From NCBI RefSeq assembly GCF_007990545.2, contig NZ_AP019829.2, positions 1,240,001 through 1,304,000 on the forward strand: a stretch of DNA of 64,000 bases, read 5' to 3'. The stretch is from Leptotrichia wadei. Its GTDB lineage: Bacteria > Fusobacteriota > Fusobacteriia > Fusobacteriales > Leptotrichiaceae. A program made the translations under genes and the position numbers. Positions within the stretch are counted from its first letter, which is position 1; every line of letters starts with the position of its first letter. The notes under the pieces were generated by a model, which had not been told where the DNA came from, searched no databases, and saw nothing but the letters and a program-made list of their open reading frames with translations. This document shows positions 1-64,000 of the stretch, one piece after another.

Positions 1-1193
1 ATACAAGCCATTACTAAAGCTCTATAAACATTAAGTGCTTTTTTACCAAATAAATATTTTACATTAGCTTCTCCAAAGAAATACCATCCAATTATTGTTG
101 AAAAAGCAAAAAAGAATAATGCAACTGCAACAAATATTACTCCAAAATGCCCCAATACTGCTTGAAATGCTTGCTGTGTCAATGAAATTCCAGTTCCATT
201 TGCTCTTCCATCTGCAATCAGTATTACTAATGCTGATAATGTTAAAATTACAAATGTATCAATGAAAACTGTAACGATTGCAACGTGTCCTTGATCTTCA
301 GGATTTTTTACTTTCGCAATTGCATGTGCATGCGGTGTTGAACCCATTCCAGCCTCATTTGAGAACAACCCTCTCGCCACTCCAAATCTTATTGCTTTTC
401 TCATTCCAGCTCCTGCAAATCCACCTAAAACTGCTTTTGTAGAAAAAGCATTAATAAAAATTGCCTTAAATGCCATACCTGTATTTCCAATGTTTAATAA
501 AATAATAGCAACACATGTTACAACATATAAAATTGCCATAATTGGCACAATTTTTTCAGTAACTGAGGCAATTCTTTTTACTCCACCAAAAAATATAAAT
601 CCAGATAAAGCTGCTAAAAATAATCCTGTTACAACTGTTGGAATATGAAAAGCATTATGAAAGGCATCCCCTACCGAATTTGCCTGAACTGCATTTCCCA
701 TAAACCCTAAAGCTAAAATACATGAAACTGCAAAGAATCCTGCTAAAAATTTAGCTGCTTTTCCACCATTAAATAAAGTTTGGATATAATAGGCAGGACC
801 TCCTGTCATTTCTCCATCTTTTTTCTGTTTAAAAATTTGGCTTAATACTGCTTCTGAATAAATAGTAGCCATTCCAAAAAATGCACTTACCCACATCCAG
901 AATATCGCTCCAGGCCCTCCAGATACAATCGCTGTTGCAGCTCCTGCAAGATTTCCTGTTCCAACTTGTGCAGCGATTGCTGTTGCTAATGCCTGAAATG
1001 ATGACATTCCATTACTATCCGCCTTTTCTCCACTAAGGTCAAATCCACCTGTAAGTTGTTTTAATCCACTTTTAAATTCTCTAATTTGAATAAATTTCAG
1101 TCTAAAAGTGTAAAATATACCAGTTCCAACTAACAAAATAATTAAAACAACTCCCCAAAAAAATCCATTAAAATCCTTAATAACGTTTAACAT
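1..1193 (-). CDS. Sodium:alanine/glycine symporter (AGCS family), 3' end outside the window
   Basis: The minus-strand frame is open from an ATG at 1193 to the window edge, giving about 397 residues of a family usually 450-480 long, so the C-terminus is missing. The protein is multi-pass. The N-terminus has the AGCS pattern of one membrane helix, then a GTGN segment (AAQVGTGNLAG) and, further on, NEAGMGSTPHAHA, both family hallmarks of the substrate/sodium site. AGCS carriers import alanine or glycine with Na+. A tandem glycine riboswitch and a terminator lie directly upstream, so glycine is the likelier substrate or signal (inference). It is a single gene in the part seen. The family call is firm; the exact substrate is not. 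Confidence 0.93.
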   Translation of the reverse strand, partial: MLNVIKDFNGFFWGVVLIILLVGTGIFYTFRLKFIQIREFKSGLKQLTGGFDLSGEKADSNGMSSFQALATAIAAQVGTGNLAGAATAIVSGGPGAIFWMWVSAFFGMATIYSEAVLSQIFKQKKDGEMTGGPAYYIQTLFNGGKAAKFLAGFFAVSCILALGFMGNAVQANSVGDAFHNAFHIPTVVTGLFLAALSGFIFFGGVKRIASVTEKIVPIMAILYVVTCVAIILLNIGNTGMAFKAIFINAFSTKAVLGGFAGAGMRKAIRFGVARGLFSNEAGMGSTPHAHAIAKVKNPEDQGHVAIVTVFIDTFVILTLSALVILIADGRANGTGISLTQQAFQAVLGHFGVIFVAVALFFFAFSTIIGWYFFGEANVKYLFGKKALNVYRALVMAC

Positions 1194-1296
1194 TTAAACT
1201 TTTCTCCTTCTATTTTTATATTTTGAATTTTAAATGAATGTAGAATTTAGGCTGTGTATTTCAAACAAATAACATTATAATTCAGATTTATTTAAA

Positions 1297-1340
1297 TAAA
1301 AAAAGTTGCTCTCTACTTTAAAATAAAGTATAGACAACCT
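1297..1340 (-). terminator. Intrinsic terminator between glycine riboswitch and symporter
   Basis: Read on the minus strand, an imperfect stem of about 15 pairs (1305-1337) is followed by a run of eight U. It sits about 60 bases after the second glycine aptamer and about 100 bases before the symporter ATG, the position expected of a riboswitch expression platform. Whether glycine opens or closes it cannot be told by eye. Confidence 0.7.
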
Positions 1341-1398
1341 CTAAAAATTCTTTTTATATAAAAAAACAAATATAAAATTATAATTTTATATGTATCAA

Positions 1399-1578
1399 TC
1401 TCTGTTCTTTTACCTGAGAGTTTAGGGAATTTATTCCTTTGCTCCTTCGGTGCAGCCATCTAAGACTATCTCTCCAGAGGTCCGTCCACTATGAGTCCTT
1501 TTACCTGAAAGAGTCACTTCTTCGGTGTTTCAATTATATTTTTAATATTTTTCTAATATAATTAAAATCTCTCCTCAT
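1399..1578 (-). promoter_or_regulatory. Tandem glycine riboswitch (two aptamers)
   Basis: On the minus strand there are two consecutive copies of the glycine aptamer core. Each has a GGAGAGA entry strand, an ACCGAAG loop segment and a CAGGTAAAAG-type segment, followed by GGACTC (copy 1) or GAACAGAG (copy 2). The first aptamer covers roughly 1490-1578 and the second 1399-1480, with the short linker usual for cooperative tandem glycine riboswitches. It lies upstream of an AGCS symporter, a known regulon member of this class. Confidence 0.93.
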
Positions 1579-1695
1579 ACCTTCATCCAATTTATTCAAT
1601 TTTTTACATATTATCATATTTTTTTTAGTATGTCAAAAAATATTTTTTAATGTTTTTTTATTTAATAATTTTTATATTGTTAATAAATTCAAATC

Positions 1696-2418
1696 TTAAT
1701 ATTTTACTTCAAAATAATCAAGCATTTTTTTCATTTCATCTTGTGCCATAAGACAAGTATCATAAAGCCATCCCTTTTCACTCTCATAATTTTTTAACCC
1801 ACGATAATAAAACATTTTATACTTATCTTCCAATATAAAAGGCACAATATCATTTTTCAGACATTCCTTAAACATTATAAGCCTTCCAACTCTCCCATTC
1901 CCATCTTGAAATGGATGAATTTTTTCAAATTCATAGTGAAAATCTATAATTTTTTCAACAGTTATTTCAGTTTGGCTATTATAATTTTCCAAAAGTTTTT
2001 TCATCTTTGCCTCAACTTGTTTTGGACTCACAGTCCTATTTCCACCAACCGTGTTTGGCTTTTGCTTATACTCGCCAACCTTAAACCATTCAATTTGTGA
2101 ATCACTCGTATTACTTTTAAGCAGAAAATGAAGTTTTTTTATATATTTTTCAGAAAGTTTTTCATTTGCATGTTCAATAATAAAGTCAAAACATTTAAAA
2201 TGATTTAAAGTTTCAATCACATCTTTAACTTTCACTGTTTCATTTTCCGCAAAAAAACTATTTGTTTCAAAAATATGTCTTGTCTGATCTTCTGTCAATG
2301 TACTTCCTTCAATATGATTACTATTATAAGCAAATTTAATTTGAAGATTATGATACAACATTCCTTTTAAATTATTATTTTTTTCTTCAAGCAAAGTTTC
2401 CAGTATATAATTTTTCAT
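1696..2418 (-). CDS. Fic-domain AMPylase-type protein with N-terminal inhibitory motif
   Basis: This 240-residue protein has the complete Fic signature HPFxDGNGRxGR at residues 168-179, including the catalytic His and the phosphate-binding loop. An SxxxEG motif (residues 33-38, SNHIEG) matches the (S/T)xxxE(G/N) inhibitory helix, here N-terminal as in class II Fic proteins that are held off by their own helix. Fic proteins usually transfer AMP from ATP to hydroxyl side chains of target proteins. It lies in a minus-strand run with a glycosyltransferase, with which it has no obvious functional link. The target is unknown and no antitoxin partner is adjacent. Confidence 0.9.
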   Translation of the reverse strand: MKNYILETLLEEKNNNLKGMLYHNLQIKFAYNSNHIEGSTLTEDQTRHIFETNSFFAENETVKVKDVIETLNHFKCFDFIIEHANEKLSEKYIKKLHFLLKSNTSDSQIEWFKVGEYKQKPNTVGGNRTVSPKQVEAKMKKLLENYNSQTEITVEKIIDFHYEFEKIHPFQDGNGRVGRLIMFKECLKNDIVPFILEDKYKMFYYRGLKNYESEKGWLYDTCLMAQDEMKKMLDYFEVKY

Positions 2419-2445
2419 TTATATTCCCTTTTTTCATTTATAAAT

Positions 2446-3195
2446 TTATTTACTTTTCAATACCGCTCTAACTACATAGTGTATAAAATAATAGATTGAT
2501 TTTAAAAGCGGTAATTTTTCAATTTTTCGGTAAATTTCCCAACGCACTTTCGCTGTTTTAGCTTTATTGCTTGAACGTGAATTATCAAGCACTCGATAAT
2601 ATGCCAAACTTTCCTTTAATCCATAAATTGTTTTCACATCCTTCACAATTTCCAGCCAAAGCACATAATCTTCATTTTTCTCCAGTTCTTTAAAATATCG
2701 CTTTCCAATTTTTTCCGCATCATACATAACTGTCAGGCATCCTAAATAGTTATTTTTTAACATATCCGTATAGGAAATTTCAGATTTTATAACAACTTCG
2801 TTGATTTTTTCGCCATTTTCCCTGACTCTCATATATTCTGTGCAGCTAATGCTCGCATTTTTTTCCTTCATAAAATTTATCTGCTTTTCCAACTTTTCAC
2901 TATGCCAATAATCATCAGAATCTAAAAATGCGATATATTTTCCGCTAGCCAATTCAATCAGAAAATTTCTTCCCTTTACTACTCCCACATTTTTTTCAGT
3001 ATTTACAATTTTTATTCTTTTATCCTTTTTCACAAATTCACTTGCAACTGCAAGACTGTTATCTGTTGAGACATCGTTCATAATAAGCATTTCCCAATTT
3101 TCATAAGTTTGTGAAAGTACCGATTCTATTGTTTTTCCAATAAATTTTTCTGCATTATACATTGGAACAATTATTGAAACTTTTTCTTTTTCCAT
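2446..3195 (-). CDS. Family 2 glycosyltransferase
   Basis: This is a 249-residue GT-A fold protein. The N-terminus (IIVPMYNAEKFIGKTIESVL) is the nucleotide-sugar entry typical of GT2, followed by NDVSTDNS and the metal-binding AFLDSDDYW near residues 90-100. The length is that of a soluble GT2 enzyme without added membrane helices. It probably adds one sugar in LPS, capsule or glycoprotein assembly. The start is supported by an AGGAGA box just before the ATG. It is 24 bases downstream of the oxidoreductase gene and probably cotranscribed with it. The sugar and acceptor cannot be read from sequence. Confidence 0.88.
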   Translation of the reverse strand: MEKEKVSIIVPMYNAEKFIGKTIESVLSQTYENWEMLIMNDVSTDNSLAVASEFVKKDKRIKIVNTEKNVGVVKGRNFLIELASGKYIAFLDSDDYWHSEKLEKQINFMKEKNASISCTEYMRVRENGEKINEVVIKSEISYTDMLKNNYLGCLTVMYDAEKIGKRYFKELEKNEDYVLWLEIVKDVKTIYGLKESLAYYRVLDNSRSSNKAKTAKVRWEIYRKIEKLPLLKSIYYFIHYVVRAVLKSK

Positions 3196-3219
3196 TTTCT
3201 CTCCTAATTTTAAAATTCT

Positions 3220-4200
3220 CTAGTCCTGTGGAAACTTAATTCCCGCTTCAATTCTAGCCTTTGTCTGCACTTCACTTACCAGTAGACTTTTTTCCAGCTG
3301 TCTATAACAAAATTCTAAATCCTTTTCATTTACTGCACGAATAAACGCCTTAAATTCAGGAACAACTCTGTCTTTTGAAAATCCATCATCAAAACTTTTC
3401 ATTGTTCCATCATACATTTTTAATGTAACTTTTCCAACAAGTCCTGGTGCTTCTTCACTTATAATTTTTCCTTTGCTTCCCTGAATTACGCCTATTCTCT
3501 CACCTTCACTATCTTTTGCACATACACACATAGCATTAAAGTTTTCATATTCCATCATAAGAACTCCGCTCGTGTCAATATTTCTCTCAAGATTTGCATA
3601 ATATTTCACATTTTCAGGCTTTCCAAAAAGTCCTAGAACATAATGTAAATTATAAAGTCCTAAATCCATCAATGCTCCACCAGCTTTTTTTAGGTCAAAT
3701 ACAGGTAAAATTTCTCCTCTCTTAAAAGCGTCATATCTGCTGGAATACTGGCTATACTGGCTTTGAACAAGTTTCACATCTCCAATTTCCCCAATCCAGT
3801 CTTTTATTTTTTTATAATTTTCAAAATAAAGTGTCGTTATTGCTTCAAATAAAAACAGTTTTTTTGCTTTTGCCAAATCTGACAATTCTTTAGCTTCCTT
3901 ATAATTAGTTGTCATCGGCTTTTCAATAATAACATTCAGCCCTTTTTCAAGTGCCTTTTTGCAAAATTCAAAATGCAGGAAATTTGGAACAGCAATATAA
4001 ACAGTATCAATTCCAAATTCACAAAGTTCATCAAAATCATCTGTAAAGTTTGGAATCCCATATTTTGTGCAAATTTCCTCAACTTTGCCAATACTTGCCT
4101 TTGTCCCTTGCATCCCCACAATTTCCAGCCCTTCCAGCTTCACAAGGCTAGGCAAAAACTCCTGAACAATCATCCCTGAACCAATAATTCCCAGTTTCAT
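3220..4200 (-). CDS. Gfo/Idh/MocA family NAD(P)-dependent oxidoreductase
   Basis: This is a 326-residue protein of normal family length. The N-terminal Rossmann fold starts GIIGSGMIVQEF, and the conserved EKPM motif near residue 94 carries the catalytic-region lysine of Gfo/Idh/MocA proteins. The C-terminal half has the alpha/beta substrate domain with a GGALMDLGLY segment. These enzymes oxidise or reduce sugar and inositol derivatives with NAD(P). It lies directly upstream of a glycosyltransferase, but no sugar pathway is complete here. The substrate is unassigned. Confidence 0.88.
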   Translation of the reverse strand: MKLGIIGSGMIVQEFLPSLVKLEGLEIVGMQGTKASIGKVEEICTKYGIPNFTDDFDELCEFGIDTVYIAVPNFLHFEFCKKALEKGLNVIIEKPMTTNYKEAKELSDLAKAKKLFLFEAITTLYFENYKKIKDWIGEIGDVKLVQSQYSQYSSRYDAFKRGEILPVFDLKKAGGALMDLGLYNLHYVLGLFGKPENVKYYANLERNIDTSGVLMMEYENFNAMCVCAKDSEGERIGVIQGSKGKIISEEAPGLVGKVTLKMYDGTMKSFDDGFSKDRVVPEFKAFIRAVNEKDLEFCYRQLEKSLLVSEVQTKARIEAGIKFPQD

Positions 4201-4322
4201 ACAAAATCCCTTCTTTCTCCATATTTTATTTGAAATTTATTCTTTTATTCTAATAAATAAATTTATTTTAAAATATTTTTTTCAATTCAAAATCTATATA
4301 ATTTCTAAAAAAATCCAATAAA

Positions 4323-4592
4323 TTATGCCTTTAAATCATCGTACTTCCCACCTTCAAATTTTTTCACAATATAACTGCAAACTGGCACAATTTTATAATT
4401 ATTCTCTCTTGCATATTTTACACCTGCCTCAAATAATTTCCCTGCGATTCCTTGTCCTCTTAATTCAGGTGAAACTACAGTTGACTCAAAAAATAATTTT
4501 TCTCCTTCTTTTCTGTAAGTTAATTTTGCAAGTTCATCTCCATTTTCTCCAAAGATGAAAAATCCTTCATTTACTATGTGTCTTATTTCCAT
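4323..4592 (-). CDS. Small GNAT-fold N-acetyltransferase, copy 1
   Basis: This 89-residue protein is of the compact GNAT type (YidJ/CG-like, about 90-100 residues). The acetyl-CoA pyrophosphate loop is LRGQGIAGKLF at about residues 44-54 (pattern RxxGxA). The short family lacks the outer strands of full GNATs and its substrates are mostly unknown. A near copy is at 5610-5879, identical at 79 of 89 residues by hand alignment, and the duplication extends into the shared upstream region. It stands alone on the minus strand. Confidence 0.85.
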   Translation of the reverse strand: MEIRHIVNEGFFIFGENGDELAKLTYRKEGEKLFFESTVVSPELRGQGIAGKLFEAGVKYARENNYKIVPVCSYIVKKFEGGKYDDLKA

Positions 4593-4660
4593 TTTTCAAA
4601 CTTCCTTTCAATATTTTATTCTATTATATAGTAAAATCATCCCAAAATCAAATTTAAAAA
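4323..4660 (-). repeat. Duplicated GNAT unit, copy 1 (copy 2 at 5610-5945)
   Basis: The GNAT coding region and about 65 bases upstream of it recur at 5610-5945 in the same orientation. The copies differ by scattered substitutions and a small indel in the leader. The unit flanks the phosphatase gene on both sides, so homologous recombination between copies would delete the gene between them. Confidence 0.85.
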
Positions 4661-4931
4661 ATTTAAAAATACCTTAATATGTGTATAGATGTCAAACATT
4701 TGTTACAAAAATATATTAAAAAAATGTTTCTTTCTTAATACAGTTTTGGTAGGCTTACATTATATCAAAAACCTTTCTTTTTTTTGTATACTCTTGTCAC
4801 ATATGTATTACCTCTCACAACAATTAAATTTTTTCAAACTCCAATGTTTATAAAAAAATGTGGTATAATTAAAAATAAACAGGAGTTAGAATAATAGAAT
4901 ACCTATAAAAATAGAAAGGGCTGATATAATT
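4593..4931. other. Non-coding gap between divergent GNAT and phosphatase genes
   Basis: No gene is seen. The stretch 4593-4660 matches the region upstream of the second GNAT copy. An inverted repeat (4694-4701 with 4722-4729) and a TATAAT box at 4864-4869 are present; the box could be the -10 of the downstream phosphatase, but I see no good -35 element. The rest is AT-rich without further signal. Confidence 0.5.
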
Positions 4932-5522
4932 ATGAAAAAAACTTTATATTTAATGCGACATGGACAAACTTTATTTAATTTACGGAAAAAAATTCAAGGA
5001 AGCTGTGATTCTCCATTAACTAATGAGGGAATCAGACAGGCTAAAGTGGCTGGAAAATATTTTAAAGACAATGAAATTACTTTTGATGCGGCTTACTCTT
5101 CTACTCAGGAAAGAGCTTGTGACACACTTGAAATTGTGACTAATAATAAAATGAGGTATGAAAGATTAAAAGGATTAAAGGAATGGAATTTTGGATTATT
5201 CGAAGGAGAAAGTGAGGATTTGAATCCAAAACATCCAAATGAAAGAACTTATGGAGATTTTTTTGTGAATTTTGGTGGGGAAAGTAATAAGGATGTAGAA
5301 AAAAGAATGCAGGAAACTTTGACTAGGATTATGGAAAAGGATGGAAATAATACTGTTCTTGCTGTGAGTCATGGTGGCGCCTGCTATAATTTCTTCCTGA
5401 AAAATGCTCCAGATATCCCATTTACAGGGCTTCCAAACTGTGCCATTTTCAAATACGAGTATGAAGATGGTAAATTTACATTCATCGAACTTATTAAGCA
5501 CGATTTTACAAAAGAAATATAA
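4932..5522 (+). CDS. Histidine phosphatase (phosphoglycerate mutase-like) family protein
   Basis: This 196-residue protein opens with the RHG motif (LMRHGQTLFN, residues 8-17) that carries the phospho-accepting His. The second catalytic His lies in VSHGGACYNF near residue 145. The length and the cofactor-independent-looking sequence resemble broad-specificity phosphatases (GpmB/PhoE/CobC type) more than glycolytic PGM. It is flanked by the duplicated GNAT genes on the other strand and followed by its own terminator, so it is a single-gene unit. The substrate is not predictable. Confidence 0.88.
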   Translation: MKKTLYLMRHGQTLFNLRKKIQGSCDSPLTNEGIRQAKVAGKYFKDNEITFDAAYSSTQERACDTLEIVTNNKMRYERLKGLKEWNFGLFEGESEDLNPKHPNERTYGDFFVNFGGESNKDVEKRMQETLTRIMEKDGNNTVLAVSHGGACYNFFLKNAPDIPFTGLPNCAIFKYEYEDGKFTFIELIKHDFTKEI

Positions 5523-5531
5523 CTAAAAAAC

Positions 5532-5586
5532 GCCTTAAAAAATAAACTTTTACATTTTGTGAAAATTTTATTTTAAGGCTTTTTAT
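5532..5586 (+). terminator. Intrinsic terminator after the histidine phosphatase gene
   Basis: A GCCTTAAAA.../...TTTTAAGGC stem (5532-5579) with an AT-rich loop is followed by TTTTTATTATT. It starts about ten bases after the phosphatase stop. The upstream A-run may also let it work for the convergent GNAT gene. Confidence 0.8.
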
Positions 5587-5609
5587 TATTAGTATTTGTT
5601 ACTGAATTT

Positions 5610-5879
5610 TTATGCCTTTAAATCATCATATTCTCCACTTTCAAACTTTTTCACAATGTAACTGCAAATCGGCACAATTTTATATCCATTTTCTCTTGCA
5701 CATTTTATACCAGCATCGAATAATTTTCCTGCAATCCCTTGCCCTCGCAATTCAAAAGATACGACTGTCGATTCAAAATACAATTTTTCCCCTTCTTTTC
5801 TGTAAGTCAATTTTGCAAGTTCATCTCCATTTTCTCCAAATATAAAAAATCCTTCATTTACTACATGTCTTATTTCCAT
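5610..5879 (-). CDS. Small GNAT-fold N-acetyltransferase, copy 2
   Basis: This is an 89-residue near copy of the product of 4323-4592, with ten substitutions in all. The acetyl-CoA loop LRGQGIAGKLF is intact. It is as likely to be functional as the other copy: no stop or frameshift is present, and several changes are conservative (I/V, E/D, F/Y). Its upstream region runs into the 3' end of the ABC ATPase gene at 5946, so it may be reached by read-through of the thiamine operon (inference). Confidence 0.84.
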   Translation of the reverse strand: MEIRHVVNEGFFIFGENGDELAKLTYRKEGEKLYFESTVVSFELRGQGIAGKLFDAGIKCARENGYKIVPICSYIVKKFESGEYDDLKA

Positions 5880-5945
5880 TTTTTCAAACTTCCTTTCAAT
5901 ATTTTATTACATAGTAAAATCATTTCAAAATCAAATTTAAAAAGT
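5610..5945 (-). repeat. Duplicated GNAT unit, copy 2
   Basis: Second copy of the unit at 4323-4660, in the same orientation. Homology ends at the last codons of the ABC transporter ATPase gene, which marks a duplication boundary. Confidence 0.8.
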
Positions 5946-6704
5946 TTACAAATATTTCAATATTTCACGTTTATATTGAATAAATTTTTCAGACATTATA
6001 ACGTCTTCATTATTATAACTCTTGTCCTGACTATTTTTCAATTCAACATTTATTTGTGCAACAATTTTACCTGGACTTCCTGCCAAAATATAAATTCTAT
6101 CGGAAAGCAGTATCGCCTCATCAATATCATGAGTGATAAACAGAGTTGACATCTTAATTTTGTTCATTATGTTTAAATACCAGCTATGGATTTTATGCTT
6201 TGTAATGGCGTCCAATGCACTGAAAGGCTCATCAAGAAGAGCAACTTTGCTGGAAAACAAATATGTTCTAAGCAATGCTGCCCTTTGTTTCATTCCGCCT
6301 GACAGTTTACTTGGATACAAATTTTCTGTACCTTCCAATCCAAAATCTTTAAAATACGGCTTTGCAATTTCCCGTGCCTTATTTTTATTTTCACCTCTTA
6401 TTACAAGTGGAAGCGCTACATTGTCAATAATTCTCTTATGTGGCAATAGTAAATCCTTCTGCAGCATATAACTTACTTTCCCGCATTTTCCAGTTATATC
6501 CTCTCCATCCATTTTCACATTTCCACCATCAGGTTCTAAAAGTCCTGCAACAATATTAAATAATGTAGTTTTTCCAGCTCCGCTTACTCCTAAAATACAA
6601 ACCAGCTCATTTTCATACAAATCAATTGAAACATTTTCTAAAACTTTTTTATTTTTAAAAGAAATAGAAATATCTTTTATTTCCAGCTTTTTGTCTTTCT
6701 TCAC
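5946..6704 (-). CDS. ABC transporter ATP-binding protein for thiamine precursor uptake
   Basis: This 252-residue ABC ATPase has Walker A GVSGAGKTT near residues 38-46, the signature LSGGMKQR, Walker B VALLDEPFSALD and the switch His in FITHDIDEA. It resembles the SsuB/TauB/ThiZ group that powers nitrate/sulfonate/pyrimidine-type importers. It is the last gene of the operon started at the TPP riboswitch (9152-9228), after a thiamine-binding-like protein, a permease and a THI5-like binding protein. The context, rather than its own sequence, points to a hydroxymethylpyrimidine (HMP)-type substrate. Confidence 0.88.
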   Translation of the reverse strand: MKKDKKLEIKDISISFKNKKVLENVSIDLYENELVCILGVSGAGKTTLFNIVAGLLEPDGGNVKMDGEDITGKCGKVSYMLQKDLLLPHKRIIDNVALPLVIRGENKNKAREIAKPYFKDFGLEGTENLYPSKLSGGMKQRAALLRTYLFSSKVALLDEPFSALDAITKHKIHSWYLNIMNKIKMSTLFITHDIDEAILLSDRIYILAGSPGKIVAQINVELKNSQDKSYNNEDVIMSEKFIQYKREILKYL

Positions 6705-6814
6705 TTAATATCTCCTTAATATAACATATTTTAGTCATTTGTAAAAATCTAAAAATTCCAATAAACAAAGCATTTTTAAATTTTCAGCTTCATTATTTTT
6801 CTCCACTATCTAAC

Positions 6815-6833
6815 AAGGGGGATTGATCCCCTT
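6815..6833 (-). other. GC-rich stem-loop inside the thiamine transport operon
   Basis: A nearly perfect AAGGGG-ATCAAT-CCCCCTT hairpin lies between the binding-protein and ATPase genes. In this AT-rich DNA it stands out. There is no U-run after it on the minus strand, so it is more likely an mRNA processing or stability element than a terminator (inference). Confidence 0.5.
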
Positions 6834-6855
6834 TCTATTATAAATATTGCATTTT

Positions 6856-7830
6856 CTATTTCAGATACTCGTTACTATACCCAAAATCCTTGGGTATTTC
6901 ACGTTTCACAGCCTTATTTTTATAAAGCCATTCATAAAATCCATTCCATCGATTTCCATCAATTATTCCCCATTCCTTGGCATCCGCCTGATATTCTTTA
7001 GAAATCCATTTTTGACTAGCCGTTACTAAATTTATATCCAGTTCAGGAGAATTTTTTACCAAGATTTTTGCTGATTCTTCAGGATTTTTTGCCGCATATT
7101 CATATCCCTTTTTTATTGCCCTCAAAACTTTTTTCGCAATTTCAGAATTTGCTTTTAAGTAATCGTTATTTGCAATAATTACTGGACTGTAATAATCAAG
7201 TTCCTTTCCATAGTCACGTAATTTTAAAAAGTTTGTCTTTAGTCCTGCCTTTTCTGTCGCAATTCCATCCCAGGCATAATAAACCCAGACAGCATCAATA
7301 TCTGTTTTCAAGCTAGTAACAACGTTTGTTACAGTATAAGGAATTAATTTTACTTTAGAAAAATCTCCGCCGTTATCGGTTACCAATTTCTTCAAAATAG
7401 CCTGCTCAATATCATCTTCCCAAGTGGCATATCTTTTACCTTCCAATTTTTTTGGAGAATCTATCCCTTTTTCCTTCAATGAAATAATTCCAGATGTATT
7501 ATGTTGAAGAATTGCTGCAACAGCCGTTACCGGCACAGGATTTTCCTTTGCAAACGATTTTGCCAGCGTATCCTGAAAACTTATTCCAAATTCTGCCCCG
7601 CCAGCTCCGATAAGTGCTGTCGTACTCCCTTCAGGCGGTTGCACAATTTCCACATCCACTCCTTCCTCTTTAAAATATCCCAGGTCTTTTGCCACATAAA
7701 GTCCTGTATGATTAGTATTTGGCACCCAATCTAGCACAATTCTTATTTTTTTATTATCTTTAGATTTCCCGCACGAAACAATAAGAATTAAGATTAAACA
7801 TAAAATTAAGATTTTTGATACTTTTCTCAT
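6856..7830 (-). CDS. THI5/NMT1-like substrate-binding lipoprotein of ABC transporter
   Basis: This 324-residue protein has a lipoprotein signal: a basic start, a leucine/isoleucine-rich core and the lipobox IVSCG near residue 20. The mature part follows the NMT1/THI5 pattern, with LDWVPNTNHTGLYVA and EGSTTALIGAGGAEFGIS. Proteins of this family bind HMP or related pyrimidines and deliver them to an ABC permease. It sits 97 bases after the permease in the TPP-controlled operon. In a Gram-negative cell it would be anchored facing the periplasm. HMP as ligand is inferred from the riboswitch and the family. Confidence 0.9.
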   Translation of the reverse strand: MRKVSKILILCLILILIVSCGKSKDNKKIRIVLDWVPNTNHTGLYVAKDLGYFKEEGVDVEIVQPPEGSTTALIGAGGAEFGISFQDTLAKSFAKENPVPVTAVAAILQHNTSGIISLKEKGIDSPKKLEGKRYATWEDDIEQAILKKLVTDNGGDFSKVKLIPYTVTNVVTSLKTDIDAVWVYYAWDGIATEKAGLKTNFLKLRDYGKELDYYSPVIIANNDYLKANSEIAKKVLRAIKKGYEYAAKNPEESAKILVKNSPELDINLVTASQKWISKEYQADAKEWGIIDGNRWNGFYEWLYKNKAVKREIPKDFGYSNEYLK

Positions 7831-7927
7831 TTTTTTTACCTCTTTTCAATTTTTATAACTTTTTTATATTTTTTTAAATTATTATAAAATTTACAAATTT
7901 AATTAATACTTTTTTTTATTTTTATAG

Positions 7928-8686
7928 TTATTTTTCCCAAGTCATACACCATCTCTGAATTTTTTTTACAAAATACATAAGCAGCAAACTTATCCCGGAA
8001 ATCAAAAAAATCACAGCAAACATCTTGTCAAAAGAATATGATTTTCTAACTCTTGTCATATAAACTCCAAGCCCGTCATATCCGCCCAGCCATTCAGCCA
8101 CAACTGCCCCAATTATCGAATATGAAACTGAAATTCTAAGACCTGCAAAAAAATATCCAAGCGAACTCGGCAGCTTCAAGTGAATAAAATTCTGAAATGA
8201 TGTCGCCCCCATTGTTTTCAGCAAATTTAACATATCTCTGTCAACCGAGCGAAATCCATCCAGCAGCCCAATCGTAATCGGAAAGAATGAAGTCAGTAAA
8301 ATAAGCATAATTTTAGGCAATATTCCATATCCCATCCAGAGCACTAAAAGCGGTGCAATAGCAACTGTCGGTATCGTCTGCGTTATAACCAGAACAGGAT
8401 AAATCATTTTATAGGCATATTCAAACCTATCCATAATAACCGCCACAACAAATCCCAGAATTATTCCCAATCCAAGTCCTAAAAATGCCTCAACAAGAGT
8501 AACTTCTGTATGCTTCATAAGCAACGGGAAATCTGAAACAAACGCTTTTACAACTTCAAATGGCGATGGCAGCATAAATTTTGGAATAATATTCACCATT
8601 GACAAAATTTGCCAAATCATCAGTAATACAGCAATAATAATACTTGATGCAATTTTATCTGTTATATTTTGAAATTTTTTCATCAA
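7928..8686 (-). CDS. ABC transporter permease for thiamine precursor
   Basis: This 252-residue protein has about six membrane helices and the cytoplasmic EAA-type loop GATSFQNFIHLKLPSSLGYF followed by a conserved glycine region, the site that contacts the ATPase. It belongs to the SsuC/TauC/ThiX binding-protein-dependent permeases. Its start overlaps the end of the upstream thiamine-binding-like gene by 32 bases, which suggests translational coupling. With the neighbouring binding protein and ATPase it forms a complete importer. Confidence 0.9.
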   Translation of the reverse strand: MMKKFQNITDKIASSIIIAVLLMIWQILSMVNIIPKFMLPSPFEVVKAFVSDFPLLMKHTEVTLVEAFLGLGLGIILGFVVAVIMDRFEYAYKMIYPVLVITQTIPTVAIAPLLVLWMGYGILPKIMLILLTSFFPITIGLLDGFRSVDRDMLNLLKTMGATSFQNFIHLKLPSSLGYFFAGLRISVSYSIIGAVVAEWLGGYDGLGVYMTRVRKSYSFDKMFAVIFLISGISLLLMYFVKKIQRWCMTWEK

Positions 8687-8966
8687 TCTTTAAAATATCT
8701 CCTTTCGGTTTATAATTTATTTTTACATACGACATTACACCCTCAGCCCCTGCCTTCACAGCCACAACTTGACATTCCTTAACAATTTCCATAAGCTCGT
8801 CAAAATCCCCTTCTATCGTCGTCTCAAATGGAGCAACATTTATTTTCAGCCCTTTACTTTTAATAAATTCAATAACTTCATCAACAACCCTTACAACTTC
8901 ATCACTTCCCACAACATTAGGTAGCACTTGAATTGCAACACTTGCATTGATTTCTTTTTTTTCCAT
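8655..8966 (-). CDS. Thiamine-binding-like protein (MTH1187/YkoF family)
   Basis: This is a 103-residue protein of the MTH1187/Thiamine_BP fold, with the pattern NASVAIQVLP at the N-terminus and the APFETTIEGDFDELMEIV segment in the middle, both typical. Family members are small ferredoxin-like oligomers, several of which bind thiamine or HMP. It is the first gene after the TPP riboswitch and overlaps the permease. It probably buffers or delivers the ligand in the cytoplasm (inference). It is cytosolic, with no signal peptide. Confidence 0.85.
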   Translation of the reverse strand: MEKKEINASVAIQVLPNVVGSDEVVRVVDEVIEFIKSKGLKINVAPFETTIEGDFDELMEIVKECQVVAVKAGAEGVMSYVKINYKPKGDILKIDEKISKYNR

Positions 8967-9043
8967 AATTTATCATCCCTTTCTTTAACTTTATATTTTA
9001 TAATAAATTTTCATTTAATAATTTTTAGTTAAAATTTTTTCAA

Positions 9044-9073
9044 ACAAAAAATCCCCTTATCACAAGGAGATTC
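9044..9073 (-). terminator. Terminator downstream of the TPP aptamer
   Basis: On the minus strand, a nine-pair stem (AATCTCCTT with AAGGGGATT, one G-U pair) is followed by TTTTTTG. It lies between the TPP aptamer and the first gene of the thiamine operon, as expected for a TPP-induced transcription terminator. Confidence 0.78.
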
Positions 9074-9151
9074 TATATTTCTATAAATTTTCTAAAATAA
9101 TTTAAAGAGATATGCAAAATAACTTTAAAATTATTTCTTAGTTTTATATAA

Positions 9152-9228
9152 AATACTCCCTCCGACAGTATTACCTGTATCAGGTTATATGGGTTTAATT
9201 CTCAGCAAAATTGCTCCCCAGTATTCTT
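9152..9228 (-). promoter_or_regulatory. TPP riboswitch (THI element)
   Basis: On the minus strand the conserved TPP aptamer parts appear in order: CTGGGGAGC, GCTGAGA, ACCC, ACCTGAT and the GGAGGGAG closing side. It is about 75 bases long, the compact form without an extended P3 arm. A terminator follows at 9044-9073 and the thiamine-type ABC operon follows that. High TPP should therefore shut off uptake. Confidence 0.95.
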
Positions 9229-9249
9229 TCATTTTTCATTTTTCTACTG

Positions 9250-9886
9250 TTATTCTGTTTTCACATCTGCAAGATCTGAATATAATTCTTTTAGAATAAT
9301 TTTTGTTTTGTCATCAATATTTACTAAATACCATTTATTTTTATCTTCAAATACCAAAGTTTTTTGATTTAATTCTAACTTTTGACCTTGAGCCAAAATT
9401 ATACTTTTTGCAGGTATAATAGCATAATTTCTTCCAGCACTTGTCTGTCCTGTCTTTACATTTTCCAAATCATATTCATATTTTTCAAATTTCATATTTT
9501 GTGTAACATCTTTTAATAGCTGTAATGTCATTTCTTTTGCCTTTTGCGAGGTTGTAGAAAGATGTTTAGCTTCCCATTCCCAAAGTTTTTCAGGTACATT
9601 TTCCATACTTGAGCTTGCATCTCCTGCCATCGCATCCTTTGAAATTTTGTCAACTTTTTTAGAAATTTCAGGCTTCATTTTACTCCACCATTCTTGTGCC
9701 AATTCATTTTGTGCCTGCTCTACATTCTTACAAATTTTTTCATCTCGCTTTTCTTTACATTTTAAAACTGTTTCTTTATAGCAATTTATCATTTTTTTTC
9801 AAATTTTCTATGCTATATTTATTTCCACAAGATGTAAAAATCATTGTTGAAACTGAAATTAGAAGTAATAATTTTATTTTTTTCAT
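9250..9886 (-). pseudogene. Small lipoprotein gene, frameshifted in a poly-A run (paralogue of 13366-13929)
   Basis: The long open frame starts at 9792 without a good start, but a separate frame from the ATG at 9886 (after an AGGA box) encodes a lipoprotein signal with lipobox FTSCG. The two frames meet at eight A bases (plus-strand T run 9792-9799); seven A would join them into one protein of about 211 residues. The body shares WW/AWxxxKPEI, NKISKD, ENVKxGxT, GRNYAIIP and FEDxNKWY with the product of 13366-13929. I do not recognise the family. It could be phase-variable, a real loss, or an assembly error at the homopolymer. Confidence 0.75.
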
Positions 9887-9945
9887 TTTTCCTCCAAAAA
9901 GTTTATTATTAATAATTATACCCTATTTTTTCATATTTTCAAAAT

Positions 9946-9992
9946 TTATTTTTTCATTAAATTATTTTCCAAAAACTTCAATTGTAGAAAAA
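9946..9992 (-). pseudogene. Remnant of the 3' end of a thiol peroxidase gene
   Basis: About 40 bases align with the last codons of tpx (13992 onward) and of the tpx fragment at 13056: the TCA(T)xAAATTATTTTCCAA block and the following TTCAAT. It occupies the same place relative to its lipoprotein gene as tpx does in the intact locus. Homology fades after about 9990. Confidence 0.55.
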
Positions 9993-10077
9993 ATAGTTAA
10001 TTTTAAATATTCTTAATTTTTTATAAAGATAGATTGTATAATAAAATACAACAAATTTAAAATAAAACAGAAGTAAC

Positions 10078-10192
10078 TGCTTCCTGAAGTGTATTAAAAT
10101 TATGGGCTATCTCTTTTAATTTCTTCTTAAGGCTAAGCCCATACTTTTTCTATTGGATTTAAATTCAGTAAATATGGCGGAAGGAATAAAGG
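10078..10192 (-). mobile_element. IS630-family transposase C-terminal remnant
   Basis: Minus-strand translation gives LPPYLLNLNPIEKVWA, the hallmark ending of IS630 DDE transposases with its catalytic Glu. A frameshift and stop follow, and then LKKKLKEIAHNFNTLQEAV in another frame. Only the last 40 or so codons remain. No inverted repeat or target duplication could be assigned. Confidence 0.7.
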
Positions 10193-10386
10193 ATATGACT
10201 ATAAACTGGAAGAGCTTACAGATGAGCTTATAATTAGAAACAAAGGAATGTATGAAGTTATCAAACTGGAAAAAGGAAAGCTTTTTTGAAGGAAAAAATA
10301 ACAAGATAGAAGCAATAAAAAGGTTGTCTTATAGGATAAAAAAATTCGATAACCTGAAAAAGCTTATTCAGCTTAGAATCTCTTAA
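10193..10386 (+). mobile_element. ISL3-like transposase C-terminal remnant
   Basis: Plus-strand translation gives EGKNNKIEAIKRLSYRIKKF followed by NLKKLIQLRIS and a stop. This resembles the C-terminus of ISL3/IS204-type transposases (VEGxNNKIKxIKRxxYGxxNF). An in-frame stop precedes it, so the copy is dead. It abuts the IS630 remnant on the opposite strand. The family assignment rests on this short motif. Confidence 0.55.
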
Positions 10387-10563
10387 GGGTATCGAACTTT
10401 TTTCAATCCCGTACTTGACAAATAGCCTAAAAATAATATACAATACAATTAAAATATCTTAAAAATAATAACTACTTTTTTTATATAGTATCGTCTATTT
10501 AATCTAAAAAATTCATTATAAATAAATTTAGTTTGTATAATAAAAAAATTGAAAGAGAGTGCT

Positions 10564-11313
10564 ATGATAAGAACTGATAAGGAAAAATTTCTAGAAAAAA
10601 TTAAAGAAAATATTGATATTCAAAATTTAAAAGGAGATGGAAAAATATTTTCATATGTAAACAGAGACTATCTCGCAGGAGATAATAAAAAATATATGAA
10701 TATGTATAATAAATTATCATTCTGGTATGATTTTGGTGAAAAATGGATAGGATTGTTCAGATACGGGAATACGATTTCTGAAATGAGAAAAAATCTTATG
10801 GAACATCTGGAGTGGAGAAATGGCATTTCTGTTTTATATGTTTCTATCGGTACAGGAAAGGATTTAAATTTTATTCCACAGAATGTTGATTTAAAATCTT
10901 TAGATTTTACAGGTATAGACATTTCCTATGGAATGTTAAAAAAATGTCATTCCATCTGGAAAAAAAGAACAAATCTTACATTAGTAAATTGCTGTGCTGA
11001 AGATTTACCTTTTAAAGACAATGTTTTTGATATTGTTTTTCATGTGGGAGGAATTAATTTTTTTACTGATAAGGCTCTAGCTATAAAAGAAATGATTCGT
11101 GTATCAAAACCTGGATCAAAGATAATGATTGCGGATGAAACTGCAGATTTTATTAAAAATCAATATAAGAAAAGTATTTTTACAAAAGATTACTATAAAA
11201 ATACAGATTTTGATTTAAGTGAAATCCAGAAATGTATACCTGAAGGTGTAAAAGAAAAGAAGACAGATTTTTTATGGAACAACAGATTTTATTGTATTAC
11301 ATTCAGAAAATAG
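10564..11313 (+). CDS. SAM-dependent methyltransferase (Methyltransf_11 type)
   Basis: This protein has 249 residues from the ATG at 10564, chosen because a GAAAGAGAG box precedes it; a TTG five codons upstream is less likely. The SAM motifs are VLYVSIGTGKDLNF (motif I, with S for the usual E/D-x-G), the acidic FTGIDISYGML (motif II), and CCAEDLPFKDNVFDIVF (motif III/post). The N-terminal 80 residues are unlike common ubiquinone-type methyltransferases. It lies in the rearranged segment next to IS remnants, upstream of the convergent CPBP/bacteriocin genes. The substrate is unknown. Confidence 0.82.
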   Translation: MIRTDKEKFLEKIKENIDIQNLKGDGKIFSYVNRDYLAGDNKKYMNMYNKLSFWYDFGEKWIGLFRYGNTISEMRKNLMEHLEWRNGISVLYVSIGTGKDLNFIPQNVDLKSLDFTGIDISYGMLKKCHSIWKKRTNLTLVNCCAEDLPFKDNVFDIVFHVGGINFFTDKALAIKEMIRVSKPGSKIMIADETADFIKNQYKKSIFTKDYYKNTDFDLSEIQKCIPEGVKEKKTDFLWNNRFYCITFRK

Positions 11314-11618
11314 AGCCAAAATGTATAAAGCAGCACCTTCAATATCAAATTTAAGATAGGAAGGAAGTTTTCCATTTTATCAAATAAAACAGAGGGAAAA
11401 ATTCAAATAAAATGTATAATATTGAATTGAAACAGTACATTTCATAATGTTTCATAAAAAGTGATATTTACTCTTGCAATTTACCTTAAGATTTATCAAT
11501 AATATTATACCTTTTTTCATACGTTTGTCATGCTATAATATGCAGGCAGGTCCGCAATCCTTCTCATACACAACAATATCTTTTAAACATCGAAAAAATC
11601 TTTTTCATCTCTCTTTCT

Positions 11619-11655
11619 TTAAAAATAAAGAGTTCCTAAAGACTAGAAACTCTCT
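11619..11655 (-). terminator. Intrinsic terminator after the CPBP protease gene
   Basis: On the minus strand, a GAGTTTCTA/TAGGAACTC stem with a five-base loop is followed by TTTATTTTT, immediately after the stop of the gene ending at 11663. It lies within a repeat also found at 12990-13047. Confidence 0.75.
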
Positions 11656-11692
11656 ATTTAATTTAAAATAATTTATAATTAAATAACAAGTT
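11637..11692 (-). repeat. Imperfect direct repeat flanking the CPBP/bacteriocin unit, copy 1
   Basis: About 55 bases here match 12990-13047 in the same orientation: ACTAG-AA-TCTCTATTTAA, AAAATA-TTATAATTAAA, with scattered differences. The pair encloses the CPBP gene and the bacteriocin-like remnant, so the unit may have arrived or been duplicated as one block. Confidence 0.6.
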
Positions 11693-12517
11693 AGAAATGA
11701 CAATAACAAGTATTACAAATAAATACAATGCATTATCCTTTACAAATTTAATAATATTTTTTCTATCTCCACTATTTAATTTAAATATTGAAAAAATTTC
11801 TTTATATTTTTTTCTTATTAGACCTATAATAAAAATTATAATAAGAACAACTATAAAGATTCCCATAGCTATCATTATATAATCATTATAATATGAATAT
11901 TTTCCTAAATTTGCGATTATATTTAAAATTATATGTAATTTTATAGAATATTTTAGCGAATACCTATAAGTAATATATGAAAGAATAATTCCTGCTAAAA
12001 TTACTCTCCCTATAGCATTTATATTAATATGATAAAATCCAAATAGAACCGAATTCATTATTATAGCTACTTTATATCCATGCTTCATTAAGTTATTCAT
12101 TAATATTCCACGAAATATAATTTCTTCTAATATAGGAGCTATTAAAGAACTTAATATAATATTAGTAATTATATAATAAGTTGTACTTTCATAATTATAT
12201 ATAATTTTGCTCTCATTATTATAACCAATTCGGACATTTATCATTATAAAGTTTACAAATACTATTATACCCAAGTAAAATATAAGATTATTAAACCTTA
12301 AATTCTTTCGTTTAAAAAAATATTGATTTTCTTTCATAGTCTTTTTTAAATAAAATATTACTGGAAAAAATGACACCAGATATATTACAGTATCTGTAAT
12401 ACAATATACTTTTGAATTCTCAAAATATACAATATATTTTTCATTTATAATTTTAAATATGATATAAAAAAAACTTGTTAAGCATAAAAATAATGGTATA
12501 TTTTTAATTTTTTTCAT
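11663..12517 (-). CDS. CPBP (Abi) family intramembrane glutamic endopeptidase
   Basis: This 284-residue protein has about eight membrane helices. The EExxxR motif (ILEEIIFRG near residue 136) is the catalytic Glu pair and Arg of CPBP proteases, and a downstream FGFYHIN carries the conserved His; a third His-type motif near LHIILNIIAN fits too. In lactic acid bacteria such proteins sit next to double-glycine bacteriocin genes and give self-immunity or process peptides. Here a double-glycine leader gene remnant lies about 95 bases upstream on the same strand, which supports that role (inference). Confidence 0.85.
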   Translation of the reverse strand: MKKIKNIPLFLCLTSFFYIIFKIINEKYIVYFENSKVYCITDTVIYLVSFFPVIFYLKKTMKENQYFFKRKNLRFNNLIFYLGIIVFVNFIMINVRIGYNNESKIIYNYESTTYYIITNIILSSLIAPILEEIIFRGILMNNLMKHGYKVAIIMNSVLFGFYHININAIGRVILAGIILSYITYRYSLKYSIKLHIILNIIANLGKYSYYNDYIMIAMGIFIVVLIIIFIIGLIRKKYKEIFSIFKLNSGDRKNIIKFVKDNALYLFVILVIVISNLLFNYKLF

Positions 12518-12611
12518 AAATTTATCCTTTTTAAAACCTAAAAGTATTATTCTTAGTTCTTACTTTTATTTATATTTTCAATAACTAGTATATAATATTT
12601 AAATTATTTAA

Positions 12612-12862
12612 TTAATGTCTTTTGCAACTATTCCAACTTTTACTTATTTGTTGTGTGGCTTTCCACTTGTGATAGTCTTCTACCCTTGTCTAATTGCTGC
12701 CAATTGCAGGATGTTTTCCATCGTTTGGACCAAATAAAAATTGAAGACCTACATATGTCAAACTCTTTTAATCACTACAGCCCATTCTCTTTTACAGTTC
12801 TTTTTCTTTTCTCCACCATCAATTGTCATTAGTTCCATTTTATTTAATTCTACAATTTTCAT
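12612..12862 (-). pseudogene. Double-glycine-leader bacteriocin-like peptide gene, disrupted
   Basis: From the ATG at 12862, after a good AGAGGTGA box, the product starts MKIVELNKMELMTIDGG, an exact fit to the LSxxELxxIxGG leader cleaved by bacteriocin ABC transporters. The open frame stops after 34 codons (12758). Shifting the frame by one at that point restores a plausible Gly-rich tail (YVGLQFLFGPNDGKHPAIGSN), followed by a stop and another 25 open codons to 12612. I read this as a bacteriocin-like gene broken by a frameshift. A functional 34-residue peptide remains possible. No transporter of the needed type is in the window. Confidence 0.65.
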
Positions 12863-12989
12863 TTTTATCACCTCTAAATTTTTTTAAATTATTAATATAC
12901 GTATTATCCCCTCCCTTTATTACTATTTTTGTTAAATTGATTTTTATTTAATTTTTTAATAGTTTAAAATTATAATTAAAATAAATTAT

Positions 12990-13047
12990 TCTAAAAACTA
13001 GGAATTCTCTATTTAAATTAAAATATCTTATAATTAAACTGATAAAT
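12990..13047 (-). repeat. Imperfect direct repeat flanking the CPBP/bacteriocin unit, copy 2
   Basis: Partner of 11637-11692. It directly precedes the truncated tpx copy and retains most of the sequence but a weaker stem than the terminator in copy 1. Confidence 0.55.
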
Positions 13048-13055
13048 ACAGAAAC

Positions 13056-13303
13056 TTACTTTTTCATCAAATTATTTTCCAAGAATTTCAATGCTTTCTC
13101 AACATCAGCTTCTTTTCCTTCTTCCGGCACATATTCAATATACTTTACAACATTATTTTCATCAACAATCATGAGTGCTCTTGTCAAAAGACCTTTTTCC
13201 TTTATAAAAAATCCATTTTGAATACCAAATTGATGATATTTAAAGTCAGAAACTGCTTTTAATCCATTAATTTCATTGGCTGTACAGAATCTTTCCTGAG
13301 CAA
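13056..13303 (-). pseudogene. Truncated thiol peroxidase copy (3' part only)
   Basis: These 248 bases are nearly identical to the 3' end of tpx at 13992-14239, with only a handful of differences seen by eye, including the same stop. The fragment begins at the codons for QERFCTANE, so it has the resolving-Cys region but lacks the peroxidatic Cys and the signal peptide. At 13303 homology breaks directly into TPP riboswitch sequence. It has no start or ribosome site and is non-coding debris of a duplication. Confidence 0.9.
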
Positions 13304-13308
13304 TCTGT

Positions 13309-13352
13309 ACAGGTTATATGGGTTTAATTCTCAGCAAAACTGCTCCCCAGTA
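13309..13352 (-). pseudogene. Half of a TPP riboswitch (duplicated, truncated)
   Basis: These 44 bases match the first half of the aptamer at 9152-9228 (CTGGGGAGC, GCTGAGA, ACCC, ACCTG) with one or two differences. The second half with the pyrophosphate-binding arm is absent, replaced by the tpx fragment. It cannot form the TPP pocket. Confidence 0.88.
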
Positions 13353-13365
13353 TTTTTCATTATTT

Positions 13366-13929
13366 CTATTTTATTTTAGCTAAATCTGGATACACATCCT
13401 TTAAGAAAATCATATACTCTTTTTCATAATTGATAATGTACCATTTATTTCCATCCTCAAATGCCATTGTTTTTCCTTCGCCGTTTATTTTTTGTCCATT
13501 ATAAATTATTGTAACTTTGGTTGGTATAATTGCATAATTTCTTCCTGTTTCAGTTTTCCCTACTTTAACATTTTCAAAATCATAGGTATTTTCAATTATT
13601 TTCATATTATCTGTTAGTTTACTCATCGTTTTTATAGTTATATTTTTAAGTTCATTTACAGACATAGATCCCTTCTTAGCCAAGTATGTTAAAAATTTTT
13701 CCGGCATTTCATCAAAACTTGCTTTATAATTTCCTGCGACCAAATCTTTTGAGATTTTATTTAGCCGTATCTTAATCTCAGGTTTTACTCTTTCCCAAGC
13801 TTCCTTTGCTGTTTCTCCTTTTTTACTATTTTGAACAGTTGTATTCAAGTTTTGATTTCTATTTTTATTTGCAGGAGCAGTAAATGTAACAGCTGAAACA
13901 ACTAACAATAATAAAATAATTTTTTTCAT
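13366..13929 (-). CDS. Small secreted protein of unknown function, intact paralogue of 9250-9886
   Basis: This protein has 187 residues from the ATG at 13929, preceded by GGAGG; the upstream in-frame ATG has no such box. The N-terminus MKKIILLLLVVSAVTFTAPA looks like a signal peptide without a lipobox Cys, unlike its paralogue. The rest is charged and carries ENVKVGKTETGRNYAIIP and AFEDGNKWYIIN, shared with the other copy at roughly 40 percent identity by eye. I do not recognise the family. It lies 60 bases downstream of tpx on the same strand and is probably cotranscribed with it, hinting at an oxidative or envelope role (inference). Confidence 0.75.
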   Translation of the reverse strand: MKKIILLLLVVSAVTFTAPANKNRNQNLNTTVQNSKKGETAKEAWERVKPEIKIRLNKISKDLVAGNYKASFDEMPEKFLTYLAKKGSMSVNELKNITIKTMSKLTDNMKIIENTYDFENVKVGKTETGRNYAIIPTKVTIIYNGQKINGEGKTMAFEDGNKWYIINYEKEYMIFLKDVYPDLAKIK

Positions 13930-13991
13930 TTTTACCTCCAGAAGATTCATTTTTATTAATTATACCTCATATTTTTACATTTTCAAAATTT

Positions 13992-14642
13992 TTACTTTTT
14001 TATCAGATTATTTTCCAAGAATTTCAATGCTTTCTCAACATCAGCTTCTTTTCCTTCTTCCGGCACATATTCAATATACTTTACAACATTATTTTCATCA
14101 ACAATCATGAGTGCTCTTGTCAAAAGACCTTTTTCCTTTATAAAAAATCCATTTTGAATACCAAATTGATGATATTTAAAGTCAGAAACTGCTTTTAATC
14201 CATTAATTTCATTGGCAGTACAAAATCTTTCCTGTGCAAACGGAGTATCAACAGTTACAGAGTAAAATTTCACATTTGTATGAGTTTTAGCAGCTTCATT
14301 TAACTGTTTTGTTTGTAGCGAACAGACTCTGGTGTCAAGTGACGGTGCTGTGTAAATTACCTTTATATTTTTATCTTCAAAAATATTTTTTTCTTCCAGT
14401 TTTGTATTCACTACTAGAGGTACTTCTTTTATTTTATCGCCAACTTTTAATTCTTTTCCAACTATTGTTATTGGAACTTTTCCCATTGTAATTTTTAAAT
14501 TATTATCAGCTTTTAAAGTATCCAAATATTGTGTATATTCTGCATTCTGTCCTGCCTTTCCCGTTTCATTATCCACCTTTGATTTATTCTCACAAGCAAT
14601 TAAGATTGCGGCTATCGCTCCTAATAATATTACCTTTTTCAT
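13992..14642 (-). CDS. tpx: Thiol peroxidase, lipoprotein form
   Basis: This protein has 216 residues, longer than cytoplasmic Tpx (about 165) because of a lipoprotein signal with lipobox LIACEN near residue 17 and a short linker. The Tpx core has the peroxidatic site PSLDTRVCSLQTKQLNEAA (Thr and Cys of the TxxC motif) near residues 99-117 and the resolving Cys in RFCTANE. Tpx reduces hydroperoxides using thioredoxin-type electrons; an envelope-anchored form would act outside the inner membrane. A near-identical 3' fragment lies at 13056-13303. Confidence 0.92.
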   Translation of the reverse strand: MKKVILLGAIAAILIACENKSKVDNETGKAGQNAEYTQYLDTLKADNNLKITMGKVPITIVGKELKVGDKIKEVPLVVNTKLEEKNIFEDKNIKVIYTAPSLDTRVCSLQTKQLNEAAKTHTNVKFYSVTVDTPFAQERFCTANEINGLKAVSDFKYHQFGIQNGFFIKEKGLLTRALMIVDENNVVKYIEYVPEEGKEADVEKALKFLENNLIKK

Positions 14643-14777
14643 TTTTTCTCCCTCTTCAAATAATTTTAGTTTTTTTGTAAAAATCTATAAAATCCAATTA
14701 ATACAACTTTCGATTTTATTATTATTTATATACCTATTTGTATATTCAATTATAACCTTTTCATCTTTGAAAGTATA

Positions 14778-14828
14778 ATAAAAATACAGTAAAAATTCTT
14801 TGGATCAAACAAAAACCTTTACTGTATA
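14778..14828 (-). terminator. Terminator after the UvrD-type helicase gene
   Basis: A perfect ATACAGTAAA/TTTACTGTAT stem (14784-14793 with 14818-14827) is followed by TTTTATT on the minus strand, 12 bases past the helicase stop. The loop is long (24 bases). Confidence 0.75.
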
Positions 14829-14840
14829 AAAATCATATTT

Positions 14841-17045
14841 TTATTTTTCCAAAATTTTATCTGCCAGCACCAATGCTATCTTCTTTTCTCCAACCATAAA
14901 TTCCACAATCATACTTTTCATATCCACTTTTTTTATTTTTCCACGTCCAAATTTCTTATGTTTAACTACATCTCCAACTTTATATTTAGAATTCATATTT
15001 GGAACAGCAGCTTGAGAACTATTTAATTTTTTACCAAATGTTCCAATTTTATTTTTAGAAAACGGATTAAAATTTTCTACTTTAGGTGTAAAGCTTCTTG
15101 GATTTTGTAATTTATTTCCGTATTCTCCACTCACATATTCCAGATTTTCCTGCTTCATTTCATAGATAAATCTTGACGGACGACGTGCGTTATCATCTTT
15201 TCCCCAGATTTTTCTAGAAGATGAATATGAAATAAATAATTCCTTTTTTGCACGGGTTATCGCCACATAGCAAAGTCTTCGCTCTTCTTCCAGTTCTTCT
15301 TCTGGTGCATCAAAGGAAATTGATGGAAACAGTCCGTCCTCCATTCCAGCTAAAAAGACATAGTCAAATTCCAATCCTTTTGAACTGTGAATTGTCATAA
15401 GTTTTACATAATTTTCATCTTCTTCCATTTCATCAGTTGCCGAACTTAGTGAAATCATATCAAGATATTCATTTAACGACATATTTGGGTTCTGCTTTTC
15501 AATTTCAGCAATACTGTTTAACAATTCCTCAATATTTCTAACCCTATCTTCCTTGTTGTCTTCAATTGAATCAATATAATGAGTTTTAATCAATATTTCA
15601 TCAAATATTTCTTTAATTGACATCTCATCAAGATTTGAATAAATACTTTGCATCATATTGTAAAATTCTTGTAATGCTAATTTTGTAGCAGTTCTTACTG
15701 GAATTGAATCAATATAGTGAAGTGCCTCCAGCATAGAAATATTTTTTTCATTTGCCACTTCCTGTATTTTTTCCAGTGTCTTTTCTCCAACAGAACGTTT
15801 TGGAACATTAATTATACGATAAAAATTATGATTATCATTTTTATTATTTAAAAGACTCAAGTATGCTAAAATATCCTTTATTTCCTTACGTTGAAAGAAT
15901 TGCATCCCGCCATAAATTTTATACGGAATATTTGCAGCCAGGAGTTTTTCTTCCAGCACTCTCGAATGTGCATTTGTTCTATACAAAATCGTCATATCCT
16001 TGTATTCAGCACCATCTTTTTTCTTTTTTTTCATTTCTGTTATAATAAAATTTGCTTCATCAAAAACAGTCGCTGCATTATAAATCTTAATTTTTTCACC
16101 ATCTGAACCATCCGTCCAAAGCGTTTTCCCTTTTGAACTTTTGTTATTTTTAATAAGTTCATTAGCCGTATCCAGTATTTTCTTAGTAGAACGATAATTT
16201 CTTTCAAGTTTTACCGTAAATGCTTCCTTGTAATCCCTCTCAAAATTCAGTATATTATTAATATTTGCCCCACGAAATGCATAAATACTCTGATCTTCAT
16301 CTCCCACAACACAAATATTTCTATACTTCGCCGCAATTAAATTTATCATTTCATACTGAATATCATTAGTATCCTGATATTCATCCACCACAATATATCT
16401 ATATCTTTCCTGTATTTTTTCCAGCACAAAAGCATCATCTAGCAATTTTCTCGCATTTAAAAGCAAATCTGAAAAATCCATCGCATTATTTGCCTTCAAA
16501 ACTTCATTATATTTCTGATAAATTTCGCCAAAAAGCCTATTTGCAGGAATTCTCATATCAATTTCCCGCTCCAGCTCCTTAATCCCTATACCCTGCTCCT
16601 TCAATTTACTAATCTTATTTGCAAGTTTTCCTGGCTGAATGCCATCACTATCCTTAATTCCCATTTCTTTTTTTATTTTTGTAATAATTGATTTTTGATC
16701 GTCCACATCATAAATATTAAAATTCCGTCCATACCCAATTCTCTCAGAATAAGTTTTAAGCAATCTCACCGAAAACGAGTGAAATGTAGAAACAACAAGA
16801 TTATTCGCCTCATGCTCAATAAGAGCCACAGCCCTCTCCTTCATCTCCCTTGCCGCCTTATTCGTAAAAGTAAGTGCCAGAATATTAAGTGGCGAAATTC
16901 CTATCTCTTTTACCATGTGTGCAATTCTATAAGTAACTGTCCGTGTTTTTCCGCTTCCCGCTCCAGCCAGTATCAATACAGGTCCTTCTATTTTTTCTGC
17001 AGCTTTTCTCTGCTCTTCGTTTAATTCATCTAAAATACTGCTCAT
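14841..17045 (-). CDS. pcrA: ATP-dependent 3'-5' DNA helicase, UvrD/PcrA type
   Basis: This 734-residue superfamily 1A helicase is of normal PcrA length. It shows the Q-motif LNEEQRKA, Walker A LILAGAGSGKTRTV (residues 26-39), motif II VVDEYQDTN, motif III GDEDQSIYAFRGA, motif IV RNYRST, motif V TIHSSKGLEFDYVF and motif VI YVAITRAKK. The C-terminal tail has the Tudor-like KVGDVVKHKKFGRGKI that in PcrA contacts RNA polymerase. It acts in nucleotide excision repair, replication restart and plasmid or conflict handling. It is 22 bases after the thymidine kinase gene, probably in one operon. Confidence 0.95.
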   Translation of the reverse strand: MSSILDELNEEQRKAAEKIEGPVLILAGAGSGKTRTVTYRIAHMVKEIGISPLNILALTFTNKAAREMKERAVALIEHEANNLVVSTFHSFSVRLLKTYSERIGYGRNFNIYDVDDQKSIITKIKKEMGIKDSDGIQPGKLANKISKLKEQGIGIKELEREIDMRIPANRLFGEIYQKYNEVLKANNAMDFSDLLLNARKLLDDAFVLEKIQERYRYIVVDEYQDTNDIQYEMINLIAAKYRNICVVGDEDQSIYAFRGANINNILNFERDYKEAFTVKLERNYRSTKKILDTANELIKNNKSSKGKTLWTDGSDGEKIKIYNAATVFDEANFIITEMKKKKKDGAEYKDMTILYRTNAHSRVLEEKLLAANIPYKIYGGMQFFQRKEIKDILAYLSLLNNKNDNHNFYRIINVPKRSVGEKTLEKIQEVANEKNISMLEALHYIDSIPVRTATKLALQEFYNMMQSIYSNLDEMSIKEIFDEILIKTHYIDSIEDNKEDRVRNIEELLNSIAEIEKQNPNMSLNEYLDMISLSSATDEMEEDENYVKLMTIHSSKGLEFDYVFLAGMEDGLFPSISFDAPEEELEEERRLCYVAITRAKKELFISYSSSRKIWGKDDNARRPSRFIYEMKQENLEYVSGEYGNKLQNPRSFTPKVENFNPFSKNKIGTFGKKLNSSQAAVPNMNSKYKVGDVVKHKKFGRGKIKKVDMKSMIVEFMVGEKKIALVLADKILEK

Positions 17046-17067
17046 ATCTCTCCTTTTTCATTATTTT

Positions 17068-18147
17068 CTACAATTCTCTATATTTAACTTCCGTTATTTT
17101 CGATATTTTCTCAATAACACCATTTTCTTCCTTTTCTTCCCCAGCATGACTATTCCCATTCTTATAGACAATTTCCTTTAAATTTAAGTCTGATTTTTTT
17201 AATAAGTCAACTGTCAATAAAATCTGATTAAGCACACCTTTTTTATTTTTTGAAACAATAATTACTTCTGAATTTTTTCTAAATTCACACATAAAGTCCA
17301 GAATACTGTAGCTTCCTTCCAGCTTTAACAAAAGTCCGCCAGTAATTCTGACAAAAATATAGTCATTTTCAATTAATGCTGTGTTTATTTTTTTACGCAA
17401 TTTTATTAAATTGCTTTTTTCATTTTCATCCATTTGCCCTTTTATAACAATAGTTTCTATTTTTTTATTATCAACTAATTGTTCTTCGTACATTTTTTCG
17501 ACAAATTTCTTACCAACATTAATTTCAGTTCCAACTATAAAATATATTTTCCCTTTTTTATCGCTTCTATATCTTACAATATGATGCCTTCGACATCTTG
17601 CCTCATAATTTTCATTTGCACCAACCATAACTAGCGGATCGTCATAATATGCAGGCTCTCCATTGATAAGACGCTGACTCGCATAAGCAGGCTTTCCGCA
17701 AACCATGCAAATTGCATGAAGCTTATCCACCTGATCGGCAATGCTCATCAGTTCTGGCACAGGCTCATAAGGCTCTGCCCTGAAGCTCATATCAAGACCT
17801 GCAACGATCACTCTTTTTCCATATTCCACATACTTCTTACAAAAATCAACAACCTTTTTCCCAAAAAACTGTACTTCATCAATACCAATCACTTCTGCAT
17901 CAACATTTTTTTCCATAATTTCTTCCATCTGGGAAACATCGCTCACAGGATAGGCCCTAAAACTGTTATTTTCATGTGAAAATACTCCATTTTCCCCATA
18001 TCTATTGTCAATCGCATGTTTAAATGCAACTATTTTCTGTTTTGCATACTCTGCACGTCTAAGCCGTCTTATAAGCTCCTCGCTTTTCCCTGAATACATG
18101 CTTCCAGTAACGACTTCCAATGTTCCAATTTTAGAATTTTGTATCAT
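17068..18147 (-). CDS. tdk: Thymidine kinase (type II) fused to a degenerate BioD-like domain
   Basis: The protein has 359 residues, where type II thymidine kinases have about 190-200. Residues 8-195 are a complete Tdk: P-loop GSMYSGKS (15-22), DE at 90-91, and zinc ligands CxxC (147-150) with C185 and H188. It makes dTMP from thymidine. From residue 201 a second domain begins with IYFIVGTEINVGKK (P-loop-like, residues 206-214) and continues with ITGGLLLKLEGSYS and NQILLTVDLLKKSDL, a layout like dethiobiotin synthetase BioD. The BioD P-loop ends KK rather than KT, so activity is doubtful. The fusion is read in one uninterrupted frame. Confidence 0.88.
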   Translation of the reverse strand: MIQNSKIGTLEVVTGSMYSGKSEELIRRLRRAEYAKQKIVAFKHAIDNRYGENGVFSHENNSFRAYPVSDVSQMEEIMEKNVDAEVIGIDEVQFFGKKVVDFCKKYVEYGKRVIVAGLDMSFRAEPYEPVPELMSIADQVDKLHAICMVCGKPAYASQRLINGEPAYYDDPLVMVGANENYEARCRRHHIVRYRSDKKGKIYFIVGTEINVGKKFVEKMYEEQLVDNKKIETIVIKGQMDENEKSNLIKLRKKINTALIENDYIFVRITGGLLLKLEGSYSILDFMCEFRKNSEVIIVSKNKKGVLNQILLTVDLLKKSDLNLKEIVYKNGNSHAGEEKEENGVIEKISKITEVKYREL

Positions 18148-18226
18148 TTTATCGTTCCTTTTCTATTTTTTTAATTATTCAATATTTAAATAAACTTAAA
18201 TTGCCTTCGCTTTAGTATAACTTATG

Positions 18227-18250
18227 TTTTAAAAAGGGGCTATTGCCCCT
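18227..18250 (-). terminator. Terminator between the GH13-like gene and the tdk-pcrA operon
   Basis: A perfect AGGGGC-(AATA)-GCCCCT type hairpin at 18235-18250 is followed by TTTTTAAAA on the minus strand, about 25 bases past the stop at 18275. Confidence 0.85.
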
Positions 18251-18274
18251 TGTATATCTTTAATTTAGATTTTT

Positions 18275-20881
18275 TTATTTTTTATTTTTATTTTCTCTAA
18301 ATGAATCAAACATATTTTTTGCATTACTGTATAAAACCTTGACTTCATAAGGCTTTACATTAATTTGAATTTTTTTGTCTGAAATCGCATAATTTTCCTT
18401 TAAATTTAATTGATTTCTATAAAACCCAAATAATTTTGGTACTTGTAAAGATAACGGATATTCATCTGATCCATTATTTACAACCATTATCATTGACTCA
18501 TTCCCATCTGATATTTCATAGGAAATGAAGTCTGTATTTGGTCTTGCAGGATTTATATCACGACCTTGATACAGTTTTGCCCGTCTTTTCTGATCATCTA
18601 AATAAGCTGTGATTTCCGAGTCTATACGCCCTTTTGTTTTGGGATCGCTATAAACTTCAAGAATTCTTAATTTTCCATTTTTAAACAAATTTTTATGTTC
18701 CTTACGTATTTTTAATAATGCTCTGTAATGATTTTCAATATCAGGATTACTTTTTACAGGATAGGAAATCCACTTTTGAACTTCATTCACTTCCACAACG
18801 CTTGGCAAACTTCTAAGCCTGTCTTTATATTTAATAATATTGTCAGTTTCATTGTCATAAGGTTCATAATCCTCCCATAACATGGGCTTTCTATTTCTAG
18901 GTGAATCTGCTCCCCACATTCCCTTTTCATCTCCATAATAGATAATTGGTGTGGCAGGCAGCATCATTTGCATTGCAACTACTCTTTTCAATTTATTTAC
19001 AGCAGTTCCATCGTAAAGATCTGGGCGGATATTTAAATATCCTTGATCCGACTGGTTATTTCTATCATAAACTCTATTGGGATTTATCATTCCGCTAAAA
19101 ATTCTGTCTGTATCAAGCGATCCGATAAACACTTGTGTCATATTAAAGCGATTGCTTGAATATCTGTTATAAATTTCATTTAATTTTGTTGCAAATTCAA
19201 CTCCGCCAATACGGAAATTTGGATTAGTATTCACAGTATATTTTATAATATTGTTAATAATATTATAATCTGCTCCACTATCATAAATTCCATCTTCAAT
19301 ATCTTTTGTAATGCTATTTGAAACTTCCCCTGTAATCAGCAAGTCTGGCTTATACTTTTTCAAATTTTCTGTAATATTTGCAATATATTCCTTATTTGCA
19401 TTATCATAGTAAACATATCTTATCCCATCAATCCCATCATCATAAATTTCCTTCTTAAATGTCCCATCAGGCCCTAAAATCCATTTTTTCATCGCATTTT
19501 CAATATAATTTCTAACTTCAGGATTTTTTAAGTCAAGCACAGTATCCTTCAAATACCAGTTTGAAAATTCCTTATTATTTATCGCAAAAAATCTGTTCGA
19601 TGTAGTGTCAGCAGCCACTTCCAGAACCACTTTCAGACCTTTCTGATGGGCCTTTTTCACAAGGCTAGCCAGTTTTAAGTCAGAATCTGTCCACACCCAC
19701 GTTTTGGGATCTAGCAAGTCTTCATCAAGCAAGTTTTTATCAGTTTCAGGATTAAAAATAAGCAAATTCAATTCCATATCCCCATTGTTATTATGAACTT
19801 TTGATTTTATGTCAAGCCCTTTAGATGTTCCAGTCTGCTCTATATATCCAAAATACGGATCAACGTGATTAAAGTAAATTGTGTCATATTTATGGTTTGA
19901 AAGTGAATAAAATGGTGATGATAAAATTATATATTCTATACCAAGATCTTTAATATAATCAAGCTTTTCAATTATTCCTTCTAAGTCTCCACCATAATAA
20001 CGTGTGTAATTTTGAACATCATTTAACGTATTTTCTTCCCACTCGTTTTTTTCCTCATAATTACTATTCCACTCATTTAGCGAGAACTGCGGCTTCTCAT
20101 TTCCGCCCCAATATGCCAAAACTAAATCTTTTTTTGATCTTCCTGAACGAATTTCTCCAGTAGGCTCTGCAAAGTCATCTGTCCCAAACTCATTAAAAAT
20201 CGCATCATTATCCACATCCCCATTTCTAAATGAATCAATGTAAATCTGGTATCCTACAGAACCTCTAGCCCATTCTGGAATTGTCGTTAATTTTTTTGAA
20301 CGTGAAAACTCAAATCTTTCTATGTCCTTTAGATTTTTTGAAATATTTCTTCCCATATAATATTTTGTCTTGTCATCTGTCAGCACAAAATAATAACTTG
20401 ACACACTGCTTGGGATTTCAGCCATAAAAATTTCATTTCCACCATAGTTTCCAATTCCACGCATCAATTTTTTACCGCCATCATAAACAATTTCTGCAGA
20501 ATAGATATCGTTATTTTTAGTTTTTAACATTATCTTAACATTATTTCCGTTAAGAACTCTAAATTCAGTATCCTCTTTGTGAACTAATGAATCTAGATCA
20601 ATAATTCCATCATTTCTTTGACTGTATTTCAATTCATTTTTTTTTGAAACATCTGCGTTTTCATCTGTTACATCAGCTTTATCATTAACTTTTTTATTTT
20701 TTTCAAAATTTTCACTATTTTTTTTATTATTTCTTTTCGACGCACTAATCAAGTAATTCTCTTGAATATTCACAGTATCATTTATATTTTTGTGAAAATT
20801 CTCATTCTGTACAGAAGTTGAAAATGAAATAACTGAACTTACTAAAAACAGCAAAAGTTTCATCTTTAATTTAAAACTCAT
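18275..20881 (-). CDS. Secreted GH13-like (alpha-amylase fold) protein with altered catalytic motifs
   Basis: This 868-residue protein has an N-terminal signal (KMKLLLFLVSSVISFSTS), a charged linker to about residue 90, an N-terminal beta domain and a GH13 barrel resembling neopullulanases. The fold markers LDYIKDLGIEYIILSSPF and NHKYDT are intact. The four catalytic regions are not: region I is VVLEVAADTT (near 419, family DxxxNH), region II is DGIRYVYYD (near 485, the nucleophile of RxD is V), region III keeps ITGEV (near 515), and region IV is GSLDTD (near 589, HD became LD). It may be a carbohydrate-binding pseudoenzyme. Its ATG overlaps the comF stop by four bases. Confidence 0.8.
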   Translation of the reverse strand: MSFKLKMKLLLFLVSSVISFSTSVQNENFHKNINDTVNIQENYLISASKRNNKKNSENFEKNKKVNDKADVTDENADVSKKNELKYSQRNDGIIDLDSLVHKEDTEFRVLNGNNVKIMLKTKNNDIYSAEIVYDGGKKLMRGIGNYGGNEIFMAEIPSSVSSYYFVLTDDKTKYYMGRNISKNLKDIERFEFSRSKKLTTIPEWARGSVGYQIYIDSFRNGDVDNDAIFNEFGTDDFAEPTGEIRSGRSKKDLVLAYWGGNEKPQFSLNEWNSNYEEKNEWEENTLNDVQNYTRYYGGDLEGIIEKLDYIKDLGIEYIILSSPFYSLSNHKYDTIYFNHVDPYFGYIEQTGTSKGLDIKSKVHNNNGDMELNLLIFNPETDKNLLDEDLLDPKTWVWTDSDLKLASLVKKAHQKGLKVVLEVAADTTSNRFFAINNKEFSNWYLKDTVLDLKNPEVRNYIENAMKKWILGPDGTFKKEIYDDGIDGIRYVYYDNANKEYIANITENLKKYKPDLLITGEVSNSITKDIEDGIYDSGADYNIINNIIKYTVNTNPNFRIGGVEFATKLNEIYNRYSSNRFNMTQVFIGSLDTDRIFSGMINPNRVYDRNNQSDQGYLNIRPDLYDGTAVNKLKRVVAMQMMLPATPIIYYGDEKGMWGADSPRNRKPMLWEDYEPYDNETDNIIKYKDRLRSLPSVVEVNEVQKWISYPVKSNPDIENHYRALLKIRKEHKNLFKNGKLRILEVYSDPKTKGRIDSEITAYLDDQKRRAKLYQGRDINPARPNTDFISYEISDGNESMIMVVNNGSDEYPLSLQVPKLFGFYRNQLNLKENYAISDKKIQINVKPYEVKVLYSNAKNMFDSFRENKNKK

Positions 20882-21570
20882 ATTTCTCCTCTATTCATCT
20901 TAATTTCCCTAGCCGCAGCCAGACAAAAAACTATTATTTTTATATTTTTTTTATTCACATCACCTTCAAATTGCTCTAAAATACTACTTTTAATTTCCCT
21001 AAGTGTAGCCCCAGTTGTTATAATATCATCAAGTATCAGAATGTTTTTATTTTTAAAGTCAATATTTCCAGAAATTTTAAAAGCTCCCTTTATATTTTTA
21101 TTTCTATCTTCCTCATTTAGAATTCCAGCCATTTTTTTCGTATTTTTAATCCGTTCAAGCTGAACATAATTAACCTTTAAAAAATTCAAAATTTCATCAA
21201 CTTGATTATATCCTCTCTCATTTTTTCTTTTCCTGCTGACAGGCACACTCACAACAACATCTATTTTTTCCCTTTTTAAAACATAATAAAACTCCTCTTT
21301 TACCAATTCAGCAATCAATTTTGCCATAACCTTCCTATGATTATACTTATAGGAATAAATCAATCTCTTAAATTCCCTGTTATAATCCCAGACATAGTAA
21401 ATATTATTTAATTTTCGCAATTTTTTTAAGCTGTTCAAAATATTTCTCGTATCCTTTGACACAATATCACACTCAACCAGTTCCTCCCCAGAAATTATAT
21501 CCCGATTCCTAAACAAAATTCCTTTAAAATTAAATATTATTTTCCCAAAAACTTTAGACTGGATCTTCAA
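20878..21570 (-). CDS. comF: ComF-type phosphoribosyltransferase-like protein
   Basis: This 230-residue reading has a TTG as its first codon, so the start is uncertain and may lie further in. The PRPP-binding loop ILILDDIITTGATLREI near residues 172-188 and VVSVPVSRKRKNERGYNQVDE near 105-125 identify ComF. The Cys-rich zinc finger usual at the ComF N-terminus is absent, but the upstream overlapping gene encodes a small zinc-ribbon protein. ComF is needed for DNA uptake during natural transformation in several bacteria. It is translationally coupled to the GH13-like gene (ATGA overlap). Confidence 0.85.
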   Translation of the reverse strand: MKIQSKVFGKIIFNFKGILFRNRDIISGEELVECDIVSKDTRNILNSLKKLRKLNNIYYVWDYNREFKRLIYSYKYNHRKVMAKLIAELVKEEFYYVLKREKIDVVVSVPVSRKRKNERGYNQVDEILNFLKVNYVQLERIKNTKKMAGILNEEDRNKNIKGAFKISGNIDFKNKNILILDDIITTGATLREIKSSILEQFEGDVNKKNIKIIVFCLAAAREIKMNRGEI

Positions 21571-21745
21571 CCTTCTGAATTATCTTGGTTGAGTACATTT
21601 CCGTATATCCACAGTTTTTACATATTTTCAAATAAAACGTATCAATAGCTATCTTTGCTCCAACGGCCCTTTTGGTAGGAATAGCCACCTTTTTTATTTC
21701 AAATATATCCATTCCACATTTACAGCATTTTTCATCATTTCTCAT
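21554..21745 (-). CDS. Zinc-ribbon protein of DUF2082 type
   Basis: This 63-residue protein has two CxxC pairs (CCKCG at 7-11 and CKNCG near 47) spaced as in a treble or zinc ribbon, with the family-like ending YTEMYSTKI. DUF2082 proteins are predicted nucleic-acid-binding zinc ribbons. Its 3' end overlaps the comF reading frame by 17 bases. Since comF here lacks its own zinc finger, the small protein could stand in for it (inference). Confidence 0.72.
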   Translation of the reverse strand: MRNDEKCCKCGMDIFEIKKVAIPTKRAVGAKIAIDTFYLKICKNCGYTEMYSTKIIQKVEDPV

Positions 21746-21754
21746 ATAACCACC

Positions 21755-22102
21755 TCAAAACGCATTTTTTAACCACTCAATATTTCCAGAATCCTTACTT
21801 ACTCCAATAATATCATACCTCACATTCCTGTCCCAATTTTTTTTCAAAAGATAAACCTGCGAACTGGCAAAAATCCTATTCTGCTTTTCCTCCGTTACCA
21901 TCTCAATCGCCGATCCAAAAAAGTCATTTCTTCGATACTTAACTTCCACAAACACAAGCGTCTGGCTACTCTTCTCAAAAAAAATCAGATCAATCTCCCC
22001 AAACCTAGTATAAAAATTACTCTCAACAAACACAAGCCCCTGCAAAATCAGATAGTCCTTTGCTATATTCTCATACTTAAACCCAACTTCCCTTTTATTC
22101 AT
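21755..22102 (-). CDS. YraN family endonuclease-like protein (UPF0102)
   Basis: This 115-residue protein shows the UPF0102 pattern: GFKYENIAKDYL, the GEIDLIFFE core and FVEVKYRR. The E-x-D...E-x-K spacing matches a restriction-endonuclease-like catalytic core. The length is normal. The family is near-universal, often next to rnhB, and its role is unsettled, perhaps in Holliday junction or DNA uptake processing. It lies 10 bases upstream of the zinc-ribbon gene; rnhB lies 4 kb upstream, separated from it by the AAA+/HNH cassette. Confidence 0.9.
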   Translation of the reverse strand: MNKREVGFKYENIAKDYLILQGLVFVESNFYTRFGEIDLIFFEKSSQTLVFVEVKYRRNDFFGSAIEMVTEEKQNRIFASSQVYLLKKNWDRNVRYDIIGVSKDSGNIEWLKNAF

Positions 22103-22309
22103 TCTAACTCACTTTTCCCCCTTTTTTGATATTATACCACAAATATCTATATTTATTCTTTTAATATAATACCAATTTTTTACTTTTTTTTCAAGACTGG
22201 AAATTCAATTAGTTTTTTGATTCTCTTAACCTAAATAATTTTAATGTTATCCTAAAATAAAATGTGTATCTTAATTTTTTAATACACATTTTTGAATTTA
22301 TATTTATTT

Positions 22310-23401
22310 TTAAAGTTTAAAATCTAAATCAGTTATTAATAACAGATCTTCTTTCGTAATATTCTTAATACTCACTATTCTTCTAGCATGATTCATTACT
22401 AAATCATCATAAATATTTCTTACCATCCTGCCATTTGAAAAATTTTCTTTTTTATTCTGCAATTCTGTTTCAAAAAAATCATTCAATTTTACTTTCGCTT
22501 TTTCTGTCAAATCATAATCATTATTTTTACACATTGATATTAATATTTCCAAAAGTTCTTTAGTATTATAGTCTTCGAATTCTATAAATGTGTTAAAACG
22601 GGACTTTAGTCCAGGATTTGAAGAAAAAAAGTTTTTCATTGGCTCAGAATACCCAGCAACAATTACTACCAAATCATTTCTATAATCCTCTAATGCTTTA
22701 GTCAATTCGGTTATGCATTCTCTTCCATAGGAATCACTTTGTTCATTTTCAGTTATACTGTAGGCTTCATCAATAAATAACACTCCACCTTTAGCTTTTT
22801 CTATAACATTTTTTACCTTTAATGCTGTTTGACCTTGATACCCTGCTATTAAATCTGTCCTTGACACTTCAATAAAATGCCCTCTTGACAATAAACCTAA
22901 TTGCTTATAGATTCTACCTATAATTCTAGCAACAGTTGTTTTTCCAGTGCCAGGATTTCCTGTAAAAGATAAATGCAATGTGCTTTTAACAGCATTTAAT
23001 CCTTCTTTTTCTCTCATCTTTTGAACTTTTTGATAAATTATCAAATCATTCACTTTAGATTTAACATTCTTCAATCCAATCAAATTATTCAATTCTTCTA
23101 ATAAATCCGTTAAGCTTCTAGCATCTTCTACTACTTCATCTAAATTACAAATCCTTTTTATTTCTAAATAACCATAATATTCAACTAAACTTTTTTTCAA
23201 AAAATTTGCTATTTCTTTTATATCTTTGGAAAATTCTTTTGAATCTACTATTTCAGCAATTTTTTTTAATAATAAAACTGTAGATTCTCTACTATTTTCT
23301 TCAACAATAGACATTCCATATTTTGTAATTTTACCGTTAGAATTAGTAACCGCATCTAGTTTAGAAGCATAATTCAAAAAATTTTCTTTATATTTACTCA
23401 T
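22310..23401 (-). CDS. CbxX/CfqX (EccA/SpoVK-like) AAA+ ATPase
   Basis: This 363-residue protein has an N-terminal helical part of about 100 residues with no recognised domain. The AAA+ module follows, with Walker A GNPGTGKT at 148-155, Walker B LFIDEA at 208-213, the sensor region VVIVAGYSEPMKNF and arginine-finger segment NPGLKSRF. This clade includes RuBisCO activase CbxX and the EccA ATPase of type VII secretion; members remodel protein partners. Its ATG follows the stop of the coiled-coil gene without a gap, so the genes are coupled. It probably acts on the two upstream products (inference). Confidence 0.9.
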   Translation of the reverse strand: MSKYKENFLNYASKLDAVTNSNGKITKYGMSIVEENSRESTVLLLKKIAEIVDSKEFSKDIKEIANFLKKSLVEYYGYLEIKRICNLDEVVEDARSLTDLLEELNNLIGLKNVKSKVNDLIIYQKVQKMREKEGLNAVKSTLHLSFTGNPGTGKTTVARIIGRIYKQLGLLSRGHFIEVSRTDLIAGYQGQTALKVKNVIEKAKGGVLFIDEAYSITENEQSDSYGRECITELTKALEDYRNDLVVIVAGYSEPMKNFFSSNPGLKSRFNTFIEFEDYNTKELLEILISMCKNNDYDLTEKAKVKLNDFFETELQNKKENFSNGRMVRNIYDDLVMNHARRIVSIKNITKEDLLLITDLDFKL

Positions 23402-24241
23402 CTATTTACTTCCCATAAAAAATAATGAAAATAATAATATTGTAATAATTCCAAAAGATATATTTGATATTAAAACCGTTCTTTTTAATTTTTTTAGTTT
23501 CAATTCTGTATCTTCATCTATTATATAATTTTCTGATTTATCTTTAGATATTTTTGTAGAATTTAACTCATCTACATTTCTCTGAATATATATTTTTACT
23601 TCTTTAATATCTTCAGAAATTGTGAGTACTTTACTTTCTAACTTTTTCAAATCATTCCACATATTATCAATATCTTTAAGATGTCTATATGAATCTATCT
23701 TAGCTTTAAATAGACTTAAACCTTCAACTACTTTTTTTATAATCTCCATATTTCTACCAATATCTTGTTGGGCAACTTGAAGTTTTTCTTGAATAAATTT
23801 TATATTTTTCTGAGCAATCTGAATTTTACCATTTACTTCTTTAATATCTTCTATTCTTTTTTCAGCTTCTATTAACCCTTTATTTGCTTTATTTATTGCT
23901 TCGTTTGATTTCATCATAGATTGTGTTATATTTTTTATATACTCATTATCTAAAGCATTAAAAGTATTATAAATTACTCCAAATTCTTTAATTATTTTAT
24001 TTTTAACATCATTAATGCCTATTAAATGATTCTGAATTTGAGAACTTAATTTATTCAACTCTTCTCCTGTAACAACATGATTACCTCCGTGAATAAAGTT
24101 CCACCACTCTTCTGACTCAACTTTTGAAAGTTTAATATCTTTCACATTTTGTTCTGAAAATACTTTTAAATTATTTTTATACTCATCAAATTTTTCTGCT
24201 ATTATTCTACTATTTGTTTCAAGCATTTCATATTTACCCAT
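23402..24241 (-). CDS. Coiled-coil protein with C-terminal membrane anchor
   Basis: This 279-residue protein belongs to no family I recognise. Residues about 20-230 are almost wholly helical with heptad-like spacing (e.g. IEDIKEVNGKIQIAQKNIKF), and an EEWWNFIHGGNHVV block near residue 45 breaks the pattern. Residues about 255-275 form one hydrophobic helix (ISFGIITILLFSLFF) ending with a few polar residues, so it would be tail-anchored with its bulk in the cytoplasm. It is 16 bases after the HNH-like gene and abuts the ATPase gene. It could be a scaffold linking the other two at the membrane (inference). Confidence 0.7.
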   Translation of the reverse strand: MGKYEMLETNSRIIAEKFDEYKNNLKVFSEQNVKDIKLSKVESEEWWNFIHGGNHVVTGEELNKLSSQIQNHLIGINDVKNKIIKEFGVIYNTFNALDNEYIKNITQSMMKSNEAINKANKGLIEAEKRIEDIKEVNGKIQIAQKNIKFIQEKLQVAQQDIGRNMEIIKKVVEGLSLFKAKIDSYRHLKDIDNMWNDLKKLESKVLTISEDIKEVKIYIQRNVDELNSTKISKDKSENYIIDEDTELKLKKLKRTVLISNISFGIITILLFSLFFMGSK

Positions 24242-24257
24242 TTTTTTTGCTCCATTT

Positions 24258-26060
24258 CTAATCTATTAAACTATTTAACAAAGAATTAATTTCATCAAAA
24301 TTTTTTTCTATTTTTTCTTGATTCTTTATTTCTTCTTCACTACTAATTATAATATTTTCTGCAATATATTTTTCAAGATTTTTTTCAGCGTTTTTCTTAT
24401 ACTCTTCTAACTCTTCTTTATAAACTTTATTCTTTTCTTCTGTCTCTCTTTCTATTTCTGCATTATATTTTGAAAGTTTTTCATGTCTATTTATAATATT
24501 CGAAGCAACTTGTCCTTTTTGATAAATTAATTTTTCTCCATTTAATTTCTGAATTTTGTATTGTGTTATTAAAACTTGATTTCCTTTATCTATTTGTTTT
24601 GAAAGAACTTCATTTTTCATTTGTTTTTCTATTATTTTTTGAATAAAGTGAATTGCTATCGCTCCTATGATTCCAGATACAACTGCTCCCATAAATATTC
24701 CTATTATATTTGCCAAACTACCAAGCAATGGTATTTCAACCAATAATATTGGTATTGAGGATAGTCCTTTTTCTATTACTTCACTTAATACTATAGCACC
24801 TGCTCCTGTTAATCCTGCTATTACAATTTTACCAGTTTCTAAAATTAAACGTCCTATTGGTTTATTTTTGTTTTCAGGACTTTTAATATAATCAATAGCA
24901 TTTTTAATAGCTTGCCAGCCTTGTTTTAATAACATCCACACTTGCTTTAAAGTACGAAAAACAGGTCCAACAATAGCCGTAGCTATTGTAGTAAATAAAA
25001 CATTTCCAGCATTTATTACGTGTGTTTTCATTTTTCCTATAAAAGAATAAATTGCTTCTTTCAAACTATCCCAAAGCATCTCAAACTTTCCTTTCGTTGT
25101 TTTAAACCATTTAACTAATTTGGTTATTATTTCTCTTATTAAATCAACCAATAATCCCATAACAACGGCTCTAAGTGCTGTACCACCAATACGAAACGCT
25201 TCTTCTTTTTGCGTTTGGATCCCTTCTTTTCTTAACCTTTCTTCTCCTTCTCTCTCCTTTTTTTCAATAAATTTTTCAGCTTTCTCATCCGCTTCTTTCC
25301 AATGCTTTGTTTTATCTCTATTATCTATTTCATCAGGTAATTTATTACTTTTCCTCTTATTTCTTTCTGAAGTTGTATATCCTTGTAGATTTTGAGGATT
25401 ATTTATTATATCTGTTAACTCTTCATTGTTATTCGCCATTTGAAGTGATGAATTTTCATACAGCTCTGCTGAAGGTCTAACATGCTCTCTTTCAGCAGCT
25501 TTAGGATTATTTTTACCATTTTCTAATTTAGTATTAGTAGGAATTTGTCTACCGTTATATATATCTACAACTGTATTAATACCTTTCTTTTTTAAATCTC
25601 CCGCTCTTTTTAGACCCTTATCCTCATCATCCATTCCTGGATTCACATATTTTTTTCTAAAATCTTTATGAGACATATTTTTATATCTATCATAATTCTG
25701 TTCTAATTTCTTTTTACTTATATAATTATGTTTAGCTATTTTTCCTTTTTCAAAATTTTCAGGAGTTTGGATGTGTGCTTCACTTCTTAAATCTAATTTT
25801 AAATCACCATTTTCCTTTACGAAGTCTTCTCCTGCTACAATTGCAATTTGATTATTAACCTGTTCCCAAATCACATCCTCTACAACTTTACCCAAATTAT
25901 CAGGATCTCCTATTTGTTTCTGATTTTCTTTTAAAATTTCAAGTTCTGATAGTTCTAATTTTAACTGACTTTGTAATTTTTCCTCTAATTCATCAAAATC
26001 AAAAGAATCCTCAAAGTTTTCTTCACTATTTAGTGCAAATGCAAATTCTTTACTGTCCAT
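24258..26060 (-). CDS. Large membrane protein with HNH-nuclease-like N-terminal region
   Basis: This 600-residue protein begins with an acidic helical segment. Around residues 190-242 the pattern EREHVRPSAEL, an Asn-rich NNNEEL, INNPQNLQ and SERNKRKSN resembles an HNH/treble-clef nuclease core (H193 as catalytic His, N224-region and N/K at 234-241 as ligands), though metal ligands are not certain. A charged helix follows, then hydrophobic stretches near 291-316, 352-378 and 404-474 (several helices rich in Gly/Ala/Ile), then a long coiled coil to the end. It is first in the cassette, with an ATG at 26060. A membrane-tethered nuclease is an inference. Confidence 0.6.
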   Translation of the reverse strand: MDSKEFAFALNSEENFEDSFDFDELEEKLQSQLKLELSELEILKENQKQIGDPDNLGKVVEDVIWEQVNNQIAIVAGEDFVKENGDLKLDLRSEAHIQTPENFEKGKIAKHNYISKKKLEQNYDRYKNMSHKDFRKKYVNPGMDDEDKGLKRAGDLKKKGINTVVDIYNGRQIPTNTKLENGKNNPKAAEREHVRPSAELYENSSLQMANNNEELTDIINNPQNLQGYTTSERNKRKSNKLPDEIDNRDKTKHWKEADEKAEKFIEKKEREGEERLRKEGIQTQKEEAFRIGGTALRAVVMGLLVDLIREIITKLVKWFKTTKGKFEMLWDSLKEAIYSFIGKMKTHVINAGNVLFTTIATAIVGPVFRTLKQVWMLLKQGWQAIKNAIDYIKSPENKNKPIGRLILETGKIVIAGLTGAGAIVLSEVIEKGLSSIPILLVEIPLLGSLANIIGIFMGAVVSGIIGAIAIHFIQKIIEKQMKNEVLSKQIDKGNQVLITQYKIQKLNGEKLIYQKGQVASNIINRHEKLSKYNAEIERETEEKNKVYKEELEEYKKNAEKNLEKYIAENIIISSEEEIKNQEKIEKNFDEINSLLNSLID

Positions 26061-26227
26061 TGTTTTCTCCCTTTTTAATCATAATTCAATAAAAAATATT
26101 TTTTTTCATTTATACGCTTTATTATTTTATCATATTATTCTATAAAATCAAGTATTTGTTATAATTATCTTTGCAATTTCTTTAAAATACTATTTTTTAT
26201 AAAGGGATTATAATATTTTATATATTT

Positions 26228-26863
26228 TTAATTTTTTACTCCCAATATCTTCTTCAAAAACGTCTTCCTATGATACTTACAAGCCCCTTTTTCAAGTAAA
26301 ATCTCCCTATGTTTCTTAGTTCCATACCCCTTATGTTTCTCAAATTCGTACTCAGGAAATTCTTTTGCTATTTCACAAAGCATTCTGTCCCTTGTAACCT
26401 TTGCCACAATCGAAGCTGTCGCAATTGCAAGAGATTTACCATCTCCTTTCACAATGCACTCCTGCTTTCCTTCATACTCTCGAATCAAATGATTACCATC
26501 AACTAAAACTATGTCAAATGCTGATTTTTCAGCCACTTGATTAATCGCTCGACGCATTGCTAGAAATGTTGCATTCAAAATATTCATCTCATCAATTTCC
26601 TTTTCTGACGCAATCCCAATTCCCACAATACAATTTTTTTCTATTGCCTCAAACAATCTCTCCCTTTTCTTTTCAGCCAATTTCTTTGAATCATTAATTT
26701 CCTGCAATTCTGGAAAATCCTGATTTACAATAACTGCCCCAGCCACGACTGGCCCAGCCAAAGGCCCTCTCCCAGCCTCATCAACCCCAACAACAATTTT
26801 ATTATATTTTTTATCAAATTCTAGTAGTTCATTTTTTTTATTTCCTAATTTTTTTTCATCCAT
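26228..26863 (-). CDS. rnhB: Ribonuclease HII
   Basis: This 211-residue protein has the RNase HII entry motif GVDEAGRGPLAGPVVAGAV with the catalytic Asp-Glu pair near residues 24-25, then NDSKKL, the third Asp in VLVDGN and the fourth near AKVTRDR. It removes ribonucleotides and RNA primers from DNA. It stands upstream of the cassette at 22310-26060 on the same strand with a 167-base gap, so the cassette appears to be inserted between rnhB and yraN, which are often neighbours. Confidence 0.95.
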   Translation of the reverse strand: MDEKKLGNKKNELLEFDKKYNKIVVGVDEAGRGPLAGPVVAGAVIVNQDFPELQEINDSKKLAEKKRERLFEAIEKNCIVGIGIASEKEIDEMNILNATFLAMRRAINQVAEKSAFDIVLVDGNHLIREYEGKQECIVKGDGKSLAIATASIVAKVTRDRMLCEIAKEFPEYEFEKHKGYGTKKHREILLEKGACKYHRKTFLKKILGVKN

Positions 26864-26929
26864 AAGTTTTTTCCCCTATTTTTTATAATTTTATTTAGCA
26901 AGTTTATAAATGCCTTTAAAATATCCAAA

Positions 26930-27910
26930 TTAATAATTTTCAAGCTCCAGCCCACATTTTTTCAGCGCCTTTTTAAAATCTTCCGGCAATTCTGCAATAA
27001 ATTCCATATTCTCTTCTGTAATTGGATGTTGAAATTCCAGTTTATAGGCATGAAGCATTTGCCGTTTTTCACTGTCTGGCCTTCCGTAAACACTATCGCC
27101 TAAAATTGGGTATCCCAGATGTTTCATGTGAACTCTGATTTGATGAGTTCTTCCAGTTTCAATATGAATTTTAACAAGTGTAAACTTTTCCGCCTGTGAA
27201 ATTACTTCATAATTGGTAATTGCAGTTTTTCCTGAATTTAAATCATTTATTACAGCCATTTTCTTTCTGTCGTTTTTATCACGTCCGATTTGTGTTACAA
27301 TTCTCCCGCTTTTTTGATTCAATTTTCCCTTCAAAATTGCAAGATAAGTTTTTTTCACAGCTTTATCGTGAAACATTTGCGACAATTTTAGATGTGCCTT
27401 GTCATTTTTGGCAATTATCAAAAGTCCGCTCGTATACTTATCCAGCCTGTGCACAATTCCTGGACGTATTTCCCCATTTATTCCCGACAAATCTTTAATA
27501 TGATACAAGATTGCATTTACAAGCGTTCCCGAATAATGCCCATTTGCAGGATGAACAACAATTCCAGCCCTTTTATTAATAACTGCCAAATCATTGTCCT
27601 CATAAATTATTTCAATATCAATATTTTCAGGCTTAATCTCAACTGTTTCCAACTCTGGAATTACAACTTTTACCACATCATTTTCTTCAATTTTATAAGC
27701 TGGCTTTGTCTTTTTCCCATTTACTAAAATATTTTCATCTTTTATAAGCTGCTGAATCCGTGTCCGTGTCAATTCCATCCTTTCTGACAAAAATTTATCA
27801 ATCCTGCTTCCAGCCTCTTCATTCAAAACAAAAATATTTTTCTCATTTTCACTATCTATTTCACCTTCAAATTCATTTTCAATTTCATATTTTTCTTTCT
27901 TTTCATTCAT
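26930..27910 (-). CDS. rluD: RluA/RluD-family 23S rRNA pseudouridine synthase
   Basis: This 326-residue protein has an acidic N-terminal extension of about 30 residues, an S4-like RNA-binding domain (SRIDKFLSERM...INxxKTKPAYKI type), and the catalytic block PGIVHRLDKYTSGLLIIAKND with the nucleophilic Asp near residue 158. The closing GRTHQIRVHM and HPILGDSVYG-like motifs are present. RluD isomerises uridines in helix 69 of 23S rRNA. The RluD label rather than RluB/C is by overall layout. It lies 66 bases upstream of rnhB. Confidence 0.9.
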   Translation of the reverse strand: MNEKKEKYEIENEFEGEIDSENEKNIFVLNEEAGSRIDKFLSERMELTRTRIQQLIKDENILVNGKKTKPAYKIEENDVVKVVIPELETVEIKPENIDIEIIYEDNDLAVINKRAGIVVHPANGHYSGTLVNAILYHIKDLSGINGEIRPGIVHRLDKYTSGLLIIAKNDKAHLKLSQMFHDKAVKKTYLAILKGKLNQKSGRIVTQIGRDKNDRKKMAVINDLNSGKTAITNYEVISQAEKFTLVKIHIETGRTHQIRVHMKHLGYPILGDSVYGRPDSEKRQMLHAYKLEFQHPITEENMEFIAELPEDFKKALKKCGLELENY

Positions 27911-27957
27911 AATTATCTATTTTTCTTTCTTTATATAATTTTTTATTTCCCAAAATT

Positions 27958-28626
27958 TTATTCCCTTTTAAAATTTATCCCGTCAATACAATGATTATAA
28001 ATTAATTCCCTAATTTCATCCATATTATTAGTTTCATAAAACTTCACAAGCAATTCCAAAAATTTCTCCTGATATTTTATAGGAACTGAAATAATCCCTG
28101 CACCATTTTGAATCATCACCTGATTTGCCGCCATCATGCTTGTCCTTTTATTTCCATCATAAAAAAGCTGGCTTCTCATTAAATATAGCATTAAATTTAT
28201 TGCTTTTTCTGTTGCAGAATTTCCACTTTCTAAAATCTTGTTCAAACTATCATTCACTTTTTCTTTATCAGGAATTTCAGGCTTCCAATCTGTTCCACCC
28301 ATACTGACATCAGAAAATCTCAATTGTCCTGGGAAAGGATTTACATTTGCCTCTCCAATAAGTTGATTTATTTTACAGATATAATTTAAATCAACTGGAT
28401 ATTCAATATTTTCCAAAATAAATTCCCACGAATGTTTCAAATTAACAATGGCATTTATATCCTTAACTTTCATATTTTGAATTCCCAGCCCTTGAAAAAT
28501 CGTTTCAGTCTGAGGATAAGTCACAGCTATTCCTTCCAAATTTGCTGATTTCCAAATAGAATCTACTATATTCCTTTTTGCAACAAAAATATTTTCCTCT
28601 AATGTCATTTTATACTTGTCTTCCAT
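27958..28626 (-). CDS. Fic-fold protein lacking the catalytic histidine
   Basis: This 222-residue protein has the Fic helix bundle and anion-hole motif FYDGNKRT at residues 155-162. The position of the catalytic His (H in HPFxDGN) is Gln153 (MRSQLFYDGNKRT). In this DGNKRT subgroup, known mostly from Firmicutes-like genomes, the altered motif recurs, so this may be a stable variant and not decay. It probably no longer AMPylates by the usual mechanism. It is 37 bases after the HD-domain gene on the same strand. Confidence 0.85.
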   Translation of the reverse strand: MEDKYKMTLEENIFVAKRNIVDSIWKSANLEGIAVTYPQTETIFQGLGIQNMKVKDINAIVNLKHSWEFILENIEYPVDLNYICKINQLIGEANVNPFPGQLRFSDVSMGGTDWKPEIPDKEKVNDSLNKILESGNSATEKAINLMLYLMRSQLFYDGNKRTSMMAANQVMIQNGAGIISVPIKYQEKFLELLVKFYETNNMDEIRELIYNHCIDGINFKRE

Positions 28627-28662
28627 AAATTCACTCTTTTCTAAAAATTTTTCATCAATTTT

Positions 28663-29079
28663 TTAACTCTCATCATCACATTTTTGAAAAATACCCATTT
28701 CCTCTGAATACTCCCTATTATGATGGTTTTTAGCCAAAATCGCTACTTCCTCATCTACTTTTTCCAACTTTTCAAAACTTCTTTGTGCATGATTTTGCAA
28801 TTCTGTCTTAAATCCCAACTTATGCAGAATTCTCGTTACAATTGACACATTTCCCTTCCCGCAGTCGTGCAGAAGTGCTAATTTCAAATATTTATCATCA
28901 TTTCTCAATTCCGTTTTTCTCAATTTTTTATAAACTTCAAGCGAATGAAACTTATCATAATCTGACATTTCTAAAAATATTTTTTTCTCATTTTCTGTAA
29001 GCCTTTTCAAAGCCTCATTCATATAAGCCCTATTAATCTTTGGCTTAAAATACTCTATCGCTTTCCTAATAATATACAT
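28663..29079 (-). CDS. HD-domain phosphohydrolase-like protein
   Basis: This protein has 138 residues from the ATG at 29079, chosen because an AGAGG box precedes it; an ATG six codons upstream lacks one. HD motif residues are H in FHSLEVYKKL, HD in LALLHDCGKG near residue 70 and H/N in AKNHHNREYS, a full HDIG-like set, so metal binding and phosphohydrolysis are plausible. Short HD proteins of this form are common in Fusobacteria and clostridia with unknown nucleotides as substrate. It may be cotranscribed with the Fic-fold gene. Confidence 0.82.
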   Translation of the reverse strand: MYIIRKAIEYFKPKINRAYMNEALKRLTENEKKIFLEMSDYDKFHSLEVYKKLRKTELRNDDKYLKLALLHDCGKGNVSIVTRILHKLGFKTELQNHAQRSFEKLEKVDEEVAILAKNHHNREYSEEMGIFQKCDDES

Positions 29080-29234
29080 TTTTCCAACCTCTTTCATATA
29101 TTTTTATTTATACTTAATTTTTTCTTAAACCCGTTCAATAGCCACACAAACTTAGAATTTAATAAAATAAATATTCTGAAACAAGTCGTTTTGATTCCTT
29201 GGCAGAAAATATAATGTCTCTATTTTTCTCATAT

Positions 29235-30263
29235 CTACATTTCCTTCACAACTATATCTCCAAAAATTTTCTTCAACTTCCTAATATTTTTCCCATTTTT
29301 CCCAATAAATTCCCCTTTATCCTTCTTTTCAACAAAAAATACTGTAAAATAGCCATTTTTCTCAATTTTCTTAATTTTAGCAATTCCACCAATATTTTTT
29401 AATTCCTCATTCAAGCCATTTATTTTACTTGCAGAATTTCCTGCTTCTAAACTTTTTTCATTTAATTTCACAAAATCTTTTCCATAATCCTCATTTTTTA
29501 AAACCATCAGTTCTTCAATATTTTCGACATCAAAAAAACTGATTTTCTCCAATTCCTCTGAAAATTCAACTTTCTCCAATATCAAATATTTCCCGTCAAG
29601 CGCCTTGTCTTTTATCCCTAATTTTCTATTTTCAAAGTTTTTATTGTTTAATTTTTCAATATCAAGCTTTGTGTTATTTAAAATGAAATTACTCATAATT
29701 CGCACCTGCTGCGGCAAAAATCCATCTCCCACAAAATATAGCCTGCCATTTTCATATTTCACAAAAACTTCCCTTATATGATTCTTTAATTTTTTCCCCT
29801 TTTCTGAAGTAAATTCGTAAAAATCCCTTTTCCCAGAAACTTTCTCACAAATCTGACTTATTCTCTCTTCATTATTCTTCACAAGATTTTCTGGATATTC
29901 ATAAATATAATATCTTTTTTCAATCATTTGCGGAAATTCTAAAAACGGCAATGTTCTTACTATTTTATTGATTTCCAGCCCTTCTGTCCCTAAAAGTTTT
30001 AATTTTGAAAAATCAATAATATTTTTGGAATTTATATAAAGAATATTTCCCTTTGCGCTCACATTCGTATCAGTTCTTCCAGCCTGCTGGATTCCTTTAA
30101 AAATCTTGATTTTGCTGCTTTCCAGAATTTTTCTAAATTCTGCTTTTACACTTTTTTTATTTGGATTTTCATCAAAAGATTCAAACTTTTGTCCATCATA
30201 TTCTATAAAAAACATGTATCCAAAATATTTTGTATTCTCAAAATCCCTTATTAATTTATTCAC
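29235..30263 (-). CDS. TruA-like pseudouridine synthase with C-terminal KH-like domain
   Basis: The protein has 342 residues, where TruA usually has about 245-265. The N-terminal two thirds match TruA: FFIEYDGQKF, the catalytic AGRTDT at 61-66 (Asp65; family RTDxGVHA, here NVSA), and FVGDGFLPQQVRIM in place of the usual FL-x-x-MVR. The last 80 residues contain VKIxxIEKNGYFTVFFVEKK and a GxxG loop (GKNG at 321-324) followed by NIRKLKKIFG, a KH-type RNA-binding fold. It probably modifies tRNA or another RNA. The altered motif positions suggest a diverged specificity. Confidence 0.8.
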   Translation of the reverse strand: MNKLIRDFENTKYFGYMFFIEYDGQKFESFDENPNKKSVKAEFRKILESSKIKIFKGIQQAGRTDTNVSAKGNILYINSKNIIDFSKLKLLGTEGLEINKIVRTLPFLEFPQMIEKRYYIYEYPENLVKNNEERISQICEKVSGKRDFYEFTSEKGKKLKNHIREVFVKYENGRLYFVGDGFLPQQVRIMSNFILNNTKLDIEKLNNKNFENRKLGIKDKALDGKYLILEKVEFSEELEKISFFDVENIEELMVLKNEDYGKDFVKLNEKSLEAGNSASKINGLNEELKNIGGIAKIKKIEKNGYFTVFFVEKKDKGEFIGKNGKNIRKLKKIFGDIVVKEM

Positions 30264-30518
30264 TGCTATTTCTCCATTTTTTATTTTTTTACTTTATAAA
30301 GTTCCCTGACATATTTTCCAATCTAATTTTTCATAATTCACAAATACTTTATTATTTATTCAATCATAATTGAATATATTTTATCATTTTATCTAATAAA
30401 TGTATAGATATTTTCCTTTAATTTCCTTTAATTAAAGTATAAACAAATCAATTTCTCTACTATCCCATGTTATAATTAATTTATCAAAATTATTTTAAAA
30501 ACTTAGAGGTGATTATTT

Positions 30519-32153
30519 ATGAAATCAGGTTATGAAATTTTAAACGATCCTTTTCTTAACAAAGGAACGGCGTTCACAAAAGAAGAAAGAGAAAAATATG
30601 GATTATTGGGACTGTTACCAGCACAATTTCAAACGATAGAAATTCAAGCAAAACAAGTTTATAAACAATTTCAAGCGAAAGATAAATTAATAGAAAAAAG
30701 ACATTTTTTGATGGAAATTTTTAATACAAATAGAACGTTATTTTATTATTTATTTAATGAACATGTTGTTGAGTTTATGCCTATTGTTTATGATCCTGTA
30801 ATTGCAGAAAGTATAGAAAATTATAGCGAGTTATTTGTAAACCCTCAGAATGCAGCTTATTTGTCGGTAAAAGAACCAGAAAATATAGAAACAATTTTAA
30901 AAAATGCCGCAAGTGATAGAAATATTCGATTGATAGTTGTTACAGATGCTGAAGGGATTTTAGGAATTGGAGATTGGGGAACTAACGGAGTAGATATTTC
31001 AGTTGGAAAGTTAATGGTTTATACTGCCGCAGCTGGAATTGATCCTTCTACAGTTCTTCCAGTTGTGATTGATGCAGGTACGAATAGAAAAGAATTATTG
31101 GAGAATGAATTTTATTTGGGAAATAAATTTGAAAGAGTTAGAGGTGACGAATATTATAATCTTATTGATAAATTTGTAAAAACAGCTGAGAAAATTTTTC
31201 CAGATTTATATCTTCATTGGGAAGACTTTGGAAGATTAAATGCTGCTAATATCTTGAAAAAGTATGAAAATGAAATTGCAACTTTTAATGATGATATACA
31301 GGGGACAGGAATTATTACTTTAGCTGGAATTTTAGGAGCATTAAAAATTTCTGGTGAAAAACTTACGGATCAAGTTTACATGTGTTTTGGTGCAGGAACT
31401 GCTGGAGCTGGAATTGCTAAAAGAATTCTTGATGAAATGATTGAACAAGGACTTTCTGAAACAGAAGCAAAAAAGCGCTTTTATTTAGTTGATAAGCAAG
31501 GATTATTATTTGAAGATACAGAAGGATTGACACCAGAACAAATTCCTTTTGCTAGAAAACGTGATGAATTTGAAAATTCTGATGAACTAATAAATTTAGA
31601 AGCAGCAGTTAAAGCTATAAAACCAACAATTTTAGTAGGAACTTCAACAGTACCAAAAACTTTTACAAAAGAGATCATACAAGAAATGGCAAAACATACA
31701 AAAAGACCTATAATTTTTCCATTAAGCAATCCTACAAAATTAGCAGAAGCATCTGCGAAAGATCTTATTGAATGGACAGACGGAAGAGCTCTTATTGCAA
31801 CAGGAATTCCATCAGATCCTATAGAATATAAAGGAACTGTTTATGAAATTGGACAAGCTAATAACGCATTAATTTATCCTGGATTAGGACTTGGAATTAT
31901 TGCAACAAAATCAAGACTCTTAAATGATAAAATAATTTCAGCAGCAGCTCATTCACTAGGAGGAATTGTTGATACAAATAAACCTTGTGCTGCAGTACTT
32001 CCACCTGTATCAAAATTAACAGAATTTTCTGAAACAGTAGCACTTGCAGTAGGAGAAAGTGTATTAGAACAAAAATTAAATAGAGAACCTGTTGATAATT
32101 TGAAAGAAGTGATTGAAAATACAAAATGGATTCCTGAATACAAAAAACTTTAA
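30519..32153 (+). CDS. mleS: Malolactic enzyme / NAD-dependent malic enzyme
   Basis: This 544-residue protein closely follows the layout of lactic-acid-bacteria malolactic enzymes: [14 protein letters not shown] near the start, [33 protein letters not shown], the metal site [12 protein letters not shown] and [10 protein letters not shown], and the NAD site [11 protein letters not shown]. Malolactic enzymes turn malate to lactate and CO2 with bound NAD; malic enzymes give pyruvate. The two cannot be separated by motif, but the overall likeness is to MleS. The start follows an AGAGGTGA box. An RpiB-like gene follows after 70 bases. Confidence 0.85.
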
Positions 32154-32223
32154 TTAGCTTGTTGATTTTTTTTAACTTTTTAAAGTAAAATGAAAATATA
32201 TAAAAATATTAGGAGATGATTTT

Positions 32224-32688
32224 ATGAAAATAGCAATGGCTGGAGATCATGCTGGATTTAATTTAAAAAAGGAAATTAAGGAATTGCTGGAATCACAAGG
32301 ACATGAAGTTATAGATTTCGGACCTTTTAATGAAGAATCTTGTGACTTGCCTGATTTTATTTATCCTGCTTCACTTGCAGTAAGTAAGCTAGAAGTTGAC
32401 AGGGGAATCTTTATAGATGGTGTTGGTTATGGAAGTGCCTTAATTGCAAATAAAATTTACGGTGTTTATGCTGCTGTTTGTCAAGATCCATTTTGTGCAA
32501 GTTTAGCTCGTTCTCACTCAAATACAAACGTACTTTGTCTTGGTGGAAAAATTATTGGTTCTGCTATCGCACAAGAAATTGTAAAAACATGGATGACTAC
32601 CGATTATTTAATAAATGAAAAGAAATATACAAATAGAGTAAATAAAGTAGTTGAAATTGCTGAAAAGCATATTAGAAAAGATATTTAA
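32224..32688 (+). CDS. RpiB/LacA/LacB-family sugar-phosphate isomerase
   Basis: This is a 154-residue protein of the usual RpiB length. AGDHAGFNLKKEI at the start and the NVLCLGGKIIG segment are family hallmarks. The position of the catalytic Cys (CGTGIG in RpiB) reads IDGVGYG, so Asp replaces Cys, as in LacA-like members. It may act on a sugar phosphate other than ribose-5-phosphate. It is preceded by a TTAGGAGATGATTTT-type ribosome site and follows the malolactic-type gene on the same strand. Confidence 0.85.
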   Translation: MKIAMAGDHAGFNLKKEIKELLESQGHEVIDFGPFNEESCDLPDFIYPASLAVSKLEVDRGIFIDGVGYGSALIANKIYGVYAAVCQDPFCASLARSHSNTNVLCLGGKIIGSAIAQEIVKTWMTTDYLINEKKYTNRVNKVVEIAEKHIRKDI

Positions 32689-32800
32689 TACTGAACCTAT
32701 TTAAATGACGAATATATTATAAATCTCTTTAGTAGTTTAAACCTGAATATTTATTTTTAAATAATTAAAATAAGTTTTCGCTTTTTAAACGAAGTACAGT
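32687..32800 (+). repeat. Interspersed repeat, copy 1 (copy 2 at 48099-48213)
   Basis: About 114 bases starting at the stop of the isomerase gene match 48099-48213 in the same orientation. Shared blocks include TATTTAAAT, CGAAT-TATTATA, TTTAGTAG, TTAAACCTGA and TTTAAATAATTAAAATA. Neither copy has an open frame. Both lie after plus-strand genes. Confidence 0.75.
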
Positions 32801-33074
32801 ATGCCTAAATAAAAGAACCTCTCTCAAATGCTTTATATGTACGCCTTTGATATATGATATGGAATATCTTGATAATGTCTATATACTGTAATATTCTCTT
32901 TAAAAGTTTTAATTACCTATTTGAATTTATTAGAAATATATTTTGAATAAATCCATATTGATTTACTATCTTAAAATTTTGGAGAGAATTTTTGGGTTGA
33001 ACTTTTCAGCAGATATAACAGGGCTGCTTTCATCAAATTATCCTTATGAGACAGCCCTTTTTTATTAATAATTA
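32801..33074. other. Non-coding stretch after the repeat
   Basis: AT-rich sequence with no open frame of note. It ends with the hairpin at 33020-33064. Confidence 0.5.
33020..33064 (+). terminator. Terminator-like hairpin between convergent units
   Basis: A GGGCTG/CAGCCC stem with a 24-base loop is followed by TTTTTTATT on the plus strand. It may end read-through from the isomerase gene. The stem with the GAGACAGCCC ending also resembles an end of some IS elements, so a mobile-element scar is possible. Confidence 0.6.
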
Positions 33075-34720
33075 TTATTTACATTTAAAACTACTAGCCT
33101 TATTCTTATCTCCACCAATATAAGTTGCTACCTTTGGATATGGACAAAGTGGCTGTTCCTTATTTGGATCTGGATATTCTTTCCCTGCTTTTCCAACTAT
33201 ATAATCTGGTGCAATATTTTCTTCAGTCCATTTTTCAAGGGCTGTCAAAGCGTCAAAATTTTCCATTACAGGGCCTCCACCACAGTGATTCATTCCAGGA
33301 ACCATAAATAAACGTGTGAAATTATCAATATTTCCCATATTTTCCACTAATTTTTTATACCAGTCCCTAATGTCGTGAGCTGAAAATACGGGATCTGATA
33401 CACCTTCATAAATAATGACTTTTCTACCACGAGCTTTAAATGTTGACAAATCAGTTTTATCAGCGTCATTTAATCCACCAATTTCATTTGTTTTGGCAAC
33501 ATCCTTATCAAAATCAAATTCTGTTGGTTTCATTCCTGGTCTTGCAGGCTTCATATAATAATCACTCAAACTAGCTGTTCCCATCATGAAATTCATTGAA
33601 TTTGGTGTTCCTGTTTTTGAGGTCCCGTGTTTCCACATACGCCAACCCATTATATTTATTCCTGCATCATAAGGTCAAGATGCGTAAACATTTTCGCCTT
33701 TACTATTTTTCGCACCGTTGAATACTGCATTTAATAATGCAACTTTTTTCTTTCCAATTTTTTTCTCAACCATTTCAGGTTTAAAGTCGCATTTTTCCCA
33801 ATTGTTTACAATTCCATCTTTCAAACCATCTTTAGCATCACATCTATCAAGCACACCTTGAGCAACAGCATCCAAATCCTCTTGCGTCAAAGCGTCTGCA
33901 ACTATTTTGTTACCATTTTTATCAGTCGGTACATATTTTAGAAATTGGTTGTTGTCCCATATTTCACCAATTGCAGCTTTCGACAATCTGAATCCAGGAT
34001 TTCCCGCAATAATTCCATCAAACTCATTTGGATAATACATAGCGGCTTGCATTGCCTCACGACCTCCATTTGAACATCCCAAAAATAACTGTGTTTTGGC
34101 ATCAAATTATACATTTCGTTGATTAATTGTTTTGCAACATTCGTAACTTTTCCAGTAGATTAGAATGCATAATTTAAGATAGCTTGTTGATCTTTTGCAA
34201 AACTTGTATTACTTCCAAAATGTCCACTGTCAGTACTTACAACGGCATATCCACGAGTCAAAGCTGGTTCTGCGGTTGATCCTGACGGACGGGCTGTCCC
34301 AGTTGCTGGTGAAACGGAACCATCTAATCCTCCACCACCTTGAAATAAAAACTTATTATTCCATTTTGCAGGTAATCTCAATTCAAATCCAATCGAATAA
34401 TCTTTCCCATCTGCACCTTTTCTATTTTCAATTTTCTCTTTCACAACACAGTGTGCAGGTGCCGAAGCCTTAGCCGTACTAGAACCACTAAAGCTAGCAT
34501 TAGCATCTTCTTCCAAAGGTCCTTCCTCTTTCCATTCCGTACTTGTAATCTCAGTCTGATAAATTTTGCTATTTTTTAAGCTCATACATTTTTCCTTTGT
34601 TGCTCCAGTAAATACAACTGATTTTTTTTCAAGTTTTTTATTATTTGTTTTTGCTGCAAAAGTTGTAATTCCTGCCACCATTAAAAGTGATGAAACCATC
34701 ATTAATTTAAACTTTTTCAT
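33075..34720 (-). pseudogene. Tannase/feruloyl-esterase family gene with three disabling lesions
   Basis: Three consecutive minus-strand frames together make one protein of about 545 residues with a signal peptide (KLMMVSSLLMVAGITTFA), the serine motif GCSNGGREA, and the late Asp/His region PGMNHCGGG of tannases. The lesions are a TAA at 34160-34162 (a one-base change from a sense codon), a one-base loss in a T run near 34085 that shifts frame just before the serine motif, and a TGA at 33675-33677 where Trp fits. The family hydrolyses gallate or ferulate esters outside the cytoplasm. Between lesions the sequence is well kept, so inactivation looks recent. Confidence 0.88.
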
Positions 34721-34819
34721 TATACTTCCTCCAAAAAATAAACTGTTACTTTACTATTACTAGTATACCATAAAAAATATAGAGTTTAAATTTATAAATT
34801 AAAAAAATTTTTTGACTAA

Positions 34820-34847
34820 TTGACTTTTTTTGAAAATATGATATAAT
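34820..34847 (+). promoter_or_regulatory. Strong sigma-70-type promoter with extended -10
   Basis: TTGACT (34820-34825), a 16-base spacer ending in TGA, then TATAAT (34842-34847). A second TTGACT lies eight bases further upstream. It points at the RNA unit starting near 34853. Confidence 0.75.
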
Positions 34848-34852
34848 TAAAT

Positions 34853-34928
34853 TGTTAAAAACCCTAAGGGGAACTTATGATATGTAATAAAATTGGGATT
34901 AAAAGCTAGATTTTTCTAGCTTTTTTTG
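34853..34928 (+). ncRNA. Putative short RNA ending at an intrinsic terminator
   Basis: Transcription from the promoter at 34820-34847 would start near 34853 and meet a perfect AAAGCTAG/CTAGCTTT hairpin with a T7 tail at 34902-34927, giving an RNA of about 75 bases with no start codon in good context. Two blocks in it (34879-34888 and 34892-34899) are complementary to 34961-34970 and 34947-34954, just upstream of the ribosome site of the 21-codon frame at 34987. It could be an RNA antitoxin or a transcription-attenuating leader. Confidence 0.5.
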
Positions 34929-34986
34929 TTATAATTAACTTTGGGTATCCCAATGCCCAAATTACATATCAAGGAGGTTTAGAGCA

Positions 34987-35052
34987 GTGAATAGCGATGA
35001 ACTTATTAGACTTCTAGTTATTATGTATATTATTTACAGATTAACTAGATAG
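34987..35052 (+). CDS. 21-codon hydrophobic peptide, possible type I toxin
   Basis: A GTG start sits nine bases after a full AAGGAGG ribosome site (34971-34977). The peptide has an acidic/polar start (NSDEL), a hydrophobic core LIRLLVIMYIIYRL and a basic end LTR, the build of small membrane toxins of type I toxin-antitoxin systems. Downstream bases 35076-35084 can pair with the ribosome-site flank 34979-34986 with one bulge, as in self-masked toxin mRNAs. It matches no family I can name. The strong ribosome site and the RNA structures argue that it is real. Confidence 0.5.
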   Translation: MNSDELIRLLVIMYIIYRLTR

Positions 35053-35135
35053 TCGAAAAATCTCGAATTTCACCTCTGCCTCTACCCTTAGGGGATTTGA
35101 ACTATTCAACTTATTTAAATTATAAATTAATAAAA

Positions 35136-35831
35136 TTAACAATTTTCTAAAATCCAAACAAATCCTTTTCCAGTTCGTATATCTGAATCATTAAAATGAT
35201 TTCCCTCATTCCATTCCAAAATACTTTTTTCAATTCCAGAATTTTTTAATATTTCAGAATACTCCCTTATATTGTCACCAATTTTAGCTAATATTTTATG
35301 TTTAGAAGTTTCTTCCAGTTTTCCAAGGCTCAGATATACATTGTTTGCCTTTAGTTCAGCATTTCTTACAAAATCTATCCAGCCCTCATACCACACAGAA
35401 GGAGAAACGCCTGCTACTCCATAAAAAGTATTAGTTTCATAACCACTCCACAGAGAAAATAATCCAGCAAGAGAATATCCGCCTAAAATATACTTCACAT
35501 TCTTTTCTTGAATATTCATAAATTCTGCCAAACTTGGAATCAATTTTTCCTTTATAAACTCTAATGTTTTACCAGCTCCATCTCCAAAATTTCCTTTTCC
35601 ACGAAGAAGTGGCATTTCCCAAGGTGTCAGTTCGCTATTCCAGTCTTCTATTTTAAAAGCTGCCAAACTAAAATTTTTATCCGTATTTTCAGAAATATAT
35701 TTCACTTCATTGTCTAAAAGTTGCATATCATGCTCATCGACAGGCTGTATTAGGATATATTCTATCTTTTTATTTTCATTTGTATATAAAATACATTCTT
35801 TTTCTTCTATTTTGAAATTTAATTTTTTCAT
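35136..35831 (-). CDS. Alpha/beta-hydrolase-fold esterase
   Basis: This 231-residue protein has the nucleophile elbow GGYSLAGLFSLW near residues 116-127 (GxSxxG with Ser), a following GVSPSVWYEGW block and a C-terminal ExNHF segment with His. This is the arrangement of the esterase-D/Fes-like group. No signal peptide is seen, so it is cytoplasmic. It is a single gene on the minus strand between the peptide locus and the plus-strand island. The substrate is unknown. Confidence 0.82.
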   Translation of the reverse strand: MKKLNFKIEEKECILYTNENKKIEYILIQPVDEHDMQLLDNEVKYISENTDKNFSLAAFKIEDWNSELTPWEMPLLRGKGNFGDGAGKTLEFIKEKLIPSLAEFMNIQEKNVKYILGGYSLAGLFSLWSGYETNTFYGVAGVSPSVWYEGWIDFVRNAELKANNVYLSLGKLEETSKHKILAKIGDNIREYSEILKNSGIEKSILEWNEGNHFNDSDIRTGKGFVWILENC

Positions 35832-36082
35832 ATTTGCTCCTTTTTTAATATTTTTTGAATATTGAATTTATTTTAAATAGATTTTGATTAATATAATTAA
35901 TTATAGCATATGTTTTTAAAAATTTTATTCAATTTATTTATACTATTTTTATAATTTTTTTCTTTGCTTAAATATATTTAATTTTTTTTAAAATTGTGGT
36001 AAAATAAATGGAATATTTGATGAAATCTTGGATTTTGCTAAGCTTTATCAATAAAAAAATATTTATAAACGAGGAAAATGAA

Positions 36083-36379
36083 ATGTTTAGAAAGAAAAAT
36101 GAAATTTTTTATGTTGGAAAAGTTGAAATTATTATTAATGAATCAACCCTTGATGTATTTAGAAATACAATCTATTATGTAGATATGCAGGATGCTCTGT
36201 GTATTAAAAGTGTTCCGTTTATTACCTGTGATATTTATGAAGATGAATTTCCCGACCATTTAATTGCTCAGGTAGGACTGGAAGATGACGAGGAAAATGA
36301 TATATTACCAAGTGTAGAGGAACTGAAAAATAAAAAAATTGTTTGCTTTATTCAGTTAGATGAGCATATAATGAGATAA
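36083..36379 (+). CDS. Small acidic protein of unknown function
   Basis: This protein has 98 residues from the ATG at 36083, chosen for the GAGG box eight bases upstream; an open frame continues back to 36008 without a ribosome site. It has no signal or membrane helix. The middle (NTIYYVDMQDALCIKSVPF) is beta-like, and an acidic stretch with DDEEN lies near the end. I do not recognise it. It is the first of seven plus-strand unknown genes. Confidence 0.65.
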   Translation: MFRKKNEIFYVGKVEIIINESTLDVFRNTIYYVDMQDALCIKSVPFITCDIYEDEFPDHLIAQVGLEDDEENDILPSVEELKNKKIVCFIQLDEHIMR

Positions 36380-36433
36380 AACTGTTGAACTGCTCAGAAT
36401 TATATACAAAATATTCAAATGGAGGTTATTTTT

Positions 36434-37207
36434 ATGAACATGGAAATTATACAAATTTGTGATATTACATTAACAGTAAAATTTGCCTTAAAAACTAAAA
36501 CTAATATTGAATATTTTCCTTTTGAATATGAAAAAAGTATAGAATTTTTATTCTCTAAAAATAAAATAGATTTTTTAGAAAAAAACTATAAAGCCAGAAA
36601 TATTGAAGAATGGTTTGATTATTGTTTAAAGTTAAGTTTAGAAGATATAAAAATTTTATTACCTGTTTCATCTAAAAATTTAAATATTTCCAACGATTTA
36701 AATACAGGTAAAATTAAACTTATTTGCTATTTTAAAAATAATTTGATTCTTTATTTTACACCAAAATGGAAGAAAACAAGTGGTGGACGAAATGTTATTT
36801 ATACTGCTCACAAATATGAAAATTCTATCAATGGAAAACTTAAATTTTATGATAATACAGAAGATTTTAAAAATATATTAAGTAAAATAGCAACTTTGGC
36901 TGATAAAATTAATTTTTCAAATTTTGGAAATATCTTTAGAAAAGCTTTTAACATTTTAAATGGGGAAAGTTTTGAAAATATAAGAAATACTCTTTATGGA
37001 CAAACTCTTTTTAAAATACCTAAAATAAATGCAAGACTTTTTTATTCCGCCAAAATTTCTAATGTTTTTGGTGGAATGAGTTCCTGGAATGACAGCCCTC
37101 CTTATTATGCACACAAAAAAGGGCTTGAAAGTGAATATGACAGTCTTACGGAAGAACTTTTGACACAAATTAGGCTTGCTCTTTTATATTCTGTAAATGA
37201 ATGGTAA
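36434..37207 (+). CDS. Protein of unknown function
   Basis: This protein has 257 residues from the ATG at 36434, after GGAGG at 36421; the frame's earlier ATG at 36419 overlaps that box. It is soluble, with mixed alpha/beta character and no motif I can name. The end reads WNDSPPYYAHKKGLESEYDS, then a helix LLTQIRLALLYSVNEW. It lies 55 bases after the previous gene and 29 before the next. Confidence 0.7.
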   Translation: MNMEIIQICDITLTVKFALKTKTNIEYFPFEYEKSIEFLFSKNKIDFLEKNYKARNIEEWFDYCLKLSLEDIKILLPVSSKNLNISNDLNTGKIKLICYFKNNLILYFTPKWKKTSGGRNVIYTAHKYENSINGKLKFYDNTEDFKNILSKIATLADKINFSNFGNIFRKAFNILNGESFENIRNTLYGQTLFKIPKINARLFYSAKISNVFGGMSSWNDSPPYYAHKKGLESEYDSLTEELLTQIRLALLYSVNEW

Positions 37208-37235
37208 AATATAATAAAATTATAATGGAGGATTT

Positions 37236-38804
37236 ATGAAATTTTTTCAAAATATACTTATTATTGTAGTTGTAGTAACAATTATTTTTCTAATAAAAAA
37301 ATTAATGATAACAAAAAAATTAGAAAAAAAGGAGAATAAAAAATTGGAAAACAAAAATTTATCTATATATGAATTAATAAAATCTTCTATTCAAGAGTGC
37401 GGAAAATTACCTGAAGATTTTGCTTTGCCCCAAGAAGAGGAGAATGGAATTCCTTGGGCAGATGGTGCAATGGATGGCGTTTTTTTGTATCATACTGCTA
37501 TAAATGAAGAAAATATAGAAACTTTGAAGAATATTGTATTTCAAATTTCAGAAGGAAAATTTAAAGAAGCTCAAAATAATTTAGACCATTTAGATTTTTT
37601 AATGGTTTCATCAAGAACTTCCTTGCTAAATTGGATTATTCAAGAAAGTGAAAAAATAAATGCTAATAATATGTATGAATTTACTATCTCTCAATTGAAA
37701 ACTTCTAAAAATAAAGAAAATATAAAATTTTCTTTGGCTGTATTATTATTAATGGGAGTTGAGAAAGATGTTAAAGCAATGGAAATAATAAAAACTTTGG
37801 CTCTTTCTGACGAGTTTACCTTATTTTGTTTAGATATAATAACTAGACTAGAAAATTCAAATGAAGAAATTTTTGAAATTGCTAAAAAGGTTAAAGGATG
37901 GGGAAGAGTACATTCTATCGCATATTTAGAACCCGCTAATGATGAAATAATAAAAGAGTGGATATTGGAAGAAGGCTGTCACAATGAAATAGATCCAGCA
38001 TACACTGCATTAACTTGTGTAAAAAAAATAAATTTACTAGAATTATTAGATGAAGAAAATATTTCTAATAAAAAATTTAATGCCATTTCATATTTAATTA
38101 CTGCTTTATTAAATGAAGGACCTGCTTCTGGAATTTCATCCTTAGAAAATAAAGAAATGCTAATTGAAAGATATTTAAAAAAAGCAAAATATTTATCTTC
38201 AACAGAAAACGATTATCGTGCTGTTATGATGATTAAAGAATATATAAAAGATGACAAAAAAATTAATAATAATTTTATAAAAATTTGCAATGAGATTTTA
38301 AATTCTGAAAGAACTGTAAATAATATAAAAGAATTAATGAAGAAAGGATATTCTTATGATATAGCAAAATATATAAAAATAGACATTGAACCGTATGCTT
38401 TAGAATATTTACAAAGTAATCTTTTAAAAAATCCCTATATAATGTATGATATATCAAAAAAAGAAAATATAGAAAAACTTGTCTTACTCGTAGAAAAAAG
38501 ATTACCATTAGAAAAAATGAAAGGATCTCCTACTGATAAAATCAATTTTAGAAATGAAGAATTTACAGTTTTAGATGTTGCAGTTAGAACTCTAGAAAAT
38601 TTTGAAGGGATAGGAAAAAATTTAATGATATGTGCTCTAAATTCTCCATATGAAAATGTGAGATATGGAGCAGCTAATACATTGGAAAAATGGAAAGGGA
38701 AGGGATATATTTTTCCTGATGAAATAATACAAAATATAAAAAACTTAGAAAAAATTGAAGTTGATGATGAGTTGAAAGAAAAATTAAACAAATTAGTAAA
38801 ATGA
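37236..38804 (+). CDS. Membrane-anchored HEAT-like repeat protein, unknown function
   Basis: This 522-residue protein has one N-terminal membrane helix (IIVVVVTIIFLI, residues 8-24), a lysine-rich linker, and a long helical body with recurring two-helix units. One is NVRYGAANTLEKW near residue 480, which resembles a HEAT repeat. The body would be cytoplasmic if the basic flank follows the positive-inside rule. It belongs to no family I recognise. It is unusually Lys/Asn-rich, but so are its neighbours. Confidence 0.72.
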   Translation: MKFFQNILIIVVVVTIIFLIKKLMITKKLEKKENKKLENKNLSIYELIKSSIQECGKLPEDFALPQEEENGIPWADGAMDGVFLYHTAINEENIETLKNIVFQISEGKFKEAQNNLDHLDFLMVSSRTSLLNWIIQESEKINANNMYEFTISQLKTSKNKENIKFSLAVLLLMGVEKDVKAMEIIKTLALSDEFTLFCLDIITRLENSNEEIFEIAKKVKGWGRVHSIAYLEPANDEIIKEWILEEGCHNEIDPAYTALTCVKKINLLELLDEENISNKKFNAISYLITALLNEGPASGISSLENKEMLIERYLKKAKYLSSTENDYRAVMMIKEYIKDDKKINNNFIKICNEILNSERTVNNIKELMKKGYSYDIAKYIKIDIEPYALEYLQSNLLKNPYIMYDISKKENIEKLVLLVEKRLPLEKMKGSPTDKINFRNEEFTVLDVAVRTLENFEGIGKNLMICALNSPYENVRYGAANTLEKWKGKGYIFPDEIIQNIKNLEKIEVDDELKEKLNKLVK

Positions 38805-38900
38805 TGTATTATATCTTTTTAGAAATTTGAATAAAATTAAAAAATAAAGTGGCGATAAAAATAATAAATTAGTAAATAAAAAAAATACGGAGGTTAAAAA

Positions 38901-39830
38901 ATGAGTATAAGTTTTTATGTAAAAAACAAGAAAAAATTTTTAGGTTATGAACCGATTTTAAATGTTGAAACTGCATTGAGTTTGCTGGATAAGGAGCTTT
39001 ATACCTACAATACTGGAAATATTGATATTAATGATTTGCTGCTATCTCCTGTTTCTAATTATCAGTGTCTTTTAATAGGAGATGGTAAGGAAAGTGCAAG
39101 AGGATTTGAATTGTATTATGATAATAAAAATAAAAATTATAGCATAAGGGTTTTTACACCATCGTCCAGAGAAGATTGGCTTCTGGCATTGGAATATATA
39201 AAAGCATTGGCTAAAAAATTTGATTCAAAAATTATAAGTGAAACGGGAGAAGAATATACAGTTGACAATATTGATAAATTTGACTATGAAGGTGATATAC
39301 TTTATGGAATAGAAGGAATTTCATCACGAGTTAAAGGTGAAGATTCGACTCTTTACAGTATTTTTGGAATAAATAGAATAGTTTCCTTTAATCAGGAAAT
39401 GATTGATAGAATAGAAAATTCAGATAGCCCTATTGATACTTTTTCTAATATGGTAAAGGAAATACAATATTTAGATGCCTTCTCGGCAAATCAGCGATTT
39501 TTCAGAAATAAGGAAGACGGGAAAATAATAGGAACTTATACTCTTACACAAAATCTTAGAATGATACTTCCTTATAAACCTAGTGTTGAATTTGAAAATT
39601 CAGATATGGTTAAAAATGAAGATATTGCTTTCTGGAATATTGGACTGGTAATTATTGACGGAGATGAAAATGATCCAAACAGTTATCAAGTTGTTGGTCA
39701 ATTAGATTATAATGATTTTATAAAAAAATTACCAAAAGATAAGTATCATTTTATCGACGCTTCATATATTCTTGTTGAGCCATTAAGTAAAGAAAAAATT
39801 TTAGGATTGCTGGAAATATCTGTTAATTAA
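38901..39830 (+). CDS. DUF4299 family protein
   Basis: This 309-residue protein opens with MSISFYVKNKKK and the LNVETALSLLDKEL block I associate with DUF4299, an uncharacterised family found in Fusobacteria and streptococci. It is soluble and rich in Asp and Tyr, and repeats of YTVDNIDKFDYEGDILYGIE type occur mid-protein. An AC-GGAGG ribosome site precedes it. It sits in the unknown-gene island. No function is known. Confidence 0.75.
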   Translation: MSISFYVKNKKKFLGYEPILNVETALSLLDKELYTYNTGNIDINDLLLSPVSNYQCLLIGDGKESARGFELYYDNKNKNYSIRVFTPSSREDWLLALEYIKALAKKFDSKIISETGEEYTVDNIDKFDYEGDILYGIEGISSRVKGEDSTLYSIFGINRIVSFNQEMIDRIENSDSPIDTFSNMVKEIQYLDAFSANQRFFRNKEDGKIIGTYTLTQNLRMILPYKPSVEFENSDMVKNEDIAFWNIGLVIIDGDENDPNSYQVVGQLDYNDFIKKLPKDKYHFIDASYILVEPLSKEKILGLLEISVN

Positions 39831-39882
39831 AATAAAATGACTTTAAAATATTATTTCTAAAAATGAAATTAGGAGGCATAAA

Positions 39883-40656
39883 ATGGATAAAAATCGTAAA
39901 AGATGGGGTTATATCTTTGATGAAAAATTAGATATGTTGATTCCTAATATTCCAAGACAGAAAAAATTTGTAAAAATATTTTTGATTTTATCATTAATAT
40001 TTTTTATCATTGCTCTAATGCAATTATATTTTTTAGATAAAACTTCCCCAAAACAAATAATATTTTTGATTTATAGTGGAGGTTCAGTTTTTTTTCTTTT
40101 ATTTTTGGCTATTGTTATAAAAGTAAATATTTCTTTCATCGAAAGAAAATTGAAACAACTTGAAGAAACGACATTGCCATATGAATTTGAAATTCATCCA
40201 CTAAAAGATAATTCATATATTTTTTTGTGTATTATATTATTTATTATGTTTATTACAATACTCTATTTTAAATTAAATGAATTGTTAAAAAATTTTACAT
40301 CAAAAGATATTTTTTTCGTTATTTTTATGATTATAACGATTGCCGTCAATTTTAGCTTTTTTTTGGAAAATCTCAAAAAAAGAAAATATTCTTTAATTAT
40401 AAGTGGAAGAATTATAAAATTATTATATGAAAACAATGAAATAGAATTTATAGAAATTGATAATATCCGTTATGCCAAATTTTATGCGGCTAATGCTGGA
40501 AAAGGCAGAAAAGAAAGAAATCCCACTTTTCAAATTTTTGATAAAGAAGAGAAAAAATTTGTTGAAATGTCTATCAAGCCAACTGATTATTGTTTGCTGA
40601 AAAAATATTTTACAAAATATAATGTGATGATTGATGATTTATACGAATATTTCTAA
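39883..40656 (+). CDS. Membrane protein of unknown function
   Basis: This 257-residue protein has two pairs of membrane helices: near residues 28-48 and 54-76 (IFLILSLIFFIIALM; LIYSGGSVFFLLFLAIVI), and near 110-125 and 145-165. A soluble C-terminal domain of about 85 residues follows, resembling a bacterial PH-like sheet (YSLIISGRIIKLLYENNEIEFIE). The ribosome site is AGGAGG. The next two genes share the same general design, perhaps as distant paralogues. Confidence 0.7.
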   Translation: MDKNRKRWGYIFDEKLDMLIPNIPRQKKFVKIFLILSLIFFIIALMQLYFLDKTSPKQIIFLIYSGGSVFFLLFLAIVIKVNISFIERKLKQLEETTLPYEFEIHPLKDNSYIFLCIILFIMFITILYFKLNELLKNFTSKDIFFVIFMIITIAVNFSFFLENLKKRKYSLIISGRIIKLLYENNEIEFIEIDNIRYAKFYAANAGKGRKERNPTFQIFDKEEKKFVEMSIKPTDYCLLKKYFTKYNVMIDDLYEYF

Positions 40657-40749
40657 GAGTCTATATGATTTTAGAAATAAAAATTTTTTTTAAGATTACA
40701 AAATTACAAATTATACTCATTTTATTCAAAAAATAAGGAGAAAAATACA

Positions 40750-41124
40750 ATGTTTATTTTTATGTTGATATTGCAATTGGTAATACTTATTATTAGTATC
40801 ACAACTATTATCTATTTAATAACAAGAAAAAATACAATGGAATGTTTTTACATAGAAAATGAAATTTTATGCCTAAACTCTATGCCTACAAAAAAGATTC
40901 CACTTTCTGATATTGATTACATAGAATTTTATTGCAGTCGTTTTCGTAACAGTTGCAGAGGATTGATAAAGATTCATACGATAAATTCAAAAGTAGTCAA
41001 ACGATTTTTTCAAACAAGTAAATTTACATTTTTTGTTACTGAACAAATGGTTTTAGATGAAATTAATAAATTGACACCTATTTTGAAGGAATATTCGATA
41101 CCATACACTATTAATTATAATTAA
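40750..41124 (+). CDS. Small membrane-anchored protein of unknown function
   Basis: This 124-residue protein has one N-terminal membrane helix (LILQLVILIISITTIIYLI) followed by about 95 residues of predicted beta structure (MECFYIENEILCLNSMP, IPLSDIDYIEFY). The soluble part resembles the C-terminal domain of the product of 39883-40656. An AAGGAG box lies a few bases before the start. No family is recognised. Confidence 0.68.
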   Translation: MFIFMLILQLVILIISITTIIYLITRKNTMECFYIENEILCLNSMPTKKIPLSDIDYIEFYCSRFRNSCRGLIKIHTINSKVVKRFFQTSKFTFFVTEQMVLDEINKLTPILKEYSIPYTINYN

Positions 41125-41213
41125 ACTTCGAATGTTGTAGTTATAGAATTTTAAAAAATTTAATTATATTTATTAAAAATAACAAATCTTATACTAAAAA
41201 GGAAGTGTTTTAA

Positions 41214-41975
41214 ATGGGAATATATGAAATAATTATAGGAACAATGTTTATACCATTTTTATTTATTTTATCAATATTTTTTTCTTTATCATTAAGAAAA
41301 AGAAACATGCAAAAAATTATATCCGCTGAAATTAGTGATGCTTTAAAAGACTTAAAACCACGAGAATTTTTTTATAATTTATTAAAAATGGAAAGAACAG
41401 CAAAACCAGTTTACTGTGCAGAAATTTTTTTATTAGCGATAGACACCATTTATATCTTATTCGGTGGATATGCTGAATATCTAAAAGAGTTAAAATTTGC
41501 ACAAGAGTTTTCTGATTTTCCGATAAATCCTATGTCATCTGTATTTATTAAATTTGGTATTCCTATTTTTTTATGGTTTATTGTACTTTTTCTATTATTA
41601 TTTGCCTTATTTATGAAAAAGAAAGAGAATAAAAGATTAGCCGAAATGCTAGATAACTTAGAAAAATACAGATTTTTAAATTATGCAAAAGAAGATTTTA
41701 TCAACTCTGAGAAAATAGTTAAAACTGGAATGGTCGCACAAAGTGATTTAAAAATTGGAAGCAGATATTTATTTTCTATCTATCCAGCGTACATAATTCC
41801 TTATTCTTGGATTTCTGATATAAAAATTGATAGAGTTTATAATCGCGGAGGAAGTTATTCATCTTTAACTTTTATTTTTACTAAATCTTTTAAATATGAG
41901 AAAATATTTTTTGCTAAAAAGGAGGTTGCTGAAAAGGTTAGAGATTTTATTTTGGAAAATGAAGATTTTCATTAA
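41214..41975 (+). CDS. Membrane protein of unknown function
   Basis: This 253-residue protein has an N-terminal helix (residues 7-27), a second hydrophobic segment near 65-80, a third near 108-132 (FLWFIVLFLLLFALFM), and a C-terminal soluble part with YSWISDIKIDRVYNRGG. The last part resembles PH-like sheets, as in the two preceding genes. It is the last gene of the island; an M20 hydrolase follows after 150 bases. Confidence 0.68.
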   Translation: MGIYEIIIGTMFIPFLFILSIFFSLSLRKRNMQKIISAEISDALKDLKPREFFYNLLKMERTAKPVYCAEIFLLAIDTIYILFGGYAEYLKELKFAQEFSDFPINPMSSVFIKFGIPIFLWFIVLFLLLFALFMKKKENKRLAEMLDNLEKYRFLNYAKEDFINSEKIVKTGMVAQSDLKIGSRYLFSIYPAYIIPYSWISDIKIDRVYNRGGSYSSLTFIFTKSFKYEKIFFAKKEVAEKVRDFILENEDFH

Positions 41976-42125
41976 TTTCTTTATGTATCTTCTTGCTTCT
42001 CTTGTTCATATCCAATCATTTTTTATAAATACCGCTACTATTTGTTTTATTTTTCAAAAATTTACAAAGCCAATATTTTTTGATATAATGAAATTAAATA
42101 ATTTTTTAGAAAGTGAGTGATAAAA

Positions 42126-43340
42126 ATGGATTCACAAGAAATAAATAAATTTATAAAGGAAAATGTTGATAAAATTTATGATGAAATGGTAAAAGTTAGA
42201 AGAACTATTCACGAAAACCCTGAACTTGGGGATGAAGAGTTTGAAACAAGTAAATTGATAAAAAGATTTTTGACAGAAAATGGTATTGAATTTTTTGAAA
42301 TTATAAATACTGGAGTGGTTGCGACAATCTATAATGATAAGGAAAATATGAAAAATAAGACAGTTGCAACTCGTGCGGATATTGATGCATTACCAATTTT
42401 GGAAGAAAATGAAGTTGAGTACAAGTCAAAAAATATTGGTAAAATGCATGCTTGCGGACACGATGCACATACAACTATTCAGCTTGGGGTAGCAAAGATT
42501 TTGGCAGAAAATAAGGATAAATGGAATGGAACTGTAAGATTTTTCTTTCAGCCTGCCGAGGAAACTTCTGGAGGATCAGACAGAATGATAAAAGCTGGAG
42601 CATTGGAATTTGAAAAGGAAAAAGATAAAAAAATAGATGCTTTTTTTGCATTACACATGGCTCCAGAAATAGAACTTGGGAAAATTGGGATAAAGTATGG
42701 AAAAGCACATGCTTCATCAGCAAGAATACACCTTACGATAAATGGTACTTCTGCCCACGCTGCATTACCACACAAAGGAGTAGATGCAATTTTAATCGGA
42801 GCGAAAGTTATGGAATACCTACAGTCAATAGTTAGCCGAAGAATTGACCCAAGAGAAGAGTCTGTAATTACAATTGGGGCATTTAATGGGGGTTTTGCTG
42901 ATAATGTTGTCTGTGACAAAGTGGAAATGAAGGGAACAGCTAGAACAATGTCTGAAGAAACACGAACATTTATAATCGAAACATTAGAAAGAGATTTACC
43001 AAAATTTGTAGAAGCATTAGGTGGAACAGTAAATGTTGATATTGTACGTGGTTATGCACCTGTAATTAATAATGACGAAATGACAGAAAGAGTAGAAAAT
43101 AACATTGTTGATTTGTATGGTAAAAGTGCTTTGGAACTAATAAAGCAGCCTAGAATGGATGTTGAAGATGTTAGTTATTTTCTAAATGAAATCCCTGGAT
43201 GTTTTTTCAGACTAGGAACAAGAGTGGAAGAAAAAGGCTTAATTTACGATCTGCACCATCCAAAATTTAATATTGATGAGGAAAGTTTAAAAATCGGAAT
43301 GGGATTACAATTGAAAAATATTTTAGAATATTTGAAATAA
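42126..43340 (+). CDS. M20 family amidohydrolase/peptidase
   Basis: This protein has 404 residues from the ATG at 42126. It shows RRTIHENPELGDEEFETS, the metal ligands in RADIDALPI and HACGHDAHT (near residues 80-110), the catalytic Glu pair in FFQPAEETSGG, the dimerisation domain with HAALPHKGVDAI, and the late His in LHHPKFNIDEES. The layout is that of the hippurate/IAA-amino-acid amidohydrolase group of M20D, which releases amino acids from N-acyl conjugates. It overlaps nothing and is 12 bases before the rRNA methyltransferase gene. Confidence 0.92.
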   Translation: MDSQEINKFIKENVDKIYDEMVKVRRTIHENPELGDEEFETSKLIKRFLTENGIEFFEIINTGVVATIYNDKENMKNKTVATRADIDALPILEENEVEYKSKNIGKMHACGHDAHTTIQLGVAKILAENKDKWNGTVRFFFQPAEETSGGSDRMIKAGALEFEKEKDKKIDAFFALHMAPEIELGKIGIKYGKAHASSARIHLTINGTSAHAALPHKGVDAILIGAKVMEYLQSIVSRRIDPREESVITIGAFNGGFADNVVCDKVEMKGTARTMSEETRTFIIETLERDLPKFVEALGGTVNVDIVRGYAPVINNDEMTERVENNIVDLYGKSALELIKQPRMDVEDVSYFLNEIPGCFFRLGTRVEEKGLIYDLHHPKFNIDEESLKIGMGLQLKNILEYLK

Positions 43341-43352
43341 AAAAGGAATAAG

Positions 43353-44762
43353 ATGAATAAAATAAAAAATAATTATGAAGTTGGGCAAAAGCTGGAAATT
43401 GAAATAGAAAAAATAGTGTTTGGTGGAGAAGGACTTGGAAGAGTTGATGGGTTTACAGTATTTGTACCGATGAGTGTGCCAGGAGATAAATTGGAAGTGG
43501 AGATTATCTCGGTAAAAAAGTCGTATGCAAGAGGGCTTATAACTAGGATAATTGAACCATCAAAGGACAGGATTGAAGATTTGTCCAAAATTAGTTTTGA
43601 GGATTTTGATGGCTGTGATTTTGGAATGCTTAAATATGAGAAACAGCTTGAATATAAGGATAAAATGCTTGAAGAAGTGTTGACAAAGATTGCTGAAATT
43701 GATTTGAGAAAAGTAAAAATTAGTAAAATTATTGGAAGTGATAAAAAAATTAATTATAGAAACAAGACGGCTGAACCATTTTTCAAAAAGAATGGAATTA
43801 TTCAGACGGGATTTTATTCAAGAAAGTCCCACAATGTATTTTCAGCTAAAAAAAGTCTTCTAAAGTCAGAAATTGCCAAAATAATTATTGATAAATTTTT
43901 GGAGAAAGTAAATAGTTTTGCAGGTACAAAAAAGGAATTTAAAGTTTTTAACGAAGTGAATAATACTGGATTTTTGAAGCAGATAATGATTAGAAATAAT
44001 GAAAAAGATGAAGTTATGATAGTTGTTGTCGTAAATAAAAATTCGCAGTATAATCAGCTTTCAAAAGTACTGGAAGATATGTACGATGAAAATGACTACA
44101 TAAAATCAATCTATATTTCTGTAAAAACTGAACAGAATAACGTAATTTTAGGTAAAAATGTCCATTTATTTGGAAGTCAGTATTTGGAAGAGGAAATGGA
44201 AGGATTAAAATTCAAAATTTATCCAAATTCATTTTTTCAAATTAATAAAAAACAGGTACTAAAACTTTACGATGTTGCAATAAAATTTTTGAATGAAGAA
44301 AATAAAAATATTGATAAAATCTACGAAAAAACAGTAATTGACGCATTTTCAGGAACTGGAACCATTGCAATGATGCTTTCAAAAAACATAAAAAAAGTTA
44401 TTGGAATTGAAAGCGTGGAAAGTTCAACACTTGCCGCAAAACTAACTTCTTATGAAAACTCCATTCAAAATGTAGAATTTGTAAATGGAAAAGTTGAGAA
44501 GGAACTCCCAAAAATTTTGAAGAGAGAAAATGTCGGAGCAATAGTTTTTGACCCGCCAAGACGAGGAATCGAAGAATCAGCATTAAAGAGTGTTGTACAG
44601 AATAGAATCGAAAAAATTGTCTATATTTCCTGCAATCCTGCCACTTTTGCACGAGATGTGAAGATTTTGACTGAAAATGGGTATGTATTAAAAAAAGTTA
44701 CTCCTGTGGATATGTTCCCGCAGACTGGGCATATTGAAGTAGTGGGATTATTGGAAAAATAA
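43353..44762 (+). CDS. 23S rRNA (uracil-5-)-methyltransferase, RlmD/RlmCD type
   Basis: This 469-residue protein has an N-terminal TRAM domain (GEGLGRVDGFTVFVPMSVPGD type, residues 12-70). The SAM motif I is VIDAFSGTGTIAMML, DPPRRG carries the Asp, and the catalytic Cys is in VYISCNPATFARD near residue 425. The iron-sulfur Cys set of RlmD is partly absent (only CDFG near residue 90), as in RlmCD. It makes 5-methyluridine in 23S rRNA; which uridine is not predictable. Confidence 0.9.
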   Translation: MNKIKNNYEVGQKLEIEIEKIVFGGEGLGRVDGFTVFVPMSVPGDKLEVEIISVKKSYARGLITRIIEPSKDRIEDLSKISFEDFDGCDFGMLKYEKQLEYKDKMLEEVLTKIAEIDLRKVKISKIIGSDKKINYRNKTAEPFFKKNGIIQTGFYSRKSHNVFSAKKSLLKSEIAKIIIDKFLEKVNSFAGTKKEFKVFNEVNNTGFLKQIMIRNNEKDEVMIVVVVNKNSQYNQLSKVLEDMYDENDYIKSIYISVKTEQNNVILGKNVHLFGSQYLEEEMEGLKFKIYPNSFFQINKKQVLKLYDVAIKFLNEENKNIDKIYEKTVIDAFSGTGTIAMMLSKNIKKVIGIESVESSTLAAKLTSYENSIQNVEFVNGKVEKELPKILKRENVGAIVFDPPRRGIEESALKSVVQNRIEKIVYISCNPATFARDVKILTENGYVLKKVTPVDMFPQTGHIEVVGLLEK

Positions 44763-44852
44763 GGAAAAGTAAATATTGGTCTAATATTTTATAGAAAAAG
44801 TGTGGAAATTGTTAGCAAATGAAATAATAATTAATAGGAGAAAATATAAGAA

Positions 44853-45404
44853 ATGATGGAGTATTTTGAACTGGATAAAAGAAAAAATTTTGATGAAAGA
44901 AAATATTTATCAACAGAATTACTTGATAAATTAGGGTTAAATAAATATAGAAATTTGATAGAAGAAAATGATGCTATTTATTGTTCTGGAAAATATGGTT
45001 ATAAATTAAAAAATGAAACTTATGAAAAAATTAAAGAAATTTTATATGAAATGTATAAAGATGCTTACGATTTGGAAGATGAAGAAGAAAAAGAAATGTT
45101 TAATGAAGAAATAGAAGCCTTTTTTTGCGATAAAAAATTATTAAGTGTATGGCGATTATTCTTTGAAGATAGAGTTTTAGAGGAATGTGTGGAAAATTGG
45201 AAACACTCTCCTCATATTGGATTAGATAACGAGGAAAAATTAAGAGATGATTTGATTCCGCTTGATTTAATTGAAAATAAAGAAGATGAAATTTTTCTTT
45301 TACACAAAGTGAATGGAGGAATTTATTTTTATTACGCATTTACATTTGTTATAAAAATAGCGGATAATTTTGATGAATTTATAGATAATTTATATGAAAT
45401 TTAA
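44853..45404 (+). CDS. Acidic protein of unknown function
   Basis: This 183-residue protein is very rich in Glu, Asp and Tyr, with two ATG codons in a row at the start. The middle (DAYDLEDEEEKEMFNEEIE) is a charged helix, and the end (FTFVIKIADNFDEFIDNLYEI) resembles the C-terminus of SMI1/KNR4-type immunity proteins, but this is weak. It has no signal peptide. It stands between housekeeping genes on the plus strand. Confidence 0.65.
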   Translation: MMEYFELDKRKNFDERKYLSTELLDKLGLNKYRNLIEENDAIYCSGKYGYKLKNETYEKIKEILYEMYKDAYDLEDEEEKEMFNEEIEAFFCDKKLLSVWRLFFEDRVLEECVENWKHSPHIGLDNEEKLRDDLIPLDLIENKEDEIFLLHKVNGGIYFYYAFTFVIKIADNFDEFIDNLYEI

Positions 45405-45458
45405 AAATTAAAAAATTATTGTAAAATAATAAAAATATATTAAAAGAAGTTGATATTT

Positions 45459-46052
45459 ATGAAAATATACACAAAATATGGTGATGAAGGTTTTACAAGA
45501 CTTTATGGTGGACAAAGAGTCAGCAAGACTCATGTTAGAGTAGAAGCGTATGGAACGATGGATGAAGTTTGTTCATTACTTGGAGTAATTATTGCCGAAA
45601 TTCGTGAAGATGAAAAGCTGAATGATGTACTTGGAAAGATACGTGAAGAATGTGAAAATATACAGCAGCAACTTTTTGACTGTGGAAGTGACCTTGCGAC
45701 TCCTGATGGATTACGAGAGTACAAGCAAACAATTGATGATGTGAAATGGCTTGAGGAAAGAATGGATGAATATATTCCACAATTGCCTAAATTAGAATGT
45801 TTTGTAATTCCTGGAGGAAGCAGAATGTCAAGCATGTTTCATCTTATGCGGACAAGCACTCGTAGCTTGGAACGAAAAATGATAGCTGTAATTGAAGCAG
45901 GCGAAAATGTAAATAAAATCGGACTTCAATATATAAATAGGCTTTCAGATTATTTTTTTGTGATAGCTTGTCTTGTGAATTTAAAATTGGGAATTAATGA
46001 AACTATTTATAAAAAAAGCAAAAAAATTTTTAAAGTAAAAAATGAAAAATAA
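45459..46052 (+). CDS. Cob(I)alamin adenosyltransferase, PduO type
   Basis: This protein has 197 residues from the ATG at 45459 (MKIYTKYGDEGFTRLYGG), the classic ATP-site start of PduO/MMAB enzymes. Further markers are EAYGTMDEVCSLLG and RTSTRSLERKM near residues 125-140. It makes adenosylcobalamin from cob(I)alamin and ATP. No B12-dependent enzyme lies nearby. It is 24 bases upstream of proC. The three codons before this ATG lack a ribosome site. Confidence 0.92.
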   Translation: MKIYTKYGDEGFTRLYGGQRVSKTHVRVEAYGTMDEVCSLLGVIIAEIREDEKLNDVLGKIREECENIQQQLFDCGSDLATPDGLREYKQTIDDVKWLEERMDEYIPQLPKLECFVIPGGSRMSSMFHLMRTSTRSLERKMIAVIEAGENVNKIGLQYINRLSDYFFVIACLVNLKLGINETIYKKSKKIFKVKNEK

Positions 46053-46076
46053 GCAAAAAAAAGGAGATGATTTAAA

Positions 46077-46880
46077 ATGGAATTAGGAATTATTGGAGCT
46101 GGAAACATGGGAAGTTCGATATTAAAAGGTGTTATAACTTCTAACTTTCTTGTAAGTGATGATATAACTGTTTTTGATTTAAATCAAGAAAAAGTTGAAA
46201 ACTTAGTAAAGAAATACGGTATTAAAGCAGCTGAAAGTGAAAATGAGCTTGTAGAAAAAAGCAACATTCTTATTCTTTCGGTAAAACCAAATATTGTACC
46301 AATAGTTTTGAAAAAAATTAAAGATAAATTGGATAAAAATACAATAATTTTATCAATTGCAGCTGGAGTTAGCATTGACTTTATTGAAAAAAATATTGGA
46401 AATGATAAAAAAGTAGTAAGGACAATGCCAAATACACCTGCTCAAGTTATGCAGGGAATGACAGCAGTTTCCTTTAATTCAAATATTGAAGAAAATGAAA
46501 AAAATGTTATCTTTAAATTGTTAAATAGTTTTGGGAAAAGTGTAGAAATTGAAGAAAAACTTATGCATGTTTATACTGGAATTAGCGGTTCTCTTCCAGC
46601 ATACGTCTATGTGTTTATAGAAGCCCTTGCTGATGGCGGAGTTTTAGAAGGAATGCCTAGAAATAAGGCTTATGAAATAATTGCTCAAGCTGTTTTAGGT
46701 TCTGCCAAAATGATGCTTGAAACAAAAAAACATCCAGGCATTTTGAAGGACGAAGTGACTTCTCCTGGAGGAACTACAATTGCTGCTTTAAAAGTACTAG
46801 AAGATGGTAAATTTAGGGGAACTGTAATGGAAGCAGTTAAAGCCTGCACAGAAAAATCAAAAGACATGGCACAAAAGTAA
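46077..46880 (+). CDS. proC: Pyrroline-5-carboxylate reductase
   Basis: This 267-residue protein has the Rossmann entry GIIGAGNMGSSILKG, SVKPNIVPIVLKKI, and the conserved VRTMPNTPAQVMQGMTA segment. The C-terminal signature is ILKDEVTSPGGTTIAALKVLE. It performs the last step of proline synthesis with NAD(P)H. The AAGGAGATGATTT ribosome site is strong. No other proline gene is close by. Confidence 0.95.
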   Translation: MELGIIGAGNMGSSILKGVITSNFLVSDDITVFDLNQEKVENLVKKYGIKAAESENELVEKSNILILSVKPNIVPIVLKKIKDKLDKNTIILSIAAGVSIDFIEKNIGNDKKVVRTMPNTPAQVMQGMTAVSFNSNIEENEKNVIFKLLNSFGKSVEIEEKLMHVYTGISGSLPAYVYVFIEALADGGVLEGMPRNKAYEIIAQAVLGSAKMMLETKKHPGILKDEVTSPGGTTIAALKVLEDGKFRGTVMEAVKACTEKSKDMAQK

Positions 46881-46995
46881 ATCTTTAATATTGACAATAC
46901 CAAATAAATGAGGTAGACTAGTATTAATAATAATTTATATTTAATTTCAAATAAATAAAACATATATAAAAAAATTATAATGATTAGGAGGACTT

Positions 46996-47940
46996 ATGAA
47001 ATACTATGTAGGAATTGATTTAGGAGGAACTAATACAAAAATTGGACTTGTAGATGAAAAAGGTAATATTATTTTTAAAACTATTGTAAAAACCGATTCA
47101 ATGGAAGGATTTTCAGAAACAATTCAAAGATTGTCAAAAATTTTGCTTACTCAAGTTGAAGGAAGCAACATCAGCTTTGATGATGTTTTATCAGTTGGTG
47201 TAGGAGTTCCAGGTCCTGTACTAAATTCTAGAATTGTTAAATTCTGGGCAAATTTCCCTTGGAAAAACGGAGTTGACCTTGCACTAGAATTTGAAAAAAA
47301 TCTTGGAAAACCAGTAAAAGTTGATAATGATGTCAATGTTATCACACTTGGAGAAATGTGGAAAGGTGCAGCTCAAGGATATAAAAACGTATTAGGACTT
47401 GCTATTGGAACTGGAATTGGTGGTGGAATTATTGTAGATGGAAAACTTGTCAGTGGAGAAAATGGAGCCGGTGGAGAAGTTGGACATATAAAAATTGAAC
47501 CAAATGGAAAATTATGCGGATGCGGACAAAAGGGATGCTGGGAAGCCTATGCTTCTGCTACTGGAATAATTCGTGAAGCAAATAGCCGTCTTGCAGTAAA
47601 CAAGCAAAATTTGCTTTATGAAATGACAAAAGGCAGAGAATTGGAAGCAAAAGATGTATTTGATGCTGCTAAAGAAAATGATAAATTTTCACTTGAACTT
47701 GTGGATTACGAAGCTGAAAAATTAGCTTTTGGTATCGGAAATTTGCTTAGTACATTAGATCCTGAAATTGTTGTAATTGGTGGAGGAGTTGCACTTTCTG
47801 GGGATATTTTGTTTGACCGTGTAAAGGAAAAATTAAAAGATGTCGCATTCCCGTCAACTCTTGAAAATTTAAAACTTGCTACAGCCACTCTTGGAAATGA
47901 TGCTGGAATTTTAGGAGCAGCTTATCTTGGAATGATGTAA
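46996..47940 (+). CDS. ROK-family glucokinase
   Basis: This 314-residue protein has the ATP phosphate site GIDLGGTNTKIGLVD, a sugar-binding VDNDVNVITLGEMW with the catalytic Asp, EVGHIKIEPNG, and the zinc motif CGCGQKGCWEAYAS. The repeat of glycine-rich motifs GIGGGIIVDGK and VIGGGVALSG is normal. Glucokinases of this form phosphorylate glucose with ATP. It has its own AGGAGG ribosome site and is followed by a non-coding region with a repeat. Confidence 0.92.
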   Translation: MKYYVGIDLGGTNTKIGLVDEKGNIIFKTIVKTDSMEGFSETIQRLSKILLTQVEGSNISFDDVLSVGVGVPGPVLNSRIVKFWANFPWKNGVDLALEFEKNLGKPVKVDNDVNVITLGEMWKGAAQGYKNVLGLAIGTGIGGGIIVDGKLVSGENGAGGEVGHIKIEPNGKLCGCGQKGCWEAYASATGIIREANSRLAVNKQNLLYEMTKGRELEAKDVFDAAKENDKFSLELVDYEAEKLAFGIGNLLSTLDPEIVVIGGGVALSGDILFDRVKEKLKDVAFPSTLENLKLATATLGNDAGILGAAYLGMM

Positions 47941-48098
47941 CAAATATATTTTGAATTATATATTAACTTTTTAAAAAACTAATCCTCATTAAAATAGTTG
48001 TTTTATTATAAATATTTTAAAGCAAAATCTCTTGCTATTAAATAAATTCTAGTTTCCGATTTTTAACGAGGTTTAGTTTTACTATTATTTTAATATTT
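47941..48098 (+). other. Non-coding region with an inverted repeat
   Basis: AAACTAATCCTCATT (from about 47978) and AACGAGGTTTAGTTT (to about 48079) form an imperfect inverted repeat of about 15 pairs around 70 AT-rich bases. There is no open frame. It may be a weak terminator for the glucokinase gene or a small-element end. Confidence 0.4.
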
Positions 48099-48213
48099 AA
48101 TACTAAATCCTATTTAAATATCGAATTTATTATAGATCTTTTAGTAGATTAAACCTGATATTTATTTTCAAATAATTAAAATAGATTTCTGTTTTTTAAA
48201 TGGGTAATACTAT
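48099..48213 (+). repeat. Interspersed repeat, copy 2 (copy 1 at 32687-32800)
   Basis: About 115 bases matching the region after the RpiB-like gene, with substitutions and small indels. It lies about 160 bases after the glucokinase stop. Confidence 0.75.
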
Positions 48214-48246
48214 AAAGTAATAAACTTATTAATTAATATTAATATA

Positions 48247-48297
48247 CAAAAAAAAGACTATTTTTAAATTAATAAATAATAGTCTCTATTTTTTTAC
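48247..48297. terminator. Bidirectional terminator between glucokinase and PepSY genes
   Basis: A GACTATT/AATAGTC stem (48256-48262 with 48278-48284) has A-run and T-run flanks on both sides: ATTTTTTT on the plus strand and TTTTTTTTG on the minus. It fits the two convergent units. Confidence 0.78.
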
Positions 48298-48354
48298 TTT
48301 AAATTTTTTCATTTTTCATCACTTTTATTTAACTCTTTCTTTATTTAAACACAA

Positions 48355-48711
48355 TTATCTTTTTTCAAATTTTATAATTGAACCATTTTTTGCATCAACA
48401 ATAAATTCATATCTAGATTTATTTGCAATAAACTCTATTTCATAAATAGATTTTCCATTTTTATTATCTAATTTAATCTTTTTAAAATTAGCAGCCGCCT
48501 CTGCAACTCCAGCATGTGCCAATGCAATTTCCTTTGCTTTATTTGGTGTTATTTGTGTGTCAGAAGTTTTTATATTAATTTTCGGCACTAACTCCATTTT
48601 ATTTCTTTGCCCAATAATACTTCCCTTTGTCAAGAAACTGATAGAAAGAAGAAATATTACTAAAGTAATTGTATAGTTAAAACTTTCCTTTTTTATTATT
48701 CTATTTATCAT
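48355..48711 (-). CDS. PepSY-domain protein, membrane-anchored
   Basis: This 118-residue protein has one N-terminal hydrophobic helix (YTITLVIFLLSISFL, residues 13-27), then a single PepSY domain: ITPNKAKEIALAHAG, IYEIEFIANKSRYEFIVDAKNGSII. PepSY domains are small inhibitory or binding modules found outside the membrane. It lies 23 bases after another PepSY gene; a sensor kinase/regulator pair lies further upstream on the same strand. I see no catalytic part. Confidence 0.85.
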   Translation of the reverse strand: MINRIIKKESFNYTITLVIFLLSISFLTKGSIIGQRNKMELVPKINIKTSDTQITPNKAKEIALAHAGVAEAAANFKKIKLDNKNGKSIYEIEFIANKSRYEFIVDAKNGSIIKFEKR

Positions 48712-48734
48712 ATACTTTCTCCATAAACACTTTT

Positions 48735-49022
48735 TTATTTATTACTACTTTTTTCTTCACTCCAATTAATTACTTTTCCAGTATAAACATCTATTTCAAA
48801 ATTATAAGCAACATTCCGATAATTAATTTTACCCTTATAAAACCTATTATCTTCCACATCAAATTCAAGAACATTTGCAAATGTCGCTCCGGGAACTTTG
48901 GCTAGAGCAATCTGTTTTGCCTTGATTACATTCAATTTTTTTCTTTCCTTTCCGCCTGAAAAAACTAGTAAACTGGCTAATAACATTCCTAATAACGTCA
49001 TTTTTAAAAATCTGATTTTCAC
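48735..49022 (-). CDS. Small secreted PepSY-domain protein
   Basis: This 95-residue protein has an N-terminal signal peptide (LKMTLLGMLLASLLVFSGG; no lipobox Cys), then one short PepSY unit with VIKAKQIALAKVPGATF and YNFEIDVYTGKVINW. It is probably periplasmic. It is in tandem with the PepSY gene at 48355-48711 and on the same strand as the two-component pair upstream, separated from it by about 340 bases. Confidence 0.82.
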   Translation of the reverse strand: MKIRFLKMTLLGMLLASLLVFSGGKERKKLNVIKAKQIALAKVPGATFANVLEFDVEDNRFYKGKINYRNVAYNFEIDVYTGKVINWSEEKSSNK

Positions 49023-49365
49023 AAGCCGACCTCCCTTCCATTTTAAAATATCTATCTATTTATAATACCTTTTTCTTCATAATATACAATTACTAAATTT
49101 CTCCTTTCTTCATAACACTAATATAATTTTTTCATTTTCACGTAAACTATTTAAATTAAATTGCTTTACTCGAGTAAATAAATCTGATACTTTAAGTTGA
49201 GCTATGTATCGTTCCTTCTGACAATTTAATAATACCACATAAACATTAAAGAAAAATGAGAATTTTTCATTTTTTGAAAATTTTTTTAATCTTGTATATT
49301 AATTCCAATTAATCGGTATTTCAGAGTGATAAATTTTTTTAATTTTTTACTTAACATTTTTTCTT
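49023..49365 (-). other. Non-coding region upstream of the PepSY genes
   Basis: I see no gene here. It is AT-rich, with a few short homopolymers and no clear hairpin with a U-run. It probably holds the PepSY promoter and the end of the kinase transcript. Confidence 0.4.
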
Positions 49366-50721
49366 TTACAAGATTACTATAAAAGTTGTTCCTGCTCCCA
49401 ATTTACTTTCCACAAAAATTTCTCCATTATGAAGCTCTATAATTTTTTTTACCATAGAAAGTCCAAGTCCTGAGCTATCACCACTTTTAGACGGATCCAC
49501 TTGATAAAATCGTAGCCATATTTTATCTAGTTCATCTTTCGGAATTCCTATTCCATCATCAGAAATTTTACTGATAATTTTATTTTCCTCTAAAAATAAT
49601 TCAATAATAATTGTTCCATTTGGCTTTCCATAGGAAATTGCATTTGATATTAGATTTGTAAAAACTCGCATAATCATCATTTCATCAATTTTTGCATAAA
49701 TCTCTGGGACAATTTTTGTGATAAATTTTATATTTTTAGCTTCTGCAGCACAAATTTGAGTTTCGACAGTCATTTCCAGCAATTCACTTAAATTGATGTT
49801 TTCCAAATTCAATTTTTGTTTTCCACGTTCCATACGTGCCAAAGTTAATAACTGCGACACCAGTTTTGACATTTTTTGTCCTTCCTTTTCGATAATTTTA
49901 AAGGAATTTTTTGCTTCTTCAACTGATTTTATATGGTTTTTTCCATATTCTGACTGTGTCAGTATGACTGTAATAGGAGTTCTTAATTCATGGGAAACAT
50001 CTGAAGTAAACTGCACTTCATTTTCAAAGGACGTTTGAAGCCTGTCAAACATCACATCAAAAGTATTTGCAAGAGTGTGAAGTTCATCATCGCCTTTTCC
50101 AAGGTCAATACGTTGTGATAAATCATTTCCTTCGTTAATTTCTTCTGCAATTTTCCTAATTTTCTTAATTGGTGTAAAAGCATTTTTTGTAATAATATAT
50201 CCTCCAATTGCTGAAAGTATGAGAAAAAACGGCAAAATTATAAAGGAAATATGAATGACCGTTTCAATAGCATTAGATTGTCCAATATTAGGCATTACTC
50301 CTCGAATCCATACTTTTCCATAGCTCCCAAGATTAATCATTTTATTATAAACATACCACTTTTGATTATGACTTCTTACAATTATAATTTTATCATCCTT
50401 CGATTTTTTATTATCCATCTCAAATCCATTTGGAGAATTTCCATACAGAAATTTGAAATCCTTGTCATAAATGGAAATTTCCACATTTTGAATCATCGTA
50501 TCAAAATTGCTGTCAATTATAATTTCTCCATTTTTTATAGTTAAATAGTCAAGCCTGTGAATTACAACATCTTTTAAATAAGTTCGCACACTTGAATGAA
50601 TAATATTTTCACTTATATAAAATACAATATATAATGAAGAAAGTACAAGCAAAATCATAATTCCCATATACCATAGACCTATTTTTAATTGTATCCAGTT
50701 ACTATTAACAAATCTTTTCAT
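49366..50721 (-). CDS. Sensor histidine kinase
   Basis: This protein has 451 residues from the ATG at 50721, after an AGGGAAAG box; the earlier frame start is a TTG without one. It has two membrane helices (near 15-40 and 155-180) bracketing a periplasmic sensor of about 115 residues, a HAMP linker, and the H-box FTSDVSHELRTPITVI with the phospho-accepting His. The N box (NLISNAISYG), G1 (DDGIGIP) and G2 (GLGLSMVKKI) motifs follow. It is 95 bases after the response regulator and pairs with it. The signal is unknown; the nearby PepSY proteins could be targets (inference). Confidence 0.93.
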   Translation of the reverse strand: MKRFVNSNWIQLKIGLWYMGIMILLVLSSLYIVFYISENIIHSSVRTYLKDVVIHRLDYLTIKNGEIIIDSNFDTMIQNVEISIYDKDFKFLYGNSPNGFEMDNKKSKDDKIIIVRSHNQKWYVYNKMINLGSYGKVWIRGVMPNIGQSNAIETVIHISFIILPFFLILSAIGGYIITKNAFTPIKKIRKIAEEINEGNDLSQRIDLGKGDDELHTLANTFDVMFDRLQTSFENEVQFTSDVSHELRTPITVILTQSEYGKNHIKSVEEAKNSFKIIEKEGQKMSKLVSQLLTLARMERGKQKLNLENINLSELLEMTVETQICAAEAKNIKFITKIVPEIYAKIDEMMIMRVFTNLISNAISYGKPNGTIIIELFLEENKIISKISDDGIGIPKDELDKIWLRFYQVDPSKSGDSSGLGLSMVKKIIELHNGEIFVESKLGAGTTFIVIL

Positions 50722-50816
50722 GTTTTTACTTTCCCTATTTCGATTTCTTTTTCGGCTTTTATTTTTCAAAAACTACTTCTAAATAATTATTTTAATAAAT
50801 TAATTTAGCTTTAAAT

Positions 50817-51500
50817 TTATTCAACTTTCAGAACATAACCAATTCCACGGACTGTGTGAATTAATTTAGGATCAAAATCCTTATCAATCTTTCTTCTTAA
50901 ATATCTAATATAAACATCAATAACATTTGTACCACCCTCATAGTCATAATTCCATATATGCTGCTCGATTTGTTCTCTTGAAAGAACACGTTCCTTATTT
51001 CTTATCATGTATTCTAAAATTGTAAATTCTCTTGTTGATAGTTTTATTGGAACATCATCACGAAAAACATCGTGAGAATTACAGTTTACTCTTAAATTTG
51101 CAATTGAAAATACATTACTTGCATTGAAATTTCCATTTGTTGAATTTCTTCGTAAAAGCACTCTTATTCTTGCCATCAGCTCATCAAATGCAAATGGTTT
51201 CACCAAATAGTCATCAGCTCCATAATCAAGTCCTTTTACCCTATCTTCAATTCCATCTAATGCAGTAAGTAATAAAACTGGTGTTTTTATTTCCTTTTTT
51301 CTTATTCTCTTTAAAATCTCAAATCCATCTATTCCTGGTAGCATAATATCCGATACAATAACATCATATTCAGTTGAAAAAATATATTCAAGCGCATCAT
51401 TTCCATTAAAACAAGTGTCAACACCATATTTTTCTAAAATTAACCTTTTAACAATTATATCATTTAAATTTTTTTCATCTTCAATTACTAAGATTCTCAT
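50817..51500 (-). CDS. OmpR/PhoB-family response regulator
   Basis: This 227-residue protein has a receiver domain with the acidic pair EDE (residues 7-9), phospho-accepting Asp in VIVSDIMLPGIDG near residue 51, the Thr/Lys switch (LLLTALD; DYLVKPF), and a winged-helix DNA-binding domain ending IHTVRGIGYVLKVE. It lies upstream of the histidine kinase on the same strand and is its partner. It is 14 bases after the GntR-family gene. Confidence 0.95.
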   Translation of the reverse strand: MRILVIEDEKNLNDIIVKRLILEKYGVDTCFNGNDALEYIFSTEYDVIVSDIMLPGIDGFEILKRIRKKEIKTPVLLLTALDGIEDRVKGLDYGADDYLVKPFAFDELMARIRVLLRRNSTNGNFNASNVFSIANLRVNCNSHDVFRDDVPIKLSTREFTILEYMIRNKERVLSREQIEQHIWNYDYEGGTNVIDVYIRYLRRKIDKDFDPKLIHTVRGIGYVLKVE

Positions 51501-51514
51501 AAATTTTCACCAAC

Positions 51515-52219
51515 CTATCTTTTTGCTACTGTCGAAAATACAAATTTATCTGGCCTGTAGGAATTTATACCATATTGAAATAATGTTCCATTAGACAAGT
51601 AAGTGTGACTTTCAACTACAATGACTGCATTAAAATCCTTTAAATCCATATATTTCTTTTCATCTTCAGTTGCATACCTAAATTTTATTTCACGCCGTGA
51701 ATGAGATATTTTCAAATGTAATTTTTTTTCAAGATAATCATAAGTTGAACTTTCTGCAATTTTTTTATCCAAAAATGGAACAATCCTCATATCAAAATAA
51801 GTTGTTTCATACTCAAGAGCTTCCCCCTCTAAAATACGAATACGTGAAACCTTGTAAAATGAAACTTCTTCAGATACTTCAAAAATATCCATAATTTCCT
51901 TAATTCCACTAACGACACTCAATTCAACTAAATTAGTCGCAATATCAATATTTTCAATTTTGTTAAGTTCCTTTGAAGTCCTAAGATTTGATAAGCTGTT
52001 TTTAAATCTTCCATTCTCTAAAACCATCGAATTTTTCCCCTTGATTTTTTGAATATATCCATCCAATTCAAGCATAGAAAGTGCCTTTCTTATCGTATCT
52101 TTAGAATATGAATATTTACGTGCAAGTTCAGATTCACTTTCTAAAAATTCCCTTGCCTTAAATGTTCCATTTGTAATTTTTTCTTTTATGTCATTATAAA
52201 CTTCCTTATATTTACTCAC
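51515..52219 (-). CDS. GntR-family regulator with UTRA ligand domain
   Basis: The protein has about 234 residues. The GntR helix-turn-helix is SESELARKYSYSKDTIRKAL near residues 26-45, with the wing LELDGYIQKIKGKNS. A UTRA effector domain fills residues 80-230 (FYKVSRIRILEGEALEYETTY). TreR- and PhnF-like proteins of this type bind sugar phosphates or similar ligands. A GTG at 52219 gives the best distance to the GGAG box; an ATG at 52225 is only two bases from it. The controlled gene is not obvious: the citrate synthase unit lies upstream across a terminator. Confidence 0.85.
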   Translation of the reverse strand: MSKYKEVYNDIKEKITNGTFKAREFLESESELARKYSYSKDTIRKALSMLELDGYIQKIKGKNSMVLENGRFKNSLSNLRTSKELNKIENIDIATNLVELSVVSGIKEIMDIFEVSEEVSFYKVSRIRILEGEALEYETTYFDMRIVPFLDKKIAESSTYDYLEKKLHLKISHSRREIKFRYATEDEKKYMDLKDFNAVIVVESHTYLSNGTLFQYGINSYRPDKFVFSTVAKR

Positions 52220-52304
52220 AGACATATCTCCTTTCAAGAAACATCAATTTATTATATCCTATAAATAGAAAAATAACAATGGTCAGTAAATAAAAATTAA
52301 TTTA

Positions 52305-52336
52305 TAAAAAAACAAGGAGAACAAAACTTTCTCCCT
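52305..52336 (-). terminator. Terminator after citrate synthase
   Basis: On the minus strand, an AGGGAGAA/TTCTCCTT stem (one G-U) with a short loop is followed by GTTTTTTTAT. It lies 12 bases past the citrate synthase stop and separates it from the regulator gene. Confidence 0.85.
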
Positions 52337-52347
52337 GATTTACGAAT

Positions 52348-53679
52348 TTATAAAAATACATTTCCATTTTCATCAATTGCCTTATAAGCTGGCCTAATCA
52401 ATTTTTTATCAACCAAAATTTGTTCCATTCTATGTGCGTTCCAGCTAGCAATCCTCGAAAGTGCAAAAAGTGGAGTAAAAATATTTTGTGGAATATTCAA
52501 AAGCTTATACACAAAACCTGAATATAAATCAACATTTGCACAAATTTCAAAATTTTTTCCTTTAAGTTCCTTTCCAATTTCTCTAGTAAGTTTTTCAATA
52601 CTTGAAAATAATTCAAATTCTTCAAGCGCTTTTTTTTCTTTTGCTAATTCATAAGCTTTTTTCTTTAAAATCACGGCACGAGGATCTGAGATTGTGTAGA
52701 CAGCATGTCCCATACCATAAATCCTACCTTTCTTATCAAATACTTCTTTTTGAAAAATTTTTTTCAAATATTCTTTCAATTTAACCTCATCATAAGGATT
52801 AGTGTTTTTCTTAATATCTTCTACCATTTTTGTAACCATCGAATTTGCTCCTCCGTGCATAGGGCCTTTTAAAGAACCGATTGAAGCTGAAATTGATGAA
52901 TATGTATCTGTTCTAGTTGAAGAAACTACATGAGAAGTAAAAGTTGAGTTGTTTCCTCCTCCGTGTTCTGCATGAATAACTAAAATTAAGTCTAATACTT
53001 CAGCTTCCAATTCTGTAAAGTTATTATCGCTTCTAAGCATGTGAAGGATATTCTGTGCAATACTATATTCCTCTACTGGATTATGAATGATTAAACTCTT
53101 ATTAAAATGCTTGTAATTACATGCTTGATAACAATAAACAAGAAGACTTGGAAATTTTGCAATCAAATTTAGAGATTGGTCAATCAAATTTGAAAGACTG
53201 ATATCATCTGGATTTTCATCCAAAGTATAAAGACACAACACAGACCGTTGAAGCTGATTCATTATATCAGTACCTGGCTTTCTTAGTATAAAATCTTCGA
53301 TAAATTCATCTGGTAAATGTTGGTATTCTTTTAAAGTACTAATGAACATTTTTAATTCAAAATTTGAAGGAACTTTTCCAAAAAGTAATAAAAACATTGT
53401 TTTTTCAAAACAGAAAGTCTTTTCTTTTCTAAATTGAGCTACAAGTTTTTCAATAGGAATACCACGATAATAAAGTTTTCCTTCTGATGGAACTTTCTTT
53501 CCATCTTTATCTATTGAATATCCTAAAACAGAACCAATTTTTGTCAATCCAACAAGGACACCCGTTCCATTTTTATTCCTAAGCCCTCTTTTTACATTTA
53601 ATTTATTGTAAATATCATCTGAAATATAATTGTTTTCAGTAAACATAACTCCCAGCTCATTAATAAAATCGCTTTTCAT
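52348..53679 (-). CDS. gltA: Citrate synthase
   Basis: This 443-residue protein shows the citrate-synthase blocks LYYRGIPIEKLV, LILVIHAEHGGGNNSTFTS (catalytic His), GSLKGPMHGGANSMV (second His) and GMGHAVYTISDPRA (third, with Asp-equivalent region). The protein is longer than type I enzymes by an N-terminal extension of about 30 residues, as seen in anaerobe forms. It condenses acetyl-CoA with oxaloacetate. It is 15 bases after the isocitrate dehydrogenase gene and ends at a terminator, so it is the last gene of the unit. Confidence 0.95.
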   Translation of the reverse strand: MKSDFINELGVMFTENNYISDDIYNKLNVKRGLRNKNGTGVLVGLTKIGSVLGYSIDKDGKKVPSEGKLYYRGIPIEKLVAQFRKEKTFCFEKTMFLLLFGKVPSNFELKMFISTLKEYQHLPDEFIEDFILRKPGTDIMNQLQRSVLCLYTLDENPDDISLSNLIDQSLNLIAKFPSLLVYCYQACNYKHFNKSLIIHNPVEEYSIAQNILHMLRSDNNFTELEAEVLDLILVIHAEHGGGNNSTFTSHVVSSTRTDTYSSISASIGSLKGPMHGGANSMVTKMVEDIKKNTNPYDEVKLKEYLKKIFQKEVFDKKGRIYGMGHAVYTISDPRAVILKKKAYELAKEKKALEEFELFSSIEKLTREIGKELKGKNFEICANVDLYSGFVYKLLNIPQNIFTPLFALSRIASWNAHRMEQILVDKKLIRPAYKAIDENGNVFL

Positions 53680-53693
53680 TTTTTCCCAACTCC

Positions 53694-54695
53694 TTATTTC
53701 AGATTTTCAATAATTCTATCTGTAAACTCAGTAGTTGTTGCACTTCCACCTAAATCTGCAGTCTTACATCCATCAGTTAATGTTTTTAAAATTGCATTTT
53801 CAATATTTTTAGCAAAATTATCAAGTTTTAAGTATTTTAACATTTCTATTGAAGAAAGTAATAATGCAAGCGGGTTTGCTTTATTTTGTCCTGCAATATC
53901 TGGTGCTGATCCATGCACAGCCTCGAAAATAGCAATGTCATCTCCAATATTAGCTCCAGGTGCAACTCCAAGACCTCCGACAAGCCCAGCCACTAAATCA
54001 GACAAAATATCTCCATATAAATTCATCGTAACAATCACTTTAAATCTTTCTGGATTCGTAACAAGCTGCATACACATATTATCAATAATAAGCTTTTCCA
54101 ACTGAATATTTTCATACTCTTTTGAAATTTCTCTCGCAATATCCAAAAACATTCCATCAGTAAATTTCAAAATATTTGCTTTATGAACAACTGTAACTTT
54201 TGAAATTCCATTATTTTTTGCATATTCAAAAGCACTTTGGATAATTCGTTTACTGCCTTTTCTCGTAATTCTTTTTATAGCAATTGCACTAGTTTTTTCT
54301 TCATTTTCATATTTTTCTTCGCCGATATAAATTCCTTCAGTATTTTCACGAAAAATAGCCAAATCAATATTATTATATCGAGTTTCAATTCCAGGCAAAT
54401 TTCTAGAAGGTCTAAAATTTGTGTATAAATCATATTTTTTTCTGAGATACACATTGATACTTCTAAACCCTTTTCCGATAGGTGTAGTAATAGGTCCTTT
54501 TATCGCAATTTTATTTCTTTTAACACTTTCATAAAGACTTTCAGGTATAAGTTCCCCTGTTTTTTCATAAACATCTGACCCTGCATTTTCAGTTTCAAAT
54601 TCTATAGGAACCTTTGCAGCATCAAAAATTTTTACTAAGCTTTCGGAGATCTCATATCCAATCCCGTCTCCAGGTATTAATGTAATTTTTTTCAT
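53694..54695 (-). CDS. Isocitrate dehydrogenase (NAD-type)
   Basis: This protein has 333 residues from the ATG at 54695 (MKKITLIPGDGIG); the reading extends four codons to a GTG that lies within the likely ribosome site. Decarboxylating dehydrogenase motifs include FRENTEGIYIGEE and the metal site with LYGDILSDLVAGLVGGLGVAPGANIG, and HGSAPDIAGQNKANP near the end. The short, 330-residue form without the phosphorylation loop is like NAD-linked and homoisocitrate/isopropylmalate enzymes, but context between citrate synthase and aconitase fits isocitrate. Confidence 0.9.
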   Translation of the reverse strand: MKKITLIPGDGIGYEISESLVKIFDAAKVPIEFETENAGSDVYEKTGELIPESLYESVKRNKIAIKGPITTPIGKGFRSINVYLRKKYDLYTNFRPSRNLPGIETRYNNIDLAIFRENTEGIYIGEEKYENEEKTSAIAIKRITRKGSKRIIQSAFEYAKNNGISKVTVVHKANILKFTDGMFLDIAREISKEYENIQLEKLIIDNMCMQLVTNPERFKVIVTMNLYGDILSDLVAGLVGGLGVAPGANIGDDIAIFEAVHGSAPDIAGQNKANPLALLLSSIEMLKYLKLDNFAKNIENAILKTLTDGCKTADLGGSATTTEFTDRIIENLK

Positions 54696-54806
54696 ATTAT
54701 CTTCCACCCTTTCCTAATTTTTCTTATAATAAATTACAGTAATTCTAGCTTAAAATAAAAGTAAATTTTGCTTCTAAATTAAAATAAAACTACTGTTATT
54801 CACATT

Positions 54807-56759
54807 TTAACTCAAAAATTCATCACTTGTAGCGAATTTCAAATATCCACCAAATTTCAAGATTTTAAGTTCTCTTTCTGAACCATTGAATTTAGCAGGA
54901 AATTCGATATTCTTAGTAAGATTTTTAACAATAAATCTTCCGTTTATCAATGAATTTGGAATATCTGATAATTGTAATTCGTCATATTCATCGATATTGT
55001 TGTAATCTTCTACATTTTCAAATTCTAATGGTATAATTCCACTGTTAATCAAGTTTGCTTTGTGAATTCTTGCAAATGATTTTGCAATAACAGCTTTTAT
55101 ACCAAGATAAAGCGGTAATAATGCAGCATGTTCACGGCTTGAACCTTGTCCATAATTTTCTCCACCAACAACAATTCCACCATCATTTTTTTCAGCTCTT
55201 TCTTTGAAATCTGGAATAATTGTTTCAAAACAGTGTTCAGATAATTTAGGAATATTTGAACGGAATGGCAATAATGCAGCATTCGATGGACAAATATCAT
55301 CTGTTGTAATGTTATCTCCTGTTTTTAAAATAACTTTTTTAGTAAAGCTGTCTTTTAATTCTTCTCCAATTGGGAATGGCTTAATATTAGGCCCCATAAC
55401 AATTTTTACAGTTTCTCTTTCTTTTTTTGCCTCATCTTCATTAGGATTTGGGAAAATGAAATAATTATCTGAAACTTCAAATTTTTCTGGCTCATCAATA
55501 ATAATTTCTGCCCCCAATTCTCTTGGATCTGTTAAATATCCTGTAATTGCTGATGCAGCAGCTGTTTCTGTACTAACTAAGTAAACTCCAGCACTCATTG
55601 TTCCACATCTTCCCTTGAAGTTTCTGTTAAATGTTCTAAGTGAGATACCATTTGTTTTTGGTGCCTGTCCCATTCCAATACAAGGTCCGCACGCAGCTTC
55701 TAGTAGTCTTGCTCCAGCCGCTATAAATTTAGCCAATGCTCCATTTTCTGAAATCATTTTCATAATATTACTTGAACCTGGCGATAAAACAAGACTCACA
55801 TCTGGATGAACTTTTTTCCCATCTAAAATTGCTGCAAGTTTCATAAAATCTGAATAAGATGAATTTGTACATGAACCAATTGCAATTTGATCAACTTTCA
55901 ATTTTTTGTCTTTTGGAATTTCATGCACATTATCAGGACTATGAGGGAAAGCCGCAAGTGGCACTAATTCATCTAAATTAACAACTAATTTTTCATCATA
56001 AACTGCATCCTCATCAGGCAATAATTCTACAAAATCTTCTCCACGTGATTGTTTTTCCAAGAAAATCTTTGTATTTTCATCACTTGGGAAAATCGAAGTT
56101 GTAGCTCCTAATTCAGCTCCCATATTTGTAATAGTGGCTCTATCCTCAACAGATAGAGATTTTATACCTTCTCCAGTATATTCCATTACAAATCCAACTC
56201 CACCTTTTACTGTCAATTCTTTCAACACATACAAAATTACATCCTTAGCTGATACCCAAGGTTGTAATTTCCCTCTAAGTTCGATGTTATAAACTTTTGG
56301 AACTTTCAAATAATAAAGACCTCTTGCCATACCAATCGCAACATCAAGTCCACCTGCTCCAATTGCAAGCATTCCAAGTCCTCCACCAGTAGGTGTGTGG
56401 CTATCTGACCCAATCAATATTTTTCCTGGCTTCCCAAATCTTTCCAAATGCAATCTATGACAAATCCCATTTCCAGGTTTTGAAAAAACAATATTATGCT
56501 TTTCAGCTGATGTTTTAATAAATTCATGATCATCTGCATTTTCAAAACTTGATTGCAACATATTGTGATCGACATAAGCCACAGAAATTTCCGTTGCTAC
56601 TTTGTCAATATTCATCGCATTTAGCTGTAAATACGCCATCGTTCCCGTGGAATCTTGTGTAAGTGTTTGATTAACTCTTACGGCGATTTCGTTACCTGCT
56701 TTTAATTCTCCTTTTAGAAGATTTTTTTTCAAAATCTTGTATGTTAAATTCATACCCAT
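54807..56759 (-). CDS. Aconitate hydratase
   Basis: This 650-residue protein is shorter than AcnA (about 890) and belongs to the form common in clostridia and other anaerobes. Iron-sulfur cluster Cys lie in AIGSCTNSSYSDF near residue 296 and AACGPCIGMGQAP near 360. The SDSHTPTGGGLGMLAIGAGG block and the C-terminal GQGSSREHAALLPLYLG motif are present. It interconverts citrate and isocitrate. The ATG follows GGAGGAAAAA. It is first of the aconitase-IDH-citrate synthase set and sits behind a consensus promoter. Confidence 0.94.
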   Translation of the reverse strand: MGMNLTYKILKKNLLKGELKAGNEIAVRVNQTLTQDSTGTMAYLQLNAMNIDKVATEISVAYVDHNMLQSSFENADDHEFIKTSAEKHNIVFSKPGNGICHRLHLERFGKPGKILIGSDSHTPTGGGLGMLAIGAGGLDVAIGMARGLYYLKVPKVYNIELRGKLQPWVSAKDVILYVLKELTVKGGVGFVMEYTGEGIKSLSVEDRATITNMGAELGATTSIFPSDENTKIFLEKQSRGEDFVELLPDEDAVYDEKLVVNLDELVPLAAFPHSPDNVHEIPKDKKLKVDQIAIGSCTNSSYSDFMKLAAILDGKKVHPDVSLVLSPGSSNIMKMISENGALAKFIAAGARLLEAACGPCIGMGQAPKTNGISLRTFNRNFKGRCGTMSAGVYLVSTETAAASAITGYLTDPRELGAEIIIDEPEKFEVSDNYFIFPNPNEDEAKKERETVKIVMGPNIKPFPIGEELKDSFTKKVILKTGDNITTDDICPSNAALLPFRSNIPKLSEHCFETIIPDFKERAEKNDGGIVVGGENYGQGSSREHAALLPLYLGIKAVIAKSFARIHKANLINSGIIPLEFENVEDYNNIDEYDELQLSDIPNSLINGRFIVKNLTKNIEFPAKFNGSERELKILKFGGYLKFATSDEFLS

Positions 56760-56810
56760 TTTTTCCTCCCATCATAACCTCTTTTAATTTAATTTCTCAA
56801 CTATATTTTA

Positions 56811-56839
56811 ATTATAATACCAATCATAAATTGTGTCAA
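56811..56839 (-). promoter_or_regulatory. Consensus sigma-70 promoter for the aconitase operon
   Basis: On the minus strand, TTGACA (56834-56839), a 17-base spacer and TATAAT (56811-56816) are perfect matches. It lies about 50 bases before the aconitase ATG. Alternating ATATAT-rich repeats precede it (about 56841-56890). Confidence 0.85.
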
Positions 56840-56991
56840 CGATATATAATATATATTTTTTATATGATTTCATATATATTATATATAGTTTAAAAAAAAG
56901 CCAATAAATATTGACTTTCTGTGCTACTAGAGTTATTTTTTCTATGTGCTTTTTTTTCATTTGTATATCAAACAAATCGTTTTTAAAAATA

Positions 56992-58035
56992 TTATATTTT
57001 ACTTTCTTTTTTCTCAAACCATGCAAAAAATTTTTCTATTCCATCTTCAAAATCCGTTTTTGGATTGTAGCCAAGAAGTTTTTTGGCTTTGGAAATATCA
57101 GCGTATGTCATCGGCATATCCCCTTTTTGAAAGACGCAAAATTCTAAATCAGCTTTGTAGCCTGAAATTTTTTCCATTATTTTTACCATTTCCATAAGAG
57201 TTATTACTCTGTTGTTTCCAAGATTGAAGATTTCGTAACATTCATTTTTTTTGTTTATAAATTTTATTGAAGCTGTGATTCCTGCGATTATATCATCAAT
57301 ATAAGTATAGTCCCGTCCTGTCTTGCCATCTCCATAAATTGATATTTTTTCATTGTATTTCAATTTTTTTGCAAATTTATGAATGGCTAAATCTGGTCGC
57401 TGTCCTGGTCCATAAACTGTAAAAAATCTGAGCATTATGACTTTTATACCGTAATTTTTGTAATATAGATACGCCATTTCTTCACAAGTTTTTTTAGTTA
57501 GAGCATAAGGCGATAAAGTTTTTTTTATGTTATCGCTTTCTGAAAAAGGAAGTTTTGGTGTATCTCCGTAAACTGAAGATGAAGAAGCACAAACAAAATT
57601 GTTAATTTTAAATTTTTTACATAATTCCAATAAATTTAAAGTTCCTTTTATATTTGTTTCTTCGTAGTCCAACGGTCTTTCAAAAGATGGTCGCACTCCA
57701 GCTTTTACCGCCAAATGCACGATTCCGTCAAATTTATAGTTTTTAAAAGTTTCTTTTAAGTCATCGAAATTTCTGATGTCTTTGTTTAATAAAATCATAT
57801 TTTTATCTGCATTATTTATAAAGTTGACAAATTCTTTTAGATTTTTTTCTTTTTTATCATATTTTATTTCAAAAAAAGTATTTGTCGCTTCACACAAATT
57901 GGAAATTTTGATTTTGTAATTGTAAAAATCGTCAAAATTGTCAACTACAATTATTTTAAAATGTTCTGACAGCAATTTTTTTACAAGATGGGAGCCGATA
58001 AATCCTGCTCCACCTGTGATTAAATAAGTTTCCAT
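56992..58035 (-). CDS. NAD-dependent sugar-nucleotide epimerase (UDP-glucuronate 4-epimerase type)
   Basis: This 347-residue SDR protein has the NAD site ITGGAGFIGSHLVKKL, the catalytic Ser in CASSSSVYGDTPKLPFSE and YALTKK (YxxxK), and the substrate block FTVYGPGQRPDLAIHKFAKK. This layout, including GPWGRPDMA-like GPGQRPDLA, is typical of bacterial UDP-glucuronate epimerases that make UDP-galacturonate. It is last of a five-gene unit with a UDP-glucose dehydrogenase, which supplies UDP-glucuronate. It abuts the upstream gene. Confidence 0.88.
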   Translation of the reverse strand: METYLITGGAGFIGSHLVKKLLSEHFKIIVVDNFDDFYNYKIKISNLCEATNTFFEIKYDKKEKNLKEFVNFINNADKNMILLNKDIRNFDDLKETFKNYKFDGIVHLAVKAGVRPSFERPLDYEETNIKGTLNLLELCKKFKINNFVCASSSSVYGDTPKLPFSESDNIKKTLSPYALTKKTCEEMAYLYYKNYGIKVIMLRFFTVYGPGQRPDLAIHKFAKKLKYNEKISIYGDGKTGRDYTYIDDIIAGITASIKFINKKNECYEIFNLGNNRVITLMEMVKIMEKISGYKADLEFCVFQKGDMPMTYADISKAKKLLGYNPKTDFEDGIEKFFAWFEKKESKI

Positions 58036-58036
58036 T

Positions 58037-58327
58037 TTATTTCAATTTTCCTTTCTTTATATTTTTTTCTATTTTTTCAGTATTTTTAATAATAAGTAAA
58101 TTTCTTATATAAACGATAAATCCAAATAATTGTCCCAAAGTAAAGACAATATCTTTTCTGTAAATTGCATAAATTAATAAAAGAAAACTTCCAAAAAGGC
58201 TTAAAAACCAAAATGAAATTGGAACAACGCTTTTTTTTCTTTTTTCGCTCGCAATCCATTGAACTAAAAATCTTGCGGAAAACATCAGTTGTCCTGCTAA
58301 TCCTAAAATTATAAATATTTTTTCCAT
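58037..58327 (-). CDS. LAB_N-domain small membrane protein
   Basis: This 96-residue protein has three membrane helices and the LAB_N pattern (lipid-A-disaccharide synthase N-terminal-like): QLMFSARFLVQWIASEKRK, PISFWFLSLFGSFLLLIYAI and GQLFGFIVYIRNL. Stand-alone forms often sit between a dolichyl-phosphate-type glycosyltransferase and an ArnT-like transferase, as here, and may help move lipid-linked sugars. It is one base from the epimerase gene and 21 bases after the GT39 gene. Confidence 0.85.
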   Translation of the reverse strand: MEKIFIILGLAGQLMFSARFLVQWIASEKRKKSVVPISFWFLSLFGSFLLLIYAIYRKDIVFTLGQLFGFIVYIRNLLIIKNTEKIEKNIKKGKLK

Positions 58328-58348
58328 TTTATTTTCTCCTGTCTAGTT

Positions 58349-59728
58349 TTATTTTTTTTCTATGTAAAGATAGTTTGAATCATAATTTCTCGCATCTGTC
58401 ATTTTGTTTATTTTACTTATATTAAATCCTGCAACAAAAGTAACTATTGGAAATAGCAATCCCAAAAATATAAATCCTGCTTTTTTTCCAGCTTTTAAAA
58501 ATAATAATAAACTCACTATTCCTATATTAAATAGTGAAAAAATGGAAATTACTTTAAATGGAACAAAATCTCTTGAATTTGAGAAAATCATAACGATTGA
58601 AGCTACTATAAAAATAGAAATTGTTATGAAAAAAAGAATATTTTTTGTTTCAAAAGGGATTTTTCTATAATTTATAGCCGTCAAAATTCCAATTGGAGTT
58701 ACAATTGGAAGTAAGTAAATGACAAGTTTGCTGCTTGAAACTGACAAATAAAATAATGTTGAAAAAATCCATATTAATAGAAATTTTTCAAAATCGTTCG
58801 TATTTTTTTCTTTAATCCAAGAAATAATGGATTTATACATTACATACACCGAATACACAGTCCACGGAAATACTGTCATTGGTAAAGTATATAAATAATA
58901 ATAAAACGGTCTTTTATGAGTAAAAGCTTTCACTGCTCTTCCAAAAAGTTGTTTAAAAAATAATTCATTAATGAAAATATTTCCTAAACTTATGTAGGCT
59001 GGAATTATCCAAAATAGGACAAATGCTAGAATTATTGCTAATCCTTTGTAAAATCCTGCTTCTTTTAAGGAATATTTTTTTGAAGCTGTAAATTTGAAAA
59101 GAATTATCACTAATAATGGAGTCAAAAGTCCCACAATTCCTTTAAATAAAAAGGCAAATCCAATGTAGACAAAAGTTATCCAATTTTTTTGATAATCATT
59201 TTTTTCATAACATTCAAAAAAATTTAAAAGTGATAAAGCTATAAAACAGCTAAGATAAATGTCCATTCTAACTACTATTACAGAAACATATTGAAGAATT
59301 CCTGTAAATGTTATAAATATTGACATTATAGCAATATTCTCATCAAATTTTATTTTTAAAAATCTATATAATTTTATGAGTAAAAAACTTTCAATAAATA
59401 TGTTAAAAATAACAATTCCGTAAGTATAATAATTTCTAAAAATAAATTTTGAAAAGATAATTATCCAAAAGAATAATGGCGGTTTGTCCGTATAAAGTTT
59501 TCCAGATAAATAATACACAAATGGATTTTTATTTTTTATTATATCTTGAGCAATATACAAATATTTTAATTCATTTCTCTGAGTAAACATTCGATTAAAA
59601 AGTGGTAATGTTACGAGAATTAACACAATTGGAATAAAATATTCAAATTTAAATTTTATTTTTATTCTTTTTAACTTAAAATCTTTGTAAAAGTTGAATT
59701 TAGTAATTTTTTTTGTCGGTAATTTCAT
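58349..59728 (-). CDS. ArnT/GT39-like membrane glycosyltransferase
   Basis: This 459-residue protein has about ten membrane helices. The first periplasmic loop has the GT39 acidic entry region (NRMFTQRNELKYLYIAQDI) and the YLSGKLYTDKPPLFFW motif that is a hallmark of ArnT-like enzymes. ArnT uses undecaprenyl-phosphate sugar to modify lipid A at the outer face of the inner membrane. The 3' end of the GT2 gene overlaps its start by 29 bases. Uronic acid is the likely sugar from context. Confidence 0.88.
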   Translation of the reverse strand: MKLPTKKITKFNFYKDFKLKRIKIKFKFEYFIPIVLILVTLPLFNRMFTQRNELKYLYIAQDIIKNKNPFVYYLSGKLYTDKPPLFFWIIIFSKFIFRNYYTYGIVIFNIFIESFLLIKLYRFLKIKFDENIAIMSIFITFTGILQYVSVIVVRMDIYLSCFIALSLLNFFECYEKNDYQKNWITFVYIGFAFLFKGIVGLLTPLLVIILFKFTASKKYSLKEAGFYKGLAIILAFVLFWIIPAYISLGNIFINELFFKQLFGRAVKAFTHKRPFYYYLYTLPMTVFPWTVYSVYVMYKSIISWIKEKNTNDFEKFLLIWIFSTLFYLSVSSSKLVIYLLPIVTPIGILTAINYRKIPFETKNILFFITISIFIVASIVMIFSNSRDFVPFKVISIFSLFNIGIVSLLLFLKAGKKAGFIFLGLLFPIVTFVAGFNISKINKMTDARNYDSNYLYIEKK

Positions 59729-60413
59729 AGTTTATTCTCCTTTTTTTCATCCATCTCACCGCAAATACATCTTCAAATCCGACAAATAGTCTATTAAAAG
59801 TCGTATATTTAGATTTTCCATAAATACGGTCGTAATGCGGTACCGCTATTTCAATCACAGAAAATCCATTTATTTTTGCAAGTGTGGGTAAAAATCTGTG
59901 CATTCCTTTATACAGGTAAAAAGATTTTACAACTTCCCTTTTAAACACTTTTAAAGGACAACCTGTATCGCGAATATTGTCTTTTGTAATAAAATTTCTA
60001 AATGAATTTCCAACTAATGAAACCAGTTTTCTGTAAAAGCCGTCTTGTCTTGTCGCACGCATTCCGTTTACCATATCATATTCCTTTAAATATGGGATAA
60101 GAAGAGAAATATCTTTTGGATTTGTCTGCAAATCTCCATCCATTGACACGACAATATCTCCGCTGCAATACTTAAACCCTGCCGAAAGTGCCGCACTTTG
60201 TCCACAGTTTTTCTTAAAAAAAATAGGTTTCAAATATTTTTTATCTTTTGACAATTTTTCAAGAATTTCCTTTGATTTATCAGTACTCCCATCGTCAACT
60301 AAAATAAATTCATATTCACTATATTTCCCTTTTACAGCCAATTCCAGTTTTTCCACTAGAAGAGGTATATTCTCCTCTTCATTAAAAATCGGTACAACAA
60401 ATGATATTTCCAT
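59700..60413 (-). CDS. Polyprenyl-phosphate glycosyltransferase (GT2, DPM1/ArnC-like)
   Basis: This protein has 237 residues from the ATG at 60413; a GGAGG box precedes it and lies inside the longer open frame. It has the GT2 start FVVPIFNEEENIPLLVEKL, VDDGSTDKSKEIL, the SMDGDLQTNP metal site, and the DTGCPLKVFKREVV block typical of the dolichyl/undecaprenyl-phosphate sugar transferases. It lacks the C-terminal membrane helices of ArnC. It would load a nucleotide sugar onto undecaprenyl phosphate for the GT39 enzyme. Confidence 0.9.
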   Translation of the reverse strand: MEISFVVPIFNEEENIPLLVEKLELAVKGKYSEYEFILVDDGSTDKSKEILEKLSKDKKYLKPIFFKKNCGQSAALSAGFKYCSGDIVVSMDGDLQTNPKDISLLIPYLKEYDMVNGMRATRQDGFYRKLVSLVGNSFRNFITKDNIRDTGCPLKVFKREVVKSFYLYKGMHRFLPTLAKINGFSVIEIAVPHYDRIYGKSKYTTFNRLFVGFEDVFAVRWMKKRRINYEITDKKNY

Positions 60414-60452
60414 AATTTTTCCTCCTTTTTTCAAATTTACAATAAAAGCACA

Positions 60453-61790
60453 TTAATTTCTCCCAATCGGATAATAGTGAAAATAATTTCTAATATTTTC
60501 GTTATCTGAAAACATATTTCTAAAATCAAAAAAATAATTACTTTTCATAACATTTTTTATTCTCTCTAAATCCATATTTTTAAATTGTTCCCATTCTGTA
60601 GTCAAAATTAGACAGTCTGAATTTTTGGCACATTCATATTCATTTTTACAATATTTAATACAATCTGAATAGTTTTCAAGTTCTTTTTTTGTCTTTTCCA
60701 TTCCTTGAGGACAATAAACTTTGATTTTTGCTCTTAAATTCATCAATTTTTTTATTATTTTTATCGCAGGGGATTCCCTTATATCGTCAGTTTCTGGCTT
60801 AAACGACAGTCCCAAGATTGAAATTGTCTTATCTTTTGTGCTTCCAAGTTTATTTTTTATCTTTTTTATCAAAATATCTTTCAAATCATCATTAAATTTC
60901 ACAGCAGAATTTACAATACTCATCTCACAATCATTATTTTTTCCAATATTTAGTATCGCAAGAGTGTCTTTTGGAAAACAGGAACCTCTAAAACCAAGTC
61001 CTGCATTCAAAAATTCATTTCCAATTCTGTGGTCAAATCCCATAATTTTTGAAACATCTTCAATATTTGCTCCTGTCTTTTCAGAAAGCATCGCCATTTC
61101 ATTAATAAATGATATTTTTACAGACAAAAACGCATTTGAAGAATATTTGGACAATTCTGCCGTTTCAAGATTTGTAAAAATTATTGGAATTTGTTTTTTT
61201 AAAAAGTATTCATAAATTTTATAAATTTCTTTTTTTATTTTTTCTTTATTATCATTTTCATCAATTCCCACAACAATCCTATCAGGATTTAAAAAGTCGT
61301 AAACAGCCTTTCCTTCCCTTAAAAATTCAGGATTTGAAATAACTGATACATTAAGATTACCCATATTTCTTTTTTTTAATTCATCTAAAATAATTTTTTT
61401 AATTTTTTTGTTTGTTCCCATCGGAACAGTTGATTTTGTAATAATAAGGCTATCTTTTGAAAGAAATTGAGCTAAATTTTTAATTGCAGCCGTGATATAA
61501 TTCAAATTTGAACTACCATCATCCAAAGGTGGCGTTCCTACTGCAAGAAATATCACATCAGCATTTTTTATCCCAGAATTATAATCCAAAGTAAATTTAA
61601 TTTTCCCGTTTTTCAATGACTTTTTTAAAGTTTCTTCCAATTCTGGCTCATAAATAGGCGATTTTCCCTGTTTTAACGTTTCAATTTTTACTTCATCATT
61701 ATCAATACAGACAACATTAAATCCTAAATCCGACATTACAACACCTTGAACTAAACCGATGTATCCTGTTCCGATTATTGCTATATTCAT
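60453..61790 (-). CDS. ugd: UDP-glucose 6-dehydrogenase
   Basis: This protein has 445 residues from the ATG at 61790 after GGAGGAATG. It shows the NAD site IAIIGTGYIGLVQGVVMSD, the catalytic Cys in GLGFRGSCFPKDTLAI near residue 265, and LSFKPETDDIRESPA. It oxidises UDP-glucose to UDP-glucuronate with two NAD+. It is first of the five-gene unit, so the unit is supplied with uronic acid; the epimerase at the end would give UDP-galacturonate. Confidence 0.95.
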   Translation of the reverse strand: MNIAIIGTGYIGLVQGVVMSDLGFNVVCIDNDEVKIETLKQGKSPIYEPELEETLKKSLKNGKIKFTLDYNSGIKNADVIFLAVGTPPLDDGSSNLNYITAAIKNLAQFLSKDSLIITKSTVPMGTNKKIKKIILDELKKRNMGNLNVSVISNPEFLREGKAVYDFLNPDRIVVGIDENDNKEKIKKEIYKIYEYFLKKQIPIIFTNLETAELSKYSSNAFLSVKISFINEMAMLSEKTGANIEDVSKIMGFDHRIGNEFLNAGLGFRGSCFPKDTLAILNIGKNNDCEMSIVNSAVKFNDDLKDILIKKIKNKLGSTKDKTISILGLSFKPETDDIRESPAIKIIKKLMNLRAKIKVYCPQGMEKTKKELENYSDCIKYCKNEYECAKNSDCLILTTEWEQFKNMDLERIKNVMKSNYFFDFRNMFSDNENIRNYFHYYPIGRN

Positions 61791-61925
61791 AATCATTCCT
61801 CCATTAATTTAATTTTTTTCTTAAATCTATTCTTTATAAAAATAAAAATTTATTTACATATCTTTTTCTTATATAATAAATATAGCACAGAAATATATTT
61901 TAAAAGTGAATTTAAAATGAATAAT

Positions 61926-61973
61926 CAAAAAAGAACTGTTTAAAAAATTTATTTTCTAAACAATTCTTTTTAA
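61926..61973 (-). terminator. Terminator between the PepSY gene and the ugd operon
   Basis: An AAAAAGAA(T/C)TGTTTA / TAAACA(G/A)TTCTTTTT stem of about 14 pairs has flanking A and T runs, so it can act on the minus strand after the PepSY gene ending at 62076. Confidence 0.72.
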
Positions 61974-62075
61974 AAAAAGTAATGAAAATTATCAAAAGTA
62001 CATATTTAATCAAAATTTATTTTGTTAAATATTAATATTATTTAAATAATTTTTTCTAATTTATTAATAATTAAT

Positions 62076-62600
62076 TTAGTCAATTTCAAAATCTAATATT
62101 TCTCCTGTTTCTGCGTCAATTTTATATTCTTTTTTTGTATTTCCTTCTATAAGATCTACTTTATAGACCAGCTTTCCTTTTTTTCTTTCAAGTTCAATAC
62201 TTTTGAAAGTTGCATTTGGAGCTTGTTTTTTTGCTATGCTTTTTGCCTGCTCGACTGAAATTTTCGTGTTTGCTATTGCGGGATTTAATTCATCGTCATC
62301 TATATCAGTTTTTGCTCTAAAAATCTGCCCTGTATTTGCATCAATTTTATATTCTTTTTTAGTGTTAGTGTTTCCTTCCCACAATTCAATGTCATATACA
62401 GGTCCTCTTTTTGTATTTTCTAATTTCACTTTTTTTAATTGTCCATTCGGTGTATTTTTTTTAGCGATTTTGACAGCTTCTTCCCGACTGATTTTTGTTG
62501 CAATATTTCGATTATTTGAAGTTGCACCATATGCAAGTAATCCTCCTAGTAATAAAAAACTTAAAATTCCTGTTTTAAAAAAATTTTTTTGATTTTTCAT
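62076..62600 (-). CDS. Secreted protein with two PepSY domains
   Basis: This 174-residue protein has a signal peptide (ILSFLLLGGLLAYGA, residues 13-27) and then two PepSY units: about 38-97 (SREEAVKIAKKNTPNG...EYKIDANTGQIFRA) and 110-172 (SVEQAKSIAKKQAPNA...EYKIDAETGEILDF). The repeats are similar, so it arose by internal duplication. It is probably periplasmic. It stands alone before the ugd operon. PepSY domains may bind peptides or restrain proteases. Confidence 0.85.
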   Translation of the reverse strand: MKNQKNFFKTGILSFLLLGGLLAYGATSNNRNIATKISREEAVKIAKKNTPNGQLKKVKLENTKRGPVYDIELWEGNTNTKKEYKIDANTGQIFRAKTDIDDDELNPAIANTKISVEQAKSIAKKQAPNATFKSIELERKKGKLVYKVDLIEGNTKKEYKIDAETGEILDFEID

Positions 62601-62959
62601 AGCATCATCTCCTTACAATTTTTTTTATTTTAAATATCAAAATTATATCTTTGATATAACTATAATATCATAAAAAAGATATTTTTTGAATGAATTTAAA
62701 CTGAATAAATTTTATAAAAAAAGAAACTTAAAAAACTGAAATTTGTCTTTTGAAAGATTTTAGCCATTATTCTCTAAATTTTAAATTATTTAACATATTT
62801 TATGCTTAAAAATTATAAATTAATCGGTATATATATAAGAAAATTTTCAGTAGCAAGATTTTTAATTTTTTTCTTTAAACAGATATTTACATTTGTATAT
62901 GATTAATGTTAAAATAATAAAAAAGAAAGAATAGAAGTTGGAATAAACAAAAATTCATT
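62601..62959. other. Non-coding region upstream of two divergent units
   Basis: AT-rich sequence without an open frame. It should contain the promoter of the PepSY gene on the minus strand and of the small genes on the plus strand, but I find no clear -35/-10 pair. Confidence 0.35.
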
Positions 62960-63211
62960 ATGGATGACTATATGCCAGATGAAATGTATAGATTATTTAA
63001 TGATAAAGCTACTACAAGTTTAATGAATAAAATTATAAATAAATGGACAAATTTTATTAAAGGAAAAAATAGTAATGAACGAAAATATGAAAATAGGTTC
63101 CGAGAACATAAAATAGTAGATTTTACTTTAGAATTTACGGCACTAGGACATACTAATTTATTTACTTCTTCATATGGGAAAATAAAAAAATTAATGGAGA
63201 GTATAATGTAA
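62960..63211 (+). CDS. Small protein of unknown function, possibly a fragment
   Basis: This is an 83-residue open frame, MDDYMPDEMYRLF..., with a charged middle and IVDFTLEFTALGHTNLF near residue 60. No good ribosome site precedes the ATG. It is followed by a small gene on the same strand. It may be the end of a decayed gene. No family is recognised. Confidence 0.4.
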   Translation: MDDYMPDEMYRLFNDKATTSLMNKIINKWTNFIKGKNSNERKYENRFREHKIVDFTLEFTALGHTNLFTSSYGKIKKLMESIM

Positions 63212-63286
63212 ATATAACAATACTAATTCAATATAGAGATACTTTGTAAAAACAGAATTGTCTAAAAGAAGATAGGAGTAATAAAA

Positions 63287-63712
63287 ATGTTAAAAAAAAT
63301 TATGTTAATAGTCTTGATAACTATAATAGCACTGTCTTTTAAATTGTTAGTAATAAATAATATTTTTGTTCCTGAAGCTTTTTATTGGGATATTTTTTCT
63401 AATGATTGGAAAAATAGAGACTATAGAATTGAATGGGAAGCAGGTTGTAAAATAATAGAAATAGGAAAAAAAGGTAAGTATTACTATGGGAGAGTTGTTT
63501 CAGGTGGAGTAACACTATATAAGCCTGGAAAGTATGATTACTCAAAGTGTGAAGATGAATATTTTTTGATAGATTCTTCTGAAAGTTTGTCATCAAATTT
63601 AGCATTCAATGGAGGTATTTACTATAAAAAAAAAGAAAAGATTTTAAATATTACAAAAGAATACAAAGTAAAGAAACCGTATAACTTTTTTATGTTTTCT
63701 ATATTAAGATAG
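63287..63712 (+). CDS. Small membrane-anchored or secreted protein of unknown function
   Basis: This 141-residue protein has a clear ATAGGAG ribosome site and an N-terminal hydrophobic helix (IMLIVLITIIALSFKLLVI, residues 5-23). A Tyr/Lys-rich body follows with WKNRDYRIEWEAGCKIIEIG and YYGRVVSGGVTLYKPG. It is probably exported or anchored. No family is recognised. Confidence 0.62.
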   Translation: MLKKIMLIVLITIIALSFKLLVINNIFVPEAFYWDIFSNDWKNRDYRIEWEAGCKIIEIGKKGKYYYGRVVSGGVTLYKPGKYDYSKCEDEYFLIDSSESLSSNLAFNGGIYYKKKEKILNITKEYKVKKPYNFFMFSILR

Positions 63713-64000
63713 TTGTTTATTTATTTTAATTAAAGAAGATTGGTATTTTTAAAAATAAAAATTGAAAACAATCATTGTTGTAAGACAGCGATTATTTTTT
63801 GCCTACGTTTTTATACATTCCAAATTAACAAAAAATTTTGATTACATCAAATTCGCCTATATAACCCTACAAGTTAAAATTTTCATTTAAGGCATAGGTT
63901 TTTTACCGAAAATCGACTTTTTGAGCTGTTTGGATGTTATATGAGCTTTTAAAATGATATTTTTTAAAATTTATAATAAAAGTTAAAATTTTTAATTTTT
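63713..64000. other. Terminal non-coding stretch
   Basis: It contains the terminator at 63769-63800 and AT-rich sequence to the window edge. I see no gene. Confidence 0.4.
63769..63800 (+). terminator. Terminator after the last small gene
   Basis: An AATC...GTTGT-AAG-ACAGC...GATT stem with a three-base bulge is followed by ATTTTTT. Confidence 0.6.

Follow-up and report, generated by a model that had tools for sequence, protein, structure and literature searches.

Loci that combine a bacteriocin peptide, a CPBP membrane protein and a C39 exporter are known from Gram-positive bacteria. The CPBP/Abi proteins of the plantaricin and sakacin 23K loci reportedly act in immunity, which Kjos et al. 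(cited in PMC9298176 and PMC4860687) are said to have tested in Gram-positive hosts. In these loci the gene of a small double-glycine bacteriocin adjoins that of a CPBP membrane protein carrying the EExxxR and FxxxH motifs, as it does in the locus reported here; unlike those systems, the present locus has a broken bacteriocin gene and a CPBP protein for which we infer immunity.

In a putative cluster of a Gram-negative anaerobe, Bacteroides sp. 2_1_56FAA, a CAAX/CPBP gene (pfam02517) likewise directly follows the peptide gene. This cluster includes a C39 ABC transporter, but it belongs to another phylum and encodes another peptide, and the copy studied here is decayed; in the passages of this survey cited here, Fusobacterium appears with Linocin M18-type hits only (PMC4573289).

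The present locus lies in a stretch of 64,000 nucleotides from Leptotrichia wadei (NZ_AP019829.2, positions 1,240,001 to 1,304,000; hereafter the window). Literature searches returned neither a description of this locus nor a described peptide-export and immunity cassette of the Leptotrichiaceae. It is probably an immunity-only remnant of a class II-type peptide-bacteriocin cassette, with the CPBP gene as the putative immunity gene, and together with its relatives it extends the range of dedicated cassettes for peptide export and immunity to the Leptotrichiaceae (Fusobacteriota).

Layout of the locus and decay of its peptide gene

On the minus strand, the window carries a promoter relic, a peptide relic, a CPBP gene, a hairpin and an exporter stub, in that order (compared genomes bear G numbers, G000 being that of the window):

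12991..13038 (-), upstream hairpin copy, decayed, the right repeat of the original prediction; intact counterpart upstream of the peptide gene in G006 and G008
12903..12935 (-), decayed promoter with TTAACA at 12930-12935, a 21-nt spacer and GATAAT at 12903-12908, aligned to the TTGACA-poly-G-TATAAT promoters of relatives
12812..12862 (-), double-glycine leader MKIVELNKMELMTIDGG, identical in G011 and near-identical in G006 and G008
12615..12862 (-), peptide gene relic, with a frameshift after ~30 codons and a further in-frame stop; intact homologue at L040:11623-11874
11663..12517 (-), intact CPBP (PF02517) membrane protein of 284 aa, putative immunity protein
11623..11655 (-), hairpin with a 16-bp stem between the CPBP and exporter genes, the left repeat of the original prediction
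11536..11590 (-), C39-peptidase ABC exporter relic, comprising the start and first codons with an 11-nt deletion

The predicted 34-codon frame was found at 12862-12758 (-), with the ribosome site GAGGTGAT upstream; it consists of the leader, 17 further residues and a stop. The leader at 12862-12812 (-), LNKMELMTIDGG, is of the EL..I.GG type, although it does not match LSxxELxxIxGG exactly as had been claimed: it reads LN..EL..I.GG, an N standing where the consensus has S. The frame scored 18.3 bits against Pfam PF10439, below the gathering score of 27.1, so that taken alone it is only suggestive. The intact peptide of G006 is also under this cut-off (20.4 bits).

The G006 gene, of 83 aa counted from ATG, bears out the prediction that a decayed gene for a bacteriocin-like double-glycine peptide lies next to a CPBP gene. 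Its product and the window relic aligned in two different frames (E 1.4e-15 and 3.3e-12), and stops occur within the aligned stretches. The window copy must therefore have suffered two lesions or more; these alignments, together with the DNA alignment to G008, rule out a chance reading frame. At a threshold of E 10, the G006 peptide found matches in 7 of the 33 genomes of the family. The proposed one-base shift is a real frameshift, but it does not restore the gene as was suggested, because a further in-frame stop follows in the continuation. Nor is there a Gly-rich tail, the mature part of the intact G006 relative being 9% Gly. This mature peptide is hydrophilic (GRAVY -0.87), which, like its Pfam score, speaks against a bacteriocin. 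An open frame for the mature peptide is present in G006, G022, G030 and G011.

A relic of the exporter, missed in the original prediction, was recognized from an alignment of the window to G008 (91% over 316 nt, spanning the end of the CPBP gene, the hairpin and the exporter start), which also revealed the 11-nt deletion. In G008, the CPBP gene is followed by genes for a 718-aa C39 ABC exporter (655.6 bits against NCBIfam TIGR01193, cut-off 523.85) and a 374-aa HlyD-type adaptor, and the relatives together give the original cassette order as peptide, CPBP, C39 exporter and HlyD adaptor. The check that had been proposed, a search of related genomes for an unbroken reading frame and for a C39 ABC transporter, was thus positive (G006 peptide; G008 exporter). 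Residues C16, H94 and D110, which we take to be the catalytic Cys, His and Asp of the C39 domain, are invariant in the 4 aligned exporter proteins. Of 98 Fusobacteriota genomes, 16 encode C39 domains that score above the family cut-off. OEP/TolC-family genes are present in 13 of 13 genus genomes, so that the cassette has a potential outer-membrane partner, albeit one encoded elsewhere. Judged strictly, the window copy does not qualify as a functional bacteriocin gene: it has no open frame for the mature peptide, falls short of the Pfam score and is accompanied by only a stub of a full-length PCAT/TIGR01193 transporter, which G008 does encode. In another genus of the family, contig 18 of G019 (L103) carries six small double-glycine peptide genes around a C39 exporter and an HlyD gene, and one of the six peptides passes TIGR03949.

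In this reading, an intact cassette would make a small peptide with a double-glycine leader, which the C39 peptidase of the dedicated ABC exporter would remove while the exporter, with its HlyD adaptor, pumped the peptide out; a TolC-like outer-membrane channel encoded elsewhere would probably take part, and the CPBP membrane protein encoded beside the peptide gene would protect the producer. As the peptide gene, promoter and exporter are decayed but the CPBP gene is intact, the strain most probably no longer produces a bacteriocin here and keeps resistance to the peptide of a relative. Homology, gene order, lesions and the retained CPBP gene are read directly from the sequences, and the presumed antibacterial activity, export route and immunity build on them.

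The original prediction had the two genes enclosed by direct repeats of about 55 bases. Repeats do exist (11636-11683 and 12991-13038; 48 nt, 88%), but they are copies of an intergenic hairpin of the cassette rather than borders of a mobile element: the pattern was found in 9 of 11 scanned sequences, always beside cassette pieces, which rules out insertion borders. The hairpin precedes the C39 gene, and in G006 and G008 the peptide gene too. It folds (81 nt) at -17.5 kcal/mol (z -2.5) with a 16-bp stem, which the copy upstream of the window peptide has lost.

A 248-nt direct repeat, 98% identical, at window positions 13056-13303 and 13992-14239 represents a second copy, beside the cassette relic, of the 3' end of a redoxin-like gene (13992-14642, -). 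Similar small proteins flank the cassette at 9250-9792 and 13366-13950; a Pfam search with them gave nothing above cut-off. A partial, diverged second trmD (G000:C1:1352247-1352738; 71% identical to the query, one internal stop) lies away from the intact trmD of the same genome at 1.49 Mb. When G000 was compared with G006, G008 and G011, no clean empty site could be demonstrated, because trmD and trpS lie apart in G000, whereas the cassette sits between them in the other three.

Retention of the CPBP gene

As predicted, the gene at 11663-12517 (-) encodes a CPBP protein with EExxxR and FxxxH motifs (59.6 bits against Pfam PF02517, cut-off 22.4); HxxxN is also present, and all three motifs are invariant in 12 of 12 aligned proteins. 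Searching the PDB with the CPBP profile gave zero matches, and a scan of wider genome contigs, from which near records may have been excluded, found no relative. The protein is 89-90% identical in G006 and G008, where the same peptide precedes it.

The intact CPBP-linked peptides of G006, G022 and G030 were combined in a profile, with which 98 genomes of the phylum were searched. Matches at E up to 0.5 were obtained in 16, and in six of these, all from one family, the match extended beyond the leader with E below 1e-7 (window, G006, G008, G022, G030 and G031, the last identical over the compared 7 kb to Streptobacillus notomytis LJRV01000130.1, Leptotrichiaceae). The G011 match lay mainly in the leader (E 2.8e-5), and the other nine were weaker. 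The peptide gene is intact in three of the six loci (G006, G022, G030) and broken in the other three by differing lesions, with a frameshift in G008 at a different place from that of the window and an internal TGA in G031. The exporter is intact in G008 and G031 only; it is cut to 404 aa in G006, and in G030, G022 and the window it is broken or reduced to a stub. Peptide and exporter are both intact in none of the six, and the adjacent CPBP gene is full-length in all six (284, 284, 284, 293, 279 and 279 aa). If the four lesions in the peptide and CPBP genes, of which the window has two and G008 and G031 have a single one apiece, are distributed by length, all would miss the CPBP gene with a probability of ~0.226^4 = 0.003, a rough figure, the six loci being a small sample and related to each other.

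Could the whole locus simply be decaying under no selection, with a CPBP gene that by chance has not yet been hit? The decay of promoter, peptide and exporter alike would fit, as would the CPBP dN/dS of 0.30-0.42 (three pairs among the window, G006 and G008), which indicates weaker constraint than in the exporter (about 0.1, G008/G011) or the neighbouring methyltransferase (0.12). We nevertheless regard this as unlikely, given six full-length CPBP genes out of six against three broken peptide genes and four broken exporters, and the invariant CPBP motifs. The CPBP gene also shows fewer amino-acid changes and zero stops when compared with random placement of the same substitutions, which did as well with P of 0.026, 0.0014 and 0.05 and introduced a stop in 50-72% of trials. 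These comparisons suggest modest purifying selection on the CPBP gene, and the decayed window copy is probably accompanied by a functional immunity gene.

Somewhat less likely still, the peptide would be a secreted signal or a processed substrate rather than a bacteriocin, and the CPBP protein would cut or sense it. C39 exporters also move signal peptides, as described in PMC6363468, and the CAAX protease SilX of the Streptococcus anginosus bacteriocin locus, in the account excerpted from PMC9298176, does not act in immunity and has a role in signalling. The CPBP-linked peptides, moreover, are hydrophilic and vary widely in charge (pI 4.7 to 10.2). Against this stand the absence of a histidine kinase or regulator among the ORFs adjoining the cassette in G006, G008 and G011, the replacement of the CPBP gene in G011 by that of an unrelated 59-aa membrane protein, and the exchange of peptide and neighbour as a block behind a fixed leader (see below), which is typical of toxin-immunity pairs.

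It is very improbable that the CPBP protein is a member of a membrane-protease family general to the genus, with an accidental place beside the peptide, since, although ~40%-identical paralogues occur in 8 of the 13 genus genomes searched (the window's own included), several adjoining trpS, a CPBP gene is adjacent in six of six peptide loci from three genera, including G022 and Streptobacillus. Such paralogues, found beside trpS or nearby without the cassette peptide, mean that the CPBP protein could have another role; those beside the cassette site in G006 and G008 may come from older cassettes, because the window exporter relic and CPBP end align there too. On balance, adjacency and retention point to immunity of the CPBP protein to the neighbouring peptide, which we infer from these two observations.

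Exchange behind a fixed leader and promoters with G runs

G011 shares the leader of the window, and its exporter is 98% identical to the G008 exporter. The mature part of its peptide, however, is a different one, rich in Gly (99 aa, 27% Gly), and the position of the CPBP protein is taken by the 59-aa protein, in which two helices were recognized by eye. In an alignment of G011 to G006, identity is 82-92% through promoter and leader, drops to noise level directly behind the GG codons and is ~90% again from the hairpin into the exporter. Promoter, leader and exporter are thus fixed, and the peptide and the candidate immunity gene are exchanged.

A second cassette relic occurs in the genome of the window (G000:C1, ~88.4-89.2 kb, 88400-89200; L042 8413-9205). 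It holds the terminal part of a G011-type peptide gene, the 59-aa protein gene, which is intact and has a good ribosome site, the hairpin, and codons 1-101 of the exporter, whose start codon is absent. This stretch, with nearly identical borders, is also present in G006, G010, G012 and G014, the last belonging to another genus, that is, in five genomes of two genera, and pairwise comparison of their 59-aa proteins shows 0-3 differing residues. This fits an immunity gene kept after loss of the rest, in a sample that is small and close.

The promoters of the relatives differ in a run of G. In G011, TTGACA is followed by a 17-nt spacer ending in 11 G and by TATAAT, and in G008 the spacer is of 20 nt and ends in 14 G. 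G006 has TTGATA, a spacer of 14 and an interrupted G run, and G030 has TTGACA-18-TATAAT with no G run; a promoter of this kind was looked for and not found for the G022 peptide or two G019 peptides. The window promoter, missed in the original prediction, is decayed (TTAACA-21 nt-GATAAT) with an interrupted spacer and no poly-G tract. A sigma-70 promoter should lose much of its strength when its spacer grows from 17 to 20 nt, and slippage would then work as a switch. The poly-G promoters of the two relatives (one genome per species was compared for run length) are candidate phase switches, lost in the window copy.

Runs of 9 or more G are absent from G000 and number 11 in the 13 genus genomes, spread over 7 of them. 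First-order statistics predict ~10.7, which excludes an excess of long G runs, and only their position is unusual: TATAAT directly follows in 7 of the 11 (TACAAT in one), with P about 1e-17 for 7/11 at offset 0 from the observed TATAAT frequency, a value weakened by homologous sites and AT-rich intergenic DNA, both uncorrected. Two of the seven are the homologous cassettes, and two others (G004, G010) precede related proteins. With a threshold of at least 8 G before TATAAT, 9 sites were found in 6 of 13 genomes. The other poly-G sites have no clear TTGACA and unrelated genes downstream; L085, L086, L088, L089, L091, L098 and L100 have 8-11 G directly before TATAAT, also with unrelated genes downstream. 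Poly-G before TATAAT in several genomes of the genus is possibly a wider promoter switch.

A more general model is somewhat less likely than not. The Leptotrichiaceae would share an interchangeable cassette with a fixed promoter, leader and exporter, in which the mature peptide and its immunity gene are exchanged together and slippage of the poly-G run forming the promoter spacer switches expression at random (17 nt/G11 would suit an active promoter, 20 nt/G14 an idle one). The peptide would be lost repeatedly while the immunity gene is retained (CPBP, or the 59-aa protein at the second site), giving immune non-producers like the window strain. If the poly-G promoters do slip, bacteriocin production in the Leptotrichiaceae would be a random on-off trait. 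The locus also offers concrete targets for asking whether immunity is kept once the weapon is given up.

Comparison with known systems

In the pneumococcal blp locus, as far as the cited sections describe it, CAAX proteases are among the putative immunity genes, the immunity genes outnumber the bacteriocins, and peptide and immunity genes are mixed, all of which resembles the present case; unlike blp, the present cassette belongs to a different phylum and no quorum-sensing genes were seen at it (PMC4860687). The nap island of Neisseria, in the excerpted account, resembles it in having double-glycine peptides with a C39 peptidase in a Gram-negative host, and phase variation by homopolymers has been suggested there; its tracts, however, lie inside reading frames, whereas the poly-G of the relatives lies between -35 and -10, and the likeness of the peptides is one of type (PMC11798529).

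The Paraclostridium sordellii plasmid NZ_CP124282.1 groups bacteriocin, PCAT, HlyD and CPBP genes in a different order, and the likeness is in the kinds of genes and in the exporter (~65% identical at the DNA level to that of G008). The nearest solved structure to the G008 exporter, over its whole length, is PCAT1 (PDB 4ry2; E 3.6e-216), while the window retains only a stub of such an exporter gene. The cassette is of a known kind with new members, and the poly-G promoter is its most novel part.

Follow-up and report, generated by a model that had tools for sequence, protein, structure and literature searches.

The window analysed here is a stretch of 64,000 nucleotides of Leptotrichia wadei, whose minus strand holds three co-oriented open reading frames, separated by gaps of 16 and 0 bases and flanked by rnhB (26228-26863) and yraN (21755-22102). 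The features of this cassette, in the order of its transcription, are:

26061-26227, minus strand: region upstream of the cassette, with a promoter-like match and a GGGAG ribosome-binding site
24258-26060, minus strand: HNH membrane protein, 600 aa, with a helical N-terminus, an HNH domain, a hydrophobic centre and a coiled-coil tail
25340-25493, minus strand: HNH signature EREHVRPSAEL ... NLQ ... NKRKSN, residues 190-239 of the same protein
23402-24241, minus strand: coiled-coil protein, 279 aa, with a conserved N-terminal block, an HLKDIDNMW unit and a C-terminal membrane helix
22310-23401, minus strand: AAA+ ATPase of the SpoVK/CbbX/EccA clade, 363 aa, as judged by Pfam, NCBIfam and PDB matches
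22257-22295 (approximate), minus strand: possible terminator, an inverted repeat (AAAATGTGTAT/ATACACATTTT) with a T-rich stretch after it, located by eye past the ATPase stop

The promoter-like match (TTGATT-16-TAAAAT with an extended -10, at 26151-26124) is weak, and in this AT-rich region such matches are not above chance; the inverted repeat at 22257-22295 was not reported by the consensus scan. The initial annotation had described a tightly packed three-gene set between rnhB and yraN, and had suggested its insertion as a unit. The ORF coordinates agree with this packing, and insertion as a unit is supported, because in a congener (G007) rnhB directly adjoins yraN and the cassette is absent. 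The rnhB-yraN site is variable within the genus, and is occupied by different genes in other species; in one congener it holds a VgrG-like plus DUF4280 gene set.

In the 600-aa product, the HNH domain extends approximately from residue 165 to residue 242, with the motifs EREHVRPSAEL at 190-200, NLQ at 224-226 and NKRKSN at 234-239, the key residues being E192-H193, N224, N234 and K237. The signature found throughout the family is DH-N-NxxK, whose DH, N and N columns are invariant (11-member profile, wider nuclease family); both motif and alignment agree with the pattern DH ... N ... N(H) of the HNH superfamily, in which it overlies a beta-beta-alpha metal core. The window copy retains H193, N224, N234 and K237, with Glu192 in place of the Asp of nearly all relatives, a longer loop ahead of the His and a one-residue insertion ahead of the second Asn. 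When compared by hhalign, the profile of the wider family matched the HNH domain of Cas9 with a probability of 92 and an E-value of 5e-7, the catalytic columns being in register, while 0.2% was obtained in a control comparison of the HNH profile with that of the ATPase. The profile of the triplet family only produced a weak match to Cas9 HNH (probability 4%, E 0.01), yet still in register. Searching PDB sequences with the HNH profile brought up no HNH structure, and AlphaFold2 modelling returned a pLDDT of 51 for the full window protein (6 sequences), with values below 50 throughout the HNH region, and an average of 54 for the HNH domain of a relative modelled on its own, values too low for a confident fold. 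The protein most likely is an HNH-fold nuclease, an assignment supported by the profile comparison, and nuclease activity is predicted on this basis. Interrupted nuclease genes are found in two relatives, L028 and L078.

The central hydrophobic region of the same protein lies at about residues 290-470, where hydropathy identifies up to five candidate membrane stretches (approximately 290-308, 348-366, 406-424, 423-441 and 452-470), only the last being strong. It is followed by a coiled-coil tail with the motifs RHEKL and FDEINSLLNSL; this C-terminal tail motif is also present in a small membrane protein of some cassette versions (E 8e-9 to 4e-5). PHROG tape-measure matches of the hydrophobic region (E 0.01-0.4) were rejected as compositional, and matches to COG6, MscL, MakB and similar proteins as coiled-coil or hydrophobicity noise.

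The 279-aa protein has a conserved N-terminal block (HxVTGxELN ... IYNTFxALDxEYI), one HLKDIDNMW unit and a single hydrophobic membrane stretch, predicted by hydropathy at residues 256-274. In some relatives, the length of this protein changes by whole 54-residue repeats. Its matches to LmuB, JetC and ZorA were discarded, again as coiled-coil or hydrophobicity noise.

The ATPase starts with an N-terminal region particular to it, some 95 residues long, which precedes the Walker A motif (GNPGTGKTT, 148-156), a pore-loop-type YQGQTA (188-193) and the Walker B motif (FIDEAY, 209-214); both Walker motifs and Arg268 are intact, and hydropathy gives no membrane stretch. The AAA core and AAA_lid_6 are recognized in Pfam (PF00004, 5.7e-19, and PF17866, 1.6e-16), the best NCBIfam models are spore_V_K, cbbX_cfxQ and T7SS_EccA, and the top PDB matches are CbbX and EccA1. 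The scores are below the curated cut-offs for SpoVK, CbbX and EccA (295.8/422.95, 250.9/459.25 and 222.3/466.65 bits, respectively). By these sequence matches, the ATPase is a member of the SpoVK/CbbX/EccA clade, but none of the three proper. Members of this clade are described as dedicated chaperones (PMC10659427). Walker B is changed in the ATPase of L028, one of the loci with an interrupted nuclease gene. The description of the three products given in the initial annotation, namely an HNH-like region with membrane segments, a coiled coil with one C-terminal membrane helix, and an EccA/CbxX-type ATPase with complete Walker motifs, is confirmed by these results.

The triplet was found at 21 loci with visible neighbours, and its genes are adjacent and co-oriented in all of them. 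Its hosts are distantly related bacteria, namely Fusobacteriota, Lactobacillales, Lachnospirales, Erysipelotrichaceae, Lysinibacillus and relatives, as well as Lactococcus plasmids, the latter being the only two carriers among 72,556 plasmid records. Co-occurrence of the three genes, for which a profile search had been suggested, is observed at every locus; at the genome level, the cassette-type HNH protein (at least 292 bits) and the cassette-type ATPase (at least 458 bits, next best 337) are present in an identical set of 10 out of 395 Lactobacillales genomes. Among 98 genomes of Fusobacteriota, 3 encode the HNH protein, and the same three encode the coiled-coil protein; of the 60 searched for the ATPase, again only these three have it. 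For the three proteins, pairwise distances are correlated (r 0.68-0.76), with none of 1000 permutations reaching values as high. Conservation of the triplet at 21 loci and the correlated distances show that the association is not due to chance. Presence is patchy, at about 1-3% of the genomes in each group searched. The version on Lactococcus plasmids comprises four genes, and the Lactococcus proteins are WP_153984584.1-WP_153984587.1. The nuclease superfamily extends to Enterobacteriaceae; no relative was found in viral collections, either among INPHARED phages or in four IMG/VR scans, which argues, as far as tested, against a phage gene.

Known or candidate defence genes are found near seven loci (raw count): TmtA, TIR/SEFIR, Mrr-type PDC-S02 and PDC-M26A in L033; CD-NTase, E2, 4TM effector and AbiLi in L070; AbiEi/AbiEii in L078; PDC-S11 in L077; PDC-S05 in L071; type I restriction in L026; and PDC-M33C in L025. 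A WYL regulator lies directly upstream of the triplet in L071 and L072, only 2 of the 21 loci showing an adjacent WYL gene, and L032 and L084 are integrase-bearing islands next to rpsI. The window copy is outside any defence island and, like the Lactobacillales copies L079-L083, is flanked by housekeeping genes. A defence-type context is borne out for the relatives; the Lactococcus plasmids and the integrase-bearing islands are mobile settings. CoCoNuTs were considered for the SpoVK family member in extended loci and rejected, since no McrB/CnuB or VWA genes were seen beside the triplet.

We consider the cassette most likely to be an uncharacterised anti-phage or anti-mobile-element system, in which a membrane-tethered HNH nuclease would act with an AAA+ remodeller against invading DNA, and assign to this reading a probability of about 0.6. 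The nuclease would be tethered to the cytoplasmic membrane by its central bundle of hydrophobic helices, and the tail-anchored coiled-coil protein, whose repeat structure is evident in some relatives, may serve as a membrane scaffold or antenna. The AAA+ remodeller would either keep the nuclease inactive, or turn it on upon detection of infection at the membrane. It may do so by taking hold of the C-terminal tail motif common to the nuclease and to the small membrane protein, in the manner of CbbX, which grasps the tail of the RuBisCO large subunit. Once activated, the nuclease would cut DNA as it enters or is replicated at the membrane, and tethering would spare the nucleoid, as suggested by analogy with SNIPE and Zorya. 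The proposal of the initial annotation, a membrane nuclease with scaffold and ATPase acting in defence, is in part upheld, by the HNH domain, the membrane segments, the obligate three-gene coupling, the clade of the ATPase and the defence context of relatives. A more specific model, advanced here only tentatively, is an immune complex in which a hexamer of the SpoVK/CbbX-type AAA+ would be a dedicated activase of the HNH nuclease, pulling on the shared tail, while the repeat coiled coil would set the reach from the membrane; this would be the first immune role of the clade within the literature searched.

The least unlikely alternative is an abortive-infection membrane effector, in which the hydrophobic region, once released by the ATPase, would form a pore or depolarise the membrane, the HNH domain being a nucleic acid sensor or a secondary effector. 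IPLLGSLANIIGIFMGAVVSGIIGAIAI, the strongest of the conserved hydrophobic blocks, is Gly/Ala-rich and exceeds the HNH region in conservation, the HNH motif is degraded in L077, where the His is lost and the membrane part is retained, and relatives devoid of the ATPase retain a Gly/Ala-rich partner, PDC-M09A. Against this, nearly all copies, in two architectures and several phyla, retain DH, N and N..K, a conservation hard to explain without catalysis. A cell-envelope or stress function, performed by a membrane complex with a SpoVK-like chaperone and with the HNH domain as a structural or nucleic-acid-binding relic, would fit the envelope enzymes targeted by SpoVK and EccA (PMC10659427) and the housekeeping surroundings of L079-L083 and of the window copy. 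It is made improbable by the low frequency of the cassette within each group, and by its plasmids, integrase-bearing islands, defence neighbours and WYL regulators.

A 2024 study of lactococcal plasmids reportedly yielded seven systems, including Rhea, Aristaios and Kamadhenu. According to PMC13335696, where the study is cited, lactococcal plasmids were screened, and since the cassette resides on two Lactococcus plasmids it could already have been named there, which would affect naming and not mechanism; this is equally doubtful, given only two positive plasmid records. Least probable is a contact-dependent or type VII-secreted toxin, with HNH as polymorphic toxin, the ATPase as EccA-like chaperone and the coiled coil as adaptor: the same HNH motif ends the T7SS-toxin-like proteins L068 and L069, EccA belongs to the clade of the ATPase, and a VgrG-like set occupies a congener's site, but the HNH domain is internal, with some 350 conserved residues, membrane segments included, on its C-terminal side, and neighbours read by eye beside the triplet include no constant immunity gene, WXG100 substrate or EssC/EccC-type ATPase.

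If the reading of a membrane-tethered nuclease in defence is true, the SpoVK/CbbX/EccA clade would be extended to immunity, and a function would be suggested for a nuclease superfamily so far only listed as a candidate. Membrane-localised nucleases striking phage DNA at entry have been described only recently, and raise the question of how the host chromosome is spared. The cassette, in which nuclease and AAA+ protein are inseparable, is spread over two or more phyla and is carried by Lactococcus plasmids, and would lend itself well to testing how a membrane nuclease may be controlled by an ATP-driven partner.

The claim that no described system has this composition is roughly right, but it misses a distant tie to the uncharacterised PADLOC candidate PDC-M40B, which is matched by the Lysinibacillus triplet nuclease (E 2e-16) and by the triplet nuclease of L056 (E 4.5e-14); the window HNH protein has no PADLOC match. 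The HNH-plus-membrane protein of the PDC-M40 (protein B) and PDC-M09 candidates belongs to the same superfamily as the triplet nuclease, as a distant relative, and WYL regulators lie beside loci of both kinds. The PDC-M40/PDC-M09-type loci, however, are without coiled-coil and AAA+ proteins, and hold instead PDC-M09A/B, a Cys-cluster protein or a Ubiq_cyt_C_chap-like protein; conversely, the PDC-M09A/M09B and PDC-M40A models match none of the coiled-coil and AAA+ partners of the triplet. A literature search returned nothing on PDC-M40/M09, and nothing joining HNH with CbbX and phage.

Ietas also combine a defence AAA+ with a partner enzyme, but IetA models show a weak similarity (E 4e-9), confined to the AAA core, and the enzyme paired with IetA is a protease rather than an HNH membrane protein. 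SNIPE (PD-lambda-1) is a membrane-anchored nuclease, like that proposed here, and its tethering is proposed to protect the DNA of the host (PMC13190303, PMC12904381); it differs in being one protein, with GIY-YIG and DUF4041, neither matched by Pfam in the cassette, one N-terminal membrane helix and no ATPase. Zorya is a membrane complex with a nuclease active at the injection site (PMC12904381), but it relies on a proton-driven ZorAB motor and on separate ZorC/ZorD effectors; Pfam matches no MotA/ExbB or OmpA-like domain in the cassette, and a relative gives only weak coiled-coil matches to ZorA. With SpoVK, CbbX and EccA, the cassette ATPase shares the AAA+ and lid domains and the AGY sensor-1 signature described for the clade, and differs from them in its N-terminal region and in its operon linkage to a nuclease.

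The cassette consists of three minus-strand open reading frames, of 600, 279 and 363 aa, located between rnhB and yraN and separated by 16 and 0 bases:

26228-26863, rnhB, flanking gene
24258-26060, minus strand, HNH membrane protein (putative nuclease)
23402-24241, minus strand, coiled-coil protein
22310-23401, minus strand, AAA+ ATPase
21755-22102, yraN, flanking gene

Among 12 further species of the genus, the sister species G002 alone carries the cassette, at the identical site. The congener G007 has no cassette, and its rnhB and yraN lie about 250 bases apart; when its joined flanks were aligned with the window site, the extra DNA fell between the rnhB 3' end and TTTCCAGTCTTGAAAAA, a conserved stretch upstream of yraN, in agreement with the insertion as a unit proposed in the initial annotation. 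The site is variable, since other congeners carry different small genes there and G010 (locus L109) a 6.6-kb set including VgrG-like (Phage_GPD), TPR and DUF4280 proteins; this suggests that it collects conflict cassettes. A Fic/DOC-family gene (27958-28626) lies two genes upstream of rnhB, and G002 has one too.

The search for relatives of the HNH membrane protein covered Fusobacteriota, the orders to which Lysinibacillus, Agathobacter and Lactococcus belong, and collections of plasmids, phages, viral contigs and GTDB contigs. By profile score they form two groups, A (at least 292 bits) and B (about 20-130 bits). In all 21 group A loci with visible neighbours, the window included, the coiled-coil and AAA+ genes follow directly in the same orientation; two more copies (L032/L089 and L057) are cut by contig ends, and the genome with L032 carries the ATPase on a different contig. 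Neither gene is ever present at group B loci. Reverse searches agree, and the proposed coupling of the three genes is borne out: among 395 Lactobacillales genomes, the ATPase reaches at least 458 bits in 10, identical to the 10 with a group A nuclease (next best, 337 bits), and the coiled-coil profile finds 3 of 98 Fusobacteriota genomes, the same three as the nuclease. The three proteins have correlated distances (0.68, 0.69 and 0.76), a level that 0 of 1000 permutations reached; part of this comes from the common descent of the hosts, but the group nevertheless spans two phyla and plasmids.

The consensus of both groups is roughly D-x-Y(TGK) ... DH[VTI][VI]SA.EI ... A[NT]...NL ... N.SK, with D, H, A, N and N invariant in an 11-sequence profile. 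Set against HNH domains of Cas9 collected from PF13395 matches, the profile gave a probability of 92% (E 5e-7), and its DH, N and NxxK columns each aligned with their Cas9 counterparts; a control comparison with the ATPase profile gave 0.2%. The group A profile alone pairs the same columns with a weak score, so the superfamily assignment leans mainly on group B, to which group A is joined by homology in sequence (matches to PDC-M40B, an uncharacterised PADLOC candidate: L033, E 2e-16; L056, E 4.5e-14). The HNH-like region originally noticed is thus placed by profile comparison, but AlphaFold2 models of the window protein and of a relative's HNH domain, run as a fold check, were of poor quality.

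Of the 17 group A proteins in the alignment, 16 retain His, and all retain the first Asn as well as the NxxK pair. In the window and the sister species, Glu replaces Asp, the preceding loop is longer and one additional residue separates the two Asn; moreover, some relatives are degraded, with Glu in place of His in L077 and interrupted nuclease genes in L028 and L078. Judged from these residues, the window copy is therefore probably, not certainly, active. The degraded copies, together with a Walker B Asp to Ala change in the L028 ATPase, hint at a cost of carrying the nuclease. The same HNH motif occurs C-terminally in T7SS-toxin-like proteins (L068, L069). One Lactococcus plasmid copy (L025; NZ_CP065734.1, 8713-10368) bears the annotation of a cation diffusion facilitator transporter, which is apparently wrong.

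The hydropathy profile of the first protein has four or five candidate membrane segments (residues ~290-470), the last hydrophobic one being strong in nearly all relatives. Some cassette versions, not that of the window, include a small membrane protein with the C-terminal tail motif of the nuclease. Such sharing between effector and partner recurs, because the group B nuclease of L058 has its tail in common with PDC-M09B, a different partner type (E 1e-12); we infer that the shared tail is a handle for the ATPase.

The coiled-coil proteins have a conserved N-terminal block, HxVTGxELN ... IYNTFEALDKEYI, and, in every member of the set, a C-terminal membrane helix. They range from 186 to 546 aa, and the number of 54-residue repeats varies among species: a HLxDIDxxW unit recurs at 142, 196, 250, 304 and 358 in L033 (11741-13066) and at multiples of 54 in L029 (2485-4122). 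Length range and repeats suggest a putative length-variable stalk.

The ATPase has AAA and AAA_lid_6 domains, with pore-loop-type and Walker residues conserved. SpoVK, CbbX and EccA are its top-scoring models, all under their cut-offs, and CbbX (3zuh) and EccA1 (9lur) the nearest solved structures. Members of this clade are described as dedicated chaperones with narrow targets and no peptidase partners (PMC10659427); the natural reading is an ATPase dedicated to activating or holding the adjoining nuclease. Separate SpoVK-like ATPases of Lactobacillales (open frames of 457-470 aa, 315-337 bits) are found at G757:C1:384725-385711, G873:C15:134715-135665, G819:C1:1103423-1104373 and G748:C1:770523-771515.

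The cassette is mobile: group A copies occur on two Lactococcus plasmids and in islands with an integrase beside rpsI (L032, L084). Defence genes within about 10 kb, counted without a background rate, are suggestive of a defence role:

L033: TmtA, TIR/SEFIR, Mrr-type PDC-S02, PDC-M26A
L070: CD-NTase, E2, 4TM effector, AbiLi
L078: AbiEi/ii
L077: PDC-S11
L071: PDC-S05
L026: type I restriction
L025: PDC-M33C

A WYL regulator lies immediately upstream of the cassette in L071, where it matches CRISPR-associated WYL models, and in L072. WYL genes neighbour group B loci as well, and this group extends to Citrobacter, where it lies on a plasmid segment that also carries AlpA and YfjI genes. A second architecture (PDC-M40B; L058-L067, L073-L076, L086-L088, L126) lacks both the AAA+ and the coiled-coil protein and combines the HNH membrane protein with PDC-M09A/B, Cys-cluster or Ubiq_cyt_C_chap-like proteins and WYL regulators; it is found on Enterobacteriaceae plasmids and in one congener (G001).

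The triplet as such is absent from PADLOC and was not found in the literature searched; seven lactococcal plasmid systems of 2024, outside that search, may include it. The earlier statement that no described system has this composition roughly holds for the triplet, but the nuclease superfamily is already listed in PADLOC as an uncharacterised candidate. We consider the cassette a membrane nuclease defence system with a probability of about 60%. The first protein would act as a nuclease, its tethering would serve self-protection, the ATPase would control it, and phage would be the target. The cassette belongs to neither SNIPE nor Zorya, whose membrane-placed nucleases are able to defend during injection, but would work similarly.
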